Source: Thermogemmata fonticola | GTDB taxonomy: Bacteria; Planctomycetota; Planctomycetia; Gemmatales; Gemmataceae | Assembly (NCBI RefSeq): GCF_013694095.1 | Contig: NZ_JACEFB010000004.1 | Coordinates: 223,638-287,637 of the forward strand | Direction: 5' to 3' | Length of the DNA: 64,000 bases | Shown: one piece after another, positions 1 to 64,000 of the stretch | How the letters are laid out: the number at the start of each line of letters is the position of its first letter | How positions within the stretch are numbered: position 1 is the stretch's first letter | Notes under the pieces: generated by a model | What the model saw: only the letters and a program-made list of their open reading frames with translations | Told to the model about the DNA's origin: nothing | Databases searched by the model: none | Program-made: the position numbers and the translations under genes

Positions 1-1966
1 CCGCCACAATCTCTTCTGCTGTCAGTTCAATCTCCGCAAGGTCAGCCGCCACGTTCTGACGCCTCATGGCTCGACGTACACCTGCCAGGATTTTGACTTC
101 CTCGTCTCCGATAACATAGACTTTCATCCCACGGATGTGCTGGAAGACCGCGATGGTTCGCTGCTGGTGGTGGACACCGGCGGCTGGTACAAAATCTGCT
201 GCCCGACCTCGCAATCCATGAAGCCGGATGTGACCGGGGCCATCTACCGCATCAAACGTGTCGGGGCGCATCAGCAGCGCCAGGCTCCCCTTCCCGAACC
301 GCTGCCCCGCCTCAAGCGGATCGCCCTGGAACGAGATGCGAGCGGCCTGAAGGAAGCCCTTGCTGCCTTGCGTGATGCGGACCTCATGAAGCGGCGCTGG
401 GCCGCGGAAGCGTTGGGGCGCATCGGCGATCCCCAGGCCGTGCCGGCCTTGCTGGAGGCACTAGCCGATCCGGCGAACGACCGCCCCCTGGATCATGCCC
501 TCACCTACGCGCTGCTGGAAATCGGAGACGCTTCCGCTACGGCCGCTGGCTTGCGCCATTCTTCCCCCCGCGTCCGCCGTGCCGCCCTCACGGTGCTCTC
601 CTATCTCCCCGCTGCCCGCTCGGACCCCCAGCCGGTCTTGGCCGCCCTCAACGACCCCGATGCCGACTTACGGGCCACTGCCTGGTGGATCGCCGGACGC
701 AATCCTCCGTGGGGCGAGCATCTCGCCGGTTACTTCCGCAACCAATTCCGCCACCTCGAACGCCTGGATGCTGCCCAGCGACAGGAGCTAGTCGATCGGC
801 TCACCCGCTTCGTGACCCATCCGCTGATCCAGCAGGTCGTCGCCGAAGCTGCCGCCCAGGAAAAGACGGCCCCCCTGGCTCTCACGGTGATGGCACACAG
901 CCGGCTCAAGACTCTGCCCGAAAGTTGGCAGAAGGCCCTGATTGCTCTGGCGCCTCAGATCACCCAGCGCTCCCTTTACGAGGCCGCTCTCGCGGTCTTT
1001 CGCGCCGTGCCCTTGAACAGTCCGGCAGAAGCCCGCTCGTTCGCCGCTTTCCAGGCGGCCTTGCCCCTCGCCCGCCTCTGGCCGGAGGGAACGCCTCCCG
1101 CCGAGGTCCGCCTCCTGATCCTGGCTTCCCGGCCCCCCAGCCACACCCTCTCGGAAAGTGACCTGGCACTGACACTCGAATACCTGCATCGCCAAGCCGA
1201 CACCTCCCCGCGTGCCCTGGCTGCTGCCGCCCTGGCCCGCGGCCCCCTTTCCGCGGATCAACTCCGCCGCCTCGCCCGCACCCTCCCCCATGTGCACCCC
1301 CTGGAAATTCCCAAAGTCCTCGATGTGTTCAGCAAAACTCCCTCGCCGGAAGTCGTGCGGACCCTCCTGGAAACCCTGGAGCAACCGGAATGCCGCAGCC
1401 TCGTCCGCCGCGAAATGCTCCAGCCCATCCTAGACAAGGTTCCCGCCTTGCGAGCGGAAGCCGAACGATTCTACGCCCTGCTCGAACAGGATCGCGCCGC
1501 GGAAAAAGCCCGTCTGGATCAGTTGCTGGCAGAATTGCAGAAACTCCCCGCTGATGTCCGCCGCGGCCAACGCGTCTTTCACTCGGCGAAAGCCAATTGT
1601 GCCGCCTGCCACAAAGTCGGCTACGTCGGCGGGATTGTCGGACCGGACCTCACCCGCATCGGCAGCATCCGTGGCGAACGCGACCTGCTGGAAGCCATCG
1701 TCTTTCCTAGCGCCAGCTTCGTACGCAGTTACGAACCGGTCCGCGTCATCACTGCCGATGAACGGGTCCTCAACGGCATCATCACGCGGGACAATCCCGA
1801 AGAAATTGTCCTCGTCCTCGATGCGGACAAACAGGAGCGCGTGGCCCGGCGCGACATCGCGTCCATCACGCCCAGCACTGTTTCTATCATGCCGGCGGGA
1901 TTGGATCAGCAGCTCACGCGCCAGGAACTAGCCGACCTGCTCGCCTTCCTCAAAGCCTGCCGTTGA
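1..1966 (+). CDS. PVC-type haem-binding HEAT-repeat protein (5' end outside window)
   Basis: This is the C-terminal part of a large secreted haem protein of the Planctomycetes-Verrucomicrobia 'membrane-bound dehydrogenase' type. The frame is open from base 2, reading NLFCCQFNLRKV and then DFHPTDVLEDRDGS, which is the end of the beta-propeller domain, so the gene starts upstream and the GTG at 137 is internal. Alpha-helical HEAT-like repeats follow (about bases 300-1500), then a C-terminal cytochrome c domain with CAACHKVG near 1600 and a family-typical tail (DLLAFLKA). It is a paralogue of the minus-strand gene ending at 10611, but it lacks that gene's ThuA tail. A role in periplasmic oxidation of sugars or alcohols is inferred from the family; no substrate is known. 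Confidence 0.88.
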   Translation, partial: RHNLFCCQFNLRKVSRHVLTPHGSTYTCQDFDFLVSDNIDFHPTDVLEDRDGSLLVVDTGGWYKICCPTSQSMKPDVTGAIYRIKRVGAHQQRQAPLPEPLPRLKRIALERDASGLKEALAALRDADLMKRRWAAEALGRIGDPQAVPALLEALADPANDRPLDHALTYALLEIGDASATAAGLRHSSPRVRRAALTVLSYLPAARSDPQPVLAALNDPDADLRATAWWIAGRNPPWGEHLAGYFRNQFRHLERLDAAQRQELVDRLTRFVTHPLIQQVVAEAAAQEKTAPLALTVMAHSRLKTLPESWQKALIALAPQITQRSLYEAALAVFRAVPLNSPAEARSFAAFQAALPLARLWPEGTPPAEVRLLILASRPPSHTLSESDLALTLEYLHRQADTSPRALAAAALARGPLSADQLRRLARTLPHVHPLEIPKVLDVFSKTPSPEVVRTLLETLEQPECRSLVRREMLQPILDKVPALRAEAERFYALLEQDRAAEKARLDQLLAELQKLPADVRRGQRVFHSAKANCAACHKVGYVGGIVGPDLTRIGSIRGERDLLEAIVFPSASFVRSYEPVRVITADERVLNGIITRDNPEEIVLVLDADKQERVARRDIASITPSTVSIMPAGLDQQLTRQELADLLAFLKACR

Positions 1967-2049
1967 GTTTGTCCCTGAACTCAGGAAAGAAAACAGGTCA
2001 ATGAAAGCTGTGTATTGGAAACCATACTTTGGAATGTTGAGACCGATAA

Positions 2050-2463
2050 CTAAATGTCATAGGGAGGATCACTGTTCGCATAAGCTTGTTTCTCGAACCA
2101 ATTGTCATAATACGGATGCTGGCCGCGCCACCAGGCCCAGAGGCTGCATAACCCATAAGCCGGCAAGAAAAACGGACCCCAGCGGCAATACTGACGGATA
2201 TGGACGTGTTCGTGCGAGCGGCAGTAATCCAGAGCGGCGGTCGATCGACCCACAATGACGTGGCCCAGTGTCATCGCCTCGGCACCGCAAATCCGTTCCA
2301 GAAACCACCGAGCCAGTCCGCCGTAAATCTCCAGAGCACCCTGCCGCCAGCGCACCCCGCCGCCCCCCAACCACGACGGCAATAGGAACAAGCAACCCAG
2401 CACGCTATTGGGCAAGGCCCAGACAAATCCCAGGCAGCGACCCGCCACGTGGAACCACCGCAT
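2050..2463 (-). CDS. Small membrane protein with HEHVH motif, hypothetical
   Basis: About 137 residues. I chose the ATG giving MRWFHVAGR; an in-frame ATG 36 bases upstream is possible. The N-terminal third is hydrophobic (FVWALPNSVLGCLFLLPSWL). The C-terminal half carries SHEHVHIRQY at about residues 83-92, a second hydrophobic stretch (WGPFFLPAYGLCSLWAW) and then NWFEKQAYA. HEHVH fits the zinc-peptidase pattern HExxH, and the glutamate about 40 residues later could be a third ligand, so a minimal membrane metallopeptidase is possible but unproven. It follows the beta-helix gene by 84 bases on the same strand and may be co-transcribed with it. Confidence 0.72.
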   Translation of the reverse strand: MRWFHVAGRCLGFVWALPNSVLGCLFLLPSWLGGGGVRWRQGALEIYGGLARWFLERICGAEAMTLGHVIVGRSTAALDYCRSHEHVHIRQYCRWGPFFLPAYGLCSLWAWWRGQHPYYDNWFEKQAYANSDPPYDI

Positions 2464-2547
2464 CGGACAGCATCCATCTCTCAGATATGTTAAATACAAC
2501 CCGAAATTAATACCGATATATCCAATTACAAAAACCCACGATTGCGT

Positions 2548-4032
2548 TTATTTTTGCTCTCGAATCATCCAGTTTCTCTCAATCATTCCTTCTGTATTAT
2601 CAATCTGTGCTGGCCTGCCAAGATAATTGTCAATGATCATGTTCTCTTTCCCACCTTGAGCTTGAATACTGATCGAATTAGCGTGGGGACGATCATCCCG
2701 GATGAGGCAATCGCTGATGCGCGAGCGCGTCACTCCCCGTAATAACAAGCCAATACCATCACAATCCACAATGGATAACCCTTGGACCTGGCAGCGATGG
2801 CATTGTTCCAAGGTCACCGCGGCCGTACAAGCCCGCGTCGCTGAGATAACAAATCCTTTCAATATACATTCGGAACATCGGCGCAATACTATGGCATTTG
2901 CAGTGTCCTCACGTTCTTCACGCCAATAGCGGGGATTGCGATCAAAATTATTCTCACCGACGATGATATAGGAACTATCTTCTATTAATAGATTATGTTC
3001 ATAAGCCGTCCAGAAGGTGTTGCCGGTGATGACGGCCCCACGGACATGATCCAAATGGACGTTAACCATGACGTCGCTGAGAACGTTGCCGGTTATGGTG
3101 ATGTGCCCCTCGCGGCGTTCATCTGTCTTAGGAACCACTCGTTCGCTGAGACCCCGGATGCGAATGTTAGCCGAACCGCGGGCTTCATGATTGTGCTGGA
3201 TGGTGCAGCCGCTGATCGCCACCTCGGCGTTGGCACCGCCTTCGATCAGAACATTCGCCGTGGGCGGGCTATTCTTCCCCTGATTGCTCTCGAGGTCGCA
3301 ACCGCTGATTTGCAAATTGCGAATCTCTCCGCCGCGACAGACGATGCCCCCTTCATCACAGTAGCTGATATGCGAGGCTGATATATTGATTTGATGCAAA
3401 TTGACATGGTCGAGAAAAATACCAATTCCTTTGTTGTGATATATGTGGGAACTTGCAATGATCACATTGCGATTGCGCTGGAGCAAGTGAATGCCATGGC
3501 GGCACTGGCGGATCAGCACATGGGAGATGATCATCTGCATGGTGCCCGTAACGGCGAGGCCGTCGGCTTGCGGGTGCGTGCCGGTGATCTCCAGTCCTTC
3601 GACGCGTGGCATGCGTTCTTGTTTCCAGACAACCTCCTGCACCGTGTGGGGAGCAGCGGTTCCCTGGTGAGTGCCGACAAAGCGCAGAGCTGGTCCTGCA
3701 CCCGTCATGAGGAGGCGCGCCACTCCGCCGCCATCGAGACACACATAGCCGGTTTTGCTCAAATCGACCGTCACGGTCCGGCTCAGGCGGTAGGTGCCCC
3801 GCGGCAGAATGATGTGTCCCACGCCGCTGTCCACCGCCTTCTGCAAGGCTTCCGTGTCATCCTGGATGCCGTCGCCTTTGGCGCCGAAACGGCGGACGTC
3901 GCCCGCCGCCAGCTCCACCTTCCCCTCGCCCGCCGTGTCACTGCGGGGCGCACGAGACGCAGCGAAAGCCAGGCAAGTGGCCAAAACCATCATACATACT
4001 GATGTCCATACATAAAATCGACTCTTTTTCAT
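2548..4032 (-). CDS. Secreted right-handed parallel beta-helix protein (pectate-lyase-3-like fold)
   Basis: 494 residues. A signal peptide (MKKSRFYVWTSVCMMVLATC...) is followed by the start of a Pectate_lyase_3/GH28-like domain, VRRFGAKGDGIQDDTEALQKA, and HIILPRGTYRLSRT. The rest is a run of beta-helix coils rich in N, I and G (GIGIFLDHVNLHQINIS, VHLDHVRGAVITGNTFW). Catalytic residues cannot be assigned, so this may be a polysaccharide lyase or hydrolase, or a non-catalytic adhesin. A strong Shine-Dalgarno AGGAGGTAAAT lies just before the ATG. It starts 49 bases after the kelch/FN3 gene on the same strand, which suggests a two-gene cell-surface operon. Base composition is lower in GC than its neighbours. 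Confidence 0.85.
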   Translation of the reverse strand: MKKSRFYVWTSVCMMVLATCLAFAASRAPRSDTAGEGKVELAAGDVRRFGAKGDGIQDDTEALQKAVDSGVGHIILPRGTYRLSRTVTVDLSKTGYVCLDGGGVARLLMTGAGPALRFVGTHQGTAAPHTVQEVVWKQERMPRVEGLEITGTHPQADGLAVTGTMQMIISHVLIRQCRHGIHLLQRNRNVIIASSHIYHNKGIGIFLDHVNLHQINISASHISYCDEGGIVCRGGEIRNLQISGCDLESNQGKNSPPTANVLIEGGANAEVAISGCTIQHNHEARGSANIRIRGLSERVVPKTDERREGHITITGNVLSDVMVNVHLDHVRGAVITGNTFWTAYEHNLLIEDSSYIIVGENNFDRNPRYWREEREDTANAIVLRRCSECILKGFVISATRACTAAVTLEQCHRCQVQGLSIVDCDGIGLLLRGVTRSRISDCLIRDDRPHANSISIQAQGGKENMIIDNYLGRPAQIDNTEGMIERNWMIREQK

Positions 4033-4081
4033 ACTAAGATTTACCTCCTATACCAATGGCATATTTGGCGGTATTGCTGAG

Positions 4082-6199
4082 CTACTGATGCCAATCGCCC
4101 TCGAAGAAACCGCGGTAAGCCCGGCCGAACCATGCCGGCGACGAGGGTTGCCCTTCCTGGCCCAAATGATCGACAGCGGTGACCCAGAAACGGGTGACAC
4201 GCTGCCGCCCGACGCGATAGCGGTAGCGGGTTTCCCGGATCGGTTGATCGGTGAGGCGAATGATTTCCCATGTACCCCGAAGCATGTAGATATGATATCC
4301 AATCACATTTTTTTCCAAGGGTGGTTCCCATTGGATTTCCGCAAAGTCTTCCACTTCCCGGCAGAGGACATGGCGGGGTTCGCTGGGAATGGTCAGGACG
4401 TAGGGCGAAGGGCCGCTTTCGCGCCCCAGGCGATTGACCGCGCGAAGAACATAGGCATAAACGGTCCAGGGGTAGTCGCTGTCTGGGGATTTCTGACGGA
4501 GTGTGACAGTGTCATGCCAGTGGGTTTGGCGGACCGGTTCGCGGGTGAGGCGCTGCCACTGCACGATGTCCTGGACTTCGACGAACTGCGGTTGGTCGTA
4601 TTCGGGGTCATTGTCGCGCCAGGCGGCAGGCTGGCCCTTGCGGACCGTGCGCGGAATGACCCGTCCCCGGTAGACATGCCAGCCGACGATATCTGCCTGG
4701 TCAGCCGCAGGCCATTGCAGTGACACGCCCTTGTCTGTAGCGGAAGCGGTCAGGCGGCGCGGTGCAGGAGGGTCGCTGCGGGCACGCCGGCTCGGAGGGC
4801 TTTCCCGTCCCTGGGCATCCACGGCGGTGATGCGATACCAAGTCGTGGCGGTAGCAGAAGGTGCGCGATCGCGCCAGGTGCAGGAGTCGGTCTGGCCGGC
4901 CAAAGTGAATTGCGTTTGCCACGGCTTGTCAGCCACGGCCCGGTAGATGCGATAGCGCTCCGCCCCGCCCACGGCGGACCAGGCAAGCTGCACGCCCCCC
5001 TCTTCATCCGTCAAGGCACGTAAAGATTGCGGTGCAGATAATTGTTTTTCCTGCTTCTGTTCTGCATAACGATACGTCCAGATTTCCGGACGATTGGTCT
5101 TGTCGGATGAGGTTTCCAGAATGAATAGATTCCGTTCTTCATCATAATCCAGGTTTCGTGAGCGACTTTTGCTGGGAGACGGTTCCTGAACTGGATTCAT
5201 TTTCCGCCATTGTCGTTGTTTTAAGTCTAATACCCATGTTTCATGTCCATCTTGGGCCTTCCAGACGACGAGGAGCAAGACCTGATGGCGGGAGTCGTAG
5301 GCCATGCGGGGAATGGTGCAGTAATCGCGGGTGACTTTATGGGCCGGGGGATGGGGTTCCAACTTCAGGGCTTCCCAGTTTTCGGTTTGAAAATCGTAGA
5401 GCCAGGTGCGTTCATCGACCAGATACTGGCTGCCAAAGAGCACAAGGCGGTTCTGGCTGCGATCGTAGGCGAGGGCGGCGCCATCGCGGGCAGGCGGCGA
5501 CTGTTTCGCCGGCAGGATGTACAATTGATTCGAGTAAACATCATAAGCAAATAATCGCTGATGTGCACCAGAGCTACTTTGCCCGCCAAAGCTGATGACC
5601 AATTCATGTTCTGGGTCATAAGTTCCACTACTATTCAAGCCTCCGATAGGTGCTGATTGCCGTCCTTTCATACCATAAGGTTCTGGTCTCATATTGATGA
5701 ACTCGTTGGTTTGCGGATCATAGATCCATACATGGGACTCTTTGAGTTTGACACCGCGGCTCCATTGGTAGCCGTGGCCCAGGCTGCCGCCGGGAAAGCG
5801 GACGAAAACACCCTGGACGCGGTCGAAGACATTCGCGCCATCGACACAGCAGGCGCCGGGGGGCGAAGTAGGCGGAAAACGTTGTTCCCACCGACCACTT
5901 TCCAGGTCGAAGAGGAAAGTCTGGAACCCCTGGGGGATGCCATCATGGCCGCCGTGATGAATCCAGCGCCGGCGGAGCGGATCGTAGCCGCCGCTGCCTT
6001 CGTAGGGAAAATCGGGGACAGGCTGGCCGGGCCGCGGACTCTGCAAAACCCAGCAATTGACCGGATGCGCTTCCCGACGAGGCGCCCCCGGCGGATCGGC
6101 TTCTGGAGCCGGGAAAGACAGGAGGGACGGCGGCAGCGCCCCCATCAGCACCGCCGCTGACATAGCTCGGACAGTCATCAGGATGCATCGCGGGAACAT
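4082..6199 (-). CDS. Secreted kelch-like / fibronectin type III protein
   Basis: About 705 residues from the ATG giving MFPRCILMTVRAM; an ATG ten codons upstream and one seven codons downstream are alternatives. A signal sequence (AAVLMGALPPSLLSFPA) leads into a beta-propeller with repeated kelch-like blades, for example YEGSGGYDPLRRRWIHHGGH, ELVISFGGQSSSGAH and QNRLVLFGSQYLVDERTWLY. The second half holds fibronectin type III modules (VQLAWSAVGGAERYRIYRA, VSLQWPAADQADIVGWHVYR, AEIQWEPPLEKNVIGYHIYM). It is probably an extracellular binding or carbohydrate-associated protein. It is the first gene of the run that continues into the beta-helix gene. Codon use becomes noticeably AT-richer around 5040-5720. 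Confidence 0.83.
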   Translation of the reverse strand: MFPRCILMTVRAMSAAVLMGALPPSLLSFPAPEADPPGAPRREAHPVNCWVLQSPRPGQPVPDFPYEGSGGYDPLRRRWIHHGGHDGIPQGFQTFLFDLESGRWEQRFPPTSPPGACCVDGANVFDRVQGVFVRFPGGSLGHGYQWSRGVKLKESHVWIYDPQTNEFINMRPEPYGMKGRQSAPIGGLNSSGTYDPEHELVISFGGQSSSGAHQRLFAYDVYSNQLYILPAKQSPPARDGAALAYDRSQNRLVLFGSQYLVDERTWLYDFQTENWEALKLEPHPPAHKVTRDYCTIPRMAYDSRHQVLLLVVWKAQDGHETWVLDLKQRQWRKMNPVQEPSPSKSRSRNLDYDEERNLFILETSSDKTNRPEIWTYRYAEQKQEKQLSAPQSLRALTDEEGGVQLAWSAVGGAERYRIYRAVADKPWQTQFTLAGQTDSCTWRDRAPSATATTWYRITAVDAQGRESPPSRRARSDPPAPRRLTASATDKGVSLQWPAADQADIVGWHVYRGRVIPRTVRKGQPAAWRDNDPEYDQPQFVEVQDIVQWQRLTREPVRQTHWHDTVTLRQKSPDSDYPWTVYAYVLRAVNRLGRESGPSPYVLTIPSEPRHVLCREVEDFAEIQWEPPLEKNVIGYHIYMLRGTWEIIRLTDQPIRETRYRYRVGRQRVTRFWVTAVDHLGQEGQPSSPAWFGRAYRGFFEGDWHQ

Positions 6200-6416
6200 G
6201 GCAGCGTCTCCGGCGAAGGGAAGGCTCATTCTGGGCGGGATTACATCGGCAACGGGTCAAGGCTGGCATCATTGTACCTGCGTGGCGGGGATTTTCCTAA
6301 CATAATTCTGAGCGGAAATGCGGGAGATCGAGGTCCTGGCGGCGACGCCCCGGCAGGCACTGCGGCCACGGGACCAGGTACGCAGGGCCCAGTAATCGAT
6401 CCACAGGGAGAAGCTG

Positions 6417-7742
6417 ATGGCGGAGCGGGTGACTGATCAGGTCCTGGAGTTGCCGGTACCGGCGGCGGGCCAGTTGGTGGAAATGGATGTCCGCACGGAC
6501 GAGATGCTCCTGAATATGGGACCGCAGCATCCGAGCACCCACGGGGTGTTGCGGCTGGTCCTGCGGACTGATGGGGAGGTGGTCGAGGAGGTGACCCCCC
6601 ATCTGGGTTATTTGCATCGCTGTGCGGAAAAGATCGGCGAGAATGTCACGCCCATCCAGTTCATCCCGTACACAGATCGTATGGATTACCTGGCCGGGAT
6701 GAATATGAATCTGGGTTACTCACTCGCCATTGAGAAATTGGCGGGAATCGTTGTTCCCGAAAAAGCCAACATCATACGTGTCATTGTTTGCGAATTGAAT
6801 CGTATTGCTTCCCATCTTGTGGGCATGGGAGCATATGGTCTGGATTTGGGTTCCTTTTCTCCATTTTTGTATGCATTTCGCGAGCGGGAGCATATTCTGG
6901 ATTTGTTTGAAGACGTCTGTGGAGCACGTTTGACATATAGCTACATCACTATCGGCGGAGTCCATGATGATCTGCCCGCGGGATGGACGCAGCGGGTGCG
7001 GCACTTTCTCGACTATTTCCGGCCCCGGATTGAAGAGTACCATGCCCTCTTGACCCACAATCACATGTTTGTGAGGCGGACCGCCGGCATTGGTGTGTTG
7101 AGTAAAGATCAGGCGTTGTCGTATGCCTGTAGCGGTCCTGTATTGCGCGCCTCTTTGAATCGGCAGCAAGGGGACCCGGCATGGGATTTGCGTAAAATTG
7201 AACCCTATTGCGGCTACGAAAATTATTCTTTCGATATCCCCATTCCGCCTTTTGAGGATGCTCCGCCATCAACTGTAATTGGAGACTGTTGGCATCGGTT
7301 TTATGTACGGATGCGGGAGGTGGTCGAGAGCGTGCGGATTGTGGAACAGGCGGTAGAGCGTTACGACGCTCTGCATGCCGAGGAGGAACGGCTGCGTCAG
7401 GAGTATGAGCAGCGGCGGGGAACGCTCTCCGCTGAGGAAGCGAAAGCCCAGGAGGCCCAGTGGCAGGAGTTGCTGCGGAAGAAGTATGCCCACCGGGTCG
7501 AGCCGCCGCGCCATCTGCCTGCCGGGGAGTGCTATGTGGAGACCGAGTGCCCCCGCGGCCAAATGGGCTTTTACGTGGTCGGACGGCCTAGCAAGGAAAA
7601 TGTCCCCCTGCGGGTACGTGCCCGTTCCAGTAGCTTTTGCAACCTCAGCGTAGTCCCTGAACTTTGCCGCGGCTGTCTGATGGCAGACATTCCGGCGATC
7701 GTCGGCAGTATCGACATTGTTATGGGTGAAATCGACCGCTGA
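6417..7742 (+). CDS. nuoD: NADH-quinone oxidoreductase subunit D
   Basis: 441 residues, slightly longer than typical NuoD. Subunit D of complex I lines the quinone site at the junction of the peripheral and membrane arms. Family motifs include NMGPQHPSTHGVLRLVL near residues 33-49, HLGYLHRCAEKIGEN, YTDRMDYLAGMNMN and a C-terminal end RGCLMADIPAIVGSIDIVMGEIDR. A charged Glu/Arg/Gln-rich insertion (about residues 315-362, containing HAEEERLRQEYEQRR) sits before the conserved GECYVETECPRGQMGFYVV. The start has AGGGAGAAGCTG before the ATG. No other nuo gene is adjacent: the upstream gene diverges and the downstream gene converges. Codon use between about 6700 and 7320 is AT-richer than in either end of the gene. 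Confidence 0.93.
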   Translation: MAERVTDQVLELPVPAAGQLVEMDVRTDEMLLNMGPQHPSTHGVLRLVLRTDGEVVEEVTPHLGYLHRCAEKIGENVTPIQFIPYTDRMDYLAGMNMNLGYSLAIEKLAGIVVPEKANIIRVIVCELNRIASHLVGMGAYGLDLGSFSPFLYAFREREHILDLFEDVCGARLTYSYITIGGVHDDLPAGWTQRVRHFLDYFRPRIEEYHALLTHNHMFVRRTAGIGVLSKDQALSYACSGPVLRASLNRQQGDPAWDLRKIEPYCGYENYSFDIPIPPFEDAPPSTVIGDCWHRFYVRMREVVESVRIVEQAVERYDALHAEEERLRQEYEQRRGTLSAEEAKAQEAQWQELLRKKYAHRVEPPRHLPAGECYVETECPRGQMGFYVVGRPSKENVPLRVRARSSSFCNLSVVPELCRGCLMADIPAIVGSIDIVMGEIDR

Positions 7743-7870
7743 CCGCTGGCTGTTTCCCGCCTTAGCCGGGCGCGTCATTTCCAAAGCCGAGCGGCTATCA
7801 GCTCATGGCAGAAAGCCGGGGGAAGTCCAACGCCGCTCTCTCAGAAAAAACGCAACGGAGCCAATGAAAG

Positions 7871-7896
7871 GCCCGCCGAGGGGAGTCCCGGCGGGC
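7871..7896. terminator. Hairpin between convergent nuoD and BI-1-like gene
   Basis: The arms GCCCGCCG (7871-7878) and CGGCGGGC (7889-7896) pair perfectly around a 10-base loop, between the ends of two convergent genes. No clear T tract follows, so a bidirectional terminator or RNA-stability hairpin is an inference. Confidence 0.5.
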
Positions 7897-7940
7897 GCCG
7901 TTATTGCTGGACCAGCAGATCAACACGAACCGATGCGGCT

Positions 7941-8672
7941 TCAGTCGCTACTGCGGACGGCCATGAAGATGCGGAGGATGTAGTAGAAGAGCATGGCGGC
8001 GGAGCCGAACAGGGCCATGCTGGCAGCGACATGCTCATGCGTACCGTAATGGTGGATGATGTTCGAGGTGTCGTAGATGATGTAGCCCGCGAAGAGGGCG
8101 ACCATGGCCGCGCAGAAGACCAGGCCAAGCGAGAAACCAAACAGGACCGCGGCGAGGATCAAACCCAGGGCAGCAAAGGAACAGACCCAGAGGATCGGCC
8201 CCAGGAAGGAGAAGTCCCGTCCGGAAGCGAAGACCGCCACGGTCAGGGCGCCGAACACCGCCAGGGTGACGATTCCGGCCTGGAGCGGAAGCTGCGGGGA
8301 GCCGCCGTACTTCGGCTGGCTGGCCAGGGTCAGGATCGGAGTAAACAACAGCGTGTACAGGAGGACGTACAGGGCGAGACCAGCATATTGCACGCCGACG
8401 TTGGAGCGGGCATAGGCCATGCTGTGAGCGACCCAGGTGCCGGCAATGAACACGACCATCAGGCCCAGCCAGGCGAGTTTGCTTGTGAACAGTTGCAGCA
8501 TGACCTGTTCGGCGATGCCGCTGACTTGCAGGAACACGGACAGACCGACAAAGGCTGCCCCTGCACCCGCCACGTGGGCATAGGTACGGCGGATGAAAGC
8601 GACCCGCTCGCTCACCGGAGCTTCCGCCGCCACCGACTCGACATGATAGCCGTCTACCAGATAGTTACTCAT
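7941..8672 (-). CDS. Bax inhibitor-1/YccA family membrane protein
   Basis: 243 residues with a short hydrophilic N-terminus (SERVAFIRRTYAHVAGAG) and about seven hydrophobic segments filling the rest. The C-terminal motif region GYIIYDTSNIIHHYGTHEHV is typical of the BI-1/YccA family, in which conserved acidic residues in the last helices act in proton-coupled calcium leak or FtsH-protease interaction. The start is supported by AGAGGAGGAAAGCC before the ATG. A candidate extended -10 promoter lies about 110 bases upstream. The physiological role here is not known. Confidence 0.9.
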   Translation of the reverse strand: MSNYLVDGYHVESVAAEAPVSERVAFIRRTYAHVAGAGAAFVGLSVFLQVSGIAEQVMLQLFTSKLAWLGLMVVFIAGTWVAHSMAYARSNVGVQYAGLALYVLLYTLLFTPILTLASQPKYGGSPQLPLQAGIVTLAVFGALTVAVFASGRDFSFLGPILWVCSFAALGLILAAVLFGFSLGLVFCAAMVALFAGYIIYDTSNIIHHYGTHEHVAASMALFGSAAMLFYYILRIFMAVRSSD

Positions 8673-8780
8673 GGCTTTCCTCCTCTGTACCGGACGGAAC
8701 CCATCACCGCAGCATCGTCTTTATTCCGCAAAGACATGCCCGGATGCTTTGCTAGTATTATTCGCCGATCGACCGCCTTT

Positions 8781-8809
8781 ATTATACCAGGGACAGGAGC
8801 AAAACAATA
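8781..8809 (-). promoter_or_regulatory. Candidate sigma-70-type promoter of the BI-1-like gene
   Basis: On the minus strand the -10 box is TATAAT (8781-8786) preceded by TGG, an extended -10 arrangement. TATTGT at 8804-8809 with a 17-base spacer is a weak -35; TTGTTT at 15 bases is the alternative. The surrounding 190-base gap is AT-rich. The 5' leader would be about 100 bases. Confidence 0.55.
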
Positions 8810-8860
8810 CAGATTCCAGCCCATTCGTTCCGACCTATTCGGAGAAAATTTCATTCCAGT

Positions 8861-9697
8861 CTATTCGGCGAAGACCTTTTCGCTCAGGCCGGTGTTAAGG
8901 CGCAGGTCGGTGTAGCTGTACATTTCCAGCAAGTCGGAGTGCGGAGCGGAAGGCTGGGTCGAAGTGTAGGCTTCATAGCGGAGGGGGAGTTTGGTTTTTT
9001 TGTCCACGTAGAGGATGGCGCGGGCAGCCGAACGGAAGGCATGGGGCCGGCGCAGGAGAAGTTCATAGCGTGTCACGTCCTGCTGGGCATAGAGGTAGTC
9101 GGCGGTCAAAACTTCGATGGGGTTGCGTAGGCCGCGTTCGCGTTCTATCAGGGCATGGAGGCGTTGCAGCAGAGCGCCGATCGTCCATTGGGGCAGGGGA
9201 TAGCGGTGGGCGGCGAGGAACTTGGGGTCGTCGGTTTCCAGGAGGCGGAATCCCTTGAGGCCGTCTGGACCGGCGGGGCGGAGGCGGACTTTCCCAGGCC
9301 GGCTCTGCGCGGAATAGGCCAGCTCCAGACCGGCGACTGCTTGGGGCTGTGTGAAGCGGACGCGAACGCCCAGCGGTTGGACCCGAACCTGCATCAGGGC
9401 GACTTCTTCCGCCCCCAACACACCCTGGAGGCGTTCCTGGCGGGTAAAGGTGCAGGTATAGTCCCGCAGGCGGGCATGGGCCGCGGCGGCTTCCCGAAGC
9501 ATAGCAGACAACGCCTCGACCCCCTTGGCCCCCAGCACTCCTGCGGCCGCTGTGGGGGGAGAAGCCGCAGAGGGGGAAGTCGCAGCCGCTGGACTCGATG
9601 GTGAAGCCGCCTTCGGACTGCCCGCAGTTATCTGCGCCAGACTCCCGCCCCACCACCCTGCCGCCACTACACTCAGAATGGCGAATGCCCGCCGCAT
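8861..9697 (-). CDS. Secreted DUF1571 family protein
   Basis: About 278 residues from the ATG giving MRRAFAILSVVAAGWW, which has AGGAGAGGAAGCT just upstream; an in-frame ATG 34 codons earlier has no such support. A signal peptide ends near SLAQ and is followed by an Ala/Ser/Pro/Thr-rich linker (about residues 25-55). The folded part starts at EALSAMLREAAAAHARLRDY and includes YTCTFTRQERLQG and the late YVDKKTKLPLRYEAYT, as in planctomycete DUF1571 proteins, which resemble lipoprotein-carrier (LolA/LolB-like) folds. The function is unproven. It diverges from the metallo-hydrolase at 9844. Confidence 0.8.
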   Translation of the reverse strand: MRRAFAILSVVAAGWWGGSLAQITAGSPKAASPSSPAAATSPSAASPPTAAAGVLGAKGVEALSAMLREAAAAHARLRDYTCTFTRQERLQGVLGAEEVALMQVRVQPLGVRVRFTQPQAVAGLELAYSAQSRPGKVRLRPAGPDGLKGFRLLETDDPKFLAAHRYPLPQWTIGALLQRLHALIERERGLRNPIEVLTADYLYAQQDVTRYELLLRRPHAFRSAARAILYVDKKTKLPLRYEAYTSTQPSAPHSDLLEMYSYTDLRLNTGLSEKVFAE

Positions 9698-9843
9698 AGC
9701 TTCCTCTCCTGCCCATCCGGGTCCGAGGGTCCATAGAACCTGACAGTAGGGAGTACATAGCCGCGGGTGGTCCCGGCGCGAAGAGCAAGTTGAGTGCAAG
9801 TTGCCTGTCCATGTTTTTGAGTTGAAGCTCTGAGGTCCCGCCG

Positions 9844-10488
9844 ATGTCTGTCCAGATCGTCACTGTGGAGTCGGCACCGTTCGCTGAGAACAGCTATGTG
9901 CTCTGGGTGGAAGGCAGCAATGCGGCGCTGGTGGTCGATCCCGGCTTCGAACCGGATGTGATCCTCGATGTCCTCGCCGACCGCGAGTTGACCCTAGCGG
10001 CGATTCTGTGCACGCACGGTCATGTGGATCACATCGCCGGCAATGCAGCCCTGAAGCAGCGCTTCCCCTCGGCGCCCCTGATCATTGGCCGGGGAGATGC
10101 CCCCATGCTCACCGACCCGATGCTCAATCTCAGCGGCCTATTCGGCTTCGATATTGTCAGCCCGCCGGCGGACCGGACGGTGAGTGACGGGGAGCAGCTC
10201 AACCTCGCCGGCATGAGTTGGGACGTGCGAGAGATTCCCGGCCATTCTCCGGGGCATGTGGTGTACATCCTGCGGGAACCAAAGCCGTCTCTGGTGCTCG
10301 GCGGCGATGTGCTCTTCCGCGGAAGCATCGGGCGGACAGATTTCCCCGGCGGCGACTTTGCCACTCTGACGGCCGGCATTCGCCGGGTGCTCTGGCCTTT
10401 GCCCCCGGACACGGTGGTCTATCCCGGACATGGACCGGCCACGACCATCGGCCACGAACGGCGAACCAATCCCTTCCTCCAGGATTGA
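9844..10488 (+). CDS. MBL-fold metallo-hydrolase, glyoxalase II-like (YcbL type)
   Basis: 214 residues, a single metallo-beta-lactamase domain. It has the metal-binding motif THGHVDHIAG near residues 58-67, the distal ligands HSPGHV, GGDVLFRGSIGRTDFPGGD and the C-terminal YPGHGPATTIGHERRTNPFL. This pattern matches short type-II glyoxalases and YcbL-like thioester hydrolases, which lack the C-terminal substrate domain of classical GloB. The substrate is not determinable here. The stop codon lies inside the first copy of a 23-base direct repeat. Confidence 0.88.
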   Translation: MSVQIVTVESAPFAENSYVLWVEGSNAALVVDPGFEPDVILDVLADRELTLAAILCTHGHVDHIAGNAALKQRFPSAPLIIGRGDAPMLTDPMLNLSGLFGFDIVSPPADRTVSDGEQLNLAGMSWDVREIPGHSPGHVVYILREPKPSLVLGGDVLFRGSIGRTDFPGGDFATLTAGIRRVLWPLPPDTVVYPGHGPATTIGHERRTNPFLQD

Positions 10489-10527
10489 AGCGAGGCCAAA
10501 GCGGGGATTGCAGCGAGGCCGAAGCGG
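10484..10527. repeat. 23-base direct repeat at the 3' end of the MBL gene
   Basis: Two copies of ATTGNAGCGAGGCCNAAGCG start at 10484 and 10507. The stop codon of the metallo-hydrolase lies in copy one. Confidence 0.75.
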
Positions 10528-10610
10528 AGCGGGTCAGGGGCAGCGCCGCGTTTTCTTCCAGTCTTCCTGAAAAGATCGCCGCAGCGCCCAGGCCCCGTGC
10601 CACGTCCCTG

Positions 10611-13600
10611 TCAGCGGCGGGAAGGCAGGGGTTGCTGGAGGGTCCATTCCAGGGCGTTGAGCAAAAGGCGCTGGAAGTTTTCGTCCTGGAAGTCGTCAGG
10701 ATGGCCGAGGGAAGTGTAGAAGATGCGGCGGCCTTTGAGGGTCCGCACCCAGGCGACCGGTTCCGTCTGACCGCTGGGAATGGTGCCGGTCAGCAGCACC
10801 TGGACATCGGGAGCCAGGCGCGGATTTTTGTAGAGACTGCCCTGGGAACGGAAGGGGCGGACGCCCCGGAGTACCGGATGCTCGCTGGCGCCGGGAGCGG
10901 GACGTACTTCACAGACCACGCCGGCGCCGTAATGCCCCTGGTAATCCCCGCCGAAAATCTCCTTGTCCATCTCCAGCCAGTTCTGGAACCCGTGGCTGGC
11001 CGTGCGGATCCCCACGATCGGCTTGGACGAGCGGGCGAACTCCTGAATGATCTTGAGCGATTCTCCTTCCAGGCGCAGGCGGCGGGTGAAGAAGATGGCG
11101 GCATCGCACTCCTGGAGCTGTTCGATTCCCGGCAGGGAGGTGTCTTTTTCCGCTTGGGCCGAGAGGAGCACACATTCGAGAGCGTATCGCTCCTCCAACA
11201 ATTTGCGGAACTGGCGGAGGGAGGCGTCGGATTTGTACTCGAACGAGCCGGAGATGAGGGCCAGGCGCAAGGGGCGCCGCTTCGCCGGTTGGGTCGTGGA
11301 GGTCTGTTCCTTGGCGGGCGGGGCGGAAGGGGCCGACGGAGGAGCTTGGCTTTGCAGATAGGCGAACAAATCGGCAACTTCCTGATCGCTGAGAGAGTCG
11401 AGGAGGCGTTCCGGCATCAACGACACAGGCGAGGGGCGGATGTCAGCGATGTCGGCTTTGGGGACCGAGAAAGTCACCGGCTGATCGTTGACCACGGTGG
11501 TCAGGAGGACCGTCGAGCCTTGATCGGCGGCGATGCCAGAAAGGCGGCGTTCGTCGTGAGTGAGCACGGTTTGGACCAGGTATTCCGGGCGGATGTAGGC
11601 GGAGGGGTCCACGATGTGGGTCAAGAGGTAAAGGCGGTTGTGGCGGTCGGCGGTGGTCAGGTCCGGGCCGATTTTCCCGCCTTCGCCGTGGAGCTGGTGG
11701 CAGGCGGCACAGAGTTTGTGGAAGAGGGCTTTGCCGCGGGTGGCATCGGCGTGTTTTTCCCGGCTAAGGACGAGGTTGAGCCAGGCGATGCGGGCTTGTT
11801 TTTCGCCGCTGGTGGCCGGTGCGAGCTTGCCAAAGTGCTTCTCCACCAGGGCGGTCAAAGGCGGGTGATTGTGAGCGACGGCGGCGCGGGCGTGATCCAG
11901 GGTCAGGTGGGCTTTGGGGAAGCGGCCCGCCTCCCACTGCTGGAAGAGCGTCCAAGTCCAGGCCGGGCGGCTTAGGAGCAATTGCACGGCCCGACGCTGC
12001 CCCGCTGGCGAAAGGGACGCATATTGCTGCAAGACGAAATCTGCCAGCGCGGGGTCATCATACGCCTCCAGAGCGCCGAGCAAGGCGAGCCGGAGGGTGT
12101 CACTGCCGCTGGCTCGGAGCTGGGCCTGGAACAATTCCTTCGCCTGGGGGTCGCGGACTTGTTGCAGGACCTGGAGGGCGGTGAGGCGATCCTTTTCCGG
12201 AGCTTGGGGCTGAGCGACGATCCGCCGCAACTCGGCTAGGGCCGCGGGAACCTGCATGCGGGCTTGAACCACGCGCAATAGCGGATCCTCGGGATGCTCG
12301 CGCTGGCAGGCGTCGAGCAGGGAGCGCAGCGGTTCGGGAACGCCCGGCAGGCTGCGCCCTTCCAGTCCCTGGGCGAGACCGCGCAGCAGCAAAGAGGGCG
12401 GATACGTCTGGGCTAGGGCAGCGAGGAAGGGATACCCCCGCTCCTCGGCGCTGAGGCGGCGGGCCAGCTTGATGACCAGCTCTTCCGCCAGAGGCCGCGT
12501 TTCCGGGCGGGTGAGGGCGTCGGGGGCGATCCACTCCATAGCGGCGGTGGCCGGGGATTGGCCCGCGGCTGAGGTCGAGGTGGTGGCAAGCCAGCGGGTG
12601 ACCTGCTCTTCGATGGCCCACCAGAGGAGCAAGGGCAGATGGGTATCGCGGACCGAGCGGGGGTTGTTCTGCAAGCTGTGGAGCAGCGGGCGAGCCTCGG
12701 CTGGGGGCATCCGGCGCGCGGAGCAGGCCAACTGGGCCAAAACGACGGGGCTGCTGTCCTGCCCCAAGGCGCGGAGCTGCTGGGGGGAAAGTCGGCCAGC
12801 AGGCCAACGTTCCGGCATGTCTGCCGCCAGGCGGATCGTCCAGGCTCGTACCTGCTCGTGGGCATGAGCCAAGCCCAGTTGCAGCACAGCATCCGACCAG
12901 CCGCCGCTGGCATAGAGCCCCCAGAGGGCTTCCAGCGCGGGCCAGTCGCGCTCCTGCTCCAGCATCTGTCGCAAAGCGGCATAGGCGGCCGGATCGCGCC
13001 GCTCCGCCAGCAGTTGCCGGGCAGTGGTGCGGTACCACTTGTTCGGGTGTCGCAGCAGGGCCACCAGCTCCGCCAGGCTCTTGCGGGTCAGGTCCACCTG
13101 CGGATAGCGGGGACCGCCCTGGTATTCGATGCGGTAGATGCGCCCGCTGTCCTTGTGCCAGTTGTCGATGGGATCCAGGTGAGCGGCTCGCCGATCGTAC
13201 CAGTCCGCCACATAGACGCATCCATCCGGTCCCAGGCACAGGTCCAGAGGACGAAACCAGGGATCATCCGTTTCGAGCAGCTCGCCTCCGTGTTCCGCCC
13301 GGAAGGAAGCTCCCACCGCTTCCAGCTTGTGCCAATAAATGGCGTTGGATAGCAGATTGCAGGCGAGATACTGATGCCGCAGGGCTTCGGGATACAGGTC
13401 CGCGTCATAGAGAATCCCGCCGCAGGTGACATGGCCGCCCTTGAAGTTCTTGTAGGGCACGTGGTCGAAGTAGCCGAAGGTATAGGGGTTGTGCAACGGG
13501 CCGTGCTTGGCAAAACCTTTGATGTAATAGGCGCCGGGAAACTGATGGAGCATGGCGTAACCGCCCCAGTTCGTGCCAGCGATGAGCTGGCCGTGGCGGT

Positions 13601-14342
13601 CGAAGTCCAGGCCGTAGGTGTTGCCCCCCCCTTCGCTGAACAGCTCGAATTTTTTCGTCAGCGGGTGGAAGCGCCAGATGCCTTGCTGGAACTCGACGAT
13701 GGGATCGTTCGGATGATGGGGATTGCGGATGCGGCTAGTGCTAGTGCTGCCCGCAGCGCCGTAGAGCCAGCCATCCGGTCCCCACTTGAGGTGATTGGCC
13801 AGCGAGTGCGTGTCATCCATGCCGAAGCCTTCCAGCAGCACCTCCGGGTCCCCATCGGGAACGTCGTCCCCATCGCGGTCAGCGTAGAAGAGCAGATACG
13901 GCGGTTGGGCCACATAGACCCCGCCGTGTCCCAGGCAAAAACCGCTGGCAATGTTCAGCCCGGTCACAAAATCCTTCGCCTTGCGGAAGACCCCGTGCTC
14001 ATCGGGATCGTAGAGGATGGTGATCTTGTCCGCCCCTTTGGGACCCCGCGGCGGCGGCTCCGGCACCTTGTCCCAAATCGTGCGGAGATACTGATCCTGG
14101 CGCACCGGCTTGAGACCAGCATATTGGGGATATTGCAAGTATTGCAGCACCCAGAGTCGGCCGCGGGCGTCGAAACAGAGGCTGACTGGCTGGCGGATCA
14201 TCGGCTCGTGCGCGATACAGCGGACGGAGAACCCCGGCGGCAGTTTCATTCCTGCCACCGCCTGTTCCGGCGTGCGCTGCCCCCAAGCCAGCGCCGGTCC
14301 CATCCCCACAATCACAACGCTCCAGAGCAAACATCGCAGCAT
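10611..14342 (-). CDS. PVC-type propeller / HEAT / cytochrome c / ThuA fusion protein
   Basis: About 1243 residues from the ATG giving MLRCLLWSVVIVGMG, with GCGGAGGCGGGTC before it. A signal peptide precedes a PVC-type beta-propeller (KLPPGFSVRCIAHEP, YADRDGDDVPDGDPEVLLEG, GGNTYGLDFDRHGQ, CLGPDGCVYVADWYDRR; about residues 30-415). HEAT-like helices follow (about 425-850), then a cytochrome c domain with CAACHQLHGEGGKIGPDL (near 900) and the tail DQEVADLFAYLQSQ. After a Pro/Ala/Thr linker the last 220 residues form a ThuA-like domain (RLALISGSFEYKSD, DAAIFFTRRLRL, RTASHGFQNWLEM, VRTLKGRRIFYTSLGHPDDF). The first three parts form the usual planctomycete architecture; the ThuA tail is an addition. 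Periplasmic sugar or glycoside oxidation is an inference. Confidence 0.88.
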   Translation of the reverse strand: MLRCLLWSVVIVGMGPALAWGQRTPEQAVAGMKLPPGFSVRCIAHEPMIRQPVSLCFDARGRLWVLQYLQYPQYAGLKPVRQDQYLRTIWDKVPEPPPRGPKGADKITILYDPDEHGVFRKAKDFVTGLNIASGFCLGHGGVYVAQPPYLLFYADRDGDDVPDGDPEVLLEGFGMDDTHSLANHLKWGPDGWLYGAAGSTSTSRIRNPHHPNDPIVEFQQGIWRFHPLTKKFELFSEGGGNTYGLDFDRHGQLIAGTNWGGYAMLHQFPGAYYIKGFAKHGPLHNPYTFGYFDHVPYKNFKGGHVTCGGILYDADLYPEALRHQYLACNLLSNAIYWHKLEAVGASFRAEHGGELLETDDPWFRPLDLCLGPDGCVYVADWYDRRAAHLDPIDNWHKDSGRIYRIEYQGGPRYPQVDLTRKSLAELVALLRHPNKWYRTTARQLLAERRDPAAYAALRQMLEQERDWPALEALWGLYASGGWSDAVLQLGLAHAHEQVRAWTIRLAADMPERWPAGRLSPQQLRALGQDSSPVVLAQLACSARRMPPAEARPLLHSLQNNPRSVRDTHLPLLLWWAIEEQVTRWLATTSTSAAGQSPATAAMEWIAPDALTRPETRPLAEELVIKLARRLSAEERGYPFLAALAQTYPPSLLLRGLAQGLEGRSLPGVPEPLRSLLDACQREHPEDPLLRVVQARMQVPAALAELRRIVAQPQAPEKDRLTALQVLQQVRDPQAKELFQAQLRASGSDTLRLALLGALEAYDDPALADFVLQQYASLSPAGQRRAVQLLLSRPAWTWTLFQQWEAGRFPKAHLTLDHARAAVAHNHPPLTALVEKHFGKLAPATSGEKQARIAWLNLVLSREKHADATRGKALFHKLCAACHQLHGEGGKIGPDLTTADRHNRLYLLTHIVDPSAYIRPEYLVQTVLTHDERRLSGIAADQGSTVLLTTVVNDQPVTFSVPKADIADIRPSPVSLMPERLLDSLSDQEVADLFAYLQSQAPPSAPSAPPAKEQTSTTQPAKRRPLRLALISGSFEYKSDASLRQFRKLLEERYALECVLLSAQAEKDTSLPGIEQLQECDAAIFFTRRLRLEGESLKIIQEFARSSKPIVGIRTASHGFQNWLEMDKEIFGGDYQGHYGAGVVCEVRPAPGASEHPVLRGVRPFRSQGSLYKNPRLAPDVQVLLTGTIPSGQTEPVAWVRTLKGRRIFYTSLGHPDDFQDENFQRLLLNALEWTLQQPLPSRR

Positions 14343-14955
14343 GACCCGCCTCCGCAATGCCACTTCTTCTCCCACAGTTCCGGGGGATTACCGCGTGCAC
14401 TCCGAGTTTCACGGGTTCCCTTCATCTCCCTTGTCCGCTGCTCCCTTGTCCGCTGGAAGTCAGCCCGTGGACCTTCGGACATCGCAGGATCTTCGTGCCT
14501 GGCCCCAGACAGTTATGGGGATTCTGTCCGCGGGTTGAGCCGGAAGACCGTGAGCCGGAGACGACGCACTGCGGGGAGAAAGTTTTGACCTTCGGCTCGT
14601 GACTTTTGGCAAAAGAAGACGACACACCAAGCCATCAGGAGTGCGAATCCCGGAAGGACGCCTTCCAGGTTTTCCGGCCCATCTCCAGTGCCATCTACAT
14701 CCATCTACAGTTGCAAGATGGAGGATGAGGAGGGCAAAAGCAAGGGGTTTGTTACCGAAGGTCCAGGCGGGGACTGCTTCTCCAAGAGGGAGCCTGGACG
14801 AATGAGCGAGGCGGAAGGCGGCTACTCCGGAGGGGATTGGCGGCCAAGCGATCGGGAACCTAGCGGGAAGCGTCCAACGGCGGCAACGGCCAGGGGAATG
14901 ATCGCCAGGAGAAGGGGCGGCCTTTGCAGCGGCGGGTGGGCTTTCGTGCCAATGG
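14343..14955. other. 613-base intergenic region between PVC fusion gene and TolC-like gene
   Basis: No convincing gene was seen. It contains a perfect 15-base tandem duplication, CTCCCTTGTCCGCTG twice (14426-14455), and short open frames on both strands without good start signals. On the minus strand just after the TolC-like stop a frame encodes a hydrophobic stretch (PLLLAIIPLAVAAVG), which could be a small membrane peptide but has no supported start. Confidence 0.5.
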
Positions 14956-16137
14956 TCACTCCCGAACCAGCAGACCGAGGGCCTGGCGGAGCTGGAGATC
15001 GGCACGGTGCCAATCGGCGGCGGCTTGGAGCAGGGCGGCCTCCGCTTGGAGCAGTTCCAGGCGGGCGGCGAGCAACTCAGCAGTGACAGCTTGCCCGGCG
15101 GCTTGGCGTTTCTCCAGCTCAGCCAGTTGCTGGCGCCAGAACTCGACTTGGCTTTGCCGGGCGGCCGCGACGGTGCGCTGCCCCTGACGGGCGGCGATGG
15201 CGGCCCGGACTTCCGCGGTGACCTGCCGCTGCCGCGCTTGCAAGACCGCTTCCACGAGGGACCGTCCGCGCTGCTCCCACAGAGTCGGAGCCTTGCGCAG
15301 CTCCGCCAAGAGGGTCTGAAGGGGTGAAGGGGCCGGGCCAGTGCTGAGCAAGGGGTGAATCGCCTGAAGCAATCCCTCCGCTTGGGCCAGGGCGCGGCCG
15401 TCGACTTGCAACAGCAGGCGCAAGAGGTTGAGGTCGGGCCGGTAGGTGAGGGCCAAATCCACAGCGGCTTCCACCGCCACATCGCGGGGATCGACCTGGA
15501 GCTTCACGGTCGGCCACAGCGGCGGATCGGCGCCAGGCAGCCCCAGGCGTTCGGCCAGGGCGGCATTGAGGGCGATGCGCAAACTCTCCACCTGGGCCAG
15601 CCGCGAGCGGACCTCCAGCAATTGCCGCTGGACAGTCAATAAATCCTGGGCCGAGCGCACCCCTTGTTGCACCGCCTTTTCCAGACTGTGCGCCTGATCC
15701 TGGAGCAATTGCTCCGCTTGGCGCAAGCGGTCATACTGGCCTTCCGCCGCCGCTAAGCGGTAAAAGTCGCTCAGAGCTTCGGCCATGTGGCGGTTGCGCA
15801 GTTCATCGGCGGCATAAGCGCGGATGAGGTTCCAGATTTCGCCCTCGCCGTGTTTGAGGCGCCGCAGACGGGGCATGTCTGCCGGCACGGCCAAAACATC
15901 TGCCACAGGGGTCGCCTGGAAAGTTCGGCGGCGGCATTCCTCCGCCGTCAGATGGCGGTAGAGTGACGGCAGGGGGGAGGGCGGAATATCGGGACGAGGG
16001 ACCTCCACGGTGATGGTCTGCCGCGGTCCTTCGGGTAGGGGAGCCGCCTCGCTGGGGGCCGGAAGCCCAGGCCAGCCGCCGGCATGACATCCCGCTGCCG
16101 CTGCTAGACAAACCAATGCCAGGCATCGCTGAACCAT
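14956..16137 (-). CDS. TolC-family outer membrane efflux lipoprotein
   Basis: 393 residues. The N-terminus MVQRCLALVCLAAAAGCHAG has a lipobox (AAAGC), so the protein is probably lipid-anchored. From about residue 95 onward it is almost entirely long amphipathic helix rich in A, L, Q, E and R (LSDFYRLAAAEGQYDRLRQ, LLTVQRQLLEVRSRLAQVES), with the duplicated helical-hairpin layout of outer-membrane efflux factors, for instance a second AVDLALTYRPDLNLLRLLL unit. The AGGGGAGAAGGGG before the ATG supports the start. No membrane-fusion or inner-membrane pump gene is adjacent, so its partner is encoded elsewhere or it acts differently. Confidence 0.8.
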   Translation of the reverse strand: MVQRCLALVCLAAAAGCHAGGWPGLPAPSEAAPLPEGPRQTITVEVPRPDIPPSPLPSLYRHLTAEECRRRTFQATPVADVLAVPADMPRLRRLKHGEGEIWNLIRAYAADELRNRHMAEALSDFYRLAAAEGQYDRLRQAEQLLQDQAHSLEKAVQQGVRSAQDLLTVQRQLLEVRSRLAQVESLRIALNAALAERLGLPGADPPLWPTVKLQVDPRDVAVEAAVDLALTYRPDLNLLRLLLQVDGRALAQAEGLLQAIHPLLSTGPAPSPLQTLLAELRKAPTLWEQRGRSLVEAVLQARQRQVTAEVRAAIAARQGQRTVAAARQSQVEFWRQQLAELEKRQAAGQAVTAELLAARLELLQAEAALLQAAADWHRADLQLRQALGLLVRE

Positions 16138-16279
16138 CCCCTTCTCCCCTGGGCAGGGTGCCCCCTGTCCTTATCGGCACTGCCGCGGCGTGCAGTGCAG
16201 CAAACATCCCCTTTCTGCTTGTCAAGGTCAGGCCAGGACGGGTAAACTACCTCCAGGAACCCTGGGGAGGCGATGAGCC

Positions 16280-18574
16280 ATGCGGAGGAGTAGTCACCAG
16301 TCACGGCAGGGGGGCGTCCGCTGGGGCATGCCGGCGGCATTAGCGCTGGTGGGGTTAGCCGCGGCGGCTCTGGCGCAATCCAGTTATCAGGACCCGCCGC
16401 TGACCCCCCAAGATCGCACCCACTGGGCCTTCCTTCCTCCGAAAAAATCCAGCCCCCCTCTCGTGACCAACAAGGCTTACTCCCCCCGCAACGCGGTGGA
16501 TGCTTTCATCTACGCCCGCTTGCAGCAAGCCGGGCTGGCTCCCTCGCCGGAAGCAGACAAACGCACGTTGATCCGCCGCCTCCATTTCGACCTGATCGGC
16601 CTGCCTCCCACGCCGGAGGAAGTGGACGCCTTCCTCCAGGACCCTGCTCCCGATGCCTACGAGAAACTGGTGGACCGCCTGCTCGCTTCCCCCCACTTCG
16701 GCGAACGCCAAGCCCAACACTGGCTCGATGTCGTCCGCTTTGCCGAAACCAATGGCTACGAACTGGACGGCGAACGCCCACACGCCTGGCGCTACCGGGA
16801 CTACGTCATCCGCTCCTTCAACGCGGATAAGCCCTATGACCGCTTCCTGACCGAGCAACTGGCGGGGGATGAGCTGGCAGCCGGGCAGGACCCCCGCCAA
16901 GCCGCCGAGCTGTGGATTGCCACCGGCATGCACCGCTGCGGCCCCGTCCACATCGTCAGCGGCAATCTCGATCAAGAGATGCTCCGCCAGGAACGCCTGA
17001 CCGAAATGGTCAAAGGAGTGGGCACCGCTTTCCTGGCCCTGACGGTGGATTGCGCCCGCTGCCATGACCACAAATTCGATCCCTTCTCCATGGGGGACTA
17101 TTACCGCCTGCAAGCCTTCTTCTCCGCCGCCCGCTATGCAGAGATCGACATTGCTACGGAGGAGGAGAAGGCCGCGTACAAAAAGCAAGCCGCTCCATTG
17201 CAAGCGGAAATGGCGGAGTTGCGCAAACAGGTGGCGGCCATCGAGGCCCCCTATCGGGCGGCTCTGGTTCAGGCCAAGCGGGCCAAGCTGGAGCCGCGCT
17301 ACCGCCAGGCTTTGGACACGCCCGCTGATCAGCGCACCGCGGAACAGAAAAAACTGGCCCAGGAGGCGGCCACCCTGCTCAAGGTCAGTTGGGATGAAAT
17401 CGTGGCGGCCTTGTCTCCCGCGGACCGCGAACGCCGAGCGGAGTTGAAAGAGCGCCTCCATGCCTTGCAAGCCCGCCTTCCCCCTCCGCCCGCCCAGGCC
17501 TGGGCCATCCGCAATGAGGAACCGATCCCGACCTTCATCCTCAAGCGGGGCGAACCCCATCGCAAACTGGTCAGTGTGGTGCCCGCTTTCCCGCGGGTTC
17601 TGACGACCGCCGCCGCCACTCCTCAGTCCCGCCTGGACCTGGCCCGCTGGCTGACCCGCCCGGATCATCCCCTGACGGCACGCGTGATAGTCAACCGCCT
17701 CTGGCAGCACTACTTTGGCCGCGGCCTCGTACCCACCGCCGATGACTTCGGCCTGCGCGGCCAACCCCCGACTCATCCCGAATTGCTCGACTATCTCGCC
17801 CTGGAGTTGGTCGAGCACCGCTGGTCCCTCAAACACATCCACCGCCTGATCGTCACTTCCGCGACCTACCGGCAGTCATCCCTGACCACTCACGGACAGC
17901 AGCGCGACCCGGAAAATCGGCTCCTGTGGCGCATGAACCGTCAGCGGCTTGATGCTGAGGCGCTCCGCGACGCCATTCTGACCGCCGCCGGCACACTCAA
18001 CCGCCAGGTCGGCGGACCCTCGGTGCGCGTGCCTCTGGAGCCGGAAGTGTACGCCCTCATCTTCACCGAAGGGGAACCGGATGGCCTCTGGCCCGTCACG
18101 CCGGACCCCGCGCAGCACACCCGCCGTTCCATTTACCTGTTCCGCAAGCGCAACGTCCGCCTGCCACTGCTGGAGGTTTTCGACCAACCGGATACTCTCA
18201 ACCCCTGTTGCGTCCGGCCGGTGAGCACCTTCGCGCCGCAAGCCTTGATCCTCATGAATTCCCCCTTCGTGCGGGAGCAGGGCCTGGCTCTGGCTGCCCT
18301 CCTCTTCCGCCAATGCCCCGCTGACGCTGGAAAGCGCCTCGAACAGTTGTTCCGCCGCTGTTACGGACGCGCTCCCACGCCCGCCGAACGCCAAATGGCG
18401 GAAGAGTTCCTCCGCGAGCAGCAGGAGACGCTCCGCGACCGCCTCCGTGCCCGTCAGCCTTTGGGCATCGACCCGCGCGCATTTCCGCCAGAGACCGACC
18501 TGGCCCAAGCGCGAGCCTGGGCGGACCTGGCGGTCGTCCTCTTCAACACGCACGAGTTTGTGTACAAACCGTGA
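16280..18574 (+). CDS. DUF1549/DUF1553 domain protein with CxxCH motif
   Basis: 764 residues with a signal peptide (ALALVGLAAAALAQSS). The DUF1549 part includes NAVDAFIYARLQQAGLAPSP, TLIRRLHFDLIGLPPTPEEV, VRFAETNGYELDGERPHAWR and the haem-type motif CARCHDHKFDPFS near residue 258. A central coiled region (about 290-400) separates it from DUF1553, with ARVIVNRLWQHYFGRGLV, DALRDAILTAAGTLNR and CVRPVSTFAPQALILMNSP. These paired domains are greatly expanded in Planctomycetes, often beside DUF1501 proteins, but no DUF1501 gene is adjacent. Function is unknown; a periplasmic cytochrome-like role is inferred. Confidence 0.9.
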   Translation: MRRSSHQSRQGGVRWGMPAALALVGLAAAALAQSSYQDPPLTPQDRTHWAFLPPKKSSPPLVTNKAYSPRNAVDAFIYARLQQAGLAPSPEADKRTLIRRLHFDLIGLPPTPEEVDAFLQDPAPDAYEKLVDRLLASPHFGERQAQHWLDVVRFAETNGYELDGERPHAWRYRDYVIRSFNADKPYDRFLTEQLAGDELAAGQDPRQAAELWIATGMHRCGPVHIVSGNLDQEMLRQERLTEMVKGVGTAFLALTVDCARCHDHKFDPFSMGDYYRLQAFFSAARYAEIDIATEEEKAAYKKQAAPLQAEMAELRKQVAAIEAPYRAALVQAKRAKLEPRYRQALDTPADQRTAEQKKLAQEAATLLKVSWDEIVAALSPADRERRAELKERLHALQARLPPPPAQAWAIRNEEPIPTFILKRGEPHRKLVSVVPAFPRVLTTAAATPQSRLDLARWLTRPDHPLTARVIVNRLWQHYFGRGLVPTADDFGLRGQPPTHPELLDYLALELVEHRWSLKHIHRLIVTSATYRQSSLTTHGQQRDPENRLLWRMNRQRLDAEALRDAILTAAGTLNRQVGGPSVRVPLEPEVYALIFTEGEPDGLWPVTPDPAQHTRRSIYLFRKRNVRLPLLEVFDQPDTLNPCCVRPVSTFAPQALILMNSPFVREQGLALAALLFRQCPADAGKRLEQLFRRCYGRAPTPAERQMAEEFLREQQETLRDRLRARQPLGIDPRAFPPETDLAQARAWADLAVVLFNTHEFVYKP

Positions 18575-18825
18575 GGCCCTGTCCTTCCCCTGGGCAGGTG
18601 GAAATCCGCCGGTCTTCCAGGTGAGGGGCGCGCCTTTGGGATCGAGTCGGCGAGGCCCTTTCCTCCGTGCAAGCGGTCAGTCCTTTGGACCAGGTCCGCG
18701 AGACCTGACGCACCTCGCCAGGGGTTCCCCTTGCACTCCGGCGGCCTGCGGCGGTAGAGTGGAGAAGATGCTTCCCGAACCGCTCCGGAAGCTCAGGTCC
18801 CGGCACCCCGGAAAGGAATCCGATC

Positions 18826-20890
<2,065 letters not shown>

Positions 20891-20931
20891 TGAGCTGCCT
20901 GCACCCTCAACGATTCCCCCACGGAGGTCTT

Positions 20932-21951
20932 ATGCGATTCCCCCTTTCGCTCACCGCTGACTTGACCGCCTACATGCTGCGGCAAAAACTCCGGCGACAG
21001 CGCCGCTTCCCTTTGGTCCTGATGCTCGAACCCCTCCACGCCTGCAACCTGACCTGTACCGGCTGCGGGCGGATCCGCGAATACGAATCCACCATCCGGG
21101 AAAAACTCAGTGTGGAACAATGCCTGGAATCTGTCGATGAGGCGGGAGCACCAATCGTCAGTATCTGTGGGGGGGAACCTTTGATTTATCCTCACATTGG
21201 GGAATTGGTGCGCGGCATCTTAAAACGCCGCAAACATATCTATCTATGCACTAATGGTGTCTATCTGGAGAAGAAATTGCATTTGTTCCGCCCCACATCC
21301 CGCTTCTTTTTCAACGTCCATTTGGACGGTTTGGAAGAGACGCACGACCGGTTGGTGGAACGGCCGGGGGTGTTCCGCGCAGCCATTGCGGGAATCCAGG
21401 CAGCCAAGCGTGCCGGCTTTCTGGTCTGCACCAACACGACGGTGTACCGGGAAACGGAAATCGCCGAGATCGACGCCTTGTTCGCCTATCTGACCGAGTT
21501 GGGAGTCGATGGCTTTCTGCTGTCACCGGCTTATGGCTACGCGGCGGTGCACCGGACCAATCCCCAAGGGGCCGCGGAGATTTTCCTCACCCGCGATGAG
21601 ATTCGGGCCAAGTTCCAGCAAGCCCAGCATCTGTTTCATAAATACAAACTCACCACCTCGCCTATTTATTGGGAATTCCTCCAGGGCAAACGTGAATTGA
21701 CGTGTGCCGCCTGGGCGAGTCCTACACGCAATGTCCGCGGTTGGAAGGGACCGTGTTATCTCATCACCGATGCCCATTATGATTCTTTCCAGGACCTTAT
21801 GGAGAATACACCGTGGGAGAATTATGGCTATGGTAAGGACCCGCGGTGCGAACATTGCCTGATGCATTCGGGGTATGAGACGGCGGCGGCTTTGGGAATG
21901 AACGCCCGCCTCCGGGACGGCTGGAAGATGTTGCTATGGCAATTGACCTGA
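20932..21951 (+). CDS. hpnH: Hopanoid biosynthesis radical SAM protein HpnH
   Basis: 339 residues. HpnH is a radical SAM enzyme that joins the 5'-deoxyadenosyl radical to diploptene, forming adenosylhopane. The cluster motif is CNLTCTGC near residues 37-44, followed by SICGGEPLIYPHIGELV, RRKHIYLCTNGVYL and FFNVHLDGLEETHD. The C-terminal part carries CAAWASPTRNVRGWKGPC and CEHCLMHSGYETAA, as in family members. The independent start is supported by CACGGAGGTCTT before the ATG and by the MRFPLSLTADLTAYMLRQKL N-terminus typical of HpnH, even though the upstream frame is open through the poly-C tract. It overlaps hpnG by 16 bases. Codon use from about 21170 to 21860 is AT-richer than in the cyclase. 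Confidence 0.94.
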   Translation: MRFPLSLTADLTAYMLRQKLRRQRRFPLVLMLEPLHACNLTCTGCGRIREYESTIREKLSVEQCLESVDEAGAPIVSICGGEPLIYPHIGELVRGILKRRKHIYLCTNGVYLEKKLHLFRPTSRFFFNVHLDGLEETHDRLVERPGVFRAAIAGIQAAKRAGFLVCTNTTVYRETEIAEIDALFAYLTELGVDGFLLSPAYGYAAVHRTNPQGAAEIFLTRDEIRAKFQQAQHLFHKYKLTTSPIYWEFLQGKRELTCAAWASPTRNVRGWKGPCYLITDAHYDSFQDLMENTPWENYGYGKDPRCEHCLMHSGYETAAALGMNARLRDGWKMLLWQLT

Positions 21952-22598
21952 GCGGGCCGGTGATCGTCATTTTCTGCGCGCTGGAACGGGAGGCTGACGT
22001 CCTCCGCCGCCGCCTGCGGCACTACCGGCAGGTGCAGATTCAGACAAGCGGCATGGGTTATGCGGCAGCCCGGCAGTGTGCCGAGAGACGGTTGCAGCGG
22101 GAGCCGCGCCCCCATCTGGTCGTGGCCGCCGGCTTTTGTGGTGCTCTGCGGCCCGACCTGCGTGCGGGCGATATTGTCTGCGATGCCGCCGTGCACACTG
22201 TGCCCCACGTCCTCAGCACGCCGGAGGAAAAACAGCTCTGGGCGAAGCAAACCGCAGCCCTGGCGGTGGACCTGGAATCGGCAGCGGTGACAGAGGCCTG
22301 CCAGCGCTTCGGCGTGCCCTGCCGCGTGATCCGTTCCGTCTCCGATACCTGCAAGCAGGCGATTCCCCGCGAACTGCTCGATTGCTGGGTGGAGCAACGG
22401 CTGCGGGTGCGCAAGTTCCTCCACTGCGTGTGGCGGCGCCCCGCCCTCCTCGGCGAGTTGGTCCGGCTGGGGTGGCAAAGCCGCCGGGCCGCTCAAACCC
22501 TGGCTGCCGCCGTCGAAGATTGCGTGAAACAATTCCTGATGCGGAAAGACAAGGAGCTTTCCACGTCCCACACGCCGACTGCCCTGAATCCCCGATGA
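21936..22598 (+). CDS. hpnG: Adenosylhopane nucleoside phosphorylase HpnG
   Basis: 220 residues of the purine nucleoside phosphorylase/MTA nucleosidase family. HpnG removes adenine from adenosylhopane to give ribosylhopane, the step after HpnH. Visible features are the N-terminal VIVIFCALEREADVLRRRL, QTSGMGYAAARQCAER, VVAAGFCGALRPDLRAGDIV, the active-site region AVDLESAAVTEACQRFGVPC and RVIRSVSDT. Its ATG lies inside the last codons of hpnH (16-base overlap), indicating translational coupling. It converges with leuS, whose stop lies 84 bases downstream. Confidence 0.9.
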   Translation: MAIDLSGPVIVIFCALEREADVLRRRLRHYRQVQIQTSGMGYAAARQCAERRLQREPRPHLVVAAGFCGALRPDLRAGDIVCDAAVHTVPHVLSTPEEKQLWAKQTAALAVDLESAAVTEACQRFGVPCRVIRSVSDTCKQAIPRELLDCWVEQRLRVRKFLHCVWRRPALLGELVRLGWQSRRAAQTLAAAVEDCVKQFLMRKDKELSTSHTPTALNPR

Positions 22599-22618
22599 GC
22601 CTGCTCCGAACCCCCGAA

Positions 22619-22661
22619 GATGCCTGAGCGATCCTCGCGAGGATGCCTGGGCGATCCTCGC
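22619..22661. repeat. 23-base tandem duplication between hpnG and leuS, with palindrome
   Basis: Two copies of GATGCCTGRGCGATCCTCGC start at 22619 and 22642. The junction forms the perfect palindrome ATCCTCGCGAGGAT (22631-22644). Placed between convergent genes, it may serve as a bidirectional terminator, though no T tract is present. Confidence 0.6.
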
Positions 22662-22681
22662 CTGGGCGGTCCGGAACCGTC

Positions 22682-25489
22682 CTAGGCCACGACGATGTTG
22701 ACGAGCCGACCGGGGACGACTTTGACCATCTTGACCGTCTTACCGGCTATGTGGGATTGGACTTGGGGATCGGCCAGGGCCGCGGCTTGAACGGCGGCCT
22801 CGTCGCTGTCGGCGGCCACGCGCAGGCGGGAACGCACCTTGCCGTTGATCTGGATCGGGATTTCGATCTCCTCTTCGCGGAGCAATTCGGGATCGTAAGT
22901 CGGCCAGGGTTCATACGCCAGGGACTGGGCATGGCCCAGGATGCGCCACAGTTCCTCGGCGATGTGGGGGGCGTAGGGCGAGAGCAACAGGACGAAGGTT
23001 TGCAACACCTGCCGCGGCCGGACGCTGAGCCGGGTCAGGTGATTGACGAACTCCATCATGGCAGCGATGGCCGTGTTGAACCGCAGGGCTTCGGTGTCCT
23101 CGGTCACTTTGCGGATGGTGCGGTGGAGGAGGCGGAGGGTCTCCCGATCCGGGGGGACATCCTGGACGGCAGGATGCAGCACGGCTTGCTCGGCCGCTTC
23201 ATCGACGATCAAGCGCCAGACACGACAGAGGAAGCGATAGACCCCTTCCACGCCGCGGGTGTTCCAGGGTTTGACCGCCTCCAGCGGCCCCATGAACATT
23301 TCGTAGAGGCGCAGGCTGTCGGCGCCGTACTCCCGGACGATGTCATCGGGGTTGATGACGTTGCCGCGGCTCTTGGACATTTTGTCCGCCCGCCCGGTGA
23401 GTTCCAGGTCCGTCCCCTTGAGGAACATCTTTCCTTTGCGTTTTTCGACCATTTCCTCCGGCAGTGTCAGCCATTTGCCATCGACCCCGGCGACTTTGAG
23501 GACGTAGCTCGCCTCCGCGCCGCCGTCGTCCTTGCCTTCGCGCAGAACGGCCCGGATGCCCATCGCTTCCAGCTTTGGGCGGTAGCGTTCATAGTCCGCC
23601 GGGGTGATGTGGTATTCGTATTCCCCCAGGATCATGCCCTGATTGACGAGGCGCTGGAATGGTTCCGGGCAGGGGACGTAGCCGCGGTCGTAGAGGACCT
23701 TGTGCCAGAAGCGGGCATAGAGCAGGTGCAGTACGGCATGTTCCGCGCCGCCGACGTAGAGGTCCACCGGCAGCCAGTAGCGGAGTTTGTCCGGATCGGC
23801 GAACTGCTCATCATTGTGGGGGTCGATGTAGCGGAGGTAGTACCAGCAGGAGCCGGCCCATTGGGGCATGGTGTTGGTTTCGCGGCGGTATTTTTTGCCG
23901 TTACGGAGGACTTCGACCCAATCTTTGGCTTTGGCCAGGGGTCCTTCCGGGGAGCCGGTGGGGCGGAAGTCTTCCAGCTCGGGGGGTAGGAGGGGCAGCT
24001 CGCTGGGGGAAAGCGGCAGGACTTCGCCATCTTCGCCGTGGAGGATGGGGAAGGGTTCGCCCCAGTAGCGCTGGCGGCTGAAAAGCCAGTCACGCAGCTT
24101 GTACTGTACGCGCCGCTGACCCAGCCCCTGAGCTTGCAGCCATTCGATCATCCGCTCCTTGGCCTGGGGCGTGGGCAAGCCGTTGAGGAAGTCCGAATGG
24201 ATGGAAATGCCATCCCCCACGAAGGCGGCGGTAAAGTGCTCCAGGGTACTGCCGGTCTGCTGGAGCCATTCGGGCGGCGGCTGCACGACCGGGACGATCG
24301 GCAAGCCATACTGGCGAGCAAAGGCATAGTCCCGTTCGTCGTGGGCCGGCACAGCCATGATGGCGCCGGTGCCATAGCTGGCGAGTACGTAATCCGCGAT
24401 CCAGATCGGGATTTTCTGGCCGTTGACCGGGTTGATGGCGTAGGCGCCGGTGAAGACGCCTGTTTTTTCCTTGGCGATTTCCGTGCGTTCCAGATCGCTT
24501 TTGCGGGCGGCCTGGGCTTGATAGGCTTCCACGGCGGCGCGCTGCGACTCCGTCGTCAGTTGTCCTACGAGGGGATGTTCCGGGGCCAGGACCATGTAGG
24601 TGGCGCCGAAGAGCGTATCCGGCCGGGTGGTGAAAACGGTAATGCGGACATCGGAGCCGGCGACGCGGAAGTGCACCTCGGCGCCTTCGCTGCGGCCGAT
24701 CCAGTTCCGCTGCATCTGCTTGATCGATTCCGGCCAGTCCACCAGCTCTAGGTCTTCGAGCAGCCGCTCGGCATAGGCAGTGATGCGGAGGAGCCACTGC
24801 CGCAGGGGTCGGCGTTCCACCGGGTAGCCGCCGCGCTCGCTCTTACCGTCGATGACTTCCTCGTTGGCCAGGACGGTCCCCAGGGCCGGGCACCAATTCA
24901 CCGGCACCTCGGCCTGATAGGCCAGGCGGTGGGCATCCTGGTAGCGGCGGATCGCCTGCGGTCCCTGGGCTTGGACTTCCGGGGGAATGGGCAGCTCGGC
25001 AATCGGCCGGCCTTTGCGCGCCACGGGATCGTACCAGGTGTCGTAGATCAGCAGGAAGATCCATTGCGTCCATTTGAAGTAGCGGGGGTCGGTCGTGTCG
25101 ATCTCCCGGTCCCAATCGTAGCTGAAGCCGAGGGACTGAATCTGGCGGCGGAAGGTAGCGATGTTTTGCTGGGTGGTGATACGGGGATGGACATTTTTCT
25201 CGATGGCATATTGCTCCGCGGGCAGGCCGTAGGCATCCCAACCCATGGGGTGAAGGACGTGGTAGCCCCGCATGCGCTTGTAACGGGCCAGGATGTCGGT
25301 GGCGGTGTAACCCTCCGGATGGCCGACGTGCAAGCCCGCCCCGCTGGGGTAGGGGAACATGTCTAGCACGTAGTATTTGGGCTTGCCCTGGACGCTTGGT
25401 TCGTTCGGCTCGGGTGTCCGAAACGTCTTTTCCCGCAGCCAGTATTCCTGCCAGCGGCGCTCGATCACCGCGGGATGATAAGTCGGCAT
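22682..25489 (-). CDS. leuS: Leucine--tRNA ligase
   Basis: 935 residues, class I aminoacyl-tRNA synthetase charging tRNA-Leu. The HIGH signature appears as [16 protein letters not shown] (about residues 50-65). The editing domain follows ([40 protein letters not shown]). The KMSKS loop is [14 protein letters not shown] near residue 705, and the C-terminal anticodon-binding part ends with [12 protein letters not shown] zinc-type cluster is not obvious. It ends at TAG (22682-22684). Upstream is the repeat-rich gap that separates it from the MFS gene on the same strand. Confidence 0.96.
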
Positions 25490-25505
25490 AGTACGCCCAC
25501 CTCAG

Positions 25506-25640
25506 GCCATTCCCATCCCATCGCTCTGGCTTGGGCCATTGCCATCCAACCGTATGGCTCAAGCCATACTGTATGGGTCAAGCGATTCCCATCCCATCGC
25601 TCTAGTTCAAGCCATTCCCATCCAATCGCATGTGAATTGG
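25506..25640. repeat. Degenerate ~29-base minisatellite upstream of leuS
   Basis: About five imperfect units like GCCATTCCCATCCCATCGCT, starting at 25506, 25535, 25563 (shortened to 19 bases), 25582 and 25611. The array begins 17 bases upstream of the leuS start, so it occupies the leader or promoter region of leuS. Confidence 0.75.
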
Positions 25641-25764
25641 CTTATGCCGAGGGGGAAAGGGTGGCTAGCGCGGCCCGGCACACCCAGGCGAACGGAACGA
25701 GCGAAGGGCAGGACCTAGGGGACAGGGGCAGGCGGTCCGGCTGGCCTACCTGCTGCTCTCCCGC

Positions 25765-25890
25765 GGTCAGGGCGGCGCGTCCCCCGGCTGGAGGCCCGCT
25801 TCGGCTGGTCAGGGCGGCGCATCCCCCGGCTGGAGGCCCGCTTCGGCCGGTCAGGGCGGCGCGTCCCCCGGCCAGAGGCCCGCTTCGGCC
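25765..25890. repeat. Three tandem 42-base repeats at the 3' end of the MFS gene
   Basis: Three copies, each 42 bases, start at 25765, 25807 and 25849, beginning GGTCAGGGCGGCGCGTCCCC. Each copy has a TGA on the minus strand at its second to fourth... bases 25851-25853 in the copy nearest the gene, which is the MFS stop codon. The other two copies lie downstream of the stop, so the C-terminal codons have been duplicated twice. Confidence 0.9.
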
Positions 25891-27401
25891 CGCTGCGTAT
25901 CCGCGTCCAGATAGTGCCGGCCCCATAGCCACAGGCCGCCGCTGACCGGAATCAGAAACGCCACGAGCAGAAACGCCGTTTGCAGGCTGGACAGGTCCGC
26001 AATCACCCCGATGATCAGCGGCGAGATGGCATCGCCGAAGGCGTGGATCACGAAGATGTTGATGGCAAAGGCCGTCGCGCGGATGGGGCTGCGGGCGACA
26101 TTGGCCAGGATCGCATTCGCCGGGCCGGTGTTGAAAAAGAGGAAGAAGACCGCGATGAAGAAGAAGACCCATCCCCACGGCAGCGGGGTGTAGAGCAAAG
26201 CGACGAAGGCGGGAAAGCCCACAATCATCCCCCCACCGGCGACCCAGAAGTACGCGCCTTTGACGCCACGATTGCGGAGATAGTCCCCGGCCAAGCCGCC
26301 AGCGAGCGTGGCGATCAGCCCTCCGACGACGACCAGGCCGCCGATGTACAGGCCGATCAGGCCGTTGGTCCAGGAACCGGGGGCGGTGGCGGTGTCGAAG
26401 ATCCAGGTGCTGTAGAGCAGGTATTCCTGCGGCGTCAGCTTCTCCTGCAAGAGCTGGCGCAATTCGGCGGCTTGCCACGATTGTCCCACGGGCAGTTGGG
26501 CCAGGCGCTCTCGCACGGCTGCAGGAACGATTTCCGTGCCGTCAGCGGTCCGCAGCGCGGCCAGTTTATCTAGGACTTCCGGCGTGATGGTGAAGCGGGC
26601 TTCCCGCTCGAACAGGTACAATTGCATCACCGTGGCCACGCCGCCGAGCACAAAGGTGGAGACCGTCATACCCGCGGAGCAGAGCACGAAGGAACGGATG
26701 CGCCCCAGTTCCCGCAGAACATCCCAGTAGGAATGGGAGGATGCCGGTTCCTGCGCCGGGGCTTCCGGGGTGGAGGGCCGCGGGGGTTCCTTCATGAAAA
26801 AGCACAGGATGCCCAGGAGGATTCCGGGCAAGACCACCACCAGAAAGGCCCAGCGCCAGCCGGCGACTTCCGCGACTTGTGCTCCGATGACGAATCCCAA
26901 AGCACTGCCCACCGGAATGGCCATGTAAAACCAGGCGAGAATCTGGCCGCGGCGCTCCACGGGATAAAGGTCCGAGAGCATGGCCGGGGCGACGGGTCCA
27001 TAGGCGGCTTCTCCGATACCGACGAGGCAGCGGGTGGCCAGGAGCATGGCGTAACCCACCGCCAGGCCGCTTCCTCCCGTGGCCAGACTCCAGACGATGA
27101 CCGCCCCGCCGACGATGCCCCAGCGCGACCAGCGGTCCCCCAGCCGGCCAAACAGCGGGGAAAAGAGCATGTAGGCGGCCATGAAGGCGGTGGTCAACGC
27201 CCCCAGCTTCGTCTGCGCCCACGGATCATCCGGGCGGAGCATCGTGGGGTCCAAGCGGATCTTTGGCAGCGTCGCCGAGAGGACCTGGCGGTCGATGTAA
27301 TTGAACAGATTGATCGCCAGGAGCAGGGCCAAAGCCCAGCCTGCACCCGCCACCGCGTGCGACGGGCTGGCGGCCGGGGAAATGCTGTCCTCCCGTTTCA
27401 T
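25851..27401 (-). CDS. MFS transporter, spinster-like
   Basis: 516 residues with about twelve hydrophobic segments. The first helix region is ALLLAINLFNYIDRQVLSAT, followed by the MFS motif-A variant LFGRLGDRWSRWG and the conserved GIGEAAYGPVAPAMLSDLYP. This matches the spinster/hexuronate-type branch. An extended hydrophilic segment of about 80 residues (about 270-350, LDKLAALRTADGTEIVPAAV, LLQEKLTPQEYLLY) interrupts the region after the central helices, longer than usual for the family. The substrate is unknown; sphingolipid-like lipids and organic anions are known for relatives. Tandem-repeat arrays flank both ends of the gene. Confidence 0.86.
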   Translation of the reverse strand: MKREDSISPAASPSHAVAGAGWALALLLAINLFNYIDRQVLSATLPKIRLDPTMLRPDDPWAQTKLGALTTAFMAAYMLFSPLFGRLGDRWSRWGIVGGAVIVWSLATGGSGLAVGYAMLLATRCLVGIGEAAYGPVAPAMLSDLYPVERRGQILAWFYMAIPVGSALGFVIGAQVAEVAGWRWAFLVVVLPGILLGILCFFMKEPPRPSTPEAPAQEPASSHSYWDVLRELGRIRSFVLCSAGMTVSTFVLGGVATVMQLYLFEREARFTITPEVLDKLAALRTADGTEIVPAAVRERLAQLPVGQSWQAAELRQLLQEKLTPQEYLLYSTWIFDTATAPGSWTNGLIGLYIGGLVVVGGLIATLAGGLAGDYLRNRGVKGAYFWVAGGGMIVGFPAFVALLYTPLPWGWVFFFIAVFFLFFNTGPANAILANVARSPIRATAFAINIFVIHAFGDAISPLIIGVIADLSSLQTAFLLVAFLIPVSGGLWLWGRHYLDADTQRAEAGLWPGDAPP

Positions 27402-27421
27402 GCTGCCTCTCCGCTTGACTA

Positions 27422-27480
27422 CTATGTTCTTTCCGCTGGGTTGCTACCTTCTTTCCGCTTGGCCGCTACGTTCTGTTTTG
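27422..27480. repeat. 22-base tandem repeat upstream of the MFS gene
   Basis: Units starting CTATGTTCTTTCCGCTGGGT at 27422, CTACCTTCTTTCCGCTTGGC at 27444 and a partial third at 27466. They lie 21 bases upstream of the MFS ATG (which reads leftward), so they occupy its leader or promoter. Confidence 0.7.
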
Positions 27481-27507
27481 GCACGGCGTTGCCCACCCTA
27501 GCCCGGC

Positions 27508-27616
27508 GGATGTTTCCTTGCGGATGCTGCCCCGTGGATGTTTCCTTGCGGATGCTGCCCCGTGGATGTTTCCTTGCGGATGCTGCCCCGTGGATGTTTC
27601 CTTGCGGATGCTGCCC
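27508..27616. repeat. 28-base tandem repeat, about 3.9 copies
   Basis: Copies of a unit starting GGATGTTTCCTTGCGGATGC begin at 27508, 27536, 27564 and 27592, essentially identical. The unit has an internal near-repeat (GGATGTTTCC / GGATGCTGCC). Copies are directly adjacent, with no spacers. Confidence 0.92.
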
Positions 27617-27864
27617 GATAGACGGAGAGCGCCGCGCCTGGAGAACGCCAAGGTGCGGAAGATGCCACGATGACTGACACGATAACGGTTCCCTCCGTTC
27701 ATGTCGAGGGGGGATGAAATCGCCCTGACGGCCGGGGGGTGGCGAGGGCGGAGGCGGAAGAAGGGAGTGGTAGGCCGGACCTGGCGAAGCGGAAACCTCA
27801 ACGGGAAAGCGAGGCGCCAGGGCGGATGGGGCGCGCACGAAAGGGAAGAGGTGTCCGCTTCTGG

Positions 27865-29403
27865 TTAGCGGGTCCAGAGGCGGCGGTCCAAGGCGCGGTA
27901 GGCGATGGCTTCGGCGACATGTTCGGCGCGGATCGGCTCCGCTTCTTGCAGATCGGCGATCGTGCGGGCGACCCGGAGGATGCGGTCGTGGGCGCGGGCG
28001 GAAAGTCCCAGGGTTTCGACCGCATGCTTGAGGACGGCCTGGCCGTGGGAGTCGAGGCGGCAATACTGGCGGATTTGCCGAGGGGTCATCCGGCCGTTGA
28101 GCAGCCCCGCGCCGGGTCCGAAACGGCGGGCTTGCACGGTGCGGGCGACTTCCACCAGGCGGCGGAGAGCGGCGCTGCTGGTCCCCTCGGCACTGCCCGC
28201 AAGGTCTTCATACGGCACGGGAGGAACCTCGATGTGCAAGTCGATGCGATCGAGTAAGGGGCCGGAAATCCGTCCCAGGTACTTGTCGATGGCCAGGGGG
28301 GAACATTTGCAGGGGCGCTTCGGATCGCCGAGGTAGCCGCAGGGGCAGGGATTCATGGCGGCGACCAGGATGAAATTGGCGGGGAAAGTGGCAGCATGGG
28401 CAGCGCGGCTGATCGTGACGCGCCCTTCTTCCAGCGGCTGGCGAAGGGCTTCGAGACTGCGGCGGTGGAACTCCGGCAACTCATCCAAAAACAGCACGCC
28501 GTGATGGGCCAGGGAGATTTCCCCCGGTTGGGGCAGGGTTCCGCCGCCGACCATGCCGGCATCGCTGATGGTATGATGGGGACTGCGGAAAGGACGGGTG
28601 CTGAGCAAGGCCTGGCCGCCGGGCAAACAGCCGCAGGCCGAATAGATGCGGGTCGTCTCCAGGCTCTCCTCCGGCGTCAACGGCGGCAGAATCGTGGGCA
28701 GGCGGCGGGCGAGCATGGTCTTACCGCTGCCGGGACTGCCCAGCATCAGGACATTGTGCCCCCCAGCCGCCGCGATCACCAGAGCACGCTTGGCAAACTC
28801 CTGCCCTTTGACATCTGCGAAGTCCACGTCATAGCGATTGAGGGAGCCTGCGATCTCCTCCACCGGCGGGGCGACGGGTTCGAGGCGGATACGTCTGTTG
28901 AGCAGACCCACGGCCTCAGCGAGCGAGCGGACGCCGAAGACCTCCAGATCGCGGACCACCGCGGCTTCCCGGCCGTTGCTCTGCGGGACAATCAAACGGC
29001 GTAAACCCCGCTGCCGTGCTTCCATCGCCATCGACAGGACACCGGCGACAGGCCGCACGTTGCCATCCAAGGCCAGCTCCCCGACGGCTGCGCTTCCTTC
29101 GAGGTCCTCTGGACGGACCTGGCCCGTCGCCACGAGGATGCCCAGCGCAATGGGCAGATCAAAAGCCCCGGCATCCTTGCGCAGCTCGGCGGGAGCCAGA
29201 TTGATGATCGTCCGCCCCGTCGGCAGGTAATACCCCAGATTGACCAGGGCACGCTCGATGCGATGGACGCTTTCGCGAACAGTCAATTCCGGCAGGCCGA
29301 CCAGCACCGTCTTCTGGACCTGGGCCGGCGCGGTATCCACTTCCACATCGACAGGAACAGCGTCGATGCCGAGCAAAGCGAAGGTGCGCAAGCGAGCCAG
29401 CAT
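27865..29403 (-). CDS. comM: ComM/YifB family Mg-chelatase-like AAA+ ATPase
   Basis: 512 residues from the ATG giving MLARLRTFALLGIDAVPVDV, preceded by ATCAGGAGAAGGGA; the open frame extends 79 codons further upstream without family similarity. The N-terminal S5-like domain has VLVGLPELTVRESVHRIERA and TGRTIINLAPAELRKDAGAF. The AAA+ core carries Walker A MLGSPGSGKTMLA, VLFLDELPEFHRRSLEALRQ and the Cys cluster MNPCPCGYLGDPKRPCKC. In naturally competent bacteria ComM is a hexameric helicase that drives branch migration in transformation recombination; in others its role is less clear. No competence genes are adjacent. Confidence 0.93.
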   Translation of the reverse strand: MLARLRTFALLGIDAVPVDVEVDTAPAQVQKTVLVGLPELTVRESVHRIERALVNLGYYLPTGRTIINLAPAELRKDAGAFDLPIALGILVATGQVRPEDLEGSAAVGELALDGNVRPVAGVLSMAMEARQRGLRRLIVPQSNGREAAVVRDLEVFGVRSLAEAVGLLNRRIRLEPVAPPVEEIAGSLNRYDVDFADVKGQEFAKRALVIAAAGGHNVLMLGSPGSGKTMLARRLPTILPPLTPEESLETTRIYSACGCLPGGQALLSTRPFRSPHHTISDAGMVGGGTLPQPGEISLAHHGVLFLDELPEFHRRSLEALRQPLEEGRVTISRAAHAATFPANFILVAAMNPCPCGYLGDPKRPCKCSPLAIDKYLGRISGPLLDRIDLHIEVPPVPYEDLAGSAEGTSSAALRRLVEVARTVQARRFGPGAGLLNGRMTPRQIRQYCRLDSHGQAVLKHAVETLGLSARAHDRILRVARTIADLQEAEPIRAEHVAEAIAYRALDRRLWTR

Positions 29404-29581
29404 TCCCTTCTCCTGATCCTTTCCGGCCGGCGTAGCGATGGCATCCTCGGCTGCTCCTGCCCCCCGCTTCCCCGGTTGTCCTGGTCCTGTCACAGCGGGA
29501 GGCGGACGTTCCCCCAACAGTTCGGATGATCCGCACCCCCTAAGAAACCCCAGGGGAGGAACCAGGGCCGGCCCAGGCGGA

Positions 29582-30325
29582 TCACTTGAGCTTGAGCCGT
29601 TCCGGCGGCCGATACTCCACAAACAGGCGGCGGAGAGCAAAGCGCAAGCAGGGCACGAAAATCCCCAGCGAGATGAAGGCGATCAGGAAGATGAAGGCCC
29701 CCGGAGCGATGTAGAAACGCTTGCGCCCGGCGGCGTCCACTTCATCCATTTCCAGAAAAGTGCCTTCCAGCCAACTACGCATGTTGGTCGCCGTGATGTA
29801 GTTGAGCACAATCAAACCGATGCAGACCAGGACCGCAATGATGCCCGGCGCGAGATGCATCGCCCATTCGGAAAAAGTGGGGGCGTAGACTTTGCGTGTG
29901 TCGGCCTTGACGCGCGTGCGGTTGTTGAACCCGCAATGGATGCAGACGATCGCATCGGGGGGAACCAGCTCCATCGCGCAGTGCGGGCAGCGCGGCACAT
30001 CCTTTTCTTCTACGACTCCGACCTGGGCCACGCCTTCGTCGTCATCGTCGAAGGGCCGCTTGGGGCGAGGGGCGGACTCCGGTGCGGTCGCAGGGGTAGA
30101 AGCCGCCGGTGAGGCGGGGCGGGCCGCTGCCGAAGGACGAGATGCTGCCGGAGCCGCGGGACGAGGCGACGCTTGGCCTTGGCTCGCTTCCGCGCTGGCT
30201 CCTCTTGCCGGTACCGCAAACACTTGCTGGCATTTGCTGCACTTGATCCGCTTGCCGGCCACATTCTCCGGCACCCGTAAAGCGGTCTGGCAATGCGGAC
30301 AGCGGGTGACAATACCTCCAGCCAT
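29582..30325 (-). CDS. Zinc-ribbon membrane protein, hypothetical
   Basis: 247 residues. An MJ0042-like zinc ribbon opens the protein (TRCPHCQTALRVPENVAGK then IKCSKCQQVF). An Ala/Pro/Ser-rich linker (about residues 45-105) leads to a second ribbon, RCPHCAMELVPPD followed by CIHCGFN. Two hydrophobic segments follow (LAPGIIAVLVCIGLIVLNYI and FIFLIAFISLGIFVPCL). This layout is common in Planctomycetes and of unknown role. The start has TAGGGAAGGTAGC before the ATG. It is divergent from the glycosyltransferase gene, with an inverted repeat between them. Confidence 0.8.
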   Translation of the reverse strand: MAGGIVTRCPHCQTALRVPENVAGKRIKCSKCQQVFAVPARGASAEASQGQASPRPAAPAASRPSAAARPASPAASTPATAPESAPRPKRPFDDDDEGVAQVGVVEEKDVPRCPHCAMELVPPDAIVCIHCGFNNRTRVKADTRKVYAPTFSEWAMHLAPGIIAVLVCIGLIVLNYITATNMRSWLEGTFLEMDEVDAAGRKRFYIAPGAFIFLIAFISLGIFVPCLRFALRRLFVEYRPPERLKLK

Positions 30326-30365
30326 GTGCTACCTTCCCTATAGATGAATGACGCCAAGGAATGCC

Positions 30366-30408
30366 GTCCCAGGGATCGATAGTAAATCCGATGATCCCGC
30401 CCTGGGAC
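30366..30408. promoter_or_regulatory. Inverted repeat in the zinc-ribbon/glycosyltransferase divergent region
   Basis: Perfect 9-base arms GTCCCAGGG (30366-30374) and CCCTGGGAC (30400-30408), with a further GGGATC/GATCCC pair inside (30372-30377 and 30393-30398). The position between divergent starts suggests an operator or cruciform. No bound regulator is known. Confidence 0.5.
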
Positions 30409-30461
30409 TCTGCATTCCAGAATACTACCTGACCCCTACTTTACACAAGAAGCCGCTTCCT

Positions 30462-31469
30462 ATGATCACTGAAGTGCGGCAGTGCCAGCCCTCTCCCCCG
30501 GTTGCCGGAACGGATCGGCCGCTGTCAGCGCCTGGGCCGGTGCCCGCGGCGGCCAGCCCCAGCCTGCCAGCGGGAAGCCACGAACGCTTGCTGGTCAGTC
30601 TCGCCACCTATAACGAAGCGGAGAACATCGGGCCGCTCATCGAGGAAATCCGCCGCTATGCCCCGCAGGCCGACATATTGGTCATTGATGACAACTCGCC
30701 GGACGGCACCGCCAAGCGGGTCGAAGAGCTGGCTCAGAGCGATCCCCGCATCCATCTGCTGCGCCGGCCCGGCAAACTGGGGTTAGGAACCGCGATTCTG
30801 ACGGCGATGCGTTATGCCATCGCGGAGGGGTACGATCTGCTGTTGAACCTGGATGCGGATTTCAGCCATCCGCCGCGCTACATTCCCGGCTTGCTGGCGG
30901 GGATGGCCCGGCGGGACGTCATGATCGGTTCGCGCTATGTGGCGGGGGGTGGGACGGCCCATTGGCCCTGGCTGCGGCGGTGGATTTCCCGCAGTGTCAA
31001 TTGGCTGGTCCGCTTTCTGCTGCGCACTCCGGCGTCGGATGCCAGCGGGGCCTTCCGCTGTTACCGCGTGAGCCTATTGCGGCGCGTGCCCCTGGAGCGG
31101 ATTCAGTCCCGCGGCTACTCCTTCCAGCAGGAAGTGCTTTTCCGCTGTCACCTGGCGGGGGCGCGCATTGGCGAGTATCCCATCCTTTTCGAGAATCGCC
31201 GGGCAGGGGCCAGCAAGGTGAATCCGCGGGAAGCCCTGCGTTCGATCAGCATGATCTTTTATCTGGGCTTGCGCCGCTGGCTGGGGTGGGAAACCCGGCA
31301 GGTCTGCCGCGAGCCGTCCCGCCTCCCCCCTGTCCAGCCCACGGGCAGCCGCGGCCTTCCCCAGCCCTGCGAACAGCACTCTGAGCGGCGCTCCGAGCCG
31401 CCAGCCGAGGGTGCGCCCCGCGTGGGGCCATCGCCTTCCCCGAATGGTGCCTGCCGTCCGTCGGCATAA
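30462..31469 (+). CDS. Polyprenol-phosphate glycosyltransferase (dolichyl-phosphate mannose synthase-like)
   Basis: 335 residues from the ATG giving MITEVRQCQPSPP; an in-frame ATG at 30348 would add 38 residues but crosses the inverted repeat. It is a GT2-family transferase: LLVSLATYNEAENIGPLIEE, the metal-binding region DILVIDDNSPDGTAKRVEEL, LNLDADFSHPPRYIPGLL, DVMIGSRYVAGGGTAHWPW and YSFQQEVLFRCHLAGARIGE. These fit DPM1-type polyprenol monophosphomannose synthases. It has no C-terminal membrane domain; instead it ends in a Pro/Ser/Arg-rich tail of about 50 residues. It probably makes lipid-linked sugar donors at the cytoplasmic face. Confidence 0.88.
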   Translation: MITEVRQCQPSPPVAGTDRPLSAPGPVPAAASPSLPAGSHERLLVSLATYNEAENIGPLIEEIRRYAPQADILVIDDNSPDGTAKRVEELAQSDPRIHLLRRPGKLGLGTAILTAMRYAIAEGYDLLLNLDADFSHPPRYIPGLLAGMARRDVMIGSRYVAGGGTAHWPWLRRWISRSVNWLVRFLLRTPASDASGAFRCYRVSLLRRVPLERIQSRGYSFQQEVLFRCHLAGARIGEYPILFENRRAGASKVNPREALRSISMIFYLGLRRWLGWETRQVCREPSRLPPVQPTGSRGLPQPCEQHSERRSEPPAEGAPRVGPSPSPNGACRPSA

Positions 31470-31531
31470 TGGGCGGTGCTTTCCGAGCCGCACTTCCACG
31501 CGGGGAGGAAGCGCGCTTCCTGGGGATGTTC

Positions 31532-32014
31532 CTACGATTGGGACCGCCGACGCCACTGTTTCAAGAGCAGATACATTTCGCCGCTGTGGCACGCTTCGTC
31601 ATGCAAGCCGTGGAGCAGTTGCCCCATCAAGCTGTGGCGGGCGTGGGCCGGGTCCGGCGGCAGTTGCCAGCGCTGGGGGGGAACCTGGTCCAGCAGGCGG
31701 AGGTAGTGGAGCAGTTGCTCTTCCAGGTGCCGTTCGAGCCGGGCGCGATCGGGCCACTGCCTGGTTTGAGCGGGGGGACGGCAGCGCATGCCGAAGGTTT
31801 CATCCCAGGAAGGCGGCAGGCTCCGCTGGCCGGTCAGCAGGGCAACACCGAGCACATCCATGAGCCAGACGGCGTGCCCGGCGTGCCAGAGGATGTGGTT
31901 CTGCGTGCCGGGAGGCGCCCAGAGCAGAGCGGCCTCCGGAGCGGCTCGGAAAACTTGCAGCGTCCGTTCCCGGACCTGACGGGCCAGTTCCTGCAACAGG
32001 GCCGGTGTGTTCAT
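31532..32014 (-). CDS. DinB-like domain protein
   Basis: 160 residues from the ATG giving MNTPALLQELARQV, with CGCAGGAGGAGGCCCAGCC before it. It is a predicted four-helix bundle of the DinB/YfiT family with the metal-site histidines in HILWHAGHAVWLMDVL and HDEACHSGEMYLLLKQW. Family members include thiol-dependent transferases and uncharacterised stress proteins; the cofactor cannot be told from sequence. Its promoter seems to overlap the start of the divergent TIGR02996 gene. Confidence 0.82.
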   Translation of the reverse strand: MNTPALLQELARQVRERTLQVFRAAPEAALLWAPPGTQNHILWHAGHAVWLMDVLGVALLTGQRSLPPSWDETFGMRCRPPAQTRQWPDRARLERHLEEQLLHYLRLLDQVPPQRWQLPPDPAHARHSLMGQLLHGLHDEACHSGEMYLLLKQWRRRSQS

Positions 32015-32070
32015 GGCTGGGCCTCCTCCTGCGGATGTCTCCGTCCCAGCTAATCGTGCTCGATGCGGGG

Positions 32071-32076
32071 TATAAT
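32071..32076 (+). promoter_or_regulatory. Candidate -10 box of the TIGR02996 gene
   Basis: TATAAT preceded by GGGG; no good -35 is seen. Transcription would begin near 32083, about 19 bases before the preferred ATG at 32102. Confidence 0.45.
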
Positions 32077-32101
32077 GACAGCGTCTCCTGCGGAAGCGGC
32101 T

Positions 32102-33133
32102 ATGGCACAACGATTATACCACGGGCACGAATGGCATCTGCGCCAGGCGATCGCTCAGGCCCCGGATGACGATCTGCCCCGCCTGATCTTCGCCGACTGG
32201 CTGGAAGAGCAAGGGCGGAGCATCGAGGCGGAGTTCATCCGCGTGCAACTGGTCAGCGCCCGCCTGGAGCTGCTCCCGCGGGCCGAACAAGAGCGGCACG
32301 TGATGATCTATCGCCGGCAGAACGAACTTTTGGAACAGCAGCAGCAGTTGCTCCGGCACGTGCCCGAACCGCTGCGCCGGGAGGGATACTTTGAGTTCCA
32401 CCGCGGGCTGCTCGGGAGCATCACCGCGCCGTTGCGGCTTTTGCTTCCCTGGGCCGCCGAGTTGCAGCAATTGATCCCCTTGCCGCAGATTGCCTTGCAG
32501 GACGCCGTCGCCGCGGTAAGGCGCACCATTGGCTGTTCGGCTGGGCCAGCGCAAGGGCAGCCGGCCAACCCGTTGGAACCAGCACAGGGCGAACCCTCGG
32601 CGGCCAATTTCCGGGAACTGGCCGCGGTGCTGCACGCCATTCGGACGGCGGCGACCCACCGCTGGGTGGTTCCGCCCGGCGGCGGCCGAGTCCTGCGCCG
32701 CAGCGGCCCGGAGAGCGGCCTCGCGCAGGAGACTCACGACAGAGGAGAAGCGGGACCGTTACGAGCCGAGGCCATTCCTCCCTTTCCCCGCCTGGAGGTG
32801 CTCGATTTATCGGGTGCCGAACTGGGAGATCGCAATCTGCGGGAGCTGTTCCGAGCCGCCGACCGCTTTCCCCGCCTCCATTACCTGGACATATCCGCCA
32901 ATGACGTACAGGATGGCACGGTGGCCGCCCTCCTGCAAACCCCTTGGCCCCGGCAACTCCGCCGGCTTATCCTCGGTGGCAATCTGCTGACAGATCGCAC
33001 CGCTCACCTCTTGACCGAAAAATGGCCCGAAAACTCCCCGCTGGAAGACCTCAATCTCCGCTTCACCGCCATTGGACACGAAGGGCGGCGATTGCTGATC
33101 CACCGCTTCGGCGGTCGCGTCGCCTTGTTCTGA
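32102..33133 (+). CDS. TIGR02996 domain protein with leucine-rich-repeat-like C-terminus
   Basis: About 343 residues from ATG 32102 (MAQRLYHGHEWHLRQ); ATGs at 32063 and 32075 are in frame but overlap the likely promoter. The N-terminal TIGR02996 signature is PDDDLPRLIFADWLEEQGR followed by AEFIRVQL, a hallmark of Gemmata-group proteins. After a helical, Gln-rich middle, the C-terminal part shows LRR-like units (LEVLDLSGAELGDRNLRELF, LHYLDISANDVQDGTVAAL, LRRLILGGNLLTDRTAHLL, LEDLNLRFTAIGHEGRRLL). Function unknown; a protein-interaction role is inferred. Confidence 0.86.
   Translation: MAQRLYHGHEWHLRQAIAQAPDDDLPRLIFADWLEEQGRSIEAEFIRVQLVSARLELLPRAEQERHVMIYRRQNELLEQQQQLLRHVPEPLRREGYFEFHRGLLGSITAPLRLLLPWAAELQQLIPLPQIALQDAVAAVRRTIGCSAGPAQGQPANPLEPAQGEPSAANFRELAAVLHAIRTAATHRWVVPPGGGRVLRRSGPESGLAQETHDRGEAGPLRAEAIPPFPRLEVLDLSGAELGDRNLRELFRAADRFPRLHYLDISANDVQDGTVAALLQTPWPRQLRRLILGGNLLTDRTAHLLTEKWPENSPLEDLNLRFTAIGHEGRRLLIHRFGGRVALF
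32112..32117 (-). promoter_or_regulatory. Candidate extended -10 box of the DinB-like gene
   Basis: TATAAT on the minus strand preceded by TGG (extended -10). It lies within the first codons of the divergent TIGR02996 gene, about 100 bases upstream of the DinB-like ATG. Confidence 0.45.
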
Positions 33134-33324
33134 GGTTCCGCCTGCGACGACGGCTCCGGCTTGTCCCTTGGCGAATCCCCTCCCCAGACAAGTCGTCATG
33201 CGGCGTCCGCTCTTGCAATCCTCGACAGGGAGGGTATGGGAGAAGCCACAAGGTCCGCGGCAGGATGCCGGGATCGGGCAGCCCGGGACTATGGGAAGCC
33301 CTCAGGGGACTATGGGACATCCGC

Positions 33325-35478
33325 ATGACAGGCGGGATTCGGAGAGTCTGGCTTCTGAGCTGGCTGCTGCTAGGTAGCGAGGCGGCGGGGGAAACCCCGG
33401 TGCAGCAGCGCAGCGATCCGCGCAGGGAGGAGCACTGGGAGGCGGTGGCCTGCTTTGGCACGGCGGTGTGGCAAGGGCGGCATGGGCGGCTGATGACGGC
33501 GGCGCGCTTCCTGGAGGAAAGCCTCCGTCGGGAGCCACAGGCGGCGGCGGTACGCCGGGAATTGGCCCGGATTTATGAAGAGCTGGAACAGCTTCCCGCG
33601 GCGATCCGGCAGCTTCAAACGGTTCGGAAAACGCGACGCGACGATCGGCTCGCCGCCGAACATCTCTGCCGCCTGTTGCGGGAATTGGGCCTGACGGATG
33701 AGGTGGCAGACCTGGCCCGCGAGGCCCTGAAGGGAGAAGTCCCGCCCCCGGATTGGGCCGCGGCGATTCGCCTGGCTCGCTATTGGGCCGAAACAGCCCC
33801 CACAGCGGCGGAGAAAGAGCCAGCCTGGCGCCGCGTGTTGCACTGGACGGTCGAAAAGCGGAACGAAGGAGTGCAAGCGGCAGTCTGGACGCCGCGCCGC
33901 GCCGATCTGGAGGCGGCCCAGGCCTGGGAAGCTCTAAGCCGCGTCTTGCTCGAACAGGATCGCCTGGCGGAAGCCGAACAGGCGCGGCTGGCTGCGGAAC
34001 GCCTCTACCGCCGCGGCGAGGAGGAACAGGGCTGGCTTCGCCTGTATGCTCTGCGAGCAGAGTTAGCCGCCCGCCAAAAGCAGTGGGCCGTGGCTGTCCA
34101 GGAGCAACGCCGCTATCTCGAAGCGGCCCAGCCGGACGAGGTTCAGCCCTATCGCCGTTATGTCCAGTGGATGCAGCAAGCGGGCCGCAGTGCGGCGGAA
34201 GTGACCGCCGAGTTACAGCGGCTTTACGAACAGTCGAGGGAATCGCCCGCCGTGGGCGGGGTGCTGGCGGTAGAATGGGGCCGGCACAGTGCCACGCGGC
34301 AACGGGCGGAACAGCTAGCGGAACGCCTGCTCCAGCGCGGGGTGGACAAAATCGTGCTGCAAGAGTTGCTGCGGGGTTGGATCGAGCAGGGCCGCGGCCT
34401 CGACGTACTCCGCTGGCTGGAACGAACAGTGGCCCCAGGACGCAACGCCCCGGAACCGCCTTCCGGGACGGCCCCACAACGCGCCCACCTGACCCTGGAA
34501 CGTGCCCACCTGTTCCTCCGGGCCTTGCTCGCCGAACCGAACCTGGCGGAACAATGGCTGCGGCAGGTGCAGGGGGCGGTCCCATCCGCCGAGGCGGCCT
34601 TTTTCCTGGGCCATCTGGCGGAGCAGTTGGGGCAGTGGGCACTGGCAGACCATTTCTACCGCCAGTCAGCGGAGCGGATCCCGGCGGCTCAGCGGGATGC
34701 TGTTCTCCTGCGCCGGGTAGAAGTGCTGCGGCGGCTCCAGCGCTGGGAAGAGGTGGCGGAGGTGTGTCAGCGGCGCGTCCAGGACGGTCCGGCCGCGGGC
34801 CGCCACGTGTTTCTCTGGCACCAGGCTTTGGCTCTCGCCCACCGGGGACAACACCAGACAGCCGAGGCACTAGCCCAAAAGGCCCGCGAGGCGACACCGG
34901 CGGCGGAACAAGTGGCGGCGAGCCTCCAGCAGGCGCGGCTGTGGGCCGCGATGGGCCAAGCGGAAGCCGCCTTAGAGCTGCTCGACTGTTTGCTGAAGGA
35001 GTCCCTCACCGGAGCGGAACGTCAGGCGGTCCACGCCGCCCGCGCCCAGCTTCTCCAGCAGCAGGGGAAGCGCTCCGCGGCCCGCTTGGCCTGGCAAGCG
35101 GTGTTACGCCAGGACCCCGATCACGCCGCCGCCTGCCGGGAACTGGCCCTGCTTTTGGCCGAAGAGGAAGAAGGCGACTTGGCCCAGGCGGAACAACTGG
35201 CTCGGCACGCCCGCTATGCCGCCGCCTGGCAGCGCCGCCTTCTGCAACAGCCCCAGCCGCTCGACGCCCTCACCACCGCCGTGCTGGGCCGCGTCCTGTT
35301 TCGGCAAAAACGCCTGGATGCCGCCCGGCAGCTTCTGGAAACGGCTGCCGCTTTACCGGAAGCAAAAAGGGATCGCCGCATCTGGCTCTGGCTGGCCGAC
35401 GTGTACGAAAGCGTGGGGGAATCCGCGAAGGCTGCCGCCGCCCGGCAGCGCAGTCAGACGCTCCCTCCCCCGCCCTGA
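33325..35478 (+). CDS. Secreted TPR-repeat protein
   Basis: 717 residues from the ATG giving MTGGIRRVWLLSWLLLGSEA, a probable signal peptide; the open frame reaches further upstream without plausible protein. The rest is alpha-helical and rich in A, L, R, Q and E, with TPR-like pairs such as AARFLEESLRREPQAAAVRR, YEELEQLPAAIRQLQTVRK, AWEALSRVLLEQDRLAEAEQ and LDAARQLLETAAALPEAKRD. TPR arrays are scaffolds for protein interaction. It follows the TIGR02996 gene by 191 bases on the same strand. The Shine-Dalgarno is weak. Long open frames in other phases across this gene are codon-bias shadows. Confidence 0.8.
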   Translation: MTGGIRRVWLLSWLLLGSEAAGETPVQQRSDPRREEHWEAVACFGTAVWQGRHGRLMTAARFLEESLRREPQAAAVRRELARIYEELEQLPAAIRQLQTVRKTRRDDRLAAEHLCRLLRELGLTDEVADLAREALKGEVPPPDWAAAIRLARYWAETAPTAAEKEPAWRRVLHWTVEKRNEGVQAAVWTPRRADLEAAQAWEALSRVLLEQDRLAEAEQARLAAERLYRRGEEEQGWLRLYALRAELAARQKQWAVAVQEQRRYLEAAQPDEVQPYRRYVQWMQQAGRSAAEVTAELQRLYEQSRESPAVGGVLAVEWGRHSATRQRAEQLAERLLQRGVDKIVLQELLRGWIEQGRGLDVLRWLERTVAPGRNAPEPPSGTAPQRAHLTLERAHLFLRALLAEPNLAEQWLRQVQGAVPSAEAAFFLGHLAEQLGQWALADHFYRQSAERIPAAQRDAVLLRRVEVLRRLQRWEEVAEVCQRRVQDGPAAGRHVFLWHQALALAHRGQHQTAEALAQKAREATPAAEQVAASLQQARLWAAMGQAEAALELLDCLLKESLTGAERQAVHAARAQLLQQQGKRSAARLAWQAVLRQDPDHAAACRELALLLAEEEEGDLAQAEQLARHARYAAAWQRRLLQQPQPLDALTTAVLGRVLFRQKRLDAARQLLETAAALPEAKRDRRIWLWLADVYESVGESAKAAAARQRSQTLPPPP

Positions 35479-35572
35479 CCTTGCCGCTGGCATTCTCCTG
35501 TCAGTGCCAATCCCTGGCGGTTTCCCGCGGGGCTTTCCCTCAGTTGGACAACGCCCATCCAGTCCGAAGGCT

Positions 35573-35947
35573 TTACCAGCGCCAGCCCCAGATCGGAAAG
35601 CGGCGGACGTAGCCGTAACTATAGCCGCCCCACGGAGCGGCCCAGTAATTCGGAATGACGTAGCCCGTGCTGAATGCCGTCCCCGTCCAGGGGTGGAAGC
35701 CGAAACTGCGGGCATACGCTTGACCCAGAAAGTTCTGGCCGTACACCTGGGCGCTGATCACCCCCGTCCACGGCGAGTAGTAATAAGAAAAGTTTTTGTA
35801 CCCGCCGGGGTAGTAATAAGTGCCTCCCTGAACGATGCCTCCCGCGTTGGGCACAGTGTAGCCGTAGACGATCTGCGCTGGGCTGGAAGCGGGACTCCCC
35901 AACGTCAAAGCCAAGGCGAGGACGGCAGAGCAAGCCAGGCGTGTCAT
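35573..35947 (-). CDS. Small secreted Tyr/Gly-rich protein, hypothetical
   Basis: 124 residues from the ATG giving MTRLACSAVLALALTLG, with GCGGGAGGTTCGACC before it. The signal peptide ends near SSPAQ. The mature part is rich in Y, G, W and P (GGTYYYPGGYKNFSYYYSPW, NYWAAPWGGYSYGYVRRFPI, ending WGWRW). Such low-complexity aromatic proteins occur widely in Planctomycetes and may belong to the cell envelope. No family or function is recognised. A candidate promoter lies about 115 bases upstream. Confidence 0.72.
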   Translation of the reverse strand: MTRLACSAVLALALTLGSPASSPAQIVYGYTVPNAGGIVQGGTYYYPGGYKNFSYYYSPWTGVISAQVYGQNFLGQAYARSFGFHPWTGTAFSTGYVIPNYWAAPWGGYSYGYVRRFPIWGWRW

Positions 35948-36064
35948 GGTCGAACCTCCCGCACCAGGGACCGAAATGGGGAATGGAGCGGTTCGCCGCT
36001 GCCATCCGGTTGCCCCAGAAGTTATCACGCTATCGTGTCCTTAACCTCATCTCACATCTATCCC

Positions 36065-36070
36065 ATTATA
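36065..36070 (-). promoter_or_regulatory. Candidate -10 box of the Tyr/Gly-rich secreted protein gene
   Basis: TATAAT on the minus strand preceded by CGG, giving a leader of about 110 bases. The -35 region (TAAGCC at 17 bases) is poor, so support rests on the -10 box and location. Confidence 0.4.
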
Positions 36071-36096
36071 CCGCTCCGGTCCGCCTGGCTTACGAG

Positions 36097-38448
36097 TCAG
36101 GGGGCGGCCCCTTCTCCATCGGCAGCGGAAGCGGAAGGGGGGGACTGCTCCAGAACCGCGAGCAAGCGTCGGGCGGCCTGCCGCAGGGCCTGTTCCGTTT
36201 CGGTATCGAGGGAAGCACGGCGGGCGCTGGCCTCGCCCAGACTGGCGGCAGCGGCTTCAAGCATCTGAGCCAGACCGTGCCACAGCGATGGCGGACAGAC
36301 AGCGCGCTCCGAGGTCCCAGCCCCCTCCGAGGCCACCGATCGGCTAGCGGCTGCGCTGCGCTCCAAGCGGGTGGCAGCCCGCGGCTCGCCCTCTTGCACC
36401 AATTCCCGAACCGCCTCCAGGAACCCGTGAGTCTCGAAGGCGGAGAAGGAGACCTCCTCCTCGTCCCCTTCAAAGAACTGGAGGAATAAGTCCCGCTTGG
36501 TTTGCAGGACCTGGAGGATGCGTTCCTCGATGGTATTGCGGGTGACGAAGTGGATCACGCGCACCGGCCGGTCCTGGCCCATGCGGTGCACCCGCGCGAT
36601 GCGCTGCTCCAGGACCGCGGGATTCCAGGGCAGCTCCAGATTGATAACGGTGTCTGCCACTTGCAGGTTGAGGCCGGTGCCGCCGGCATCGGTACTGAGG
36701 AAGACCCGGCAGTCGCGGTCCTTTTGGAAGCGTTCCAGCACGTCGCGCCGTTCCGGGCCGGTCAAGCCGCCGTGCAGGACGACGTGGGGAATCTGGGCCT
36801 TGCTCAGAACGCGGGCCGCTTCGGCAATCATCCGTTCCCACTGGGAGAAGACGACGATCTTATGCCCTTCCTCGTGGCTGGAACTGCTGAGCAACTCCGG
36901 CACCAGCTCGGCGAACTCGTCGAGCTTTGGCGAGATGTGCTGATTGGGATCGTACAGGAAGAGGCTGTCGCAGAGGCAGCGCATGCGGACCAGGCAACTG
37001 AGGATGCGCTTGCGGTCATGCTCGCTGAGATGTTCCTTTTGGAGCAACTGGGCGAGGATGCTCCGCTGGGCGTCGTAATGGCGGCGCTGCGCCTCGCTCA
37101 GTTCCACATAGCGAATGTTCTCGGTGCGGGGGGGAAGCTGACGGAGGACCTCGGCCCGCGTGCGGCGGAGGAAGATCGGGGCTAGCTTTTCCCGGATCGC
37201 CTCCAGATTGCGGTAGCCCTTGACTTGCCCTTTGTCGTCGAGGATGCGGTGATCGTGGAGGAACTGGAAGGCCGGGCCGAAGCGGCGCTCGTCCACAAAT
37301 TGAACAATGCTGTACAATTCTTCGAGTCGGTTTTCGAGGGGCGTGCCGGTGAGCACCACGGCATAGCGGCTCTGGAGCTTTTTGACCTCGCGGGTGGTCT
37401 TGGATTGCCAGTTTTTGATCCGCTGGGCTTCGTCGAGGACGATGACATCGGGCTTCCAGGCGTTGAGGGCTTTGCGGTCGCGGACCACCTGTTCGTAATT
37501 GACGAGCAGGTAGAAGGTGTGTTCGTCGTAGCTGGCGTGGCGTTCTTCCGGTCCGCCTTCGACGAGGCGCACGGGGCGGTCGGTGAAGCGGCGGATTTCG
37601 GTTTCCCACTGATATTTGACGGAAGCGGGAGCGATGATGAGGACGCGGCGGATGCCCCGTTCGCGCGCGAGGATTTCCATGGCCGCCAGGGTTTGCACGG
37701 TCTTGCCCAGGCCCATGTCGTCGCCGAGGATGCATCGGCCCCGGCAGGCCAGAAAGATCGCCCCGCGGAGCTGGTAGTCATACAGAGGCACGCGCAGCAA
37801 GGTCCAGGCCAGCCGACCGGCTTCTAACTGCGCCAGCCATTCCTTCTCCTTGCCCAGCATCTCATCCCGTTCGATTTCCCGGTAGATGTACTCTTCCGCG
37901 TCGCTGCGCAGGAGGATTTCTTCGGGCACGTCCTCCATCGCTTGGCGCAGCTCGGCGAAGCGCCGGCCCCCCTGCCATAGCCCTTGCTCGTTGAAGAACT
38001 CGCGGGCCAAGCGCCGCAAGGCATCCGAGCAGCGCGGCGGCATCAGGATCGCCAGTTGCAACTGCTCCCCGTAACGCAGATAAATCTCCGGCTGCGTCAC
38101 CGGCGCTTTGCGCTTGAGCAGATGCTCCGGTACTTCCTGCCGCAGCTTCTGGAGTACCGCTTCGATATGCTTGCACGTGCCCAGGGTGTTGACCCGAAAA
38201 TCGGGACAGGAGCAGTAATTGCTCCCCACTTCCCAGCCGCGGATGATGACTTCGTATTCCCCCTGGCTTGCAGGATTGCGGACCTGGAAGGTGGAAAAGA
38301 CGCGGTTTTTGCCGCAGTTGCGGATCTCCAGAGACTCCGCGCTGGCTCGCTGCCGCCGCAACTCGATCTGCTCGTCCCGTAGCATATCCTGTGCCTGGTT
38401 CGGTCGGAAGGAGAACGTTGGCGCCGGATCGTCCCGCAGCCTGAACAT
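36097..38448 (-). CDS. SNF2-family helicase with N-terminal SWIM zinc finger
   Basis: 783 residues from the ATG giving MFRLRDDPAPTFSFRPN. A SWIM finger occurs near residues 85-110 (NYCSCPDFRVNTLGTCKHIE; pattern CxC-CxH). The SNF2 ATPase core follows: CILGDDMGLGKTVQTLAAM (motif I), VLIIAPASVKYQWETEIRRF, DVIVLDEAQRIKNWQS (motif II), VVLTGTPLENRLEELY (III), then the helicase C part FQKDRDCRVFLSTDAGGTG, LNLQVADTVINLELPWNPA and RIARVHRMGQDRPVRVIHF. A tail of about 100 residues is Ala/Ser/Glu-rich. Bacterial members translocate on DNA or displace stalled RNA polymerase (RapA-like). A -10 box sits ten bases before the ATG. Confidence 0.93.
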   Translation of the reverse strand: MFRLRDDPAPTFSFRPNQAQDMLRDEQIELRRQRASAESLEIRNCGKNRVFSTFQVRNPASQGEYEVIIRGWEVGSNYCSCPDFRVNTLGTCKHIEAVLQKLRQEVPEHLLKRKAPVTQPEIYLRYGEQLQLAILMPPRCSDALRRLAREFFNEQGLWQGGRRFAELRQAMEDVPEEILLRSDAEEYIYREIERDEMLGKEKEWLAQLEAGRLAWTLLRVPLYDYQLRGAIFLACRGRCILGDDMGLGKTVQTLAAMEILARERGIRRVLIIAPASVKYQWETEIRRFTDRPVRLVEGGPEERHASYDEHTFYLLVNYEQVVRDRKALNAWKPDVIVLDEAQRIKNWQSKTTREVKKLQSRYAVVLTGTPLENRLEELYSIVQFVDERRFGPAFQFLHDHRILDDKGQVKGYRNLEAIREKLAPIFLRRTRAEVLRQLPPRTENIRYVELSEAQRRHYDAQRSILAQLLQKEHLSEHDRKRILSCLVRMRCLCDSLFLYDPNQHISPKLDEFAELVPELLSSSSHEEGHKIVVFSQWERMIAEAARVLSKAQIPHVVLHGGLTGPERRDVLERFQKDRDCRVFLSTDAGGTGLNLQVADTVINLELPWNPAVLEQRIARVHRMGQDRPVRVIHFVTRNTIEERILQVLQTKRDLFLQFFEGDEEEVSFSAFETHGFLEAVRELVQEGEPRAATRLERSAAASRSVASEGAGTSERAVCPPSLWHGLAQMLEAAAASLGEASARRASLDTETEQALRQAARRLLAVLEQSPPSASAADGEGAAP

Positions 38449-38457
38449 TGTGCTGCC

Positions 38458-38463
38458 ATTATA
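38458..38463 (-). promoter_or_regulatory. Candidate -10 box immediately upstream of the SNF2 helicase gene
   Basis: TATAAT on the minus strand preceded by GGG, with only nine bases between the box and the ATG. Normal spacing would place the transcript start two or three bases before the ATG, giving an almost leaderless mRNA. No Shine-Dalgarno is evident. Confidence 0.45.
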
Positions 38464-38582
38464 CCCGCTGCACTCAGGCGCCAAAATCCCGCACAGGACC
38501 TGCGCCAGGCATGCCCTTTGCACCCCCGCACCCCAGCTTGCTTCCAAAAGGGAGCCTCTCGCCACTGCTGAGGAGAATCAGT

Positions 38583-41477
38583 ATGGACCCTTCTCCTGAC
38601 CGCTTTCCAAGCTCAACAAAGGGAGCTGGGGCAAGTGCGCCCCCTTCGCTCGCGGGTCTGTCCCCGGAGGGTTCAGAAGTGCCGCTTTGGCATGCCCTGA
38701 CTGCGGCGGAAGTCGCCACTTACTGGCGCACGGATGTGGAACAGGGGCTGTCGGCGGCGGAGGTGGAGCAGCGGCAGCGGCGCTATGGCCCGAATGAATG
38801 GTCGCGACGGCGTCAACGCGGACCGCTGCTGACATTCCTCTTACAGTTTCACCAACCGCTGATTTACATCTTGCTGGCAGCTACGGCGGTGACGCTCTGG
38901 CTGGACGAATATCTGGATGCGGCGGTCATTTTCGGCGTCGTGCTGGTCAATGCCATCGTGGGCTTCATCCAGGAATACCGGGCGACGCGGGCGATTGAGG
39001 CGTTGGCCCAGTCGATACCTGAGCTGGCCACCGTCGTGCGGGAAGGGCGGAAGGAGCGCGTGGCGGCCCGCACGCTGGTGCCGGGGGATGTGGTGCTGCT
39101 CCAGAGCGGCGATCGGGTGCCCGCCGACCTGCGCCTGGTGCGCGTCCGGGAACTGCGGACGGCGGAAGCCGCTTTGACCGGGGAATCCACGCCGGTCGAG
39201 AAACAGACCGAGCCGCTGCCTCCGGAAACCTTGCTGGCGGATCGGAGCAACATGGCTTTCGCCTCCTCGCTGGTCGCCTACGGCCAGGGAGTGGGGATCG
39301 TGGTGGCCACGGGGGACGGCACGGAAGTGGGGCGGATCGCCGCCGCGGTGGCCGAAGCCGAGGAGATCGCCACCCCCTTGACTCGCCGGATCGCGCATTT
39401 CAGCCGAGTGCTGCTCGTGGTGATTCTGAGCCTGGCTGCCGTCAATTTCCTGGTGGGGGTCCTGCGCGGGCTGGCAGCGGGGGAGATGTTTCTGGCCTCG
39501 GTGGCCCTGGCCGTGGCGGCCATTCCAGAAGGGCTGCCCGCCGCTGTGACCATCATGCTGGCGATTGGGGTTTCCCGCATGGCGGCCCGCCGCGCCGTCA
39601 TCCGCAAGCTGCCCGCGGTGGAAACCCTGGGGAGCACGACCGTCATCTGTTCGGACAAAACCGGCACCCTGACCCAAAACCAGATGACGGTGACCCGCTT
39701 GCTGGCCGGAGGAGAGTGCTTTGCCGTCAGCGGCGCTGGTTACGAACCGAAGGGGGAAATCCATTACCTCGGAGAGATTGGCTTGCTGGAGGAGCACAAT
39801 CAAGCGCTGGGGGCACAGCCGCTGTCCATCGAAGACTGGCACGGACGAGTGGCTTTGCTGGAATGCTTGCGTGCCGGCATGCTCTGCAATGATGCCGTCC
39901 TGGTCGAAGAGGCGGGCCGCTACGACATCCACGGAGACCCCACGGAAGGGGCGCTCATCGTCGCCGCTCGCAAAGCCGGCCTGGACCCCCATGTGCTCCA
40001 GGAGGAGCTGCCGCGCCTCGATGTGCTCCCCTTCGAATCGGAGCGGCAGTACATGGCGACGTTGCACGACACCGGTCCGGATCGGCATCGCCTCATCTAC
40101 GTCAAAGGTTCCCTGGAGCGGATTTTGGCGCAATGTCAGGACCGGTGGGATCGGTATGGCCACGTTCAGCCGCTGGGGCCGGAGGCGCGGGAGGCGATCT
40201 TGGCCCAGGCCGCCGCCTGGAGTGCGGAAGGCTTGCGCATCCTCGCCGTGGCACGCAAGCTGGCGCCGCCGGAAAAGGCCCTCCTCCAACATGAGGACGT
40301 GCAGCAGGAGCTGACCTTCCTGGGCCTGTTCGCCATGATCGATCCGCCGCGGCCCGAAGCGATCGAGGCCGTCCGCCTGGCGCAGCAAGCGGGGATCGCG
40401 GTCAAGATGATCACGGGGGATCACACCCTGACGGCCTCCGCCATCGCGGAACAACTCGGCCTCCACGGAGCGCGCGAGGCGGCGACAGGGCGGCTGCGGG
40501 CCGTCAGCGGCCTGGAATTGGCCCAAACCTCCGATGCGGACCTGCCGGCCCTGGCGGAGGAAGTAGCGGTGTTTGCCCGCACCGCGCCGGACCAAAAGCT
40601 CCGCCTCGTGCGCGCCTTGCAAAGCCGCGGCCATATCGTGGCCATGACCGGCGATGGCGTCAACGATGCCCCGGCCCTCAAACAGGCCGACATCGGCATC
40701 GCTATGGGCCTGTCGGGAACCGACGCCGCCCGCGAAGCCGCCGACATGGTCCTGACCGATGACAACTTCGCCACAATCGAAGCCGCCATCGAGGAAGGCC
40801 GCGGAGTCTTCGACAACCTGGTCAAATTCGTCGTCTGGACCCTGCCCACCAACTTCGGCGAGGGACTGGTTCTGATGGCCGCCATCCTCGTCGGTTCCTC
40901 CCTGCCGGTGCTGCCCATCCAGGTGCTCTGGATCAACATGTCCACCGCCTTGCTCCTGGGATTGATGCTGGTGTTTGAACCGAAGGAACCGAACATCATG
41001 CGCCGCCCCCCGCGCCACCCCCATGCCCCGCTGCTGAATTACCCCCTGATCATACGGACAGCTTTCGTCAGCCTGCTGATTTTGCTGGGAGCTTACGGCC
41101 TCTACGAGTGGCTGCTCCTGGTGCGGGAGGCGCCCATCGAGGTGGCCCGCGCCGCTGCCGTCAACGCCATCGTCTTCGTCGAGCTGTTCTACCTGTTCAA
41201 TTGCCGCTGCCTGACCCATTCCATGTTCTACATCGGCTGGTGGAGCAATCCGTGGGTCTGGTTCGGTGCCGCCGCGATGACCTTCTGCCAGGTCCTGCTG
41301 ACTCACCTGCCGCCCCTGAGCACCCTTTTCCACCTGGGGCCTCTCCCCGCCGACGTATGGGCGGCCATCCTGGCCTACGGACTGGTGGTCTATGGCATCA
41401 TCGAGATGGAAAAAGCTTTCGTCGGTCCTCTCCTCTTCGGTCCAGTCTGGACCCCTGTTCCACCCCATCGCCCCTGA
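38583..41477 (+). CDS. P-type cation-transporting ATPase (P2-like)
   Basis: 964 residues from the ATG giving MDPSPDRFPSSTKG, with GAGGAGAATCAGT before it. The N-terminal cation-ATPase domain is ATYWRTDVEQGLSAAEVEQR. Core motifs: LTGESTPVEKQ, AIPEGLPAAVTIMLAIGVSR (M4), the phosphorylated CSDKTGTLTQNQM (residues near 360), ITGDHTLTASAIAEQLG and MTGDGVNDAPALKQADIG. M6 reads WINMSTALLLGLMLVFEPKE rather than the NLVTDG of calcium pumps, so the ion cannot be assigned to calcium with confidence. It is divergent from the SNF2 gene. Confidence 0.92.
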   Translation: MDPSPDRFPSSTKGAGASAPPSLAGLSPEGSEVPLWHALTAAEVATYWRTDVEQGLSAAEVEQRQRRYGPNEWSRRRQRGPLLTFLLQFHQPLIYILLAATAVTLWLDEYLDAAVIFGVVLVNAIVGFIQEYRATRAIEALAQSIPELATVVREGRKERVAARTLVPGDVVLLQSGDRVPADLRLVRVRELRTAEAALTGESTPVEKQTEPLPPETLLADRSNMAFASSLVAYGQGVGIVVATGDGTEVGRIAAAVAEAEEIATPLTRRIAHFSRVLLVVILSLAAVNFLVGVLRGLAAGEMFLASVALAVAAIPEGLPAAVTIMLAIGVSRMAARRAVIRKLPAVETLGSTTVICSDKTGTLTQNQMTVTRLLAGGECFAVSGAGYEPKGEIHYLGEIGLLEEHNQALGAQPLSIEDWHGRVALLECLRAGMLCNDAVLVEEAGRYDIHGDPTEGALIVAARKAGLDPHVLQEELPRLDVLPFESERQYMATLHDTGPDRHRLIYVKGSLERILAQCQDRWDRYGHVQPLGPEAREAILAQAAAWSAEGLRILAVARKLAPPEKALLQHEDVQQELTFLGLFAMIDPPRPEAIEAVRLAQQAGIAVKMITGDHTLTASAIAEQLGLHGAREAATGRLRAVSGLELAQTSDADLPALAEEVAVFARTAPDQKLRLVRALQSRGHIVAMTGDGVNDAPALKQADIGIAMGLSGTDAAREAADMVLTDDNFATIEAAIEEGRGVFDNLVKFVVWTLPTNFGEGLVLMAAILVGSSLPVLPIQVLWINMSTALLLGLMLVFEPKEPNIMRRPPRHPHAPLLNYPLIIRTAFVSLLILLGAYGLYEWLLLVREAPIEVARAAAVNAIVFVELFYLFNCRCLTHSMFYIGWWSNPWVWFGAAAMTFCQVLLTHLPPLSTLFHLGPLPADVWAAILAYGLVVYGIIEMEKAFVGPLLFGPVWTPVPPHRP

Positions 41478-41866
41478 TTCCCGCTTGGCCTTTGGCCTCC
41501 TTCCCGCTTGGCTGACTCCATCACCCCTATGGCAGACTCCCCGCAGAGCAGTTCCTACGATAAATCTGCGAACCGTCACCAGATCACGGGCGTAAGAGGA
41601 AAAGGACGCTGGCAGGGAAGCGGAGGAACCGGGGAGCTTGCCGGAGCTGCGCAGCCTGCCGGTTCCTGGTGTGCTTCACGCTGGCAGGGGCGAGGCGGGC
41701 TGGGACCGCTGGCGTGCCGGTTCACCCAGGGGTCTAGTAAGAGGAGCCGCCAGGGGAATCAATCCACAAGCCCCCACCGGCGCCCCGACCCGGATGGCTC
41801 GAATGGCACCCCGCTCGGCCAGCCCGCGCAGAGGAGAAGCCCCCAAGACGGGGTGAGGGGAACACT
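41478..41866. other. 389-base gap between P-type ATPase and ABC operon
   Basis: TTCCCGCTTGGC occurs twice with a 23-base period (41478-41489 and 41501-41512), right after the ATPase stop. The rest is GC-rich with no supported gene. A promoter for the ABC operon is expected here but no convincing -10/-35 pair was seen. Confidence 0.55.
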
Positions 41867-42787
41867 ATGGCGGATGTCGTCGTCGAAACCCGCAGCCTGA
41901 CCAAGGTCTATCGGGACTTCTGGGGGCGGAAGAAGAAGACGGCCCTCAACGCCCTGGACCTAAAAATCTACCGGGGCGAAATTTTCGGCCTGCTCGGCCC
42001 CAACGGTTCCGGCAAAACCACGACCATCAAGCTGCTCCTGGGGCTACTCTTCCCGACGAGCGGCGATGCCTTCGTCTTCGGCGAACCGGCGGCCAAGGTA
42101 GAGAAGAACGAGCGAATCGGCTACCTGCCGGAGGAATCGTACCTGTATCGCTTCCTCAATGCCGAGGAGACGCTCGACTTCTACGGGCGGCTCTTCCATC
42201 TCGATCCGGAGGTGCGGCGTAAGCGGGCCGCGGAGCTGATCGAAATCGTCGGCTTGTCCGCCGATAAGAAGCGGATTCTCAAGGAGTATTCCAAGGGCAT
42301 GCGGCAGCGGATCGGCCTGGCGCAGGCGCTGATCAACGACCCGGAGCTGATCATTCTGGACGAGCCGACGAGCGGCCTGGACCCGATCGGCACGCGCTGG
42401 ATGAAGGACCTGATCCTAGACCTCAAGAAGAAGGGGAAGACGGTGCTGATGTGTTCGCACCGGCTCGATGATGTGCAGGACGTGTGCGACCGGATCGCCA
42501 TCCTCTACAACGGAGACCTGCAAGAGGTGGGGGAGGTGTCCCGCCTGCTGGCCGATGCCGCCCGCCTGGAAGTCCGCGCCCGTAATGTCAAGGAGACGCC
42601 CCAGTTGAAGGCGGACCTGGAGGAAGTCTTCCGCAAGCACGGCGGCACCCTCGAATCGGTCGGCCACCCAACCACCACCCTCGAAGACCTGTTCTTGCGG
42701 ATCGTCGAGGAATCCAAGGCCCGGCCCGGCCGACGCTATCTGCCGCCGGTGGAAAATGGAACTTCCGGCAACGGAAGCGGGAACTGA
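41867..42787 (+). CDS. ABC transporter ATP-binding protein
   Basis: 306 residues. Walker [20 protein letters not shown] near residue 45, signature [20 protein letters not shown] and Walker [20 protein letters not shown] are present; the D-loop and an H-loop ([19 protein letters not shown]) follow. A C-terminal extension of about 75 residues ([20 protein letters not shown]) resembles those of ABC-2/DrrA-type exporters. GAGGGGAACACT precedes the ATG. It lies 111 bases upstream of the permease and presumably forms a transporter with it. The substrate is unknown. Confidence 0.92.
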
Positions 42788-42898
42788 GGCGAACGCTCCC
42801 AGGCGGAAAGCGGTGCGGCTGGCTGCGGCCGGTGCGGAAGGCTCCCGGATGATACCGGGCTGCGCATTCAACCTGGGATGGAGAGGAACCTGGAGGCT

Positions 42899-45232
42899 AT
42901 GGCTGCCGTGACACTCCCCCCGCTGTGGGGCATCCTGCAACTGGACAAAGGGGAACCCTACGGCTACGCCCAGATTCCCGGCATGATCCAATCCTGGATC
43001 CAGGACGCCGGCGGTTTCGCCATTGCGGGTCTGATTCTCTATTTGCTCTACGCCCTGACGGTGCCGACGGACAAATCGCAATCGGAGCGTCTGCGCGTGC
43101 CGGTGAGCCGCTGGATGCTGTTCATGTTTGCCCTGGCCCTGATCGGCTATGCGGTGGTCGGAGCGCTGCTGGTGTTGCAATGGCGCGGCACGGTGAGCTT
43201 GTTCGGCCAGCCGATCGCCCCGCCGCCCCTGCCGGTGCCGGAACCCGGCGTCCCCTTCGTCCTGCCGCCGCCGACGGTGCACACGGACTGGCAGTCGCTG
43301 TTCCTCACCTTCGCGGGTCTATTCGCCCTGTTGGGGATCGGTGAGCCGTTCGCGCGGGACCTGCTCAAAATCCTCCGCAAAAACTTCTCGCTGGGTCTGG
43401 CGCCGCTGGTGCGCTTTGGCCGGGCGGTCCGCACCTGGAGCACCAGCCTGTTGACAACCCGCCAATCCTGGTGGCTGGCGGTGGGTTTGGGCCTGTATCT
43501 GCTGGCGGGGGCCGGTTTGTATGCCGCAGAGGCCAGCCGCCTGTTCGCCATCTGGCTGGGGTGGCTCCTGGTGGCGCTCGGTGTGCTCGTGGGAGCGCTG
43601 TTGGTGCTGCTCCTGTTTGAAGCGGAAGGACCGATCTGGGCCGTGGCCAAGCTCAGCTTCAAGGAAGCTCTCAGCAGCCAAATGCTCTGGATTTTCCTCC
43701 TGGTGCTAGCGCCCTATGCCTTCCGCAACATCTGGATGGCCAATATCAAGCCGTCGGATGAAATCCGGGCCTTGATCGACGTGACCAACATCGTGCTGGC
43801 GGTGCTGCTCCTGGTGCCCGCGGTGCTGCTGGCCTCGTTCTACGGCCTGCCCAACGACATCAAAAACCTCAACATCTACACGACGGCGTCCAAACCGATC
43901 GAACGGTTCGAGCTGGTCCTGGGGCGGTTCGTGGGGTACGTGGCCCTGATGACCCTGGTGCTGCTGGGCCTGGCGGGGGCGAACCTGGTGCTGATCGAGA
44001 ACACGAATGTGTCGGAGCGCGCCCGGCAGGAGACGTACAAGGCCCGCGTGCCGGTCCGAGGCAAGCTGGAGTTCGGTAGCCTGGAAGCGCAATACCGGCG
44101 GGAGAAGCGGGAGTTCACCGGCGAGAATGTGGGGCGGGAGTTTGACTACCGCCGCTACATCGCGGGGCATCCCTATTCGGCCCAGCGGGCGATCTGGCAC
44201 TTTGAGCGCCTGCCGGCCTCACTGGCCCGCGTGCCCGGCGATCGCGTCCCGGTGGAGTTCACCTTCGACATCTACCGCATGACCAAAGGGGAGCAGAACC
44301 GGGGGGTCAGCGTCAACTTCCGCTTCGTCACCCATCAGGCCCTGCAACGCCCGCCGCGGCCCAATGAAGGCGGCGAGTGGCACTGGCGCGACGAACAGCG
44401 GGAGCAGGAGTACCAGAAGGCGGTGGAGCAACTGCGGGCACGCGGCATCAATCCCGACGGAGCGGTGCCGGGCAGCAAAGCCTGGGAGGAAGTCAACAAA
44501 CTGGCCGAGCAATTCGGCTTCTTCGAGATTCGCGGCAAGGAAGTCTTTGACTTTACCGTCATGGGGGTGGAAATCCCGGCGGGTCTGATCCGCAATGCCC
44601 TGCAAGGGGAACCGCCCCGCATCAAAGGGAAGGACGGCCAGGAACGCCCCGCCCCCCGCCTCAGCGTCTATGTCAAATGCGAAAGCCCTGGCCAAATGCT
44701 CGGCATGGCCGAACCCGACCTCTACCTTTTGGAATACGAACAACCCTTCGCCTGGAACTATCTCAAGAGCATGGTCGGCTACTGGTGCTGGCTGTGCATT
44801 GTCATCGGGATCGCCGTGGCCTGCGGTACCTATCTGAGCAGCGTGCTCAGCCTGCTGGCGACGGCTGTCATCTTCATCTTCGGCTTCTTCCCGGAACATC
44901 TGGCGGATGTGGCCTACAACCGCAACATCGGCGGCGGACCGATCGAAAGCATGGCCCGCCTGATCCGGGCCGAGCAGCCCACCACCCCGCTGAGCGAATC
45001 GGTGGCCTCCCGTGCCGTGACGCTCTTCGACCGCTTCAGCGCTTGGGTCTTCCGCCGCATCCAGAACGTCATTCCCGATATGGAGTCGTTCAACTGGAGC
45101 CACTTCGTGGCGGAAGGATTCAATGTTAACACCGAATATCTGGTGGTGAACCTGCTGACGACATTCGGTTATCTCCTGCCGTGGGGGATATTGGCGTATT
45201 ATCTGATCAAGACCCGTGAGGTAGCCGCCTAG
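42899..45232 (+). CDS. ABC-2-type permease with large extracytoplasmic domain
   Basis: 777 residues from ATG 42899, chosen for CCTGGAGGCT just upstream; ATG 42878 would add seven residues. About eight hydrophobic segments fill the first 375 residues (FAIAGLILYLLYALTV, WMLFMFALALIGYAVVGAL, FVGYVALMTLVLLGLAGANL). A hydrophilic block of about 225 residues (about 375-600) follows, with NVGREFDYRRYIAGHPYSAQ and VPVEFTFDIYRMTKGEQNRG. Three more segments close the protein (CIVIGIAVACGTYLSSVLSL, AVIFIFGFFPE, LLPWGILAYYLIKT). The external domain may contact the anchored protein encoded next. GGGCTGCT motifs repeat three times from the stop codon on. Confidence 0.82.
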   Translation: MAAVTLPPLWGILQLDKGEPYGYAQIPGMIQSWIQDAGGFAIAGLILYLLYALTVPTDKSQSERLRVPVSRWMLFMFALALIGYAVVGALLVLQWRGTVSLFGQPIAPPPLPVPEPGVPFVLPPPTVHTDWQSLFLTFAGLFALLGIGEPFARDLLKILRKNFSLGLAPLVRFGRAVRTWSTSLLTTRQSWWLAVGLGLYLLAGAGLYAAEASRLFAIWLGWLLVALGVLVGALLVLLLFEAEGPIWAVAKLSFKEALSSQMLWIFLLVLAPYAFRNIWMANIKPSDEIRALIDVTNIVLAVLLLVPAVLLASFYGLPNDIKNLNIYTTASKPIERFELVLGRFVGYVALMTLVLLGLAGANLVLIENTNVSERARQETYKARVPVRGKLEFGSLEAQYRREKREFTGENVGREFDYRRYIAGHPYSAQRAIWHFERLPASLARVPGDRVPVEFTFDIYRMTKGEQNRGVSVNFRFVTHQALQRPPRPNEGGEWHWRDEQREQEYQKAVEQLRARGINPDGAVPGSKAWEEVNKLAEQFGFFEIRGKEVFDFTVMGVEIPAGLIRNALQGEPPRIKGKDGQERPAPRLSVYVKCESPGQMLGMAEPDLYLLEYEQPFAWNYLKSMVGYWCWLCIVIGIAVACGTYLSSVLSLLATAVIFIFGFFPEHLADVAYNRNIGGGPIESMARLIRAEQPTTPLSESVASRAVTLFDRFSAWVFRRIQNVIPDMESFNWSHFVAEGFNVNTEYLVVNLLTTFGYLLPWGILAYYLIKTREVAA

Positions 45233-45382
45233 GGCTGCTTGGGCTGCTAGGGGCTGCCGCGGGTCGCGGAGGGCCATTGGGAGCGGACGAGCCGCTGAGG
45301 GCGGCCAAACCGCGGGGGGGCGAGCCAGTCGTTGGGGCGGGCCGCAGTCCCCGCATCCCGCCCAGCGGAGGAGAGAGCAGCG

Positions 45383-47653
45383 ATGAATCCACTCCAGCAA
45401 GCCGCAGTGCGCCGCAAAATTTTTTACTTCGCCGCCATCGTGGTGCTGTTTACCCTCAGCATGGTCTGGCGCGGGGTGATCGCTGTGCCGCTGAGCGATC
45501 TGAGCCGCCCGGCGAAGCACCGCCTGCAACAGGCCGCCAACTGGCTGGCCAGCCGCACCATCCTGAACCAATCGTACCAACTGGACCTGCGGGAACTGGA
45601 GCAAGGAGAGCCGGAACTGGCGGGCGAAAGCCTGCGCCTGGCGCTGACCGGCAGCCGGGGCTTCGCTGTGGCCTATCTCTGGCACTCGGCCATCGAGGCC
45701 CAGAAACGCAACGACTTCCACAAACTGGAAACCCGCGTCCAGCAGGTAACCCGCTTGCAACCCCGCTTCATCACCCCCTGGTTGTTCCAGGGCTGGAACA
45801 TCTCTTACAACGTGTCGGTGGAGATGCACGGCAGCGGGGACATGTACTTCTACATTGCCCGCGGCATCGAGCTGCTCGCCGAAGGCGAACGGCGCAACAC
45901 CCACACGGTACGCGATCCCGTGGCGGGAGAACGCAAGCTCGGCTCGCCGGACATCCGCTTCTGGCTCGCCTTTACCTATCAGAACAAGTTCGGCGTGTCG
46001 GACCAGGTGGAAGTGCTCCGCTGCCTGTTCCAGTTGTCCTGCATTCCTCCCGGCGAGCGGAACCCGCAACTGTTCATCGATCCGCGGACGGGCGGTGTGG
46101 ACCTGGCCCGCTTCGAAGCCTTCTGCCGCAAGTACCCCCACCTGGTCCGCCGCCTGCGGGGAGAAGACCGGCGAGTCGCTGCCGCTGATGAACGCACGCG
46201 CCAGCGCGTCGAGGAAGCCCTCAAATGCCCCCGCCCTGAAGACATCATCCAATTCCTGCGCGACAACCAGGACGTGCCCAGCCGCTACAAAAACGCCAAC
46301 GACCTGCACGACCCGGACAAGCAGTTTCCCGTTCTGCCGCCGCGCTTCAGTGAAGAGTATCCCCATCCTGGTCTCATTCTCGGCGATGACTTTTCCGCCT
46401 ATCAGGCCGCCCGCGCCTGGTATGCCTACTCCTGCCTGCCGCTGCCGCCGCAGCCGGTCGATGAAGAAGGCAATCCCCTGCCCTGGCGCACGCCCACGCC
46501 GGAAGAGTACAACCAATTGCTCTACCGCGTGCCGCGCGCCCCGATGCTCATCATCTTCCGCCAGTATGATCCCCGTTGCCAAAGCTACCAGGGGGAAATG
46601 GAACAGAAAGAGGGTTGGTTCGACAACGAAGGCTGGCGGATCGATGATCCCCGCGATGATCCGAGCCTCTGGTGGTTCCCCGACGCGGATCGGCGGCCGG
46701 TGATCGTGGGCACCGAGCGGGACTGGTCTTTGGAAGCCTGGCGGAAAGCCGCCGAGATGTGGCGCAAGCACGGTTACGATTACGGTCTGGAAGTGTCGCC
46801 GGAACGCCTGGAGCGCTACCGCCGCTTGGCCGAAAAGCTGCCCCCTGGCTTGAACCTCTTCGACATTCCCCAGGACTGGCGGAACCGCCCGGAGTTCCTC
46901 GCCCGCGCCGCCCTCACTTACTACGAGCAAAACCGCGCGGTCACCAACTTCCCCTACTTCTTGGCTCAAGCCGAGGCCGAGGCCCAGCGCGAAACCATGC
47001 TCGCCCGCAAAACCCTCTGGCAAGCGGAACAGGCCCGCAAACTCGGCCGCAAGGAACAAGCCATCCGCCTCTACGAACAGGGCCTGCTCGCCTGGCGCAA
47101 CGTGCTCCTCAACAACCCCCGCTTCCACCGCTCGGAAACCTCCGAACGCACAGAAGAGGAGACCTACGAATATGAGCTGTCCTACCTGCGCCTGATCGTG
47201 GCGGATGATGAACGGGTGCGGGAAAAGGCCAATCAGGTGGTCGCGCCGGCGCGGGCCATCGTGCCGTTCCTCAGCCTGCCGTTCCCGCAAACCCACCGCC
47301 AGTCCCAGCTCAACGCCAATGAGACGGTGGAACGTTTGCGCCCGCTGGTGCCCTTCCTGCCGCCGCCGTATCCTCATGCTGCCAGCGACGACCCGCCGGC
47401 TTCCACCCCGCAGTGGCGCTCCGAAGCCCGCGAAGAGATCAAATGGTACGTCGCCGAGAACTTCTTCTCCCCCTTCGCCGGGCCGATCGATCCGAATGAT
47501 CCGGCCAAGACGCCGTGGGTCCGGGACAGCATCAAAGAGTCCGTGCGGGTCAACTTTGGCATCCAGCGCGCCCGCAATCGAGGAACAGCCAGCGCTCCTT
47601 CGAGCGGAGAAAATCCCGCCCCGGCTGTGTCCGCTTCCGGCAGCAATCCGTAG
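45383..47653 (+). CDS. Membrane-anchored 756-residue protein of the ABC operon, hypothetical
   Basis: Start chosen at the ATG giving MNPLQQAAVRRK, preceded by GGAGGAGAGAGCAGCG. One N-terminal transmembrane helix (IFYFAAIVVLFTLSMVWRGV) is followed by a long soluble part. Helical, TPR-like sequence comes first (LAGESLRLALTGSRGFAVAY, ETRVQQVTRLQPRFITPWLF), then a Pro/Tyr/Trp-rich middle (SEEYPHPGLILGDDFSAYQA, DDPSLWWFPDADRRPVIVG) and another helical part (LARKTLWQAEQARKLGRKEQ). No enzyme motif is recognised. It follows the permease by 150 bases on the same strand and probably serves the same system, as an envelope-facing partner or scaffold. Confidence 0.78.
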   Translation: MNPLQQAAVRRKIFYFAAIVVLFTLSMVWRGVIAVPLSDLSRPAKHRLQQAANWLASRTILNQSYQLDLRELEQGEPELAGESLRLALTGSRGFAVAYLWHSAIEAQKRNDFHKLETRVQQVTRLQPRFITPWLFQGWNISYNVSVEMHGSGDMYFYIARGIELLAEGERRNTHTVRDPVAGERKLGSPDIRFWLAFTYQNKFGVSDQVEVLRCLFQLSCIPPGERNPQLFIDPRTGGVDLARFEAFCRKYPHLVRRLRGEDRRVAAADERTRQRVEEALKCPRPEDIIQFLRDNQDVPSRYKNANDLHDPDKQFPVLPPRFSEEYPHPGLILGDDFSAYQAARAWYAYSCLPLPPQPVDEEGNPLPWRTPTPEEYNQLLYRVPRAPMLIIFRQYDPRCQSYQGEMEQKEGWFDNEGWRIDDPRDDPSLWWFPDADRRPVIVGTERDWSLEAWRKAAEMWRKHGYDYGLEVSPERLERYRRLAEKLPPGLNLFDIPQDWRNRPEFLARAALTYYEQNRAVTNFPYFLAQAEAEAQRETMLARKTLWQAEQARKLGRKEQAIRLYEQGLLAWRNVLLNNPRFHRSETSERTEEETYEYELSYLRLIVADDERVREKANQVVAPARAIVPFLSLPFPQTHRQSQLNANETVERLRPLVPFLPPPYPHAASDDPPASTPQWRSEAREEIKWYVAENFFSPFAGPIDPNDPAKTPWVRDSIKESVRVNFGIQRARNRGTASAPSSGENPAPAVSASGSNP

Positions 47654-47900
47654 GGAATTCCCTTAAGGTGGAGGCCAGCGAAAGCGAAGCGGCAGACCGC
47701 GGGTCCCCGGCCTGTCTCCTGGTCCGGCCTCCCCAGGTTCGGTCCGTAGCGCAGGAGGCAGCGGAAAAAGCGGGACGGCGCGAACAGGAAACCCGACCCA
47801 AGGCCCAAGCGGCGAATGCCCCGCGGAAGGAATAAAACCAGAGCGGAGGGAACGGGGACAAAGCCTAGCCCTTCGCGCGGCAGTAGAGGAGAGCAATTCC

Positions 47901-48659
47901 ATGGAGCGCGTAGCTCTGGCTGTGCTGGCCCATCCCGACGATGCGGAGTTTCTCTGTGCGGGTTCCCTCATTCGGCTCCGCCGGGAGCAGGGCTGGACCA
48001 TTCACATTGCTAGCATGACGCCGGGGGATTGCGGCTCGGTGGAACATCCGCCGGAGGAGATCGCCCGGATTCGCCGGGGGGAAGCCCAAGCGGCGGCCGC
48101 CCGCATCGGCGCCACCTACCATTGCCTGGAAGAGCGGGACCTCCGCGTGATCTACAACGAAAATGTCCTGGAAAAGGTGGTGCGCCTGCTCAACGCCGTC
48201 CGCCCGCAGATCGTGTTCACCCACAGTCCGGATGACTATCATCTCGACCATGAGCAGACGAGCCGGATTGTGCGGGCCGCCACCTTTGCCGCTCCGGTGC
48301 CGAACTTCCTGTACGGCCGGCACATTCATCCGCCGCTGGAGCATATCCCGCACCTGTACTACTGCGATCCGCTGGAAGGGAAGGACGTATTTGGCCAGCC
48401 GATCCGGCCCGCGTTCTGGGTGGATATTTCAGCGGTGATCGAGGAGAAAGCCGCCATGCTGGCCTGCCACGAAAGCCAGCGGGCCTGGCTGCGCAAGCAC
48501 CACGGCGTGGACAACCTCGTCGAGTCGATGAAAAACTGGGCGGCGACGCAGGGGCACGCTGCCGGACTGCCTTACGCCGAAGGCTTCCGCCAACACCTCG
48601 GCCACAGCTATCCCCAAAACAATCTGCTCGCGGAGTTGCTCCGGCCTGTACGGAGTTGA
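47901..48659 (+). CDS. PIG-L family deacetylase
   Basis: 252 residues. The zinc-binding motif AHPDDAEFLCAGSLIRLRR is at residues 10-28, and the second signature is THSPDDYHLDHEQTSRIVRA. The C-terminal region has VEHPPEEIARIRRGEAQAAA (middle) and PYAEGFRQHL (late). This family removes N-acetyl groups from GlcNAc-containing substrates such as GlcNAc-PI, GlcNAc-malate in bacillithiol synthesis, or lincomycin intermediates; the substrate here is open. GAGGAGAGCAATTCC precedes the ATG. It is 247 bases after the anchored protein and could be the last gene of the operon. Confidence 0.9.
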   Translation: MERVALAVLAHPDDAEFLCAGSLIRLRREQGWTIHIASMTPGDCGSVEHPPEEIARIRRGEAQAAAARIGATYHCLEERDLRVIYNENVLEKVVRLLNAVRPQIVFTHSPDDYHLDHEQTSRIVRAATFAAPVPNFLYGRHIHPPLEHIPHLYYCDPLEGKDVFGQPIRPAFWVDISAVIEEKAAMLACHESQRAWLRKHHGVDNLVESMKNWAATQGHAAGLPYAEGFRQHLGHSYPQNNLLAELLRPVRS

Positions 48660-48730
48660 AAGACAGCAAACCTCCCCCCAGCATCCCCAAACCAAGCTGC
48701 TCCGGCCTGGATGGGAGTTGAAGGACGGCG
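48633..48730. repeat. Imperfect duplication of the PIG-L gene 3' end
   Basis: GTTGCTCCGGCCTGTACGGA at the gene end (near 48634) is echoed near 48697 by GCTGCTCCGGCCTGGATGGG, followed in both by AGTTGAARGAC. The original covers the stop codon; the second copy is noncoding. Confidence 0.6.
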
Positions 48731-48798
48731 GTTTCCCTGGTGGGAGGTATCTCCGCGTTCCGCTTCCCCCCGCTTCCGTTCTGCCGTCTGGATGGGGT

Positions 48799-49725
48799 TC
48801 ACTTGCGGACGGGGTCCTTTTTCGGGGCCGGCAACTTGCCCAGGACCCAGTTCCGCCATCTCTCCTCGAAGGCAGTGCCGACCAGACCCAGGCGTTCCAG
48901 GAGCGCAACGGCGCTGGGGATCTGGCCATTCTCATCGGGGCGGAAGCCGGACAGGAGGGCGGGGAAGTTGTTCGCCTCCGGCCCAAAGGCGAGGAACTCG
49001 ACGAAGCTATTGGCCAGCACCTCGCCCCGTTCCGGCAGTTGTTCGCCCAGCAGATCGCTTGGTTTGAGGCGGTTCTCGCGGATCAGTTGCAGGACCTGCT
49101 TGCGGTAAGCAGCGTAGCGCGGGGATTTGAGGCCGTCGGCCCGCAAGAGGCAGACGCGGCCAAAGCCGCCGGTCAGCCAGGCGGGGAACTGCGACTGGGG
49201 ATACCGTCCGCGGAGGAAGGCTTCCGCCACCTGGGCCAAGACGACTTGCTGCCGCTCCGCTTCCGTCGCCGCGCCGATCGCCTGGCCGGAGGTGACCAAC
49301 AGGGGCGCCTCGGCGTTGAGCCGGTAATGCACCCGTTCCGGTTGCTCCCTAAGCACCTCGCGGACGAAGGTGCGGAAGTCCCGCGGCTCCGGCAGATAGC
49401 AGATGGCCAGCTTCCCCGCCCAGGGCATCTCGTCCCCCGGCAAAGCCAGAGCGGACCGTGCCACGGGAACGAGCTTCTCCAAAGGCCCCTGCATGGCCTG
49501 CACTTTGCCGCCCTCCAGAGTGCTGGCGAACAGAAAGTGCGGCGTTTCCACCACGTGGACCCCGGAGATTTTCACCTTGGCCAGGTGGCCCTTCAACTGC
49601 TCTTTCTGCTTTTGGACCAGGGCCGGATCGAGCTTCGGCGGCGCGGCAGGTTGCACGAGCGCTGCTGCTGCGGTTGTGCCCAGGAGGACCAGGGGAGCTG
49701 TCCAAGCGGCCAGTGGGGTTCGCAT
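48799..49725 (-). CDS. Secreted peptidase-like protein lacking the HExxH motif
   Basis: 308 residues from the ATG giving MRTPLAAWTAPLVLLGTTAA, a signal peptide; CTCGGAGATCGCCC precedes it. The layout resembles DUF1570/gluzincin-like planctomycete proteins: VKISGVHVVETPHFLFAST, a central ICYLPEPRDFRTFVREVLRE, then a helix QVVLAQVAEAFLRGRYPQSQ where active relatives have HExxH, followed by FPAWLTGGFGRVCLL where they have P-W-L-x-E-G. Both metal-site histidines and the later glutamate are absent, so it is probably a catalytically inactive relative. Homology is inferred from pattern only. It converges with the PIG-L gene. Confidence 0.65.
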   Translation of the reverse strand: MRTPLAAWTAPLVLLGTTAAAALVQPAAPPKLDPALVQKQKEQLKGHLAKVKISGVHVVETPHFLFASTLEGGKVQAMQGPLEKLVPVARSALALPGDEMPWAGKLAICYLPEPRDFRTFVREVLREQPERVHYRLNAEAPLLVTSGQAIGAATEAERQQVVLAQVAEAFLRGRYPQSQFPAWLTGGFGRVCLLRADGLKSPRYAAYRKQVLQLIRENRLKPSDLLGEQLPERGEVLANSFVEFLAFGPEANNFPALLSGFRPDENGQIPSAVALLERLGLVGTAFEERWRNWVLGKLPAPKKDPVRK

Positions 49726-50251
49726 CGGGCGATCTCCGAGGAGGCGGTGCCTTCCTTGTCCCAAGCGGTGCGTTCCTGCGTCCGGAGCTTCCATTCCTGA
49801 GTCTATTGTAAAACGGTGTTGCGAGGGGAACACTGCGTCGGAATGGGGAAGAGGGGAGAAATGGAATCGGGGGTGGGCCGAGGTATCATGGAGATGGGGT
49901 TATAGCCAGGGGGCCGAGTGGGGGGAAGGAAGAAGGCGGCAAGGGGGAAGGCGGAGGTGTGAGGCCGTCCCAGGGAGGCCGGGCGCGGTCTCCGTTCTCG
50001 GTCCGTGGGGGGCCGGGTTGGGCAAGCGGTTCGCGCGGGTGGGGGCCGGCGCCGGCGATTCCCGCCAGGCGTGGACAAGAGGGAGAAGATGGTCTATCTT
50101 TACCATTCTCATGAGCGATGAGAGAGGTCTAGAGGCTTCCGTCGGTACCGGCTCGAAGGAAGAACTCCGCTCCGCTGGCCAACCGGCTCTCCCCTGGGCA
50201 GGCGGGGTGGGATCGAGCATCTCCCGACGGCAACAGGAAGCGGGGTGAGTT
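49726..50251. other. 526-base divergent region before hppA
   Basis: No supported gene or RNA seen. GC-rich sequence with G-rich runs on the plus strand from about 49840 to 50050. Promoters for the minus-strand peptidase-like gene and for hppA are expected but no convincing boxes were found. Confidence 0.45.
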
Positions 50252-53191
50252 ATGCCGCCGCAGCGCTCTCGCCAGTTCCGGCCGCGATGGTGGTGGATGA
50301 TAGCGGTCGGTTGTGTGCTGCCGCTCGGTCTGTTGGGGGCGGACACGTCCGGTCCAGGGGCGATGGGATCGGGGTCGTGGCAGCCGTTTGGCTTTTTCAC
50401 TTCCGCGGTGTATGGCTGGGGGGAAAAGCTAGGGCTGCTGGCCTGCCTGGTGATTGCAGTAGCAGGTCTGGGGTATGCAGCGGCATTGATGCGGCAGGTG
50501 TATGCGGCGGACACTGGGACGCCGGCGATGCAGAAGGTGGCAGCGGCGGTGCGGGCCGGAGCCAATGCCTATCTGCGGCGGCAGTTCTCGGTCGTGGGAC
50601 TGCTCATTGTCCTGATCACCGGGGTGATTATCGCGGCCAAGTGGCCCTGGGCGCCGGAGACGACGGTGCACTCCGTCGAGGAGTTGCAGGTGATCGCTTT
50701 GGGGCGCGGGCTGGCCTTCCTGTTGGGCGCCCTCTTTTCCGCGGCGGTCGGGTTCACCGGCATGCGCTTGGCCACCACGGGGAACCTGCGGGTGGCGGCG
50801 GCGGCACGCCAAAACTTCGGCCAAGCCATGCGGCTGGCTTACCGCACCGGCGCCATCACCGGCATGTTCACCTGCGGGCTGGGACTGCTCGGCGGCGTGC
50901 TGCTGCTCCTCGTCTTCGGCGAGCTGGCTTATGAAATCCTCGTGGGCTACGGCTTCGGCGGCTCCTTGCTCGCCCTCTTCATGCGGGTCGGCGGCGGCAT
51001 CTACACCAAAGCGGCGGATGTCGGCGCGGACCTGGTCGGCAAAGTGGAACAATCCATGGCCGAGGATGACCCCCGCAATGCGGCCGTCATCGCCGATAAC
51101 GTCGGGGACAACGTCGGCGATTGCGCCGGCATGGCGGCGGACGTGTTTGAAAGCTACTCCGTCACGATGGTCGCCGCTGTCATGCTCGGCTACGCCGCCT
51201 TCGGCTATAAGGGGATGATCTTCCCCCTCCTGGTCCAGGCGGTGGGCGTGCTCAGCAGCATGCTCAGCACCGCGCTGGTCGGGCGCGGCATCGTTCAAGG
51301 GAATAGCGCCGTGGCCATGCATTCGATCAACCGCGGCTTCTGGCGCAGCGCCGCTTTGAGCAGCGTCGGCTTCCTCACCCTCGGTGCCATCTACCTGCAC
51401 TTCGACCCGGCCTACATCGTCGAACGCGGCATCGACAAGGGGATGTATCAGGAACTGTTCGACACGCCCCAGTTGCGCCAGGTCCTGGGCTTGAGCTGGG
51501 AGGAAAGCGAACCGCTCCAGGCGCTGGTCGCCCGCCTGCGGCAATGGCGCAACGGACCGGAACGGGTCGCGGAGGCCACCCTGCGCCTCGAAGAGAAAGT
51601 CGAGCGCTATCGCTCCCAGGCCCTGTACGCCTGGCGGCAATTGCCCCTCGCGGAACGCCTCCGCCTGGCGGAACAGCCCCTCCTGGCTGCGGAACTGAAA
51701 CCGGAGGAACGGGAGCGCTTCGCGGAATACGGCCACGCCGCCCCCCAGGAGGCCCGCCCCACCTTGACCCTCCTGCAACTGGCCCAGGTCCGCTATCACG
51801 TTCCCCTCGTGCCCGGCTTGAATTACCGCGTCGTCCTCTGCTGCCTGCTGGGCATTCTCCTGGCGGTGGCCCTCAACAAATGCACCGAATACTGGACCAG
51901 CACGGAATACAGCCCGGTGCGAGAAGTCGTCAAATCCAGCTACACCGGCCACGCCACCAACATCATCGCCGGCATGGCCCTGGGACTGGAAAGCTCCGTC
52001 TGGGCGATCCTGCTCATTGCCGCGGCGATCCTCGGCTCCGTGCTCATCGTCGGCCATCCCGATCACCTGCTGTTCATGGCCTTCGGCGTGGCCATGTGCG
52101 GCATCGGCATGCTGACCCTCACCGGCGACACCATCAGCATGGATGTCTTCGGGCCGGTCGCGGACAATGCCAACGGCATCGGCGAGATGGGCTACAACCG
52201 CACGGAACAGGGGGACGAACTCAAGGAGGGTGAAGAAGGGTATCTGCCCCCTGACCAGTATCAGGCGGCCCGGCAGATTCTCGCCGATCTCGACGCGGTG
52301 GGGAACACCACCAAGGCGATCACCAAGGGGATTGCCATCGGTTCGGCGGTGTTGGCGGCGGTCTCCCTCTTCGCCAGTTTCATCGCCGTGCTGGTGACCG
52401 GCAGTGAAGAGAAGATCGGGCAGTTGCTCATCGGGGATTTCGTCTCCGGGGCGTCGAAGCTGACGGTGGCGGAGCCGCTGGTGCTCATCGGCGTACTGAT
52501 CGGCGGGGCGGTGCCGTTCCTCTTCAGCGCCATGACCATCCGGGCCGTGGGCCGCGCCGCCTATCTCATCGTTATCGAATGCCGCCGGCAGTTCCAGGAC
52601 CCCGCGGTCATGAGCGGCAGCAAAAGCCCGGACTATGGCCGCGTGGTCAGCATCTGCACCGCCACTGCCCAGAAGGAACTGATCGGACCCGGCCTGCTGG
52701 CGATCGGCACGCCCCTCGCCGTCGGCTTCCTGCTCGGCCCCTTCGCACTGGGCGGGTTCCTTGCCGGCATGATCCTCAGCGGGCAGCTCCTGGCCGTGTT
52801 CATGTCCAACGCCGGCGGCGCCTGGGACAATGCCAAAAAGATGATCGAAGATGAACCCCGCACGGAAAAAACCGGCAAATACTCGGAAAAGCACAAAGCC
52901 AGCGTCACCGGCGATACCGTCGGCGATCCGCTCAAGGATACCGCCGGACCGGCGATCAACCCCTTGATCAAGGTCATGAACATGGTCAGCCTGCTGGCGT
53001 TGCCTCTGGTCATCCTCCATAATGTCCATGACGGCCTGGGCAACGTAGTGGTGGGAGCGGTGATCGCCAGCGTGGCCGTGCTGGCGGTCATTTGGGCCTG
53101 GTACCGCTCCAAACAGGAATCGGCGGAAGTCCGGCAGATCGAAGAGGAGCTGGAACAGGAGGCCCTCACCGCGGCCGGGAGCAGTCGCTGA
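50252..53191 (+). CDS. hppA: Membrane-bound proton-translocating pyrophosphatase
   Basis: 979 residues, far longer than the roughly 700-800 usual for the family. It hydrolyses cytoplasmic pyrophosphate to pump ions outward. Substrate-site motifs: YTKAADVGADLVGKVE, DNVGDNVGDCAGMAADVFE and GDTVGDPLKDTAGPAINPL. The GNTTKAITKGIAIGSAVLA segment has Lys where potassium-dependent enzymes have Ala, so a potassium-independent proton pump is predicted. A hydrophilic, helical insertion of about 135 residues (about 383-519; LVARLRQWRNGPERVAEATL, QALYAWRQLPLAERLRLAEQ) separates two membrane segments. The N-terminus has an extra hydrophobic leader before residue 30. Confidence 0.95.
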   Translation: MPPQRSRQFRPRWWWMIAVGCVLPLGLLGADTSGPGAMGSGSWQPFGFFTSAVYGWGEKLGLLACLVIAVAGLGYAAALMRQVYAADTGTPAMQKVAAAVRAGANAYLRRQFSVVGLLIVLITGVIIAAKWPWAPETTVHSVEELQVIALGRGLAFLLGALFSAAVGFTGMRLATTGNLRVAAAARQNFGQAMRLAYRTGAITGMFTCGLGLLGGVLLLLVFGELAYEILVGYGFGGSLLALFMRVGGGIYTKAADVGADLVGKVEQSMAEDDPRNAAVIADNVGDNVGDCAGMAADVFESYSVTMVAAVMLGYAAFGYKGMIFPLLVQAVGVLSSMLSTALVGRGIVQGNSAVAMHSINRGFWRSAALSSVGFLTLGAIYLHFDPAYIVERGIDKGMYQELFDTPQLRQVLGLSWEESEPLQALVARLRQWRNGPERVAEATLRLEEKVERYRSQALYAWRQLPLAERLRLAEQPLLAAELKPEERERFAEYGHAAPQEARPTLTLLQLAQVRYHVPLVPGLNYRVVLCCLLGILLAVALNKCTEYWTSTEYSPVREVVKSSYTGHATNIIAGMALGLESSVWAILLIAAAILGSVLIVGHPDHLLFMAFGVAMCGIGMLTLTGDTISMDVFGPVADNANGIGEMGYNRTEQGDELKEGEEGYLPPDQYQAARQILADLDAVGNTTKAITKGIAIGSAVLAAVSLFASFIAVLVTGSEEKIGQLLIGDFVSGASKLTVAEPLVLIGVLIGGAVPFLFSAMTIRAVGRAAYLIVIECRRQFQDPAVMSGSKSPDYGRVVSICTATAQKELIGPGLLAIGTPLAVGFLLGPFALGGFLAGMILSGQLLAVFMSNAGGAWDNAKKMIEDEPRTEKTGKYSEKHKASVTGDTVGDPLKDTAGPAINPLIKVMNMVSLLALPLVILHNVHDGLGNVVVGAVIASVAVLAVIWAWYRSKQESAEVRQIEEELEQEALTAAGSSR

Positions 53192-53347
53192 TAGCCGGCG
53201 ATCACGCCTTTGTTCCCCCAAGCTGGGGGAATCGCCGTGTGTTCCGATCCGGCAGTCCGCGATGGCCGTTGGCTCGCCGCTTCCTGCCGCGATCCCCCAC
53301 GCGCCAGGCTAACGTCCACAACACCATCCCCTGGGTTTCCGAGTGGA

Positions 53348-55591
53348 ATGCTCATGCCTGCCTTGGCTGTGGCTCTTTACCATGTCGATCCGCGGACCGG
53401 CCAGGTGGTCCTCCACGCCATGCCGATCCTGCTTTTGATCCTCCTGCTCTTGGCGATTGCCTATCGGTATTACTCGGCCTTTCTAGCGGCGAAGGTGGCG
53501 GTGCTCGATGACACCCGGCTGACGCCAGCCCACCGCTTTTACGATGGCCAGAATTATCATCCGACCAACCGCTGGGTGCTGTTCGGCCATCATTTTGCGG
53601 CCATTTCCGGGGCGGGTCCGCTCATTGGACCGGTGCTGGCGATCCAGTACGGTTACATGCCGGGGTTATTGTGGCTGGTCATTGGGGTCTGTCTGGCGGG
53701 GGCGGTGCAGGACATGCTGGTGCTGGCCGCCAGTGTCCGGCGCGACGGCAAATCCCTGGCGGAGATCGCCCGCACGGAGCTGGGGTATCCGGCGATGCTG
53801 GCCGCGGCTCTGGCCATCCTGTTCATCGTGATCATCGCCCTGGCCGGGTTAGGCTTTGTGGTGGTCAAAGCCCTGGGCGGCGAGGAAGTCAAATTGCCTG
53901 CGGGATTGCACATCACCTTGCCGCCGGAGGCGGACTTGCCCCTGCCGGAGTCCCCGAGCAGTGGGCGGCAGTTGTATCATTTCCCTCCCGGCTGCGTGCT
54001 GCGCTATCCGAATGACAATAAACCGACACACCGGCCCGAAGGGTTCACCCTAGCGGTGCCTGCGGACAGCCCCTTGAAGCCGCAGGGGAACAGTGTGTCT
54101 CTCCCGGCGGGATGCACGCAAGTGGTGCCGGGCAGCGCCTGGGGCACCTTCACCATCGCCTGCACCATTCCCATCGCTCTCTTGGTCGGCTGGTGGATGT
54201 ACCGTCTGCGGCCGGGGCGCGTGGTGGAAGCCTCGCTTGTCGGCGCCCTCCTGACCCTGGCGGCGGTCATCGCCGGCAATTGGATTCCCGGTTCCCCCTT
54301 GGCCCCCTACTTCACCCTGACCCGCGAGCAAACGATCCTGGCCCTGTGCCTCTATGGCTTTGTGGCGGCGGTGCTCCCCGTCTGGCTGCTGCTGGGACCG
54401 CGCGACTACCTGTCCAGCTTTCTCAAGATCGGCACCGTCATCCTGCTGGTCCTGAGCGTGCTGCTGGCCAATCCGCCGCTCCAGGCCCCGCCGATCAACG
54501 AAGTGTTCCTCAATGGCGGCCCGACCTTCCCCGGCAGTATCTTCCCCTTCGTCTTCATCTGCATCATGTGCGGGGCGATCAGCGGCTTCCACTCCCTGGT
54601 CTCCTCCGGGACTACGCCGAAGATGGTGGAGCGGGAATCCCACATCCGCAGCATCGGCTACGGGGCGATGCTCATCGAAGGACTGGTCGGGGTGGTGGCC
54701 CTGATCACAGCGGCGAGTCTGCCGCAGGATTTGTACTATGCGATGAATATCGGCATCGACGCGGCGCCGCGCTGGCAGGGAGCGGTGCAGCAGGTCGAGG
54801 AGCGTTACGGTTGGCGCCTGCCGGCGGAAGCGGCGGACCCGCTCCATGCGGCCCAGGTGGACGCCCCGCACCATCTGGACCTGGCGCAGGTCGAAGAGCG
54901 CGTCGGCGGGGAAGCCCTGCGCGGGCGCACCGGCGGCGCGGTCACCCTGGCCGTCGGCATGGCCCTCATCTTCGAGGACGCCTTCCGCTGGCTCGGCATC
55001 ACCGGCCAATGGCTCCTCAAATACTGGTACCATTTCGCCATTATGTTCGAGGCCCTGTTCATCCTCACGACAATTGATGCCGGCACCCGCATTGCCCGCT
55101 TCCTGCTTCAGGAGTCCGCCGGTCGTCTGTACGCGCCGCTGGCCCGCACCGACTGGCTGCCCGGCGCCCTGCTGGCGACCGCCCTGGTCACCGCCGGCTA
55201 CGGCTGGCTCATCCACACCGGCAGCATCGACACCATCTGGCCGATGTTCGGCATCGCCAATCAAGGGCTGGCCGTGCTGGCCCTGGCTTTGGTCACCACC
55301 TGGCTGGTCAACAGCGGCCGGGGACGACTGGCCTGGGTCACCGCCCTACCCATGCTCTTTGTCCTGAGCACGACCACCAGCGCCGCCGCCATCATGGTCA
55401 CTGTGCGCTTCCCGGCGATGATCCGCGACGGACGCGTGCTGGCCGGCTCCCTCAATATCGCCCTGACTCTCTTCGTCGTCACCACGGTGGGCGTCGTCGT
55501 CCTCTGGGCCTTGGCCCGCTGGCTGGCTGCCGCCCTCCGCTATTTCCGCACCCCCTCCCTCCCCCGCCCCAGCCCCTCCGGTCAGCCGTAA
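53348..55591 (+). CDS. cstA: Carbon starvation protein CstA family, peptide/pyruvate transporter
   Basis: 747 residues from ATG 53348 (MLMPALAVALYHVDP); ATG 53354 is an alternative and the Shine-Dalgarno is weak. Polytopic membrane protein with the CstA signatures AHRFYDGQNYHPTNRWVLFG, HHFAAISGAGPLIGPVLAIQ, DMLVLAASVRRDGKSLAEIA, SGFHSLVSSGTTPKMVERES and TTIDAGTRIARFLLQE. Two hydrophilic inserts occur, at about residues 185-250 and 480-540, rich in Pro/Glu/Asp. Family members import peptides or pyruvate. It follows hppA by 156 bases on the same strand. Confidence 0.92.
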   Translation: MLMPALAVALYHVDPRTGQVVLHAMPILLLILLLLAIAYRYYSAFLAAKVAVLDDTRLTPAHRFYDGQNYHPTNRWVLFGHHFAAISGAGPLIGPVLAIQYGYMPGLLWLVIGVCLAGAVQDMLVLAASVRRDGKSLAEIARTELGYPAMLAAALAILFIVIIALAGLGFVVVKALGGEEVKLPAGLHITLPPEADLPLPESPSSGRQLYHFPPGCVLRYPNDNKPTHRPEGFTLAVPADSPLKPQGNSVSLPAGCTQVVPGSAWGTFTIACTIPIALLVGWWMYRLRPGRVVEASLVGALLTLAAVIAGNWIPGSPLAPYFTLTREQTILALCLYGFVAAVLPVWLLLGPRDYLSSFLKIGTVILLVLSVLLANPPLQAPPINEVFLNGGPTFPGSIFPFVFICIMCGAISGFHSLVSSGTTPKMVERESHIRSIGYGAMLIEGLVGVVALITAASLPQDLYYAMNIGIDAAPRWQGAVQQVEERYGWRLPAEAADPLHAAQVDAPHHLDLAQVEERVGGEALRGRTGGAVTLAVGMALIFEDAFRWLGITGQWLLKYWYHFAIMFEALFILTTIDAGTRIARFLLQESAGRLYAPLARTDWLPGALLATALVTAGYGWLIHTGSIDTIWPMFGIANQGLAVLALALVTTWLVNSGRGRLAWVTALPMLFVLSTTTSAAAIMVTVRFPAMIRDGRVLAGSLNIALTLFVVTTVGVVVLWALARWLAAALRYFRTPSLPRPSPSGQP

Positions 55592-55794
55592 CCTCGCCCC
55601 TAACACCGCCCCAGAGGGAGCCGAATAGGTGGGGGAAGCCAACGGTGCCGCGGCCCAACGCCTGACAGCTTCACCGGCATGCGCCGAGCGCTTCTCCACC
55701 GCGGCCCAACACCAAAAGCTTTTTCCCCAGGGAACGCAGCGGTTCTCCAGCGTGTTGAGCCGATTCGCTTCCTGCCTCTGGGAGGGACGCCGCC

Positions 55795-56634
55795 ATGACA
55801 GCGACCGACTCTTCAGCCTGGCCTGAAGCTCCGCCGCCGCCGTCTGCCCCTTTGGTGGAACTGCGCCACGTGACAGCGGCCTTCGAGAATCAGGTCGTGC
55901 TCCAGGACGTGAACCTGGCCATCCAGGCGGGGGAAAGCGTGGCGATCATCGGGGAGAGCGGCTGTGGCAAATCGGTGCTGCTCAAACTCCTGGTCGGCCT
56001 GCTCGCGCCGGTGGAAGGCGAGGTCCTCTGGGACGGCCGGCCCCTGCACCGCCTGCGCCGCGAGGAGTTAATCCGCCTGCGCCTCCAGGTCGGCTTCGTC
56101 TTCCAGCAGTCGGCCCTCTTCGACAGCCTGACCGTGCTGGAGAATATCGCCCTGGGATTGCGGGTGCACCGTCTCTGCGCCCCGGAGGAGATTGTGCCGC
56201 GCGTCCGCCAGCGCCTGCATGACGTCGGCTTGTCAGAACAGGTTTTGTCCAAACGCCCGGCGGAACTCTCCGGCGGCATGCGCAAGCGCGTCGCCATCGC
56301 CCGCGCCCTGGCCCTGGACCCCCAGGTCATGCTCTACGATGAACCCACCACCGGCTTAGACCCCATCATGACGGATGTGATCAACCGCCTCATTGCCCAG
56401 ACCCATCAGCGCCGCCGCCTGACGACCCTGATCGTCACCCACGAGATGCGTACCGTCTTCTCCTGCACCCAGCGAGTGCTTCTGCTTTATCCCCGCTCCC
56501 GCTTGCCGCCGGGTCAGTCCCAGATTCTCTACGACGGCTCGCCCGAAGGATTGCGTCAGGCTGCCGATGGACGCGTCCGCCAGTTTATCGAAGGCCGGGC
56601 CGACCCCCGCCTGCTGGAAGAAGCCGAGGAATGA
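55795..56634 (+). CDS. ABC ATPase of the MlaF/organic solvent resistance type
   Basis: 279 residues. Walker A IIGESGCGKSVLLKLLVGL near residue 53, Q-loop GFVFQQSALFDSLTVLENI, signature ELSGGMRKRVAIARALALDP and Walker B VMLYDEPTTGLDPIMTDVI. This fits MlaF-like ATPases that power phospholipid transport between envelope membranes. The usual MlaE permease and MlaD MCE gene are not adjacent, so its partners must lie elsewhere. GGGAGGGACGCCGCC precedes the ATG. Confidence 0.9.
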   Translation: MTATDSSAWPEAPPPPSAPLVELRHVTAAFENQVVLQDVNLAIQAGESVAIIGESGCGKSVLLKLLVGLLAPVEGEVLWDGRPLHRLRREELIRLRLQVGFVFQQSALFDSLTVLENIALGLRVHRLCAPEEIVPRVRQRLHDVGLSEQVLSKRPAELSGGMRKRVAIARALALDPQVMLYDEPTTGLDPIMTDVINRLIAQTHQRRRLTTLIVTHEMRTVFSCTQRVLLLYPRSRLPPGQSQILYDGSPEGLRQAADGRVRQFIEGRADPRLLEEAEE

Positions 56635-56714
56635 CCGCTCCGGGCTGGCCGGGTTGGCTCCGACTCTGCCGGGGCTTGCCGATTTCCCGCCGTTCCTCTT
56701 GGGCTTCCCCGTGG

Positions 56715-57476
56715 TTACTCCGGGTCCTCCGGCAGGCGTTTGGGCAACTTGACGGTGAAGGTGGACCCTTTGCCCACGATGCTTTCGACGCGGATGCGGC
56801 CCTGGTGCTGCTCAATGATCTGCCGGCAGACGCTCAGCCCCAGACCGGTCCCGCCCCGGCCGTACTCATCCGGCTGCTTGGTGGTGAAAAACGGCTCGAA
56901 GATCAGGCGCAGTTGCTGCGGCGGGATGCCCACCCCGGTGTCAGCAATTTCGATTTCGACCATGTCCGTTTTGGGATTGTCCCGCACTTCGATCCGCAGC
57001 CGCCCTCCCTCCGGCATCGCCTGGCGGGCGTTGATGATGAGATTGACCAGGATTTGTTCGATCTGTCCGGGGACCGCCCAGATGACGGGCCGGGCCAGGA
57101 AGCGGGTTTCCACATGAATGCGATGCTTGGACAAGTCCTTGCCGGTGAGGATGAGCACTTCTTCGATCAGGCGGGCGAGGTCGCAGAGTTCCCGCTGCTG
57201 GCCGCCTTTGCGGGCATAGCCGAGCATCCCCGCGGCGATGGCCGCCGCCCGCTGCCCCGCCTTGAGAATCCGCTCGAAGGCGTTTTGCTTCTCCGCCACA
57301 TCCGTTTGGCGCAACCCCAGCTTGGCCGAATTGATGATGGTCGTGAGGATGTTGTTGAACTCGTGGGCGATGCTGGAGGCCAGCTCTCCAACGCTGCTGA
57401 GCCGCTGGGCCTGCAAGAGCTGCCGCCGCAACGCCTCCGTCTCGTTGGACGACGCCAGCACTTCTTCGCCGGTCAT
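56715..57476 (-). CDS. Soluble sensor histidine kinase
   Basis: 253 residues with only transmitter modules. The H-box is LASSIAHEFNNILTTIINSA near residues 33-52, preceded by a coiled segment (EALRRQLLQAQRLSSVGE). The ATPase part has the N-box QILVNLIINARQAMPEGG, G1 EIADTGVGIPPQQLRLIFEP, the F-box FFTTKQPDEYG and G2 GGTGLGLSVCRQIIEQHQG. There is no sensor domain or membrane segment and no response regulator nearby, so signal input is probably through a partner. The N-terminus is preceded by GCAGGGGGATGGTTTT. Confidence 0.88.
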   Translation of the reverse strand: MTGEEVLASSNETEALRRQLLQAQRLSSVGELASSIAHEFNNILTTIINSAKLGLRQTDVAEKQNAFERILKAGQRAAAIAAGMLGYARKGGQQRELCDLARLIEEVLILTGKDLSKHRIHVETRFLARPVIWAVPGQIEQILVNLIINARQAMPEGGRLRIEVRDNPKTDMVEIEIADTGVGIPPQQLRLIFEPFFTTKQPDEYGRGGTGLGLSVCRQIIEQHQGRIRVESIVGKGSTFTVKLPKRLPEDPE

Positions 57477-57720
57477 AAAACCATCCCCCTGCGCCCTGCC
57501 GCATCCCCTCGCCTCTGGTCTGTCGGTCGGGCTGCCATTGCTATCGGACAGCGTCCGCCCGCTTCTTCATCATAACCGCACAATCCCGCACATCAGGCCG
57601 CACCGAACACCCCGCCGGTCCCCTATTTTCTCAAGTTCATCCTGGCCCAACAGCGCGATGAAAAACGAGACGGCAGAACCAGGCTCGGCAGGCACGGCAG
57701 AGACGAGACGGCGCGAGGAT

Positions 57721-58389
57721 TCACGCCGTGGAGCGGGACGTGAGCGCCTCCCGGCTGGCATCCACCTGCCGCACCGGTTCCGGCACTTCGAGCAGGCGCA
57801 GGGCCTGCCATTGCCCCTCGGCCAGGACCAACTCGCTGACCGCCAGGTTGTGGGCCTTGCCGATCCGCAGCCAATCCGCCGCCGAGTAGCCGGGCAGCAG
57901 GCTCAACAGCAGCACCTTCGAGACCACCCCGTGCACGATGACGGCGATCCGCTTGCCCCGGTGGCGTGCCACGACGCGCTCCCACACCGGTAAAACCCGC
58001 TGCTGAATGCTGGCGAAACTTTCCATACCGTCCACGGCGAAGTCCAGATCGCCGCTTTGCCAGGCGTGCAGGGTGCGCTGCCAGGCCTCTTCCACCTCCG
58101 CACCGCACCGCTGGCTGAACGCCCCCACCCGCCGCTCATGCCACAATGGCTCGATCTCGTGGGGAATCCGGCAGCGCCGGGCGATCGGTTCCGCCGTCTC
58201 GATGGCCCGCCGCATCGCCGAGGACACCACCACCTCCAGCCCTAGACGGGCGAACCATTCCGCCGCCGCTTCCGCTTGCCGCCGCCCGTGCTCCCCCAGG
58301 GGCACATCGGATTCCGCCCCGTGCAACAGATGCGGCGTGGCCGTCTCCGCATGCCGCGCCAGCCACACGCGCGTGATCCCGTCGCTCAT
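57721..58389 (-). CDS. Histidine phosphatase (phosphoglycerate mutase-like) family protein
   Basis: 222 residues from the ATG giving MSDGITRVWLARHAETATP. The catalytic RHAE motif (residues 11-14 region VWLARHAET) is followed by DVPLGEHGRRQAEAAAEWFA, VVVSSAMRRAIETAEPIARR and the second catalytic histidine in IAVIVHGVVSKVLLLSLL. Targets of this branch range from phosphosugars to alpha-ribazole phosphate; none can be assigned. The open frame extends 93 codons upstream through a 15-base repeat array encoding Gly/Pro pentapeptides; I treat that extension as noncoding, although the Shine-Dalgarno at the chosen ATG is weak. Confidence 0.85.
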   Translation of the reverse strand: MSDGITRVWLARHAETATPHLLHGAESDVPLGEHGRRQAEAAAEWFARLGLEVVVSSAMRRAIETAEPIARRCRIPHEIEPLWHERRVGAFSQRCGAEVEEAWQRTLHAWQSGDLDFAVDGMESFASIQQRVLPVWERVVARHRGKRIAVIVHGVVSKVLLLSLLPGYSAADWLRIGKAHNLAVSELVLAEGQWQALRLLEVPEPVRQVDASREALTSRSTA

Positions 58390-58464
58390 TCCGTCTAAGC
58401 CTTTCACGGCTCGTTCTCCTCCTTCACCTCCTGGATCACCTCCTGGGTCCCCGGCTCGCGGACA

Positions 58465-58554
58465 GCCTGACCCCGGAAAGCCTGGCCCCGGAATGCCCGC
58501 CCTCGGAAGTCCTGACCCCGGAAGGTCCGACCCCGCAAAGCCTGGCCTCGGAAG
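58465..58554. repeat. Six tandem 15-base repeats upstream of the histidine phosphatase
   Basis: Imperfect units of GCCTGACCCCGGAAR begin at 58465, 58480, 58495, 58510, 58525 and 58540. The 15-base period keeps an open frame in phase with the phosphatase, giving Gly/Pro-rich pentapeptides on the minus strand. Confidence 0.85.
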
Positions 58555-58683
58555 CCTGAACAGAGCGAGGACTCGGCCCAGCCCGTTGCGAGCGGAAGCC
58601 TCCCGATCCGCCAGGTAAAAAAAGCGGCACGGGGGATGATTCCCCCCGCTCTCGCGGCTTGCCGGCACGGCGACGCGTCAGTG

Positions 58684-59697
58684 TTATTTTTTCGGTAGAC
58701 TCAGGCGAAAGGGAAGCCAAGAGGACAGGCCAACCGCCGGCCGGGGCAGTGCAACGGGCGCTGTCGTTTCCACGCCGGTCGATGGCGGCGGTGGAGCGGG
58801 CCGAGGCGGAGGTCCCGCGGGACTGGACGGCGGACCCATCGCGGCTTCCAACCGCGCCAGCTTCTCCCGCACCGCCTGCAACTCCTTCTGCAACTCCTTG
58901 AGCGTCTGCTCGATCTGCTTGTACTGTTCATCCCGCAGGCTTTTGCGTTCCTGGTCTGCCGCCTTGTTCCGCTCGATCTCCTGTTGCAGGCGGGTCATCT
59001 CCTCGCGGACGGTCTTCTGCTCTGCTGTCAGTCCCGTGAGGCGCTCGCGGAGCACTTCCAGGACGGCCACGTCCTTTTTGAGGGCTTCCAGGGCCGTGAT
59101 GCGTTCCCGCAGGGCTTCCACCGCGGCCACGTCCTTCTTGAGCATGTCCAGGGACGGTTGCAGTTCCTTGCGCACCGCCTCCACCGCCGCGGCTGTCTCC
59201 CGCTTGCTGGCCTCGCTCCCCTGGGTCAACTCCTTGCGCAAGGCCGCCAGCTCCTTGCGCAATTCCTCCACCGCCGCTCCCTGCTCCTTCTTGATTCCCT
59301 CCACCGCACTGGTGCTGGCTGCGCTGCGCTCCTTGAGGGCTTCCAGGTCCGCCTTGAGCGTCTCCAGCAGCCGCAACCGCTCCGCTTGACTGTTGAGCAA
59401 GGCGGTGAAGTCTTGCTTGCGGACCAATTCACTGCGGGCTTCCCGCTCCTGGTTCAACTCCCGCCGCAGATCGGAAATGTTGGCGGTCAAACTGTTGTAC
59501 AGCGTCAGCGCTCCCAGCGCCACCATGCTCAGGATCGTCCCGCCGAAGATGCGCCAGAAGAGGGAGACCTTCTCCTCGTCCGGGGATGTTTTCTTCTCGG
59601 ACGACGTTTGAGCCGCACGCAGAGCCTCGCTACTCGCAGCTAGAGGCGTTCCCGTTTCCTCAGGCTCATTTCCAGAAGAAAAACGACGCGGCACCAT
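58684..59697 (-). CDS. Membrane-anchored coiled-coil protein, hypothetical
   Basis: 337 residues from the ATG giving MVPRRFSSGNEPEETG, preceded by GGGGGAACATCCTT; an ATG 16 codons upstream is possible. A cytoplasmic segment of about 45 residues precedes one transmembrane helix (IFGGTILSMVALGALTLYN). About 200 residues of coiled coil follow with repeating LRKEL/LKKDV units (AVEELRKELAALRKELTQGS, AVEALRERITALEALKKDVA, LEVLRERLTGLTAEQ). A Pro-rich tail (PPPRPAPPPPSTGVE) ends with LSSWLPFRLSLPKK. Function unknown; a scaffold in the envelope is inferred. Part of the coiled coil appears to have grown by internal duplication. Confidence 0.78.
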   Translation of the reverse strand: MVPRRFSSGNEPEETGTPLAASSEALRAAQTSSEKKTSPDEEKVSLFWRIFGGTILSMVALGALTLYNSLTANISDLRRELNQEREARSELVRKQDFTALLNSQAERLRLLETLKADLEALKERSAASTSAVEGIKKEQGAAVEELRKELAALRKELTQGSEASKRETAAAVEAVRKELQPSLDMLKKDVAAVEALRERITALEALKKDVAVLEVLRERLTGLTAEQKTVREEMTRLQQEIERNKAADQERKSLRDEQYKQIEQTLKELQKELQAVREKLARLEAAMGPPSSPAGPPPRPAPPPPSTGVETTAPVALPRPAVGLSSWLPFRLSLPKK

Positions 59698-59994
59698 AAG
59701 GATGTTCCCCCTTCCCCTAGCCCATCGGCCAGAAGTATCAACCACTCATCGGACGTCGGGTCGGACTCTCTTGATGGAAAGCACCGCTCTATAGTCATTC
59801 CTATGAGCTGTCGCAATCCGAGTCCCACGGACTCCATCGGAAGAATGCGCGCCACCCGGCTAGGCTTGCGCCCCGCAAATTGGACGTGGGGAATTTAAGG
59901 ATTCGGAATCAACTCCACGCCTTGAGCGCCTCCTGCGCACCCAGCGGTCCCGCATCCGCCTCCCGTCAGAATCGGCTCGCCAGGGGGCACTGCA

Positions 59995-60894
59995 TCAACT
60001 CAATCTCTCCCGCGCCTCCGGCTCTTCCGCTTGCGCTTCTCCGGCGGGAACCGAGGTGCTCTGGGAAGAAGGATGAGATTGGTTCAACACCTGCACTGCC
60101 TCGACCAGTGCCCAGAGAACGGGCAGATTGGGCAGAGTATTCACCGGCGTCTCCCGCCAGGTCTTCCAGAGTTTCTTCTGCCGCACCAGCAGATCGCCCT
60201 GGCGGATGCGCAAGCCGTCGAATTGCTCCCAGGGCAGGAAAGCCTTGGACCAGTGCAACCCGTCCGGACGGACCACAAGCGGACCGAACACCGCCTGCCC
60301 CTGCTCCCGGAACTGGTCCCACGCTTTCTGCCACAATCGCGGAAACGTCCGCCGCTGGACCTCCACCAGCAACTGATGATAGTCGCCCACCGCCGGCGTG
60401 AGCTGCACCCTCGCCCCATCCTGGCGGACCAGAGTCAGCGAGGAGTTGAGCAGATCATCCCAGAACGAAACGGCCGGACACAGAATGCAGGCGGTTCGGA
60501 CGCCCTGCGCATCGCTTTCCTCCATCCGCTTCTGGAGATGGCTGAAATGCAGCCAGACTTCCGTGATCTCCTGCCACAGGAAGACCAGAGCTTGCCCGCG
60601 GCACAGATACAGCAGCCCGCTGGGATACAGCAGAACCGTCAACCCCCGCTGGCGCAACAGCCGCCCCAGGACCACCAGCCCCAGCACCGGAGGGATCAGC
60701 AGCAGCATGGCCAAATGATCCATCTTCTGGGGCCCGTGCACCCACCAGAGATAGTTGATCAGAAACCCCACGACCAGGAGCAGGACGCTCAGCGAAAGCT
60801 GGAACAGAAACCGGGGCAGGCTGATGCGGAAAATCGCCTCCGGTTCCCCCAGCTCCGAGATAGCCAGATGGAAATGATCGGAATAGCGGCTCAT
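59995..60894 (-). CDS. DUF6585-like membrane protein
   Basis: 299 residues from the ATG giving MSRYSDHFHLAISELG, with GCGGGCGAGGAACCC before it. Two adjacent transmembrane segments (FQLSLSVLLLVVGFLINYLW and LAMLLLIPPVLGLVVLGRLL) are followed by a soluble domain with two related halves: VLLYPSGLLYLCRGQALVFL WQEI... and VVRPDGLHWSKAFLPWEQFD, each a pleckstrin-like strand pattern. The tail is Ser/Glu-rich. I place it with DUF6585-type proteins by pattern; the function is unknown. It diverges from the DAHP synthase gene, with an AT-rich TTATAATA box (60926-60933) between them. Confidence 0.72.
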   Translation of the reverse strand: MSRYSDHFHLAISELGEPEAIFRISLPRFLFQLSLSVLLLVVGFLINYLWWVHGPQKMDHLAMLLLIPPVLGLVVLGRLLRQRGLTVLLYPSGLLYLCRGQALVFLWQEITEVWLHFSHLQKRMEESDAQGVRTACILCPAVSFWDDLLNSSLTLVRQDGARVQLTPAVGDYHQLLVEVQRRTFPRLWQKAWDQFREQGQAVFGPLVVRPDGLHWSKAFLPWEQFDGLRIRQGDLLVRQKKLWKTWRETPVNTLPNLPVLWALVEAVQVLNQSHPSSQSTSVPAGEAQAEEPEARERLS

Positions 60895-61006
60895 GGGTTC
60901 CTCGCCCGCAGGTCGACGTTGTTGCTTATAATACCACGGCTGCGGCCGGCGCGCACTGACTCCCAGGCAGCGCCCGGCCTTCCCCCTCTCAGGAGCCGAT
61001 GATTCC

Positions 61007-62020
61007 ATGCTCGTGGTCATGCATCGCCAGGCCACCGCCGCGGATATCGAACGGGTGGTGGAGGTGATCCGCGCTCAGGGTTTGACCCCCCATGTGCTGC
61101 CCGGCACGACCCGGACCGCCATCGGCATGACCGGCAACACGGCGGCGATCGACCCGGAATTGTTCGAGGGCTTGCCCGGCGTGGTCGAAGCCATCCGGGT
61201 AACTCGGCCGTTCAAACTGGCCAGCCGCGAAATGAAGCCGGACGATACGGTCATCCCCCTGCCCCAGGGCACGATCGGCGGCGGTTCCTTCACGGTCATC
61301 GCCGGGCCGTGCTCGGTGGAAAATGAAGCCATGCTGCTGCGCACCGCGGAGTTTCTGCGGCAGCAAGGCGTGCGCTTCCTCCGCGCCGGGGCTTACAAGC
61401 CGCGCACCAGCCCCTATGCCTTCCAGGGTCTGGGCCGGCAAGGCTTGCGCATCCTCGCTCAGGCCCGCCAGCGCTTCGGACTGGGCATTGTCACCGAACT
61501 GATGGACACGGAAGAAGCGGAAGCCGTCGCCGAGGTGGCCGACATCATCCAGATCGGTGCCCGTAACATGCAGAACTTCGCCCTGCTCCGCCGCGTCGGA
61601 CGTTGCCGCAAACCGGTGCTGCTCAAACGCGGCCTCTGCGCCACCCTCGAAGAATGGCTCATGGCCGCCGAATACATCCTGGCCGAAGGCAACTACCAGG
61701 TCATCCTCTGCGAGCGCGGCGTCCGCACCTTCTCCGACCACAGCCGCAATACCCTCGACCTGTCCGTCATTCCGCCCGCCAAAGCCTGGTCCCACCTGCC
61801 GATCCTGGTCGATCCAAGTCACGGAACGGGCAAGCGGGCTTACGTGCCGCCGATGGCCTTGGCCGCCCTCGCCGCCGGCGCCGATGGCTTGCTCATCGAA
61901 GTCCACCCCGAACCGGACAAAGCCCTCTCCGACGGCCCCCAATCCCTGGATTTTCCCGCCTTCGAGCAGCTCTGGCACCGCCTCGCCCGCCTCGCTGAGG
62001 TCCTCCACCGCACCCTCTAG
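61007..62020 (+). CDS. aroF: 3-deoxy-7-phosphoheptulonate synthase (type I-beta)
   Basis: 337 residues. It condenses phosphoenolpyruvate and erythrose 4-phosphate, the first step of the shikimate pathway. A ferredoxin-like N-terminal domain of about 70 residues (LVVMHRQATAADIERVVEVI) is typical of the beta subtype and often mediates feedback control. The barrel carries FTVIAGPCSVENEAML, LRAGAYKPRTSPYAFQGLG, KPVLLKRGLCATLEEWLMAA, ILVDPSHGTGKRAYVPPMAL and EVHPEPDKALSDGPQSLDF. An ATG four codons downstream is an alternative start. The upstream gap of 112 bases is shared with the divergent DUF6585-like gene. Confidence 0.95.
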   Translation: MLVVMHRQATAADIERVVEVIRAQGLTPHVLPGTTRTAIGMTGNTAAIDPELFEGLPGVVEAIRVTRPFKLASREMKPDDTVIPLPQGTIGGGSFTVIAGPCSVENEAMLLRTAEFLRQQGVRFLRAGAYKPRTSPYAFQGLGRQGLRILAQARQRFGLGIVTELMDTEEAEAVAEVADIIQIGARNMQNFALLRRVGRCRKPVLLKRGLCATLEEWLMAAEYILAEGNYQVILCERGVRTFSDHSRNTLDLSVIPPAKAWSHLPILVDPSHGTGKRAYVPPMALAALAAGADGLLIEVHPEPDKALSDGPQSLDFPAFEQLWHRLARLAEVLHRTL

Positions 62021-62785
62021 CGCCGCCGCTAGCTCACTCAGCCCACCCCCGCCTCCCCCGTCTCTCTCTTCCTCCTGACCGGCTCTGGGCCTTTTCGCCC
62101 GCCGCCAGCGTTCCGTTTTTCCGGGAATGCCGGGGAAAAAGCGTGCGGTTGTGCGTCCCATCCCTGGCCGAATGGCATCCTTGACAAATGAAAAAATTAT
62201 GAAAAATTGTCCACTTCATTTGACTTCTCGCAATTCATGGTGCATATGTACAGTTGAACCCAGCGAGACCCAGCAAAGCTCCGACAATCGCGGCATTGGC
62301 ATCGCCGGTCCACAACCCGGCAGGCCAAGAGCCAAACGGCAAACCCAATCGATACCGTCTGTTTTTCGGCTCTGTCTGTGGACTTCTCCGAACAGGTGGC
62401 GGCGAAGGCCCCGCAGAGGCAACCCCGAAGCGGACGTTGGCCCAGTTTCCCCCAGAACTTCCCCGCCGGGACGAGCATCGGTTCCTGAAGCGGGACAGAC
62501 GAGAGGAGAAAATCCCATGATCGCATTGCAAAAATTTTCCCACACTCCGTCGAACATGGGCACACAGCCTGAAGGAGGCGAGCGCCGCATCCGCCCCTGC
62601 AACCGAAAGGGACCTAGCGAGGAGCGGCAGCGGGAGGGATGCTACCGGGTTGACCCGCACGTGCCAAAGCCGCCCCGGTCAGAGGGCGCCTGGCGTCACG
62701 GGGACGGCCCCAGCCGGAAGCTCGCTCCCGGCCACGGCGGCAACGGTGATTGCACACTGGCGGCAGATTTTGTTAGGGTAGGATC
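62021..62785. other. 765-base intergenic region between aroF and priA
   Basis: The first 150 bases are pyrimidine-rich. An unusually AT-rich segment follows at about 62175-62240, with TTGACA at 62181-62186 (consensus -35) but no clear -10 at proper spacing. GAGGAGAAAATCCC precedes an ATG at 62518, whose frame runs on past the priA start; its peptide is Arg/Gly/Pro-rich and unlike a folded protein. A structured RNA or a leader is possible. No known RNA family was recognised. Confidence 0.5.
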
Positions 62786-64000
62786 ATGGCATCGTTATTT
62801 GAGCAGCCGCGGCGGAAAGCGCGGGAACGAACCAGCCGGGACGGCAACGTTCATTCTTCCCCTTTGGGGAGCGGGATTCATCCTTCCATTCCTGGAGGGG
62901 AAGGAGGGATTGCGCCGCTGCAACTGTACGCCGATGTGGTGTTCGACCGGCCCCTGGACCAAGCGTGGACGTATGGGGTGCCGGAGCATCTGGTCGGCCT
63001 GGTGGGAGTGGGCAAGCGGGTGGCGGTCCCCTTGGGCAAAGGAAGCCGGGAGACCAGCGGCTTCTGCGTCGGCTTGCGCGAAACAGGCCCTCCCGCTTCC
63101 ATCCAGGTCAAGCCGGTGCTTCGCGTCCTGGATGACGAAGCGCTGGTGGATGAGCACCTGCTCCAGTTGACCCGGTGGATGGCGGAGTATTACCTATGCG
63201 GCTGGGGTCAGGTGCTGCATGCGGTGGTGCCGGCGGGTGTCCGGGAGCAAGCGGGCACGCGCGAGGTGGCCGTAGTCGAAGTTCCTCCTGCGGCGGAGCA
63301 GCCGGAACCATTCCCCGCCCTGACGGCTCAACAGCGTGCGGTGTGGGAACTGGTACGGGACAGCGGCGGGGCGATGGAACTGCGCGACCTGCTGCGGCAG
63401 GGCCGCTGTTCTGCCGCGGTCGTGCAGGGGTTGGTCAAGAAGGGGTTGCTCCGGCGGTATCGCCGGCGGGTGGAGCGGGCGGAAGTTCAGGAGGCGGTAG
63501 CCGAGGCGGCGGAGCCGCCGCTCCTTGGGTCGCGCGAAGAGCCGCGGATCGTGCTCAACGGCGATCAGCAGCGGGTGTGGGGGCAATTGGAAGCGGCCCT
63601 GCAAGTGGGCGGATTCCAGCCGTTCCTGTTGCACGGCGTGACCGGCAGCGGCAAGACGGAGATCTACCTGCGGGCGATGGAAGCGGTGGTGCGCCAGGGC
63701 CGGCAGGTGATCGTCCTGGTCCCGGAGATCGCCTTGACACCCCAGACGATCGCCCGCTTCCGGCAGCGCGGCAACCGCGTGGCGGTGTTGCACAGCCACC
63801 TGACGGATGCGGAGCGCGGCGCGCACTGGCGGCGGATCGCCGCGGGAGAAGTGGAAGTGGTGGTGGGTGCTCGCAGCGCCATCTTCGCCCCGGCGCGCAA
63901 GCTGGGACTCATCGTGATCGACGAAGAACACGAGCATACGTTCAAGCAGGAAGCGACGCCACGCTACCATGCCCGCGATGTGGCCGTCATGCGGGCGCGC
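62786..64000 (+). CDS. priA: Primosomal replication restart helicase PriA (3' end outside window)
   Basis: 405 codons, open to the window edge. The ATG at 62786 follows TTAGGGTAGGATC; about 50 residues rich in G, S and R come before the conserved start LQLYADVVFDRPLDQAWTYG, so a later start is possible. The N-terminal 3'-DNA-binding domain includes GKRVAVPLGKGSRETSGFCV and WMAEYYLCGWGQVLHAVVPA. The helicase part begins near residue 275 with Walker A HGVTGSGKTEIYLRAMEAV, VLVPEIALTPQTIARFRQR, VVVGARSAIFAPARKLGLIV and the DEEH box IDEEHEHTFKQEATPRYHAR. PriA reloads the replisome at stalled forks. The zinc-binding and second helicase halves lie beyond the window. Confidence 0.95.
   Translation, partial: MASLFEQPRRKARERTSRDGNVHSSPLGSGIHPSIPGGEGGIAPLQLYADVVFDRPLDQAWTYGVPEHLVGLVGVGKRVAVPLGKGSRETSGFCVGLRETGPPASIQVKPVLRVLDDEALVDEHLLQLTRWMAEYYLCGWGQVLHAVVPAGVREQAGTREVAVVEVPPAAEQPEPFPALTAQQRAVWELVRDSGGAMELRDLLRQGRCSAAVVQGLVKKGLLRRYRRRVERAEVQEAVAEAAEPPLLGSREEPRIVLNGDQQRVWGQLEAALQVGGFQPFLLHGVTGSGKTEIYLRAMEAVVRQGRQVIVLVPEIALTPQTIARFRQRGNRVAVLHSHLTDAERGAHWRRIAAGEVEVVVGARSAIFAPARKLGLIVIDEEHEHTFKQEATPRYHARDVAVMRAR

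Follow-up and report, generated by a model that had tools for sequence, protein, structure and literature searches.

Comparison with known bacterial minisatellites

Tandem arrays in the spacers between bacterial genes have precedents in the literature excerpts that we consulted, which held none on arrays in this genus. At ETR-F/VNTR3239, upstream of Mtb-fpg1, the excerpted report links repeat length to expression (PMC2734929). According to the excerpt of a survey of prokaryotic satellites, dispersed families are rare and most long-repeat satellites are found in coding genes (PMC6749651). The four arrays described here, which surround a transporter gene, share with bacterial intergenic minisatellites (VNTR loci) their head-to-tail units of 22 to 42 bp, their two to four copies, their position in spacers and a unit specific to its place; in our comparison, each species is represented by one genome. 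Like ETR-F/VNTR3239 in the excerpt, our locus has tandem repeats in a spacer ahead of a gene, but there isolate variation and expression were measured (PMC2734929), whereas the arrays at our locus were described from sequence and are absent in the sister species G001. The arrays of our genome resemble the satellites in the survey excerpt in being short and in the rarity of dispersed families; those satellites are mostly coding whereas many arrays in our sample are non-coding, with thresholds that differ and rates that are not comparable (PMC6749651).

Four arrays in the comM-MFS-leuS series

The window, i.e., the whole stretch of 64,000 nucleotides that was analysed, comes from contig G000:C4 of a planctomycete genome of 4.8 Mb, which is assembled in 61 contigs (the host genome). 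The transporter gene (25851-27401, 516 aa) belongs to a codirectional series, all on the minus strand, between the gene of a comM/yifB-type Mg-chelatase-like AAA ATPase (27865-29640, an ORF of 591 aa whose actual start is probably further downstream than the ORF start) and leuS (22682-25489), coding for a leucine--tRNA ligase of 935 aa. The four arrays occupy the two spacers of this series. The transporter matches Pfam MFS_1 (PF07690) at 139 bits against a cut-off of 33.4, which places it in the major facilitator superfamily (MFS). Among solved structures, those of spinster-type (SPNS) transporters are the nearest to it, and the closest relatives found come from Gemmataceae and other Planctomycetota.

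Directly upstream of leuS lies a degenerate array of 29-bp units (25501-25632). TRF called only its first part (25501-25567, 2.3 copies at 74%, score 78), and a block comparison extended it to about 25632 by a 55-nt two-unit block that occurs twice, 76 bp apart and 82% identical, with a shortened copy (seen by eye) between both blocks; the unit has three matches in the array at 0-1 mismatch. Given these blocks and the shortened copy, the earlier description of five degenerate copies was fair. The 42-bp array (25764-25890; TRF, 3.0 copies, 92%, score 226) takes in the final 40 bases of the MFS ORF, including the TGA stop codon, and on the MFS strand (minus) it translates as ...RAEAGLWPGDAPP*PAEAGLQPGDAPP*PAEAGLQPGDAPP*. 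The final 14 codons of the gene, stop included, are thus present three times in one frame, copies 2 and 3 lying past the real stop. On the other side of the gene, TRF found a 22-bp array of 2.2 copies in the MFS leader (27427-27474, score 68) and a 28-bp array of 4.1 copies in the comM-MFS spacer (27501-27616, 97%, score 218). The latter has an inner half-period of 14 bp; its copies 2 to 4 are identical and one copy has two differences.

The arrays are therefore present around the MFS gene as the sequence-only reading had reported, and by TRF they are stronger than what shuffled sequence yields: in 464 kb (the window and 20 further stretches) we found 77 arrays with a score of at least 50, 57 of at least 60 and 37 of at least 75, against 3, 1 and 0 in order-1 shuffles of the same DNA. 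They consist of contiguous head-to-tail units in the 10-100 bp range beyond chance, as minisatellites do, and the copies of the 42-bp and 28-bp arrays adjoin each other with no unlike spacers between them, unlike those of a CRISPR array. The four arrays are a real yet ordinary feature, minisatellites of a known type. Their placement in the leaders of leuS and of the transporter, also proposed from the sequence, holds for the 29-bp array upstream of leuS, the 22-bp array in the MFS leader and the 28-bp array in the comM-MFS spacer, and fails for the 42-bp array, which overlaps the MFS 3' end.

Origin of the arrays

G001, a species of the same genus, keeps the order and strand of comM, MFS and leuS (80%, 82% and 88% identical to those of the host), and its two spacers hold no arrays, in an assembly that is fragmented, which can lose arrays. 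Both flanks of 15 of the 112 arrays in our genome sample (described below) were present in the G001 DNA that was fetched, 8 of them in spacers and 7 in coding sequence. None of the eight spacer arrays was matched by an array there (five of the eight are those of this locus and of the next spacer), and a single coding array had one in the matching stretch, of a different period. Remains of the leader arrays in G001 were also sought: for leuS, the best shared stretch was an 11-mer, equalled in 87 of 500 shuffles, and for the MFS leader there was nothing (374 of 500 as good). We also inspected 32 MFS loci of relatives, among which some genomes occur twice (L002 and L019 certainly) and most of which had about 1.5 kb of flank, so that a more distant leuS or comM would be missed. 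In 12 of these, leuS was in view, and at one (L034) a weak array of 16-bp units separated MFS from leuS; at 10 of the 32, the flanks of the MFS gene contained some array.

The 42-bp array gives the clearest view of how such a repeat began. In our own reading of the sequence, the MFS gene of G001 ends in ...RAEAGLKPY, and the start of the 42-bp unit has 16 of 17 nucleotides in common with that gene end (1 of 500 shuffles was as good); therefore, the array derives from the end of the gene itself. A segment from inside the MFS gene to just past its stop would have been duplicated twice. Since the first copy holds the frame and the stop codon, a duplication of this kind leaves the protein unchanged, and the event would persist as near-neutral. 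Considering its inner 14-bp half-repeat and its three identical copies, the 28-bp array was probably a small duplication that was amplified later, and the three identical copies could also reflect selection.

Four arrays so close together might suggest that a dispersed family of MIRU-like or REP-like repeats was inserted at the locus, and one unit would then be expected at many sites of the genome. Instead, with up to three mismatches allowed, the 29-bp and 28-bp units had no other site in the 4.8-Mb genome, bar one match of the 29-bp unit at three mismatches, and the whole 2.9-kb stretch searched against the genome matched only itself. There were no cross matches either among 40 spacer units (period of at least 18) of the genome sample, and the 42-bp unit is the tail of the host gene itself. 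We rejected this explanation, which we regard as highly implausible, because the units searched are local only and the sampled spacer units are unrelated. The scattering of the same units over the genome, named in advance as what would speak against a link with this gene, was accordingly not found for the 29-bp and 28-bp units.

It seems likely that each of the four arrays is a lineage-specific minisatellite that originated recently and separately at its present site, by tandem duplication tolerated under the weak constraint on the spacers of the comM-MFS-leuS series. Each would have begun with one tandem duplication, caused by replication slippage or by recombination at short homologies, and would have grown by slippage afterwards. 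Repeated local slippage, one of the two readings first offered from the sequence, fits well: the arrays are absent from the corresponding places of G001, the two units searched are confined to the locus, and one array is the gene's own 3' end. Spacer arrays of this kind would be ready typing markers for the lineage.

Possible regulatory roles

The other reading was that the number of 28-bp and 29-bp copies could tune the expression of MFS and leuS, acting through spacing, the structure of the leader RNA or binding sites that are repeated. The 28-bp array does lie between a weak promoter-like match (27707-27679, 9/12) and the MFS start, its copies 2 to 4 are identical, the leuS leader has a slightly better fold than its shuffles (z -1.95; 7 of 200 as good), and the excerpt on Mtb-fpg1 offers a precedent (PMC2734929). 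However, G001 does without the arrays despite the kept genes and order, the MFS leader folds at a z of only -1.05, a search of positions 25400-27900 against Rfam returned no match up to an E value of 1, and divergent spacers have the lowest array density in the genome sample. With leaders that fold little or no better than shuffles and arrays that favor 3' ends over promoter-bearing spacers, tuning by copy number lacks support and is unlikely. A regulatory RNA in the leaders was rejected, given the weak folds and the lack of an Rfam match. We also dropped a leuS attenuator with leucine codons, since the short ORFs in the 29-bp units have few of these (by eye). Terminator-like matches in the 28-bp units were discounted as evidence, since the genes are on the other strand and the array itself multiplies the matches.

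The GC-rich 42-bp units directly at the MFS 3' end could instead be thought to form an RNA structure, a terminator or stabiliser of the MFS message. This is very improbable and was rejected, as the 42-bp stretch folds worse than all of 200 shuffles (z +3.08) and a terminator search at the array found no terminator-like site.

Array density in the genome

Our sample of the host genome comprised 864 kb, i.e., the window, chosen for its cluster of arrays, and 40 further stretches, with genes called by a home-made hexamer caller. Of its 112 arrays, 59 were mostly coding and 53 were mostly in spacers (143.8 kb), or 3.69 spacer arrays per 10 kb, compared with 1.33 in G001 (8 in 60.4 kb of spacer; p 0.0045), a gap to which assembly quality may contribute. 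We rejected a missing MutS or SbcD as an explanation of the higher density, since genes of both types were found in both genomes. Four other genomes of the family, at 100 kb each, had 3, 2, 0 and 6 spacer arrays. One of these, G087, was denser than the host at a score of 50 (4.74 spacer arrays per 10 kb), with one of its six spacer arrays reaching a score of 75 as against 28 of the 53 in the host sample.

Four unrelated periods around one gene had been called unusual from the sequence. When the 50 arrays in spacers between two called genes were scattered at random, some gene had at least four arrays in 457 of 5,000 trials (9%), and the claim is therefore not supported. The true surprise is smaller than 9% suggests, because the sample includes the window, which was picked for its cluster, and because the entire genome is 5.6 times as large as the sample. 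Spacers with two arrays numbered 6 where 3.7 were expected (p 0.15), and clustering is not clear. A striking cluster of repeats can thus be the tail of a genome-wide background. A second cluster was seen in the same genome, with four arrays within 1 kb (L074, 10060-11022; periods 30, 21, 30 and 21). Elsewhere (L079, 1466-1811 and 6053-6630), two large 126-bp arrays lie about 4 kb apart with units that look related, by eye, in opposite orientation.

Placement of arrays at gene ends

In the 864-kb sample, arrays per 10 kb of spacer were 7.7 in convergent, 4.2 in codirectional and 1.45 in divergent spacers. Convergent spacers held 14 arrays in 18.2 kb and divergent ones 6 in 41.5 kb, a difference that holds under three models of the gene start (p 1.8e-4 to 3.2e-4). 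Stop codons were crossed by nine arrays and starts by 0, 2 or 1, depending on the start model, with about 6.5 expected for each; the deficit at starts is a larger effect than the slight excess at stops. The 3'-end bias is weak within codirectional spacers because the positions are spread there: 17 of 30 arrays lie in the half adjoining the upstream stop and the other 13 in that adjoining the downstream start.

Such a distribution is expected if neutral duplications are tolerated and runs opposite to what a general tuning of leaders would give, and it is compatible with tuning at MFS alone. A duplication at a gene start would place a second start and ribosome site upstream, with harm likelier, and we infer that selection against promoter disturbance pushed the arrays towards gene ends. 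From the measured bias of spacer arrays for the 3' ends of genes and against their starts, one can predict the places at which tandem duplications are tolerated and build up. More speculatively, and with little confidence, the lineage may be in a burst of minisatellite birth at gene 3' ends, in which gene-internal duplications running past the stop repeatedly copy the stop codon and the bias may reflect slippage provoked by transcription termination or converging transcription, and not only selection against promoter damage.

Two further sites with arrays at gene ends were noticed. In the window, double arrays of 22/23 bp (22579-22661) run across the stop codon of a gene at 21936-22598; they lie in the convergent spacer that faces the leuS 3' end and are a further case of the 3'-end bias. 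In another stretch (L124, 9620-9703), a 28-bp array of three copies (98%) extends over the stop codons of two genes that converge.

A C50 run between shc and hpnH

A different kind of repeat was observed in the window, an uninterrupted run of 50 C (20771-20820, within a site at 20765-20820), which fuses shc (squalene-hopene cyclase) and hpnH into a frame of 1041 aa via poly-proline. G001 had no run of at least 18 C when searched, and an ordinary spacer separates shc from hpnH there. In the host, it is the only homopolymer of at least 12 in the 864-kb sample and the only run of at least 18 C in the genome. The run is an artefact of the assembly or else an extreme case of a length-variable tract, and its joining of shc to hpnH is stranger than the four arrays.
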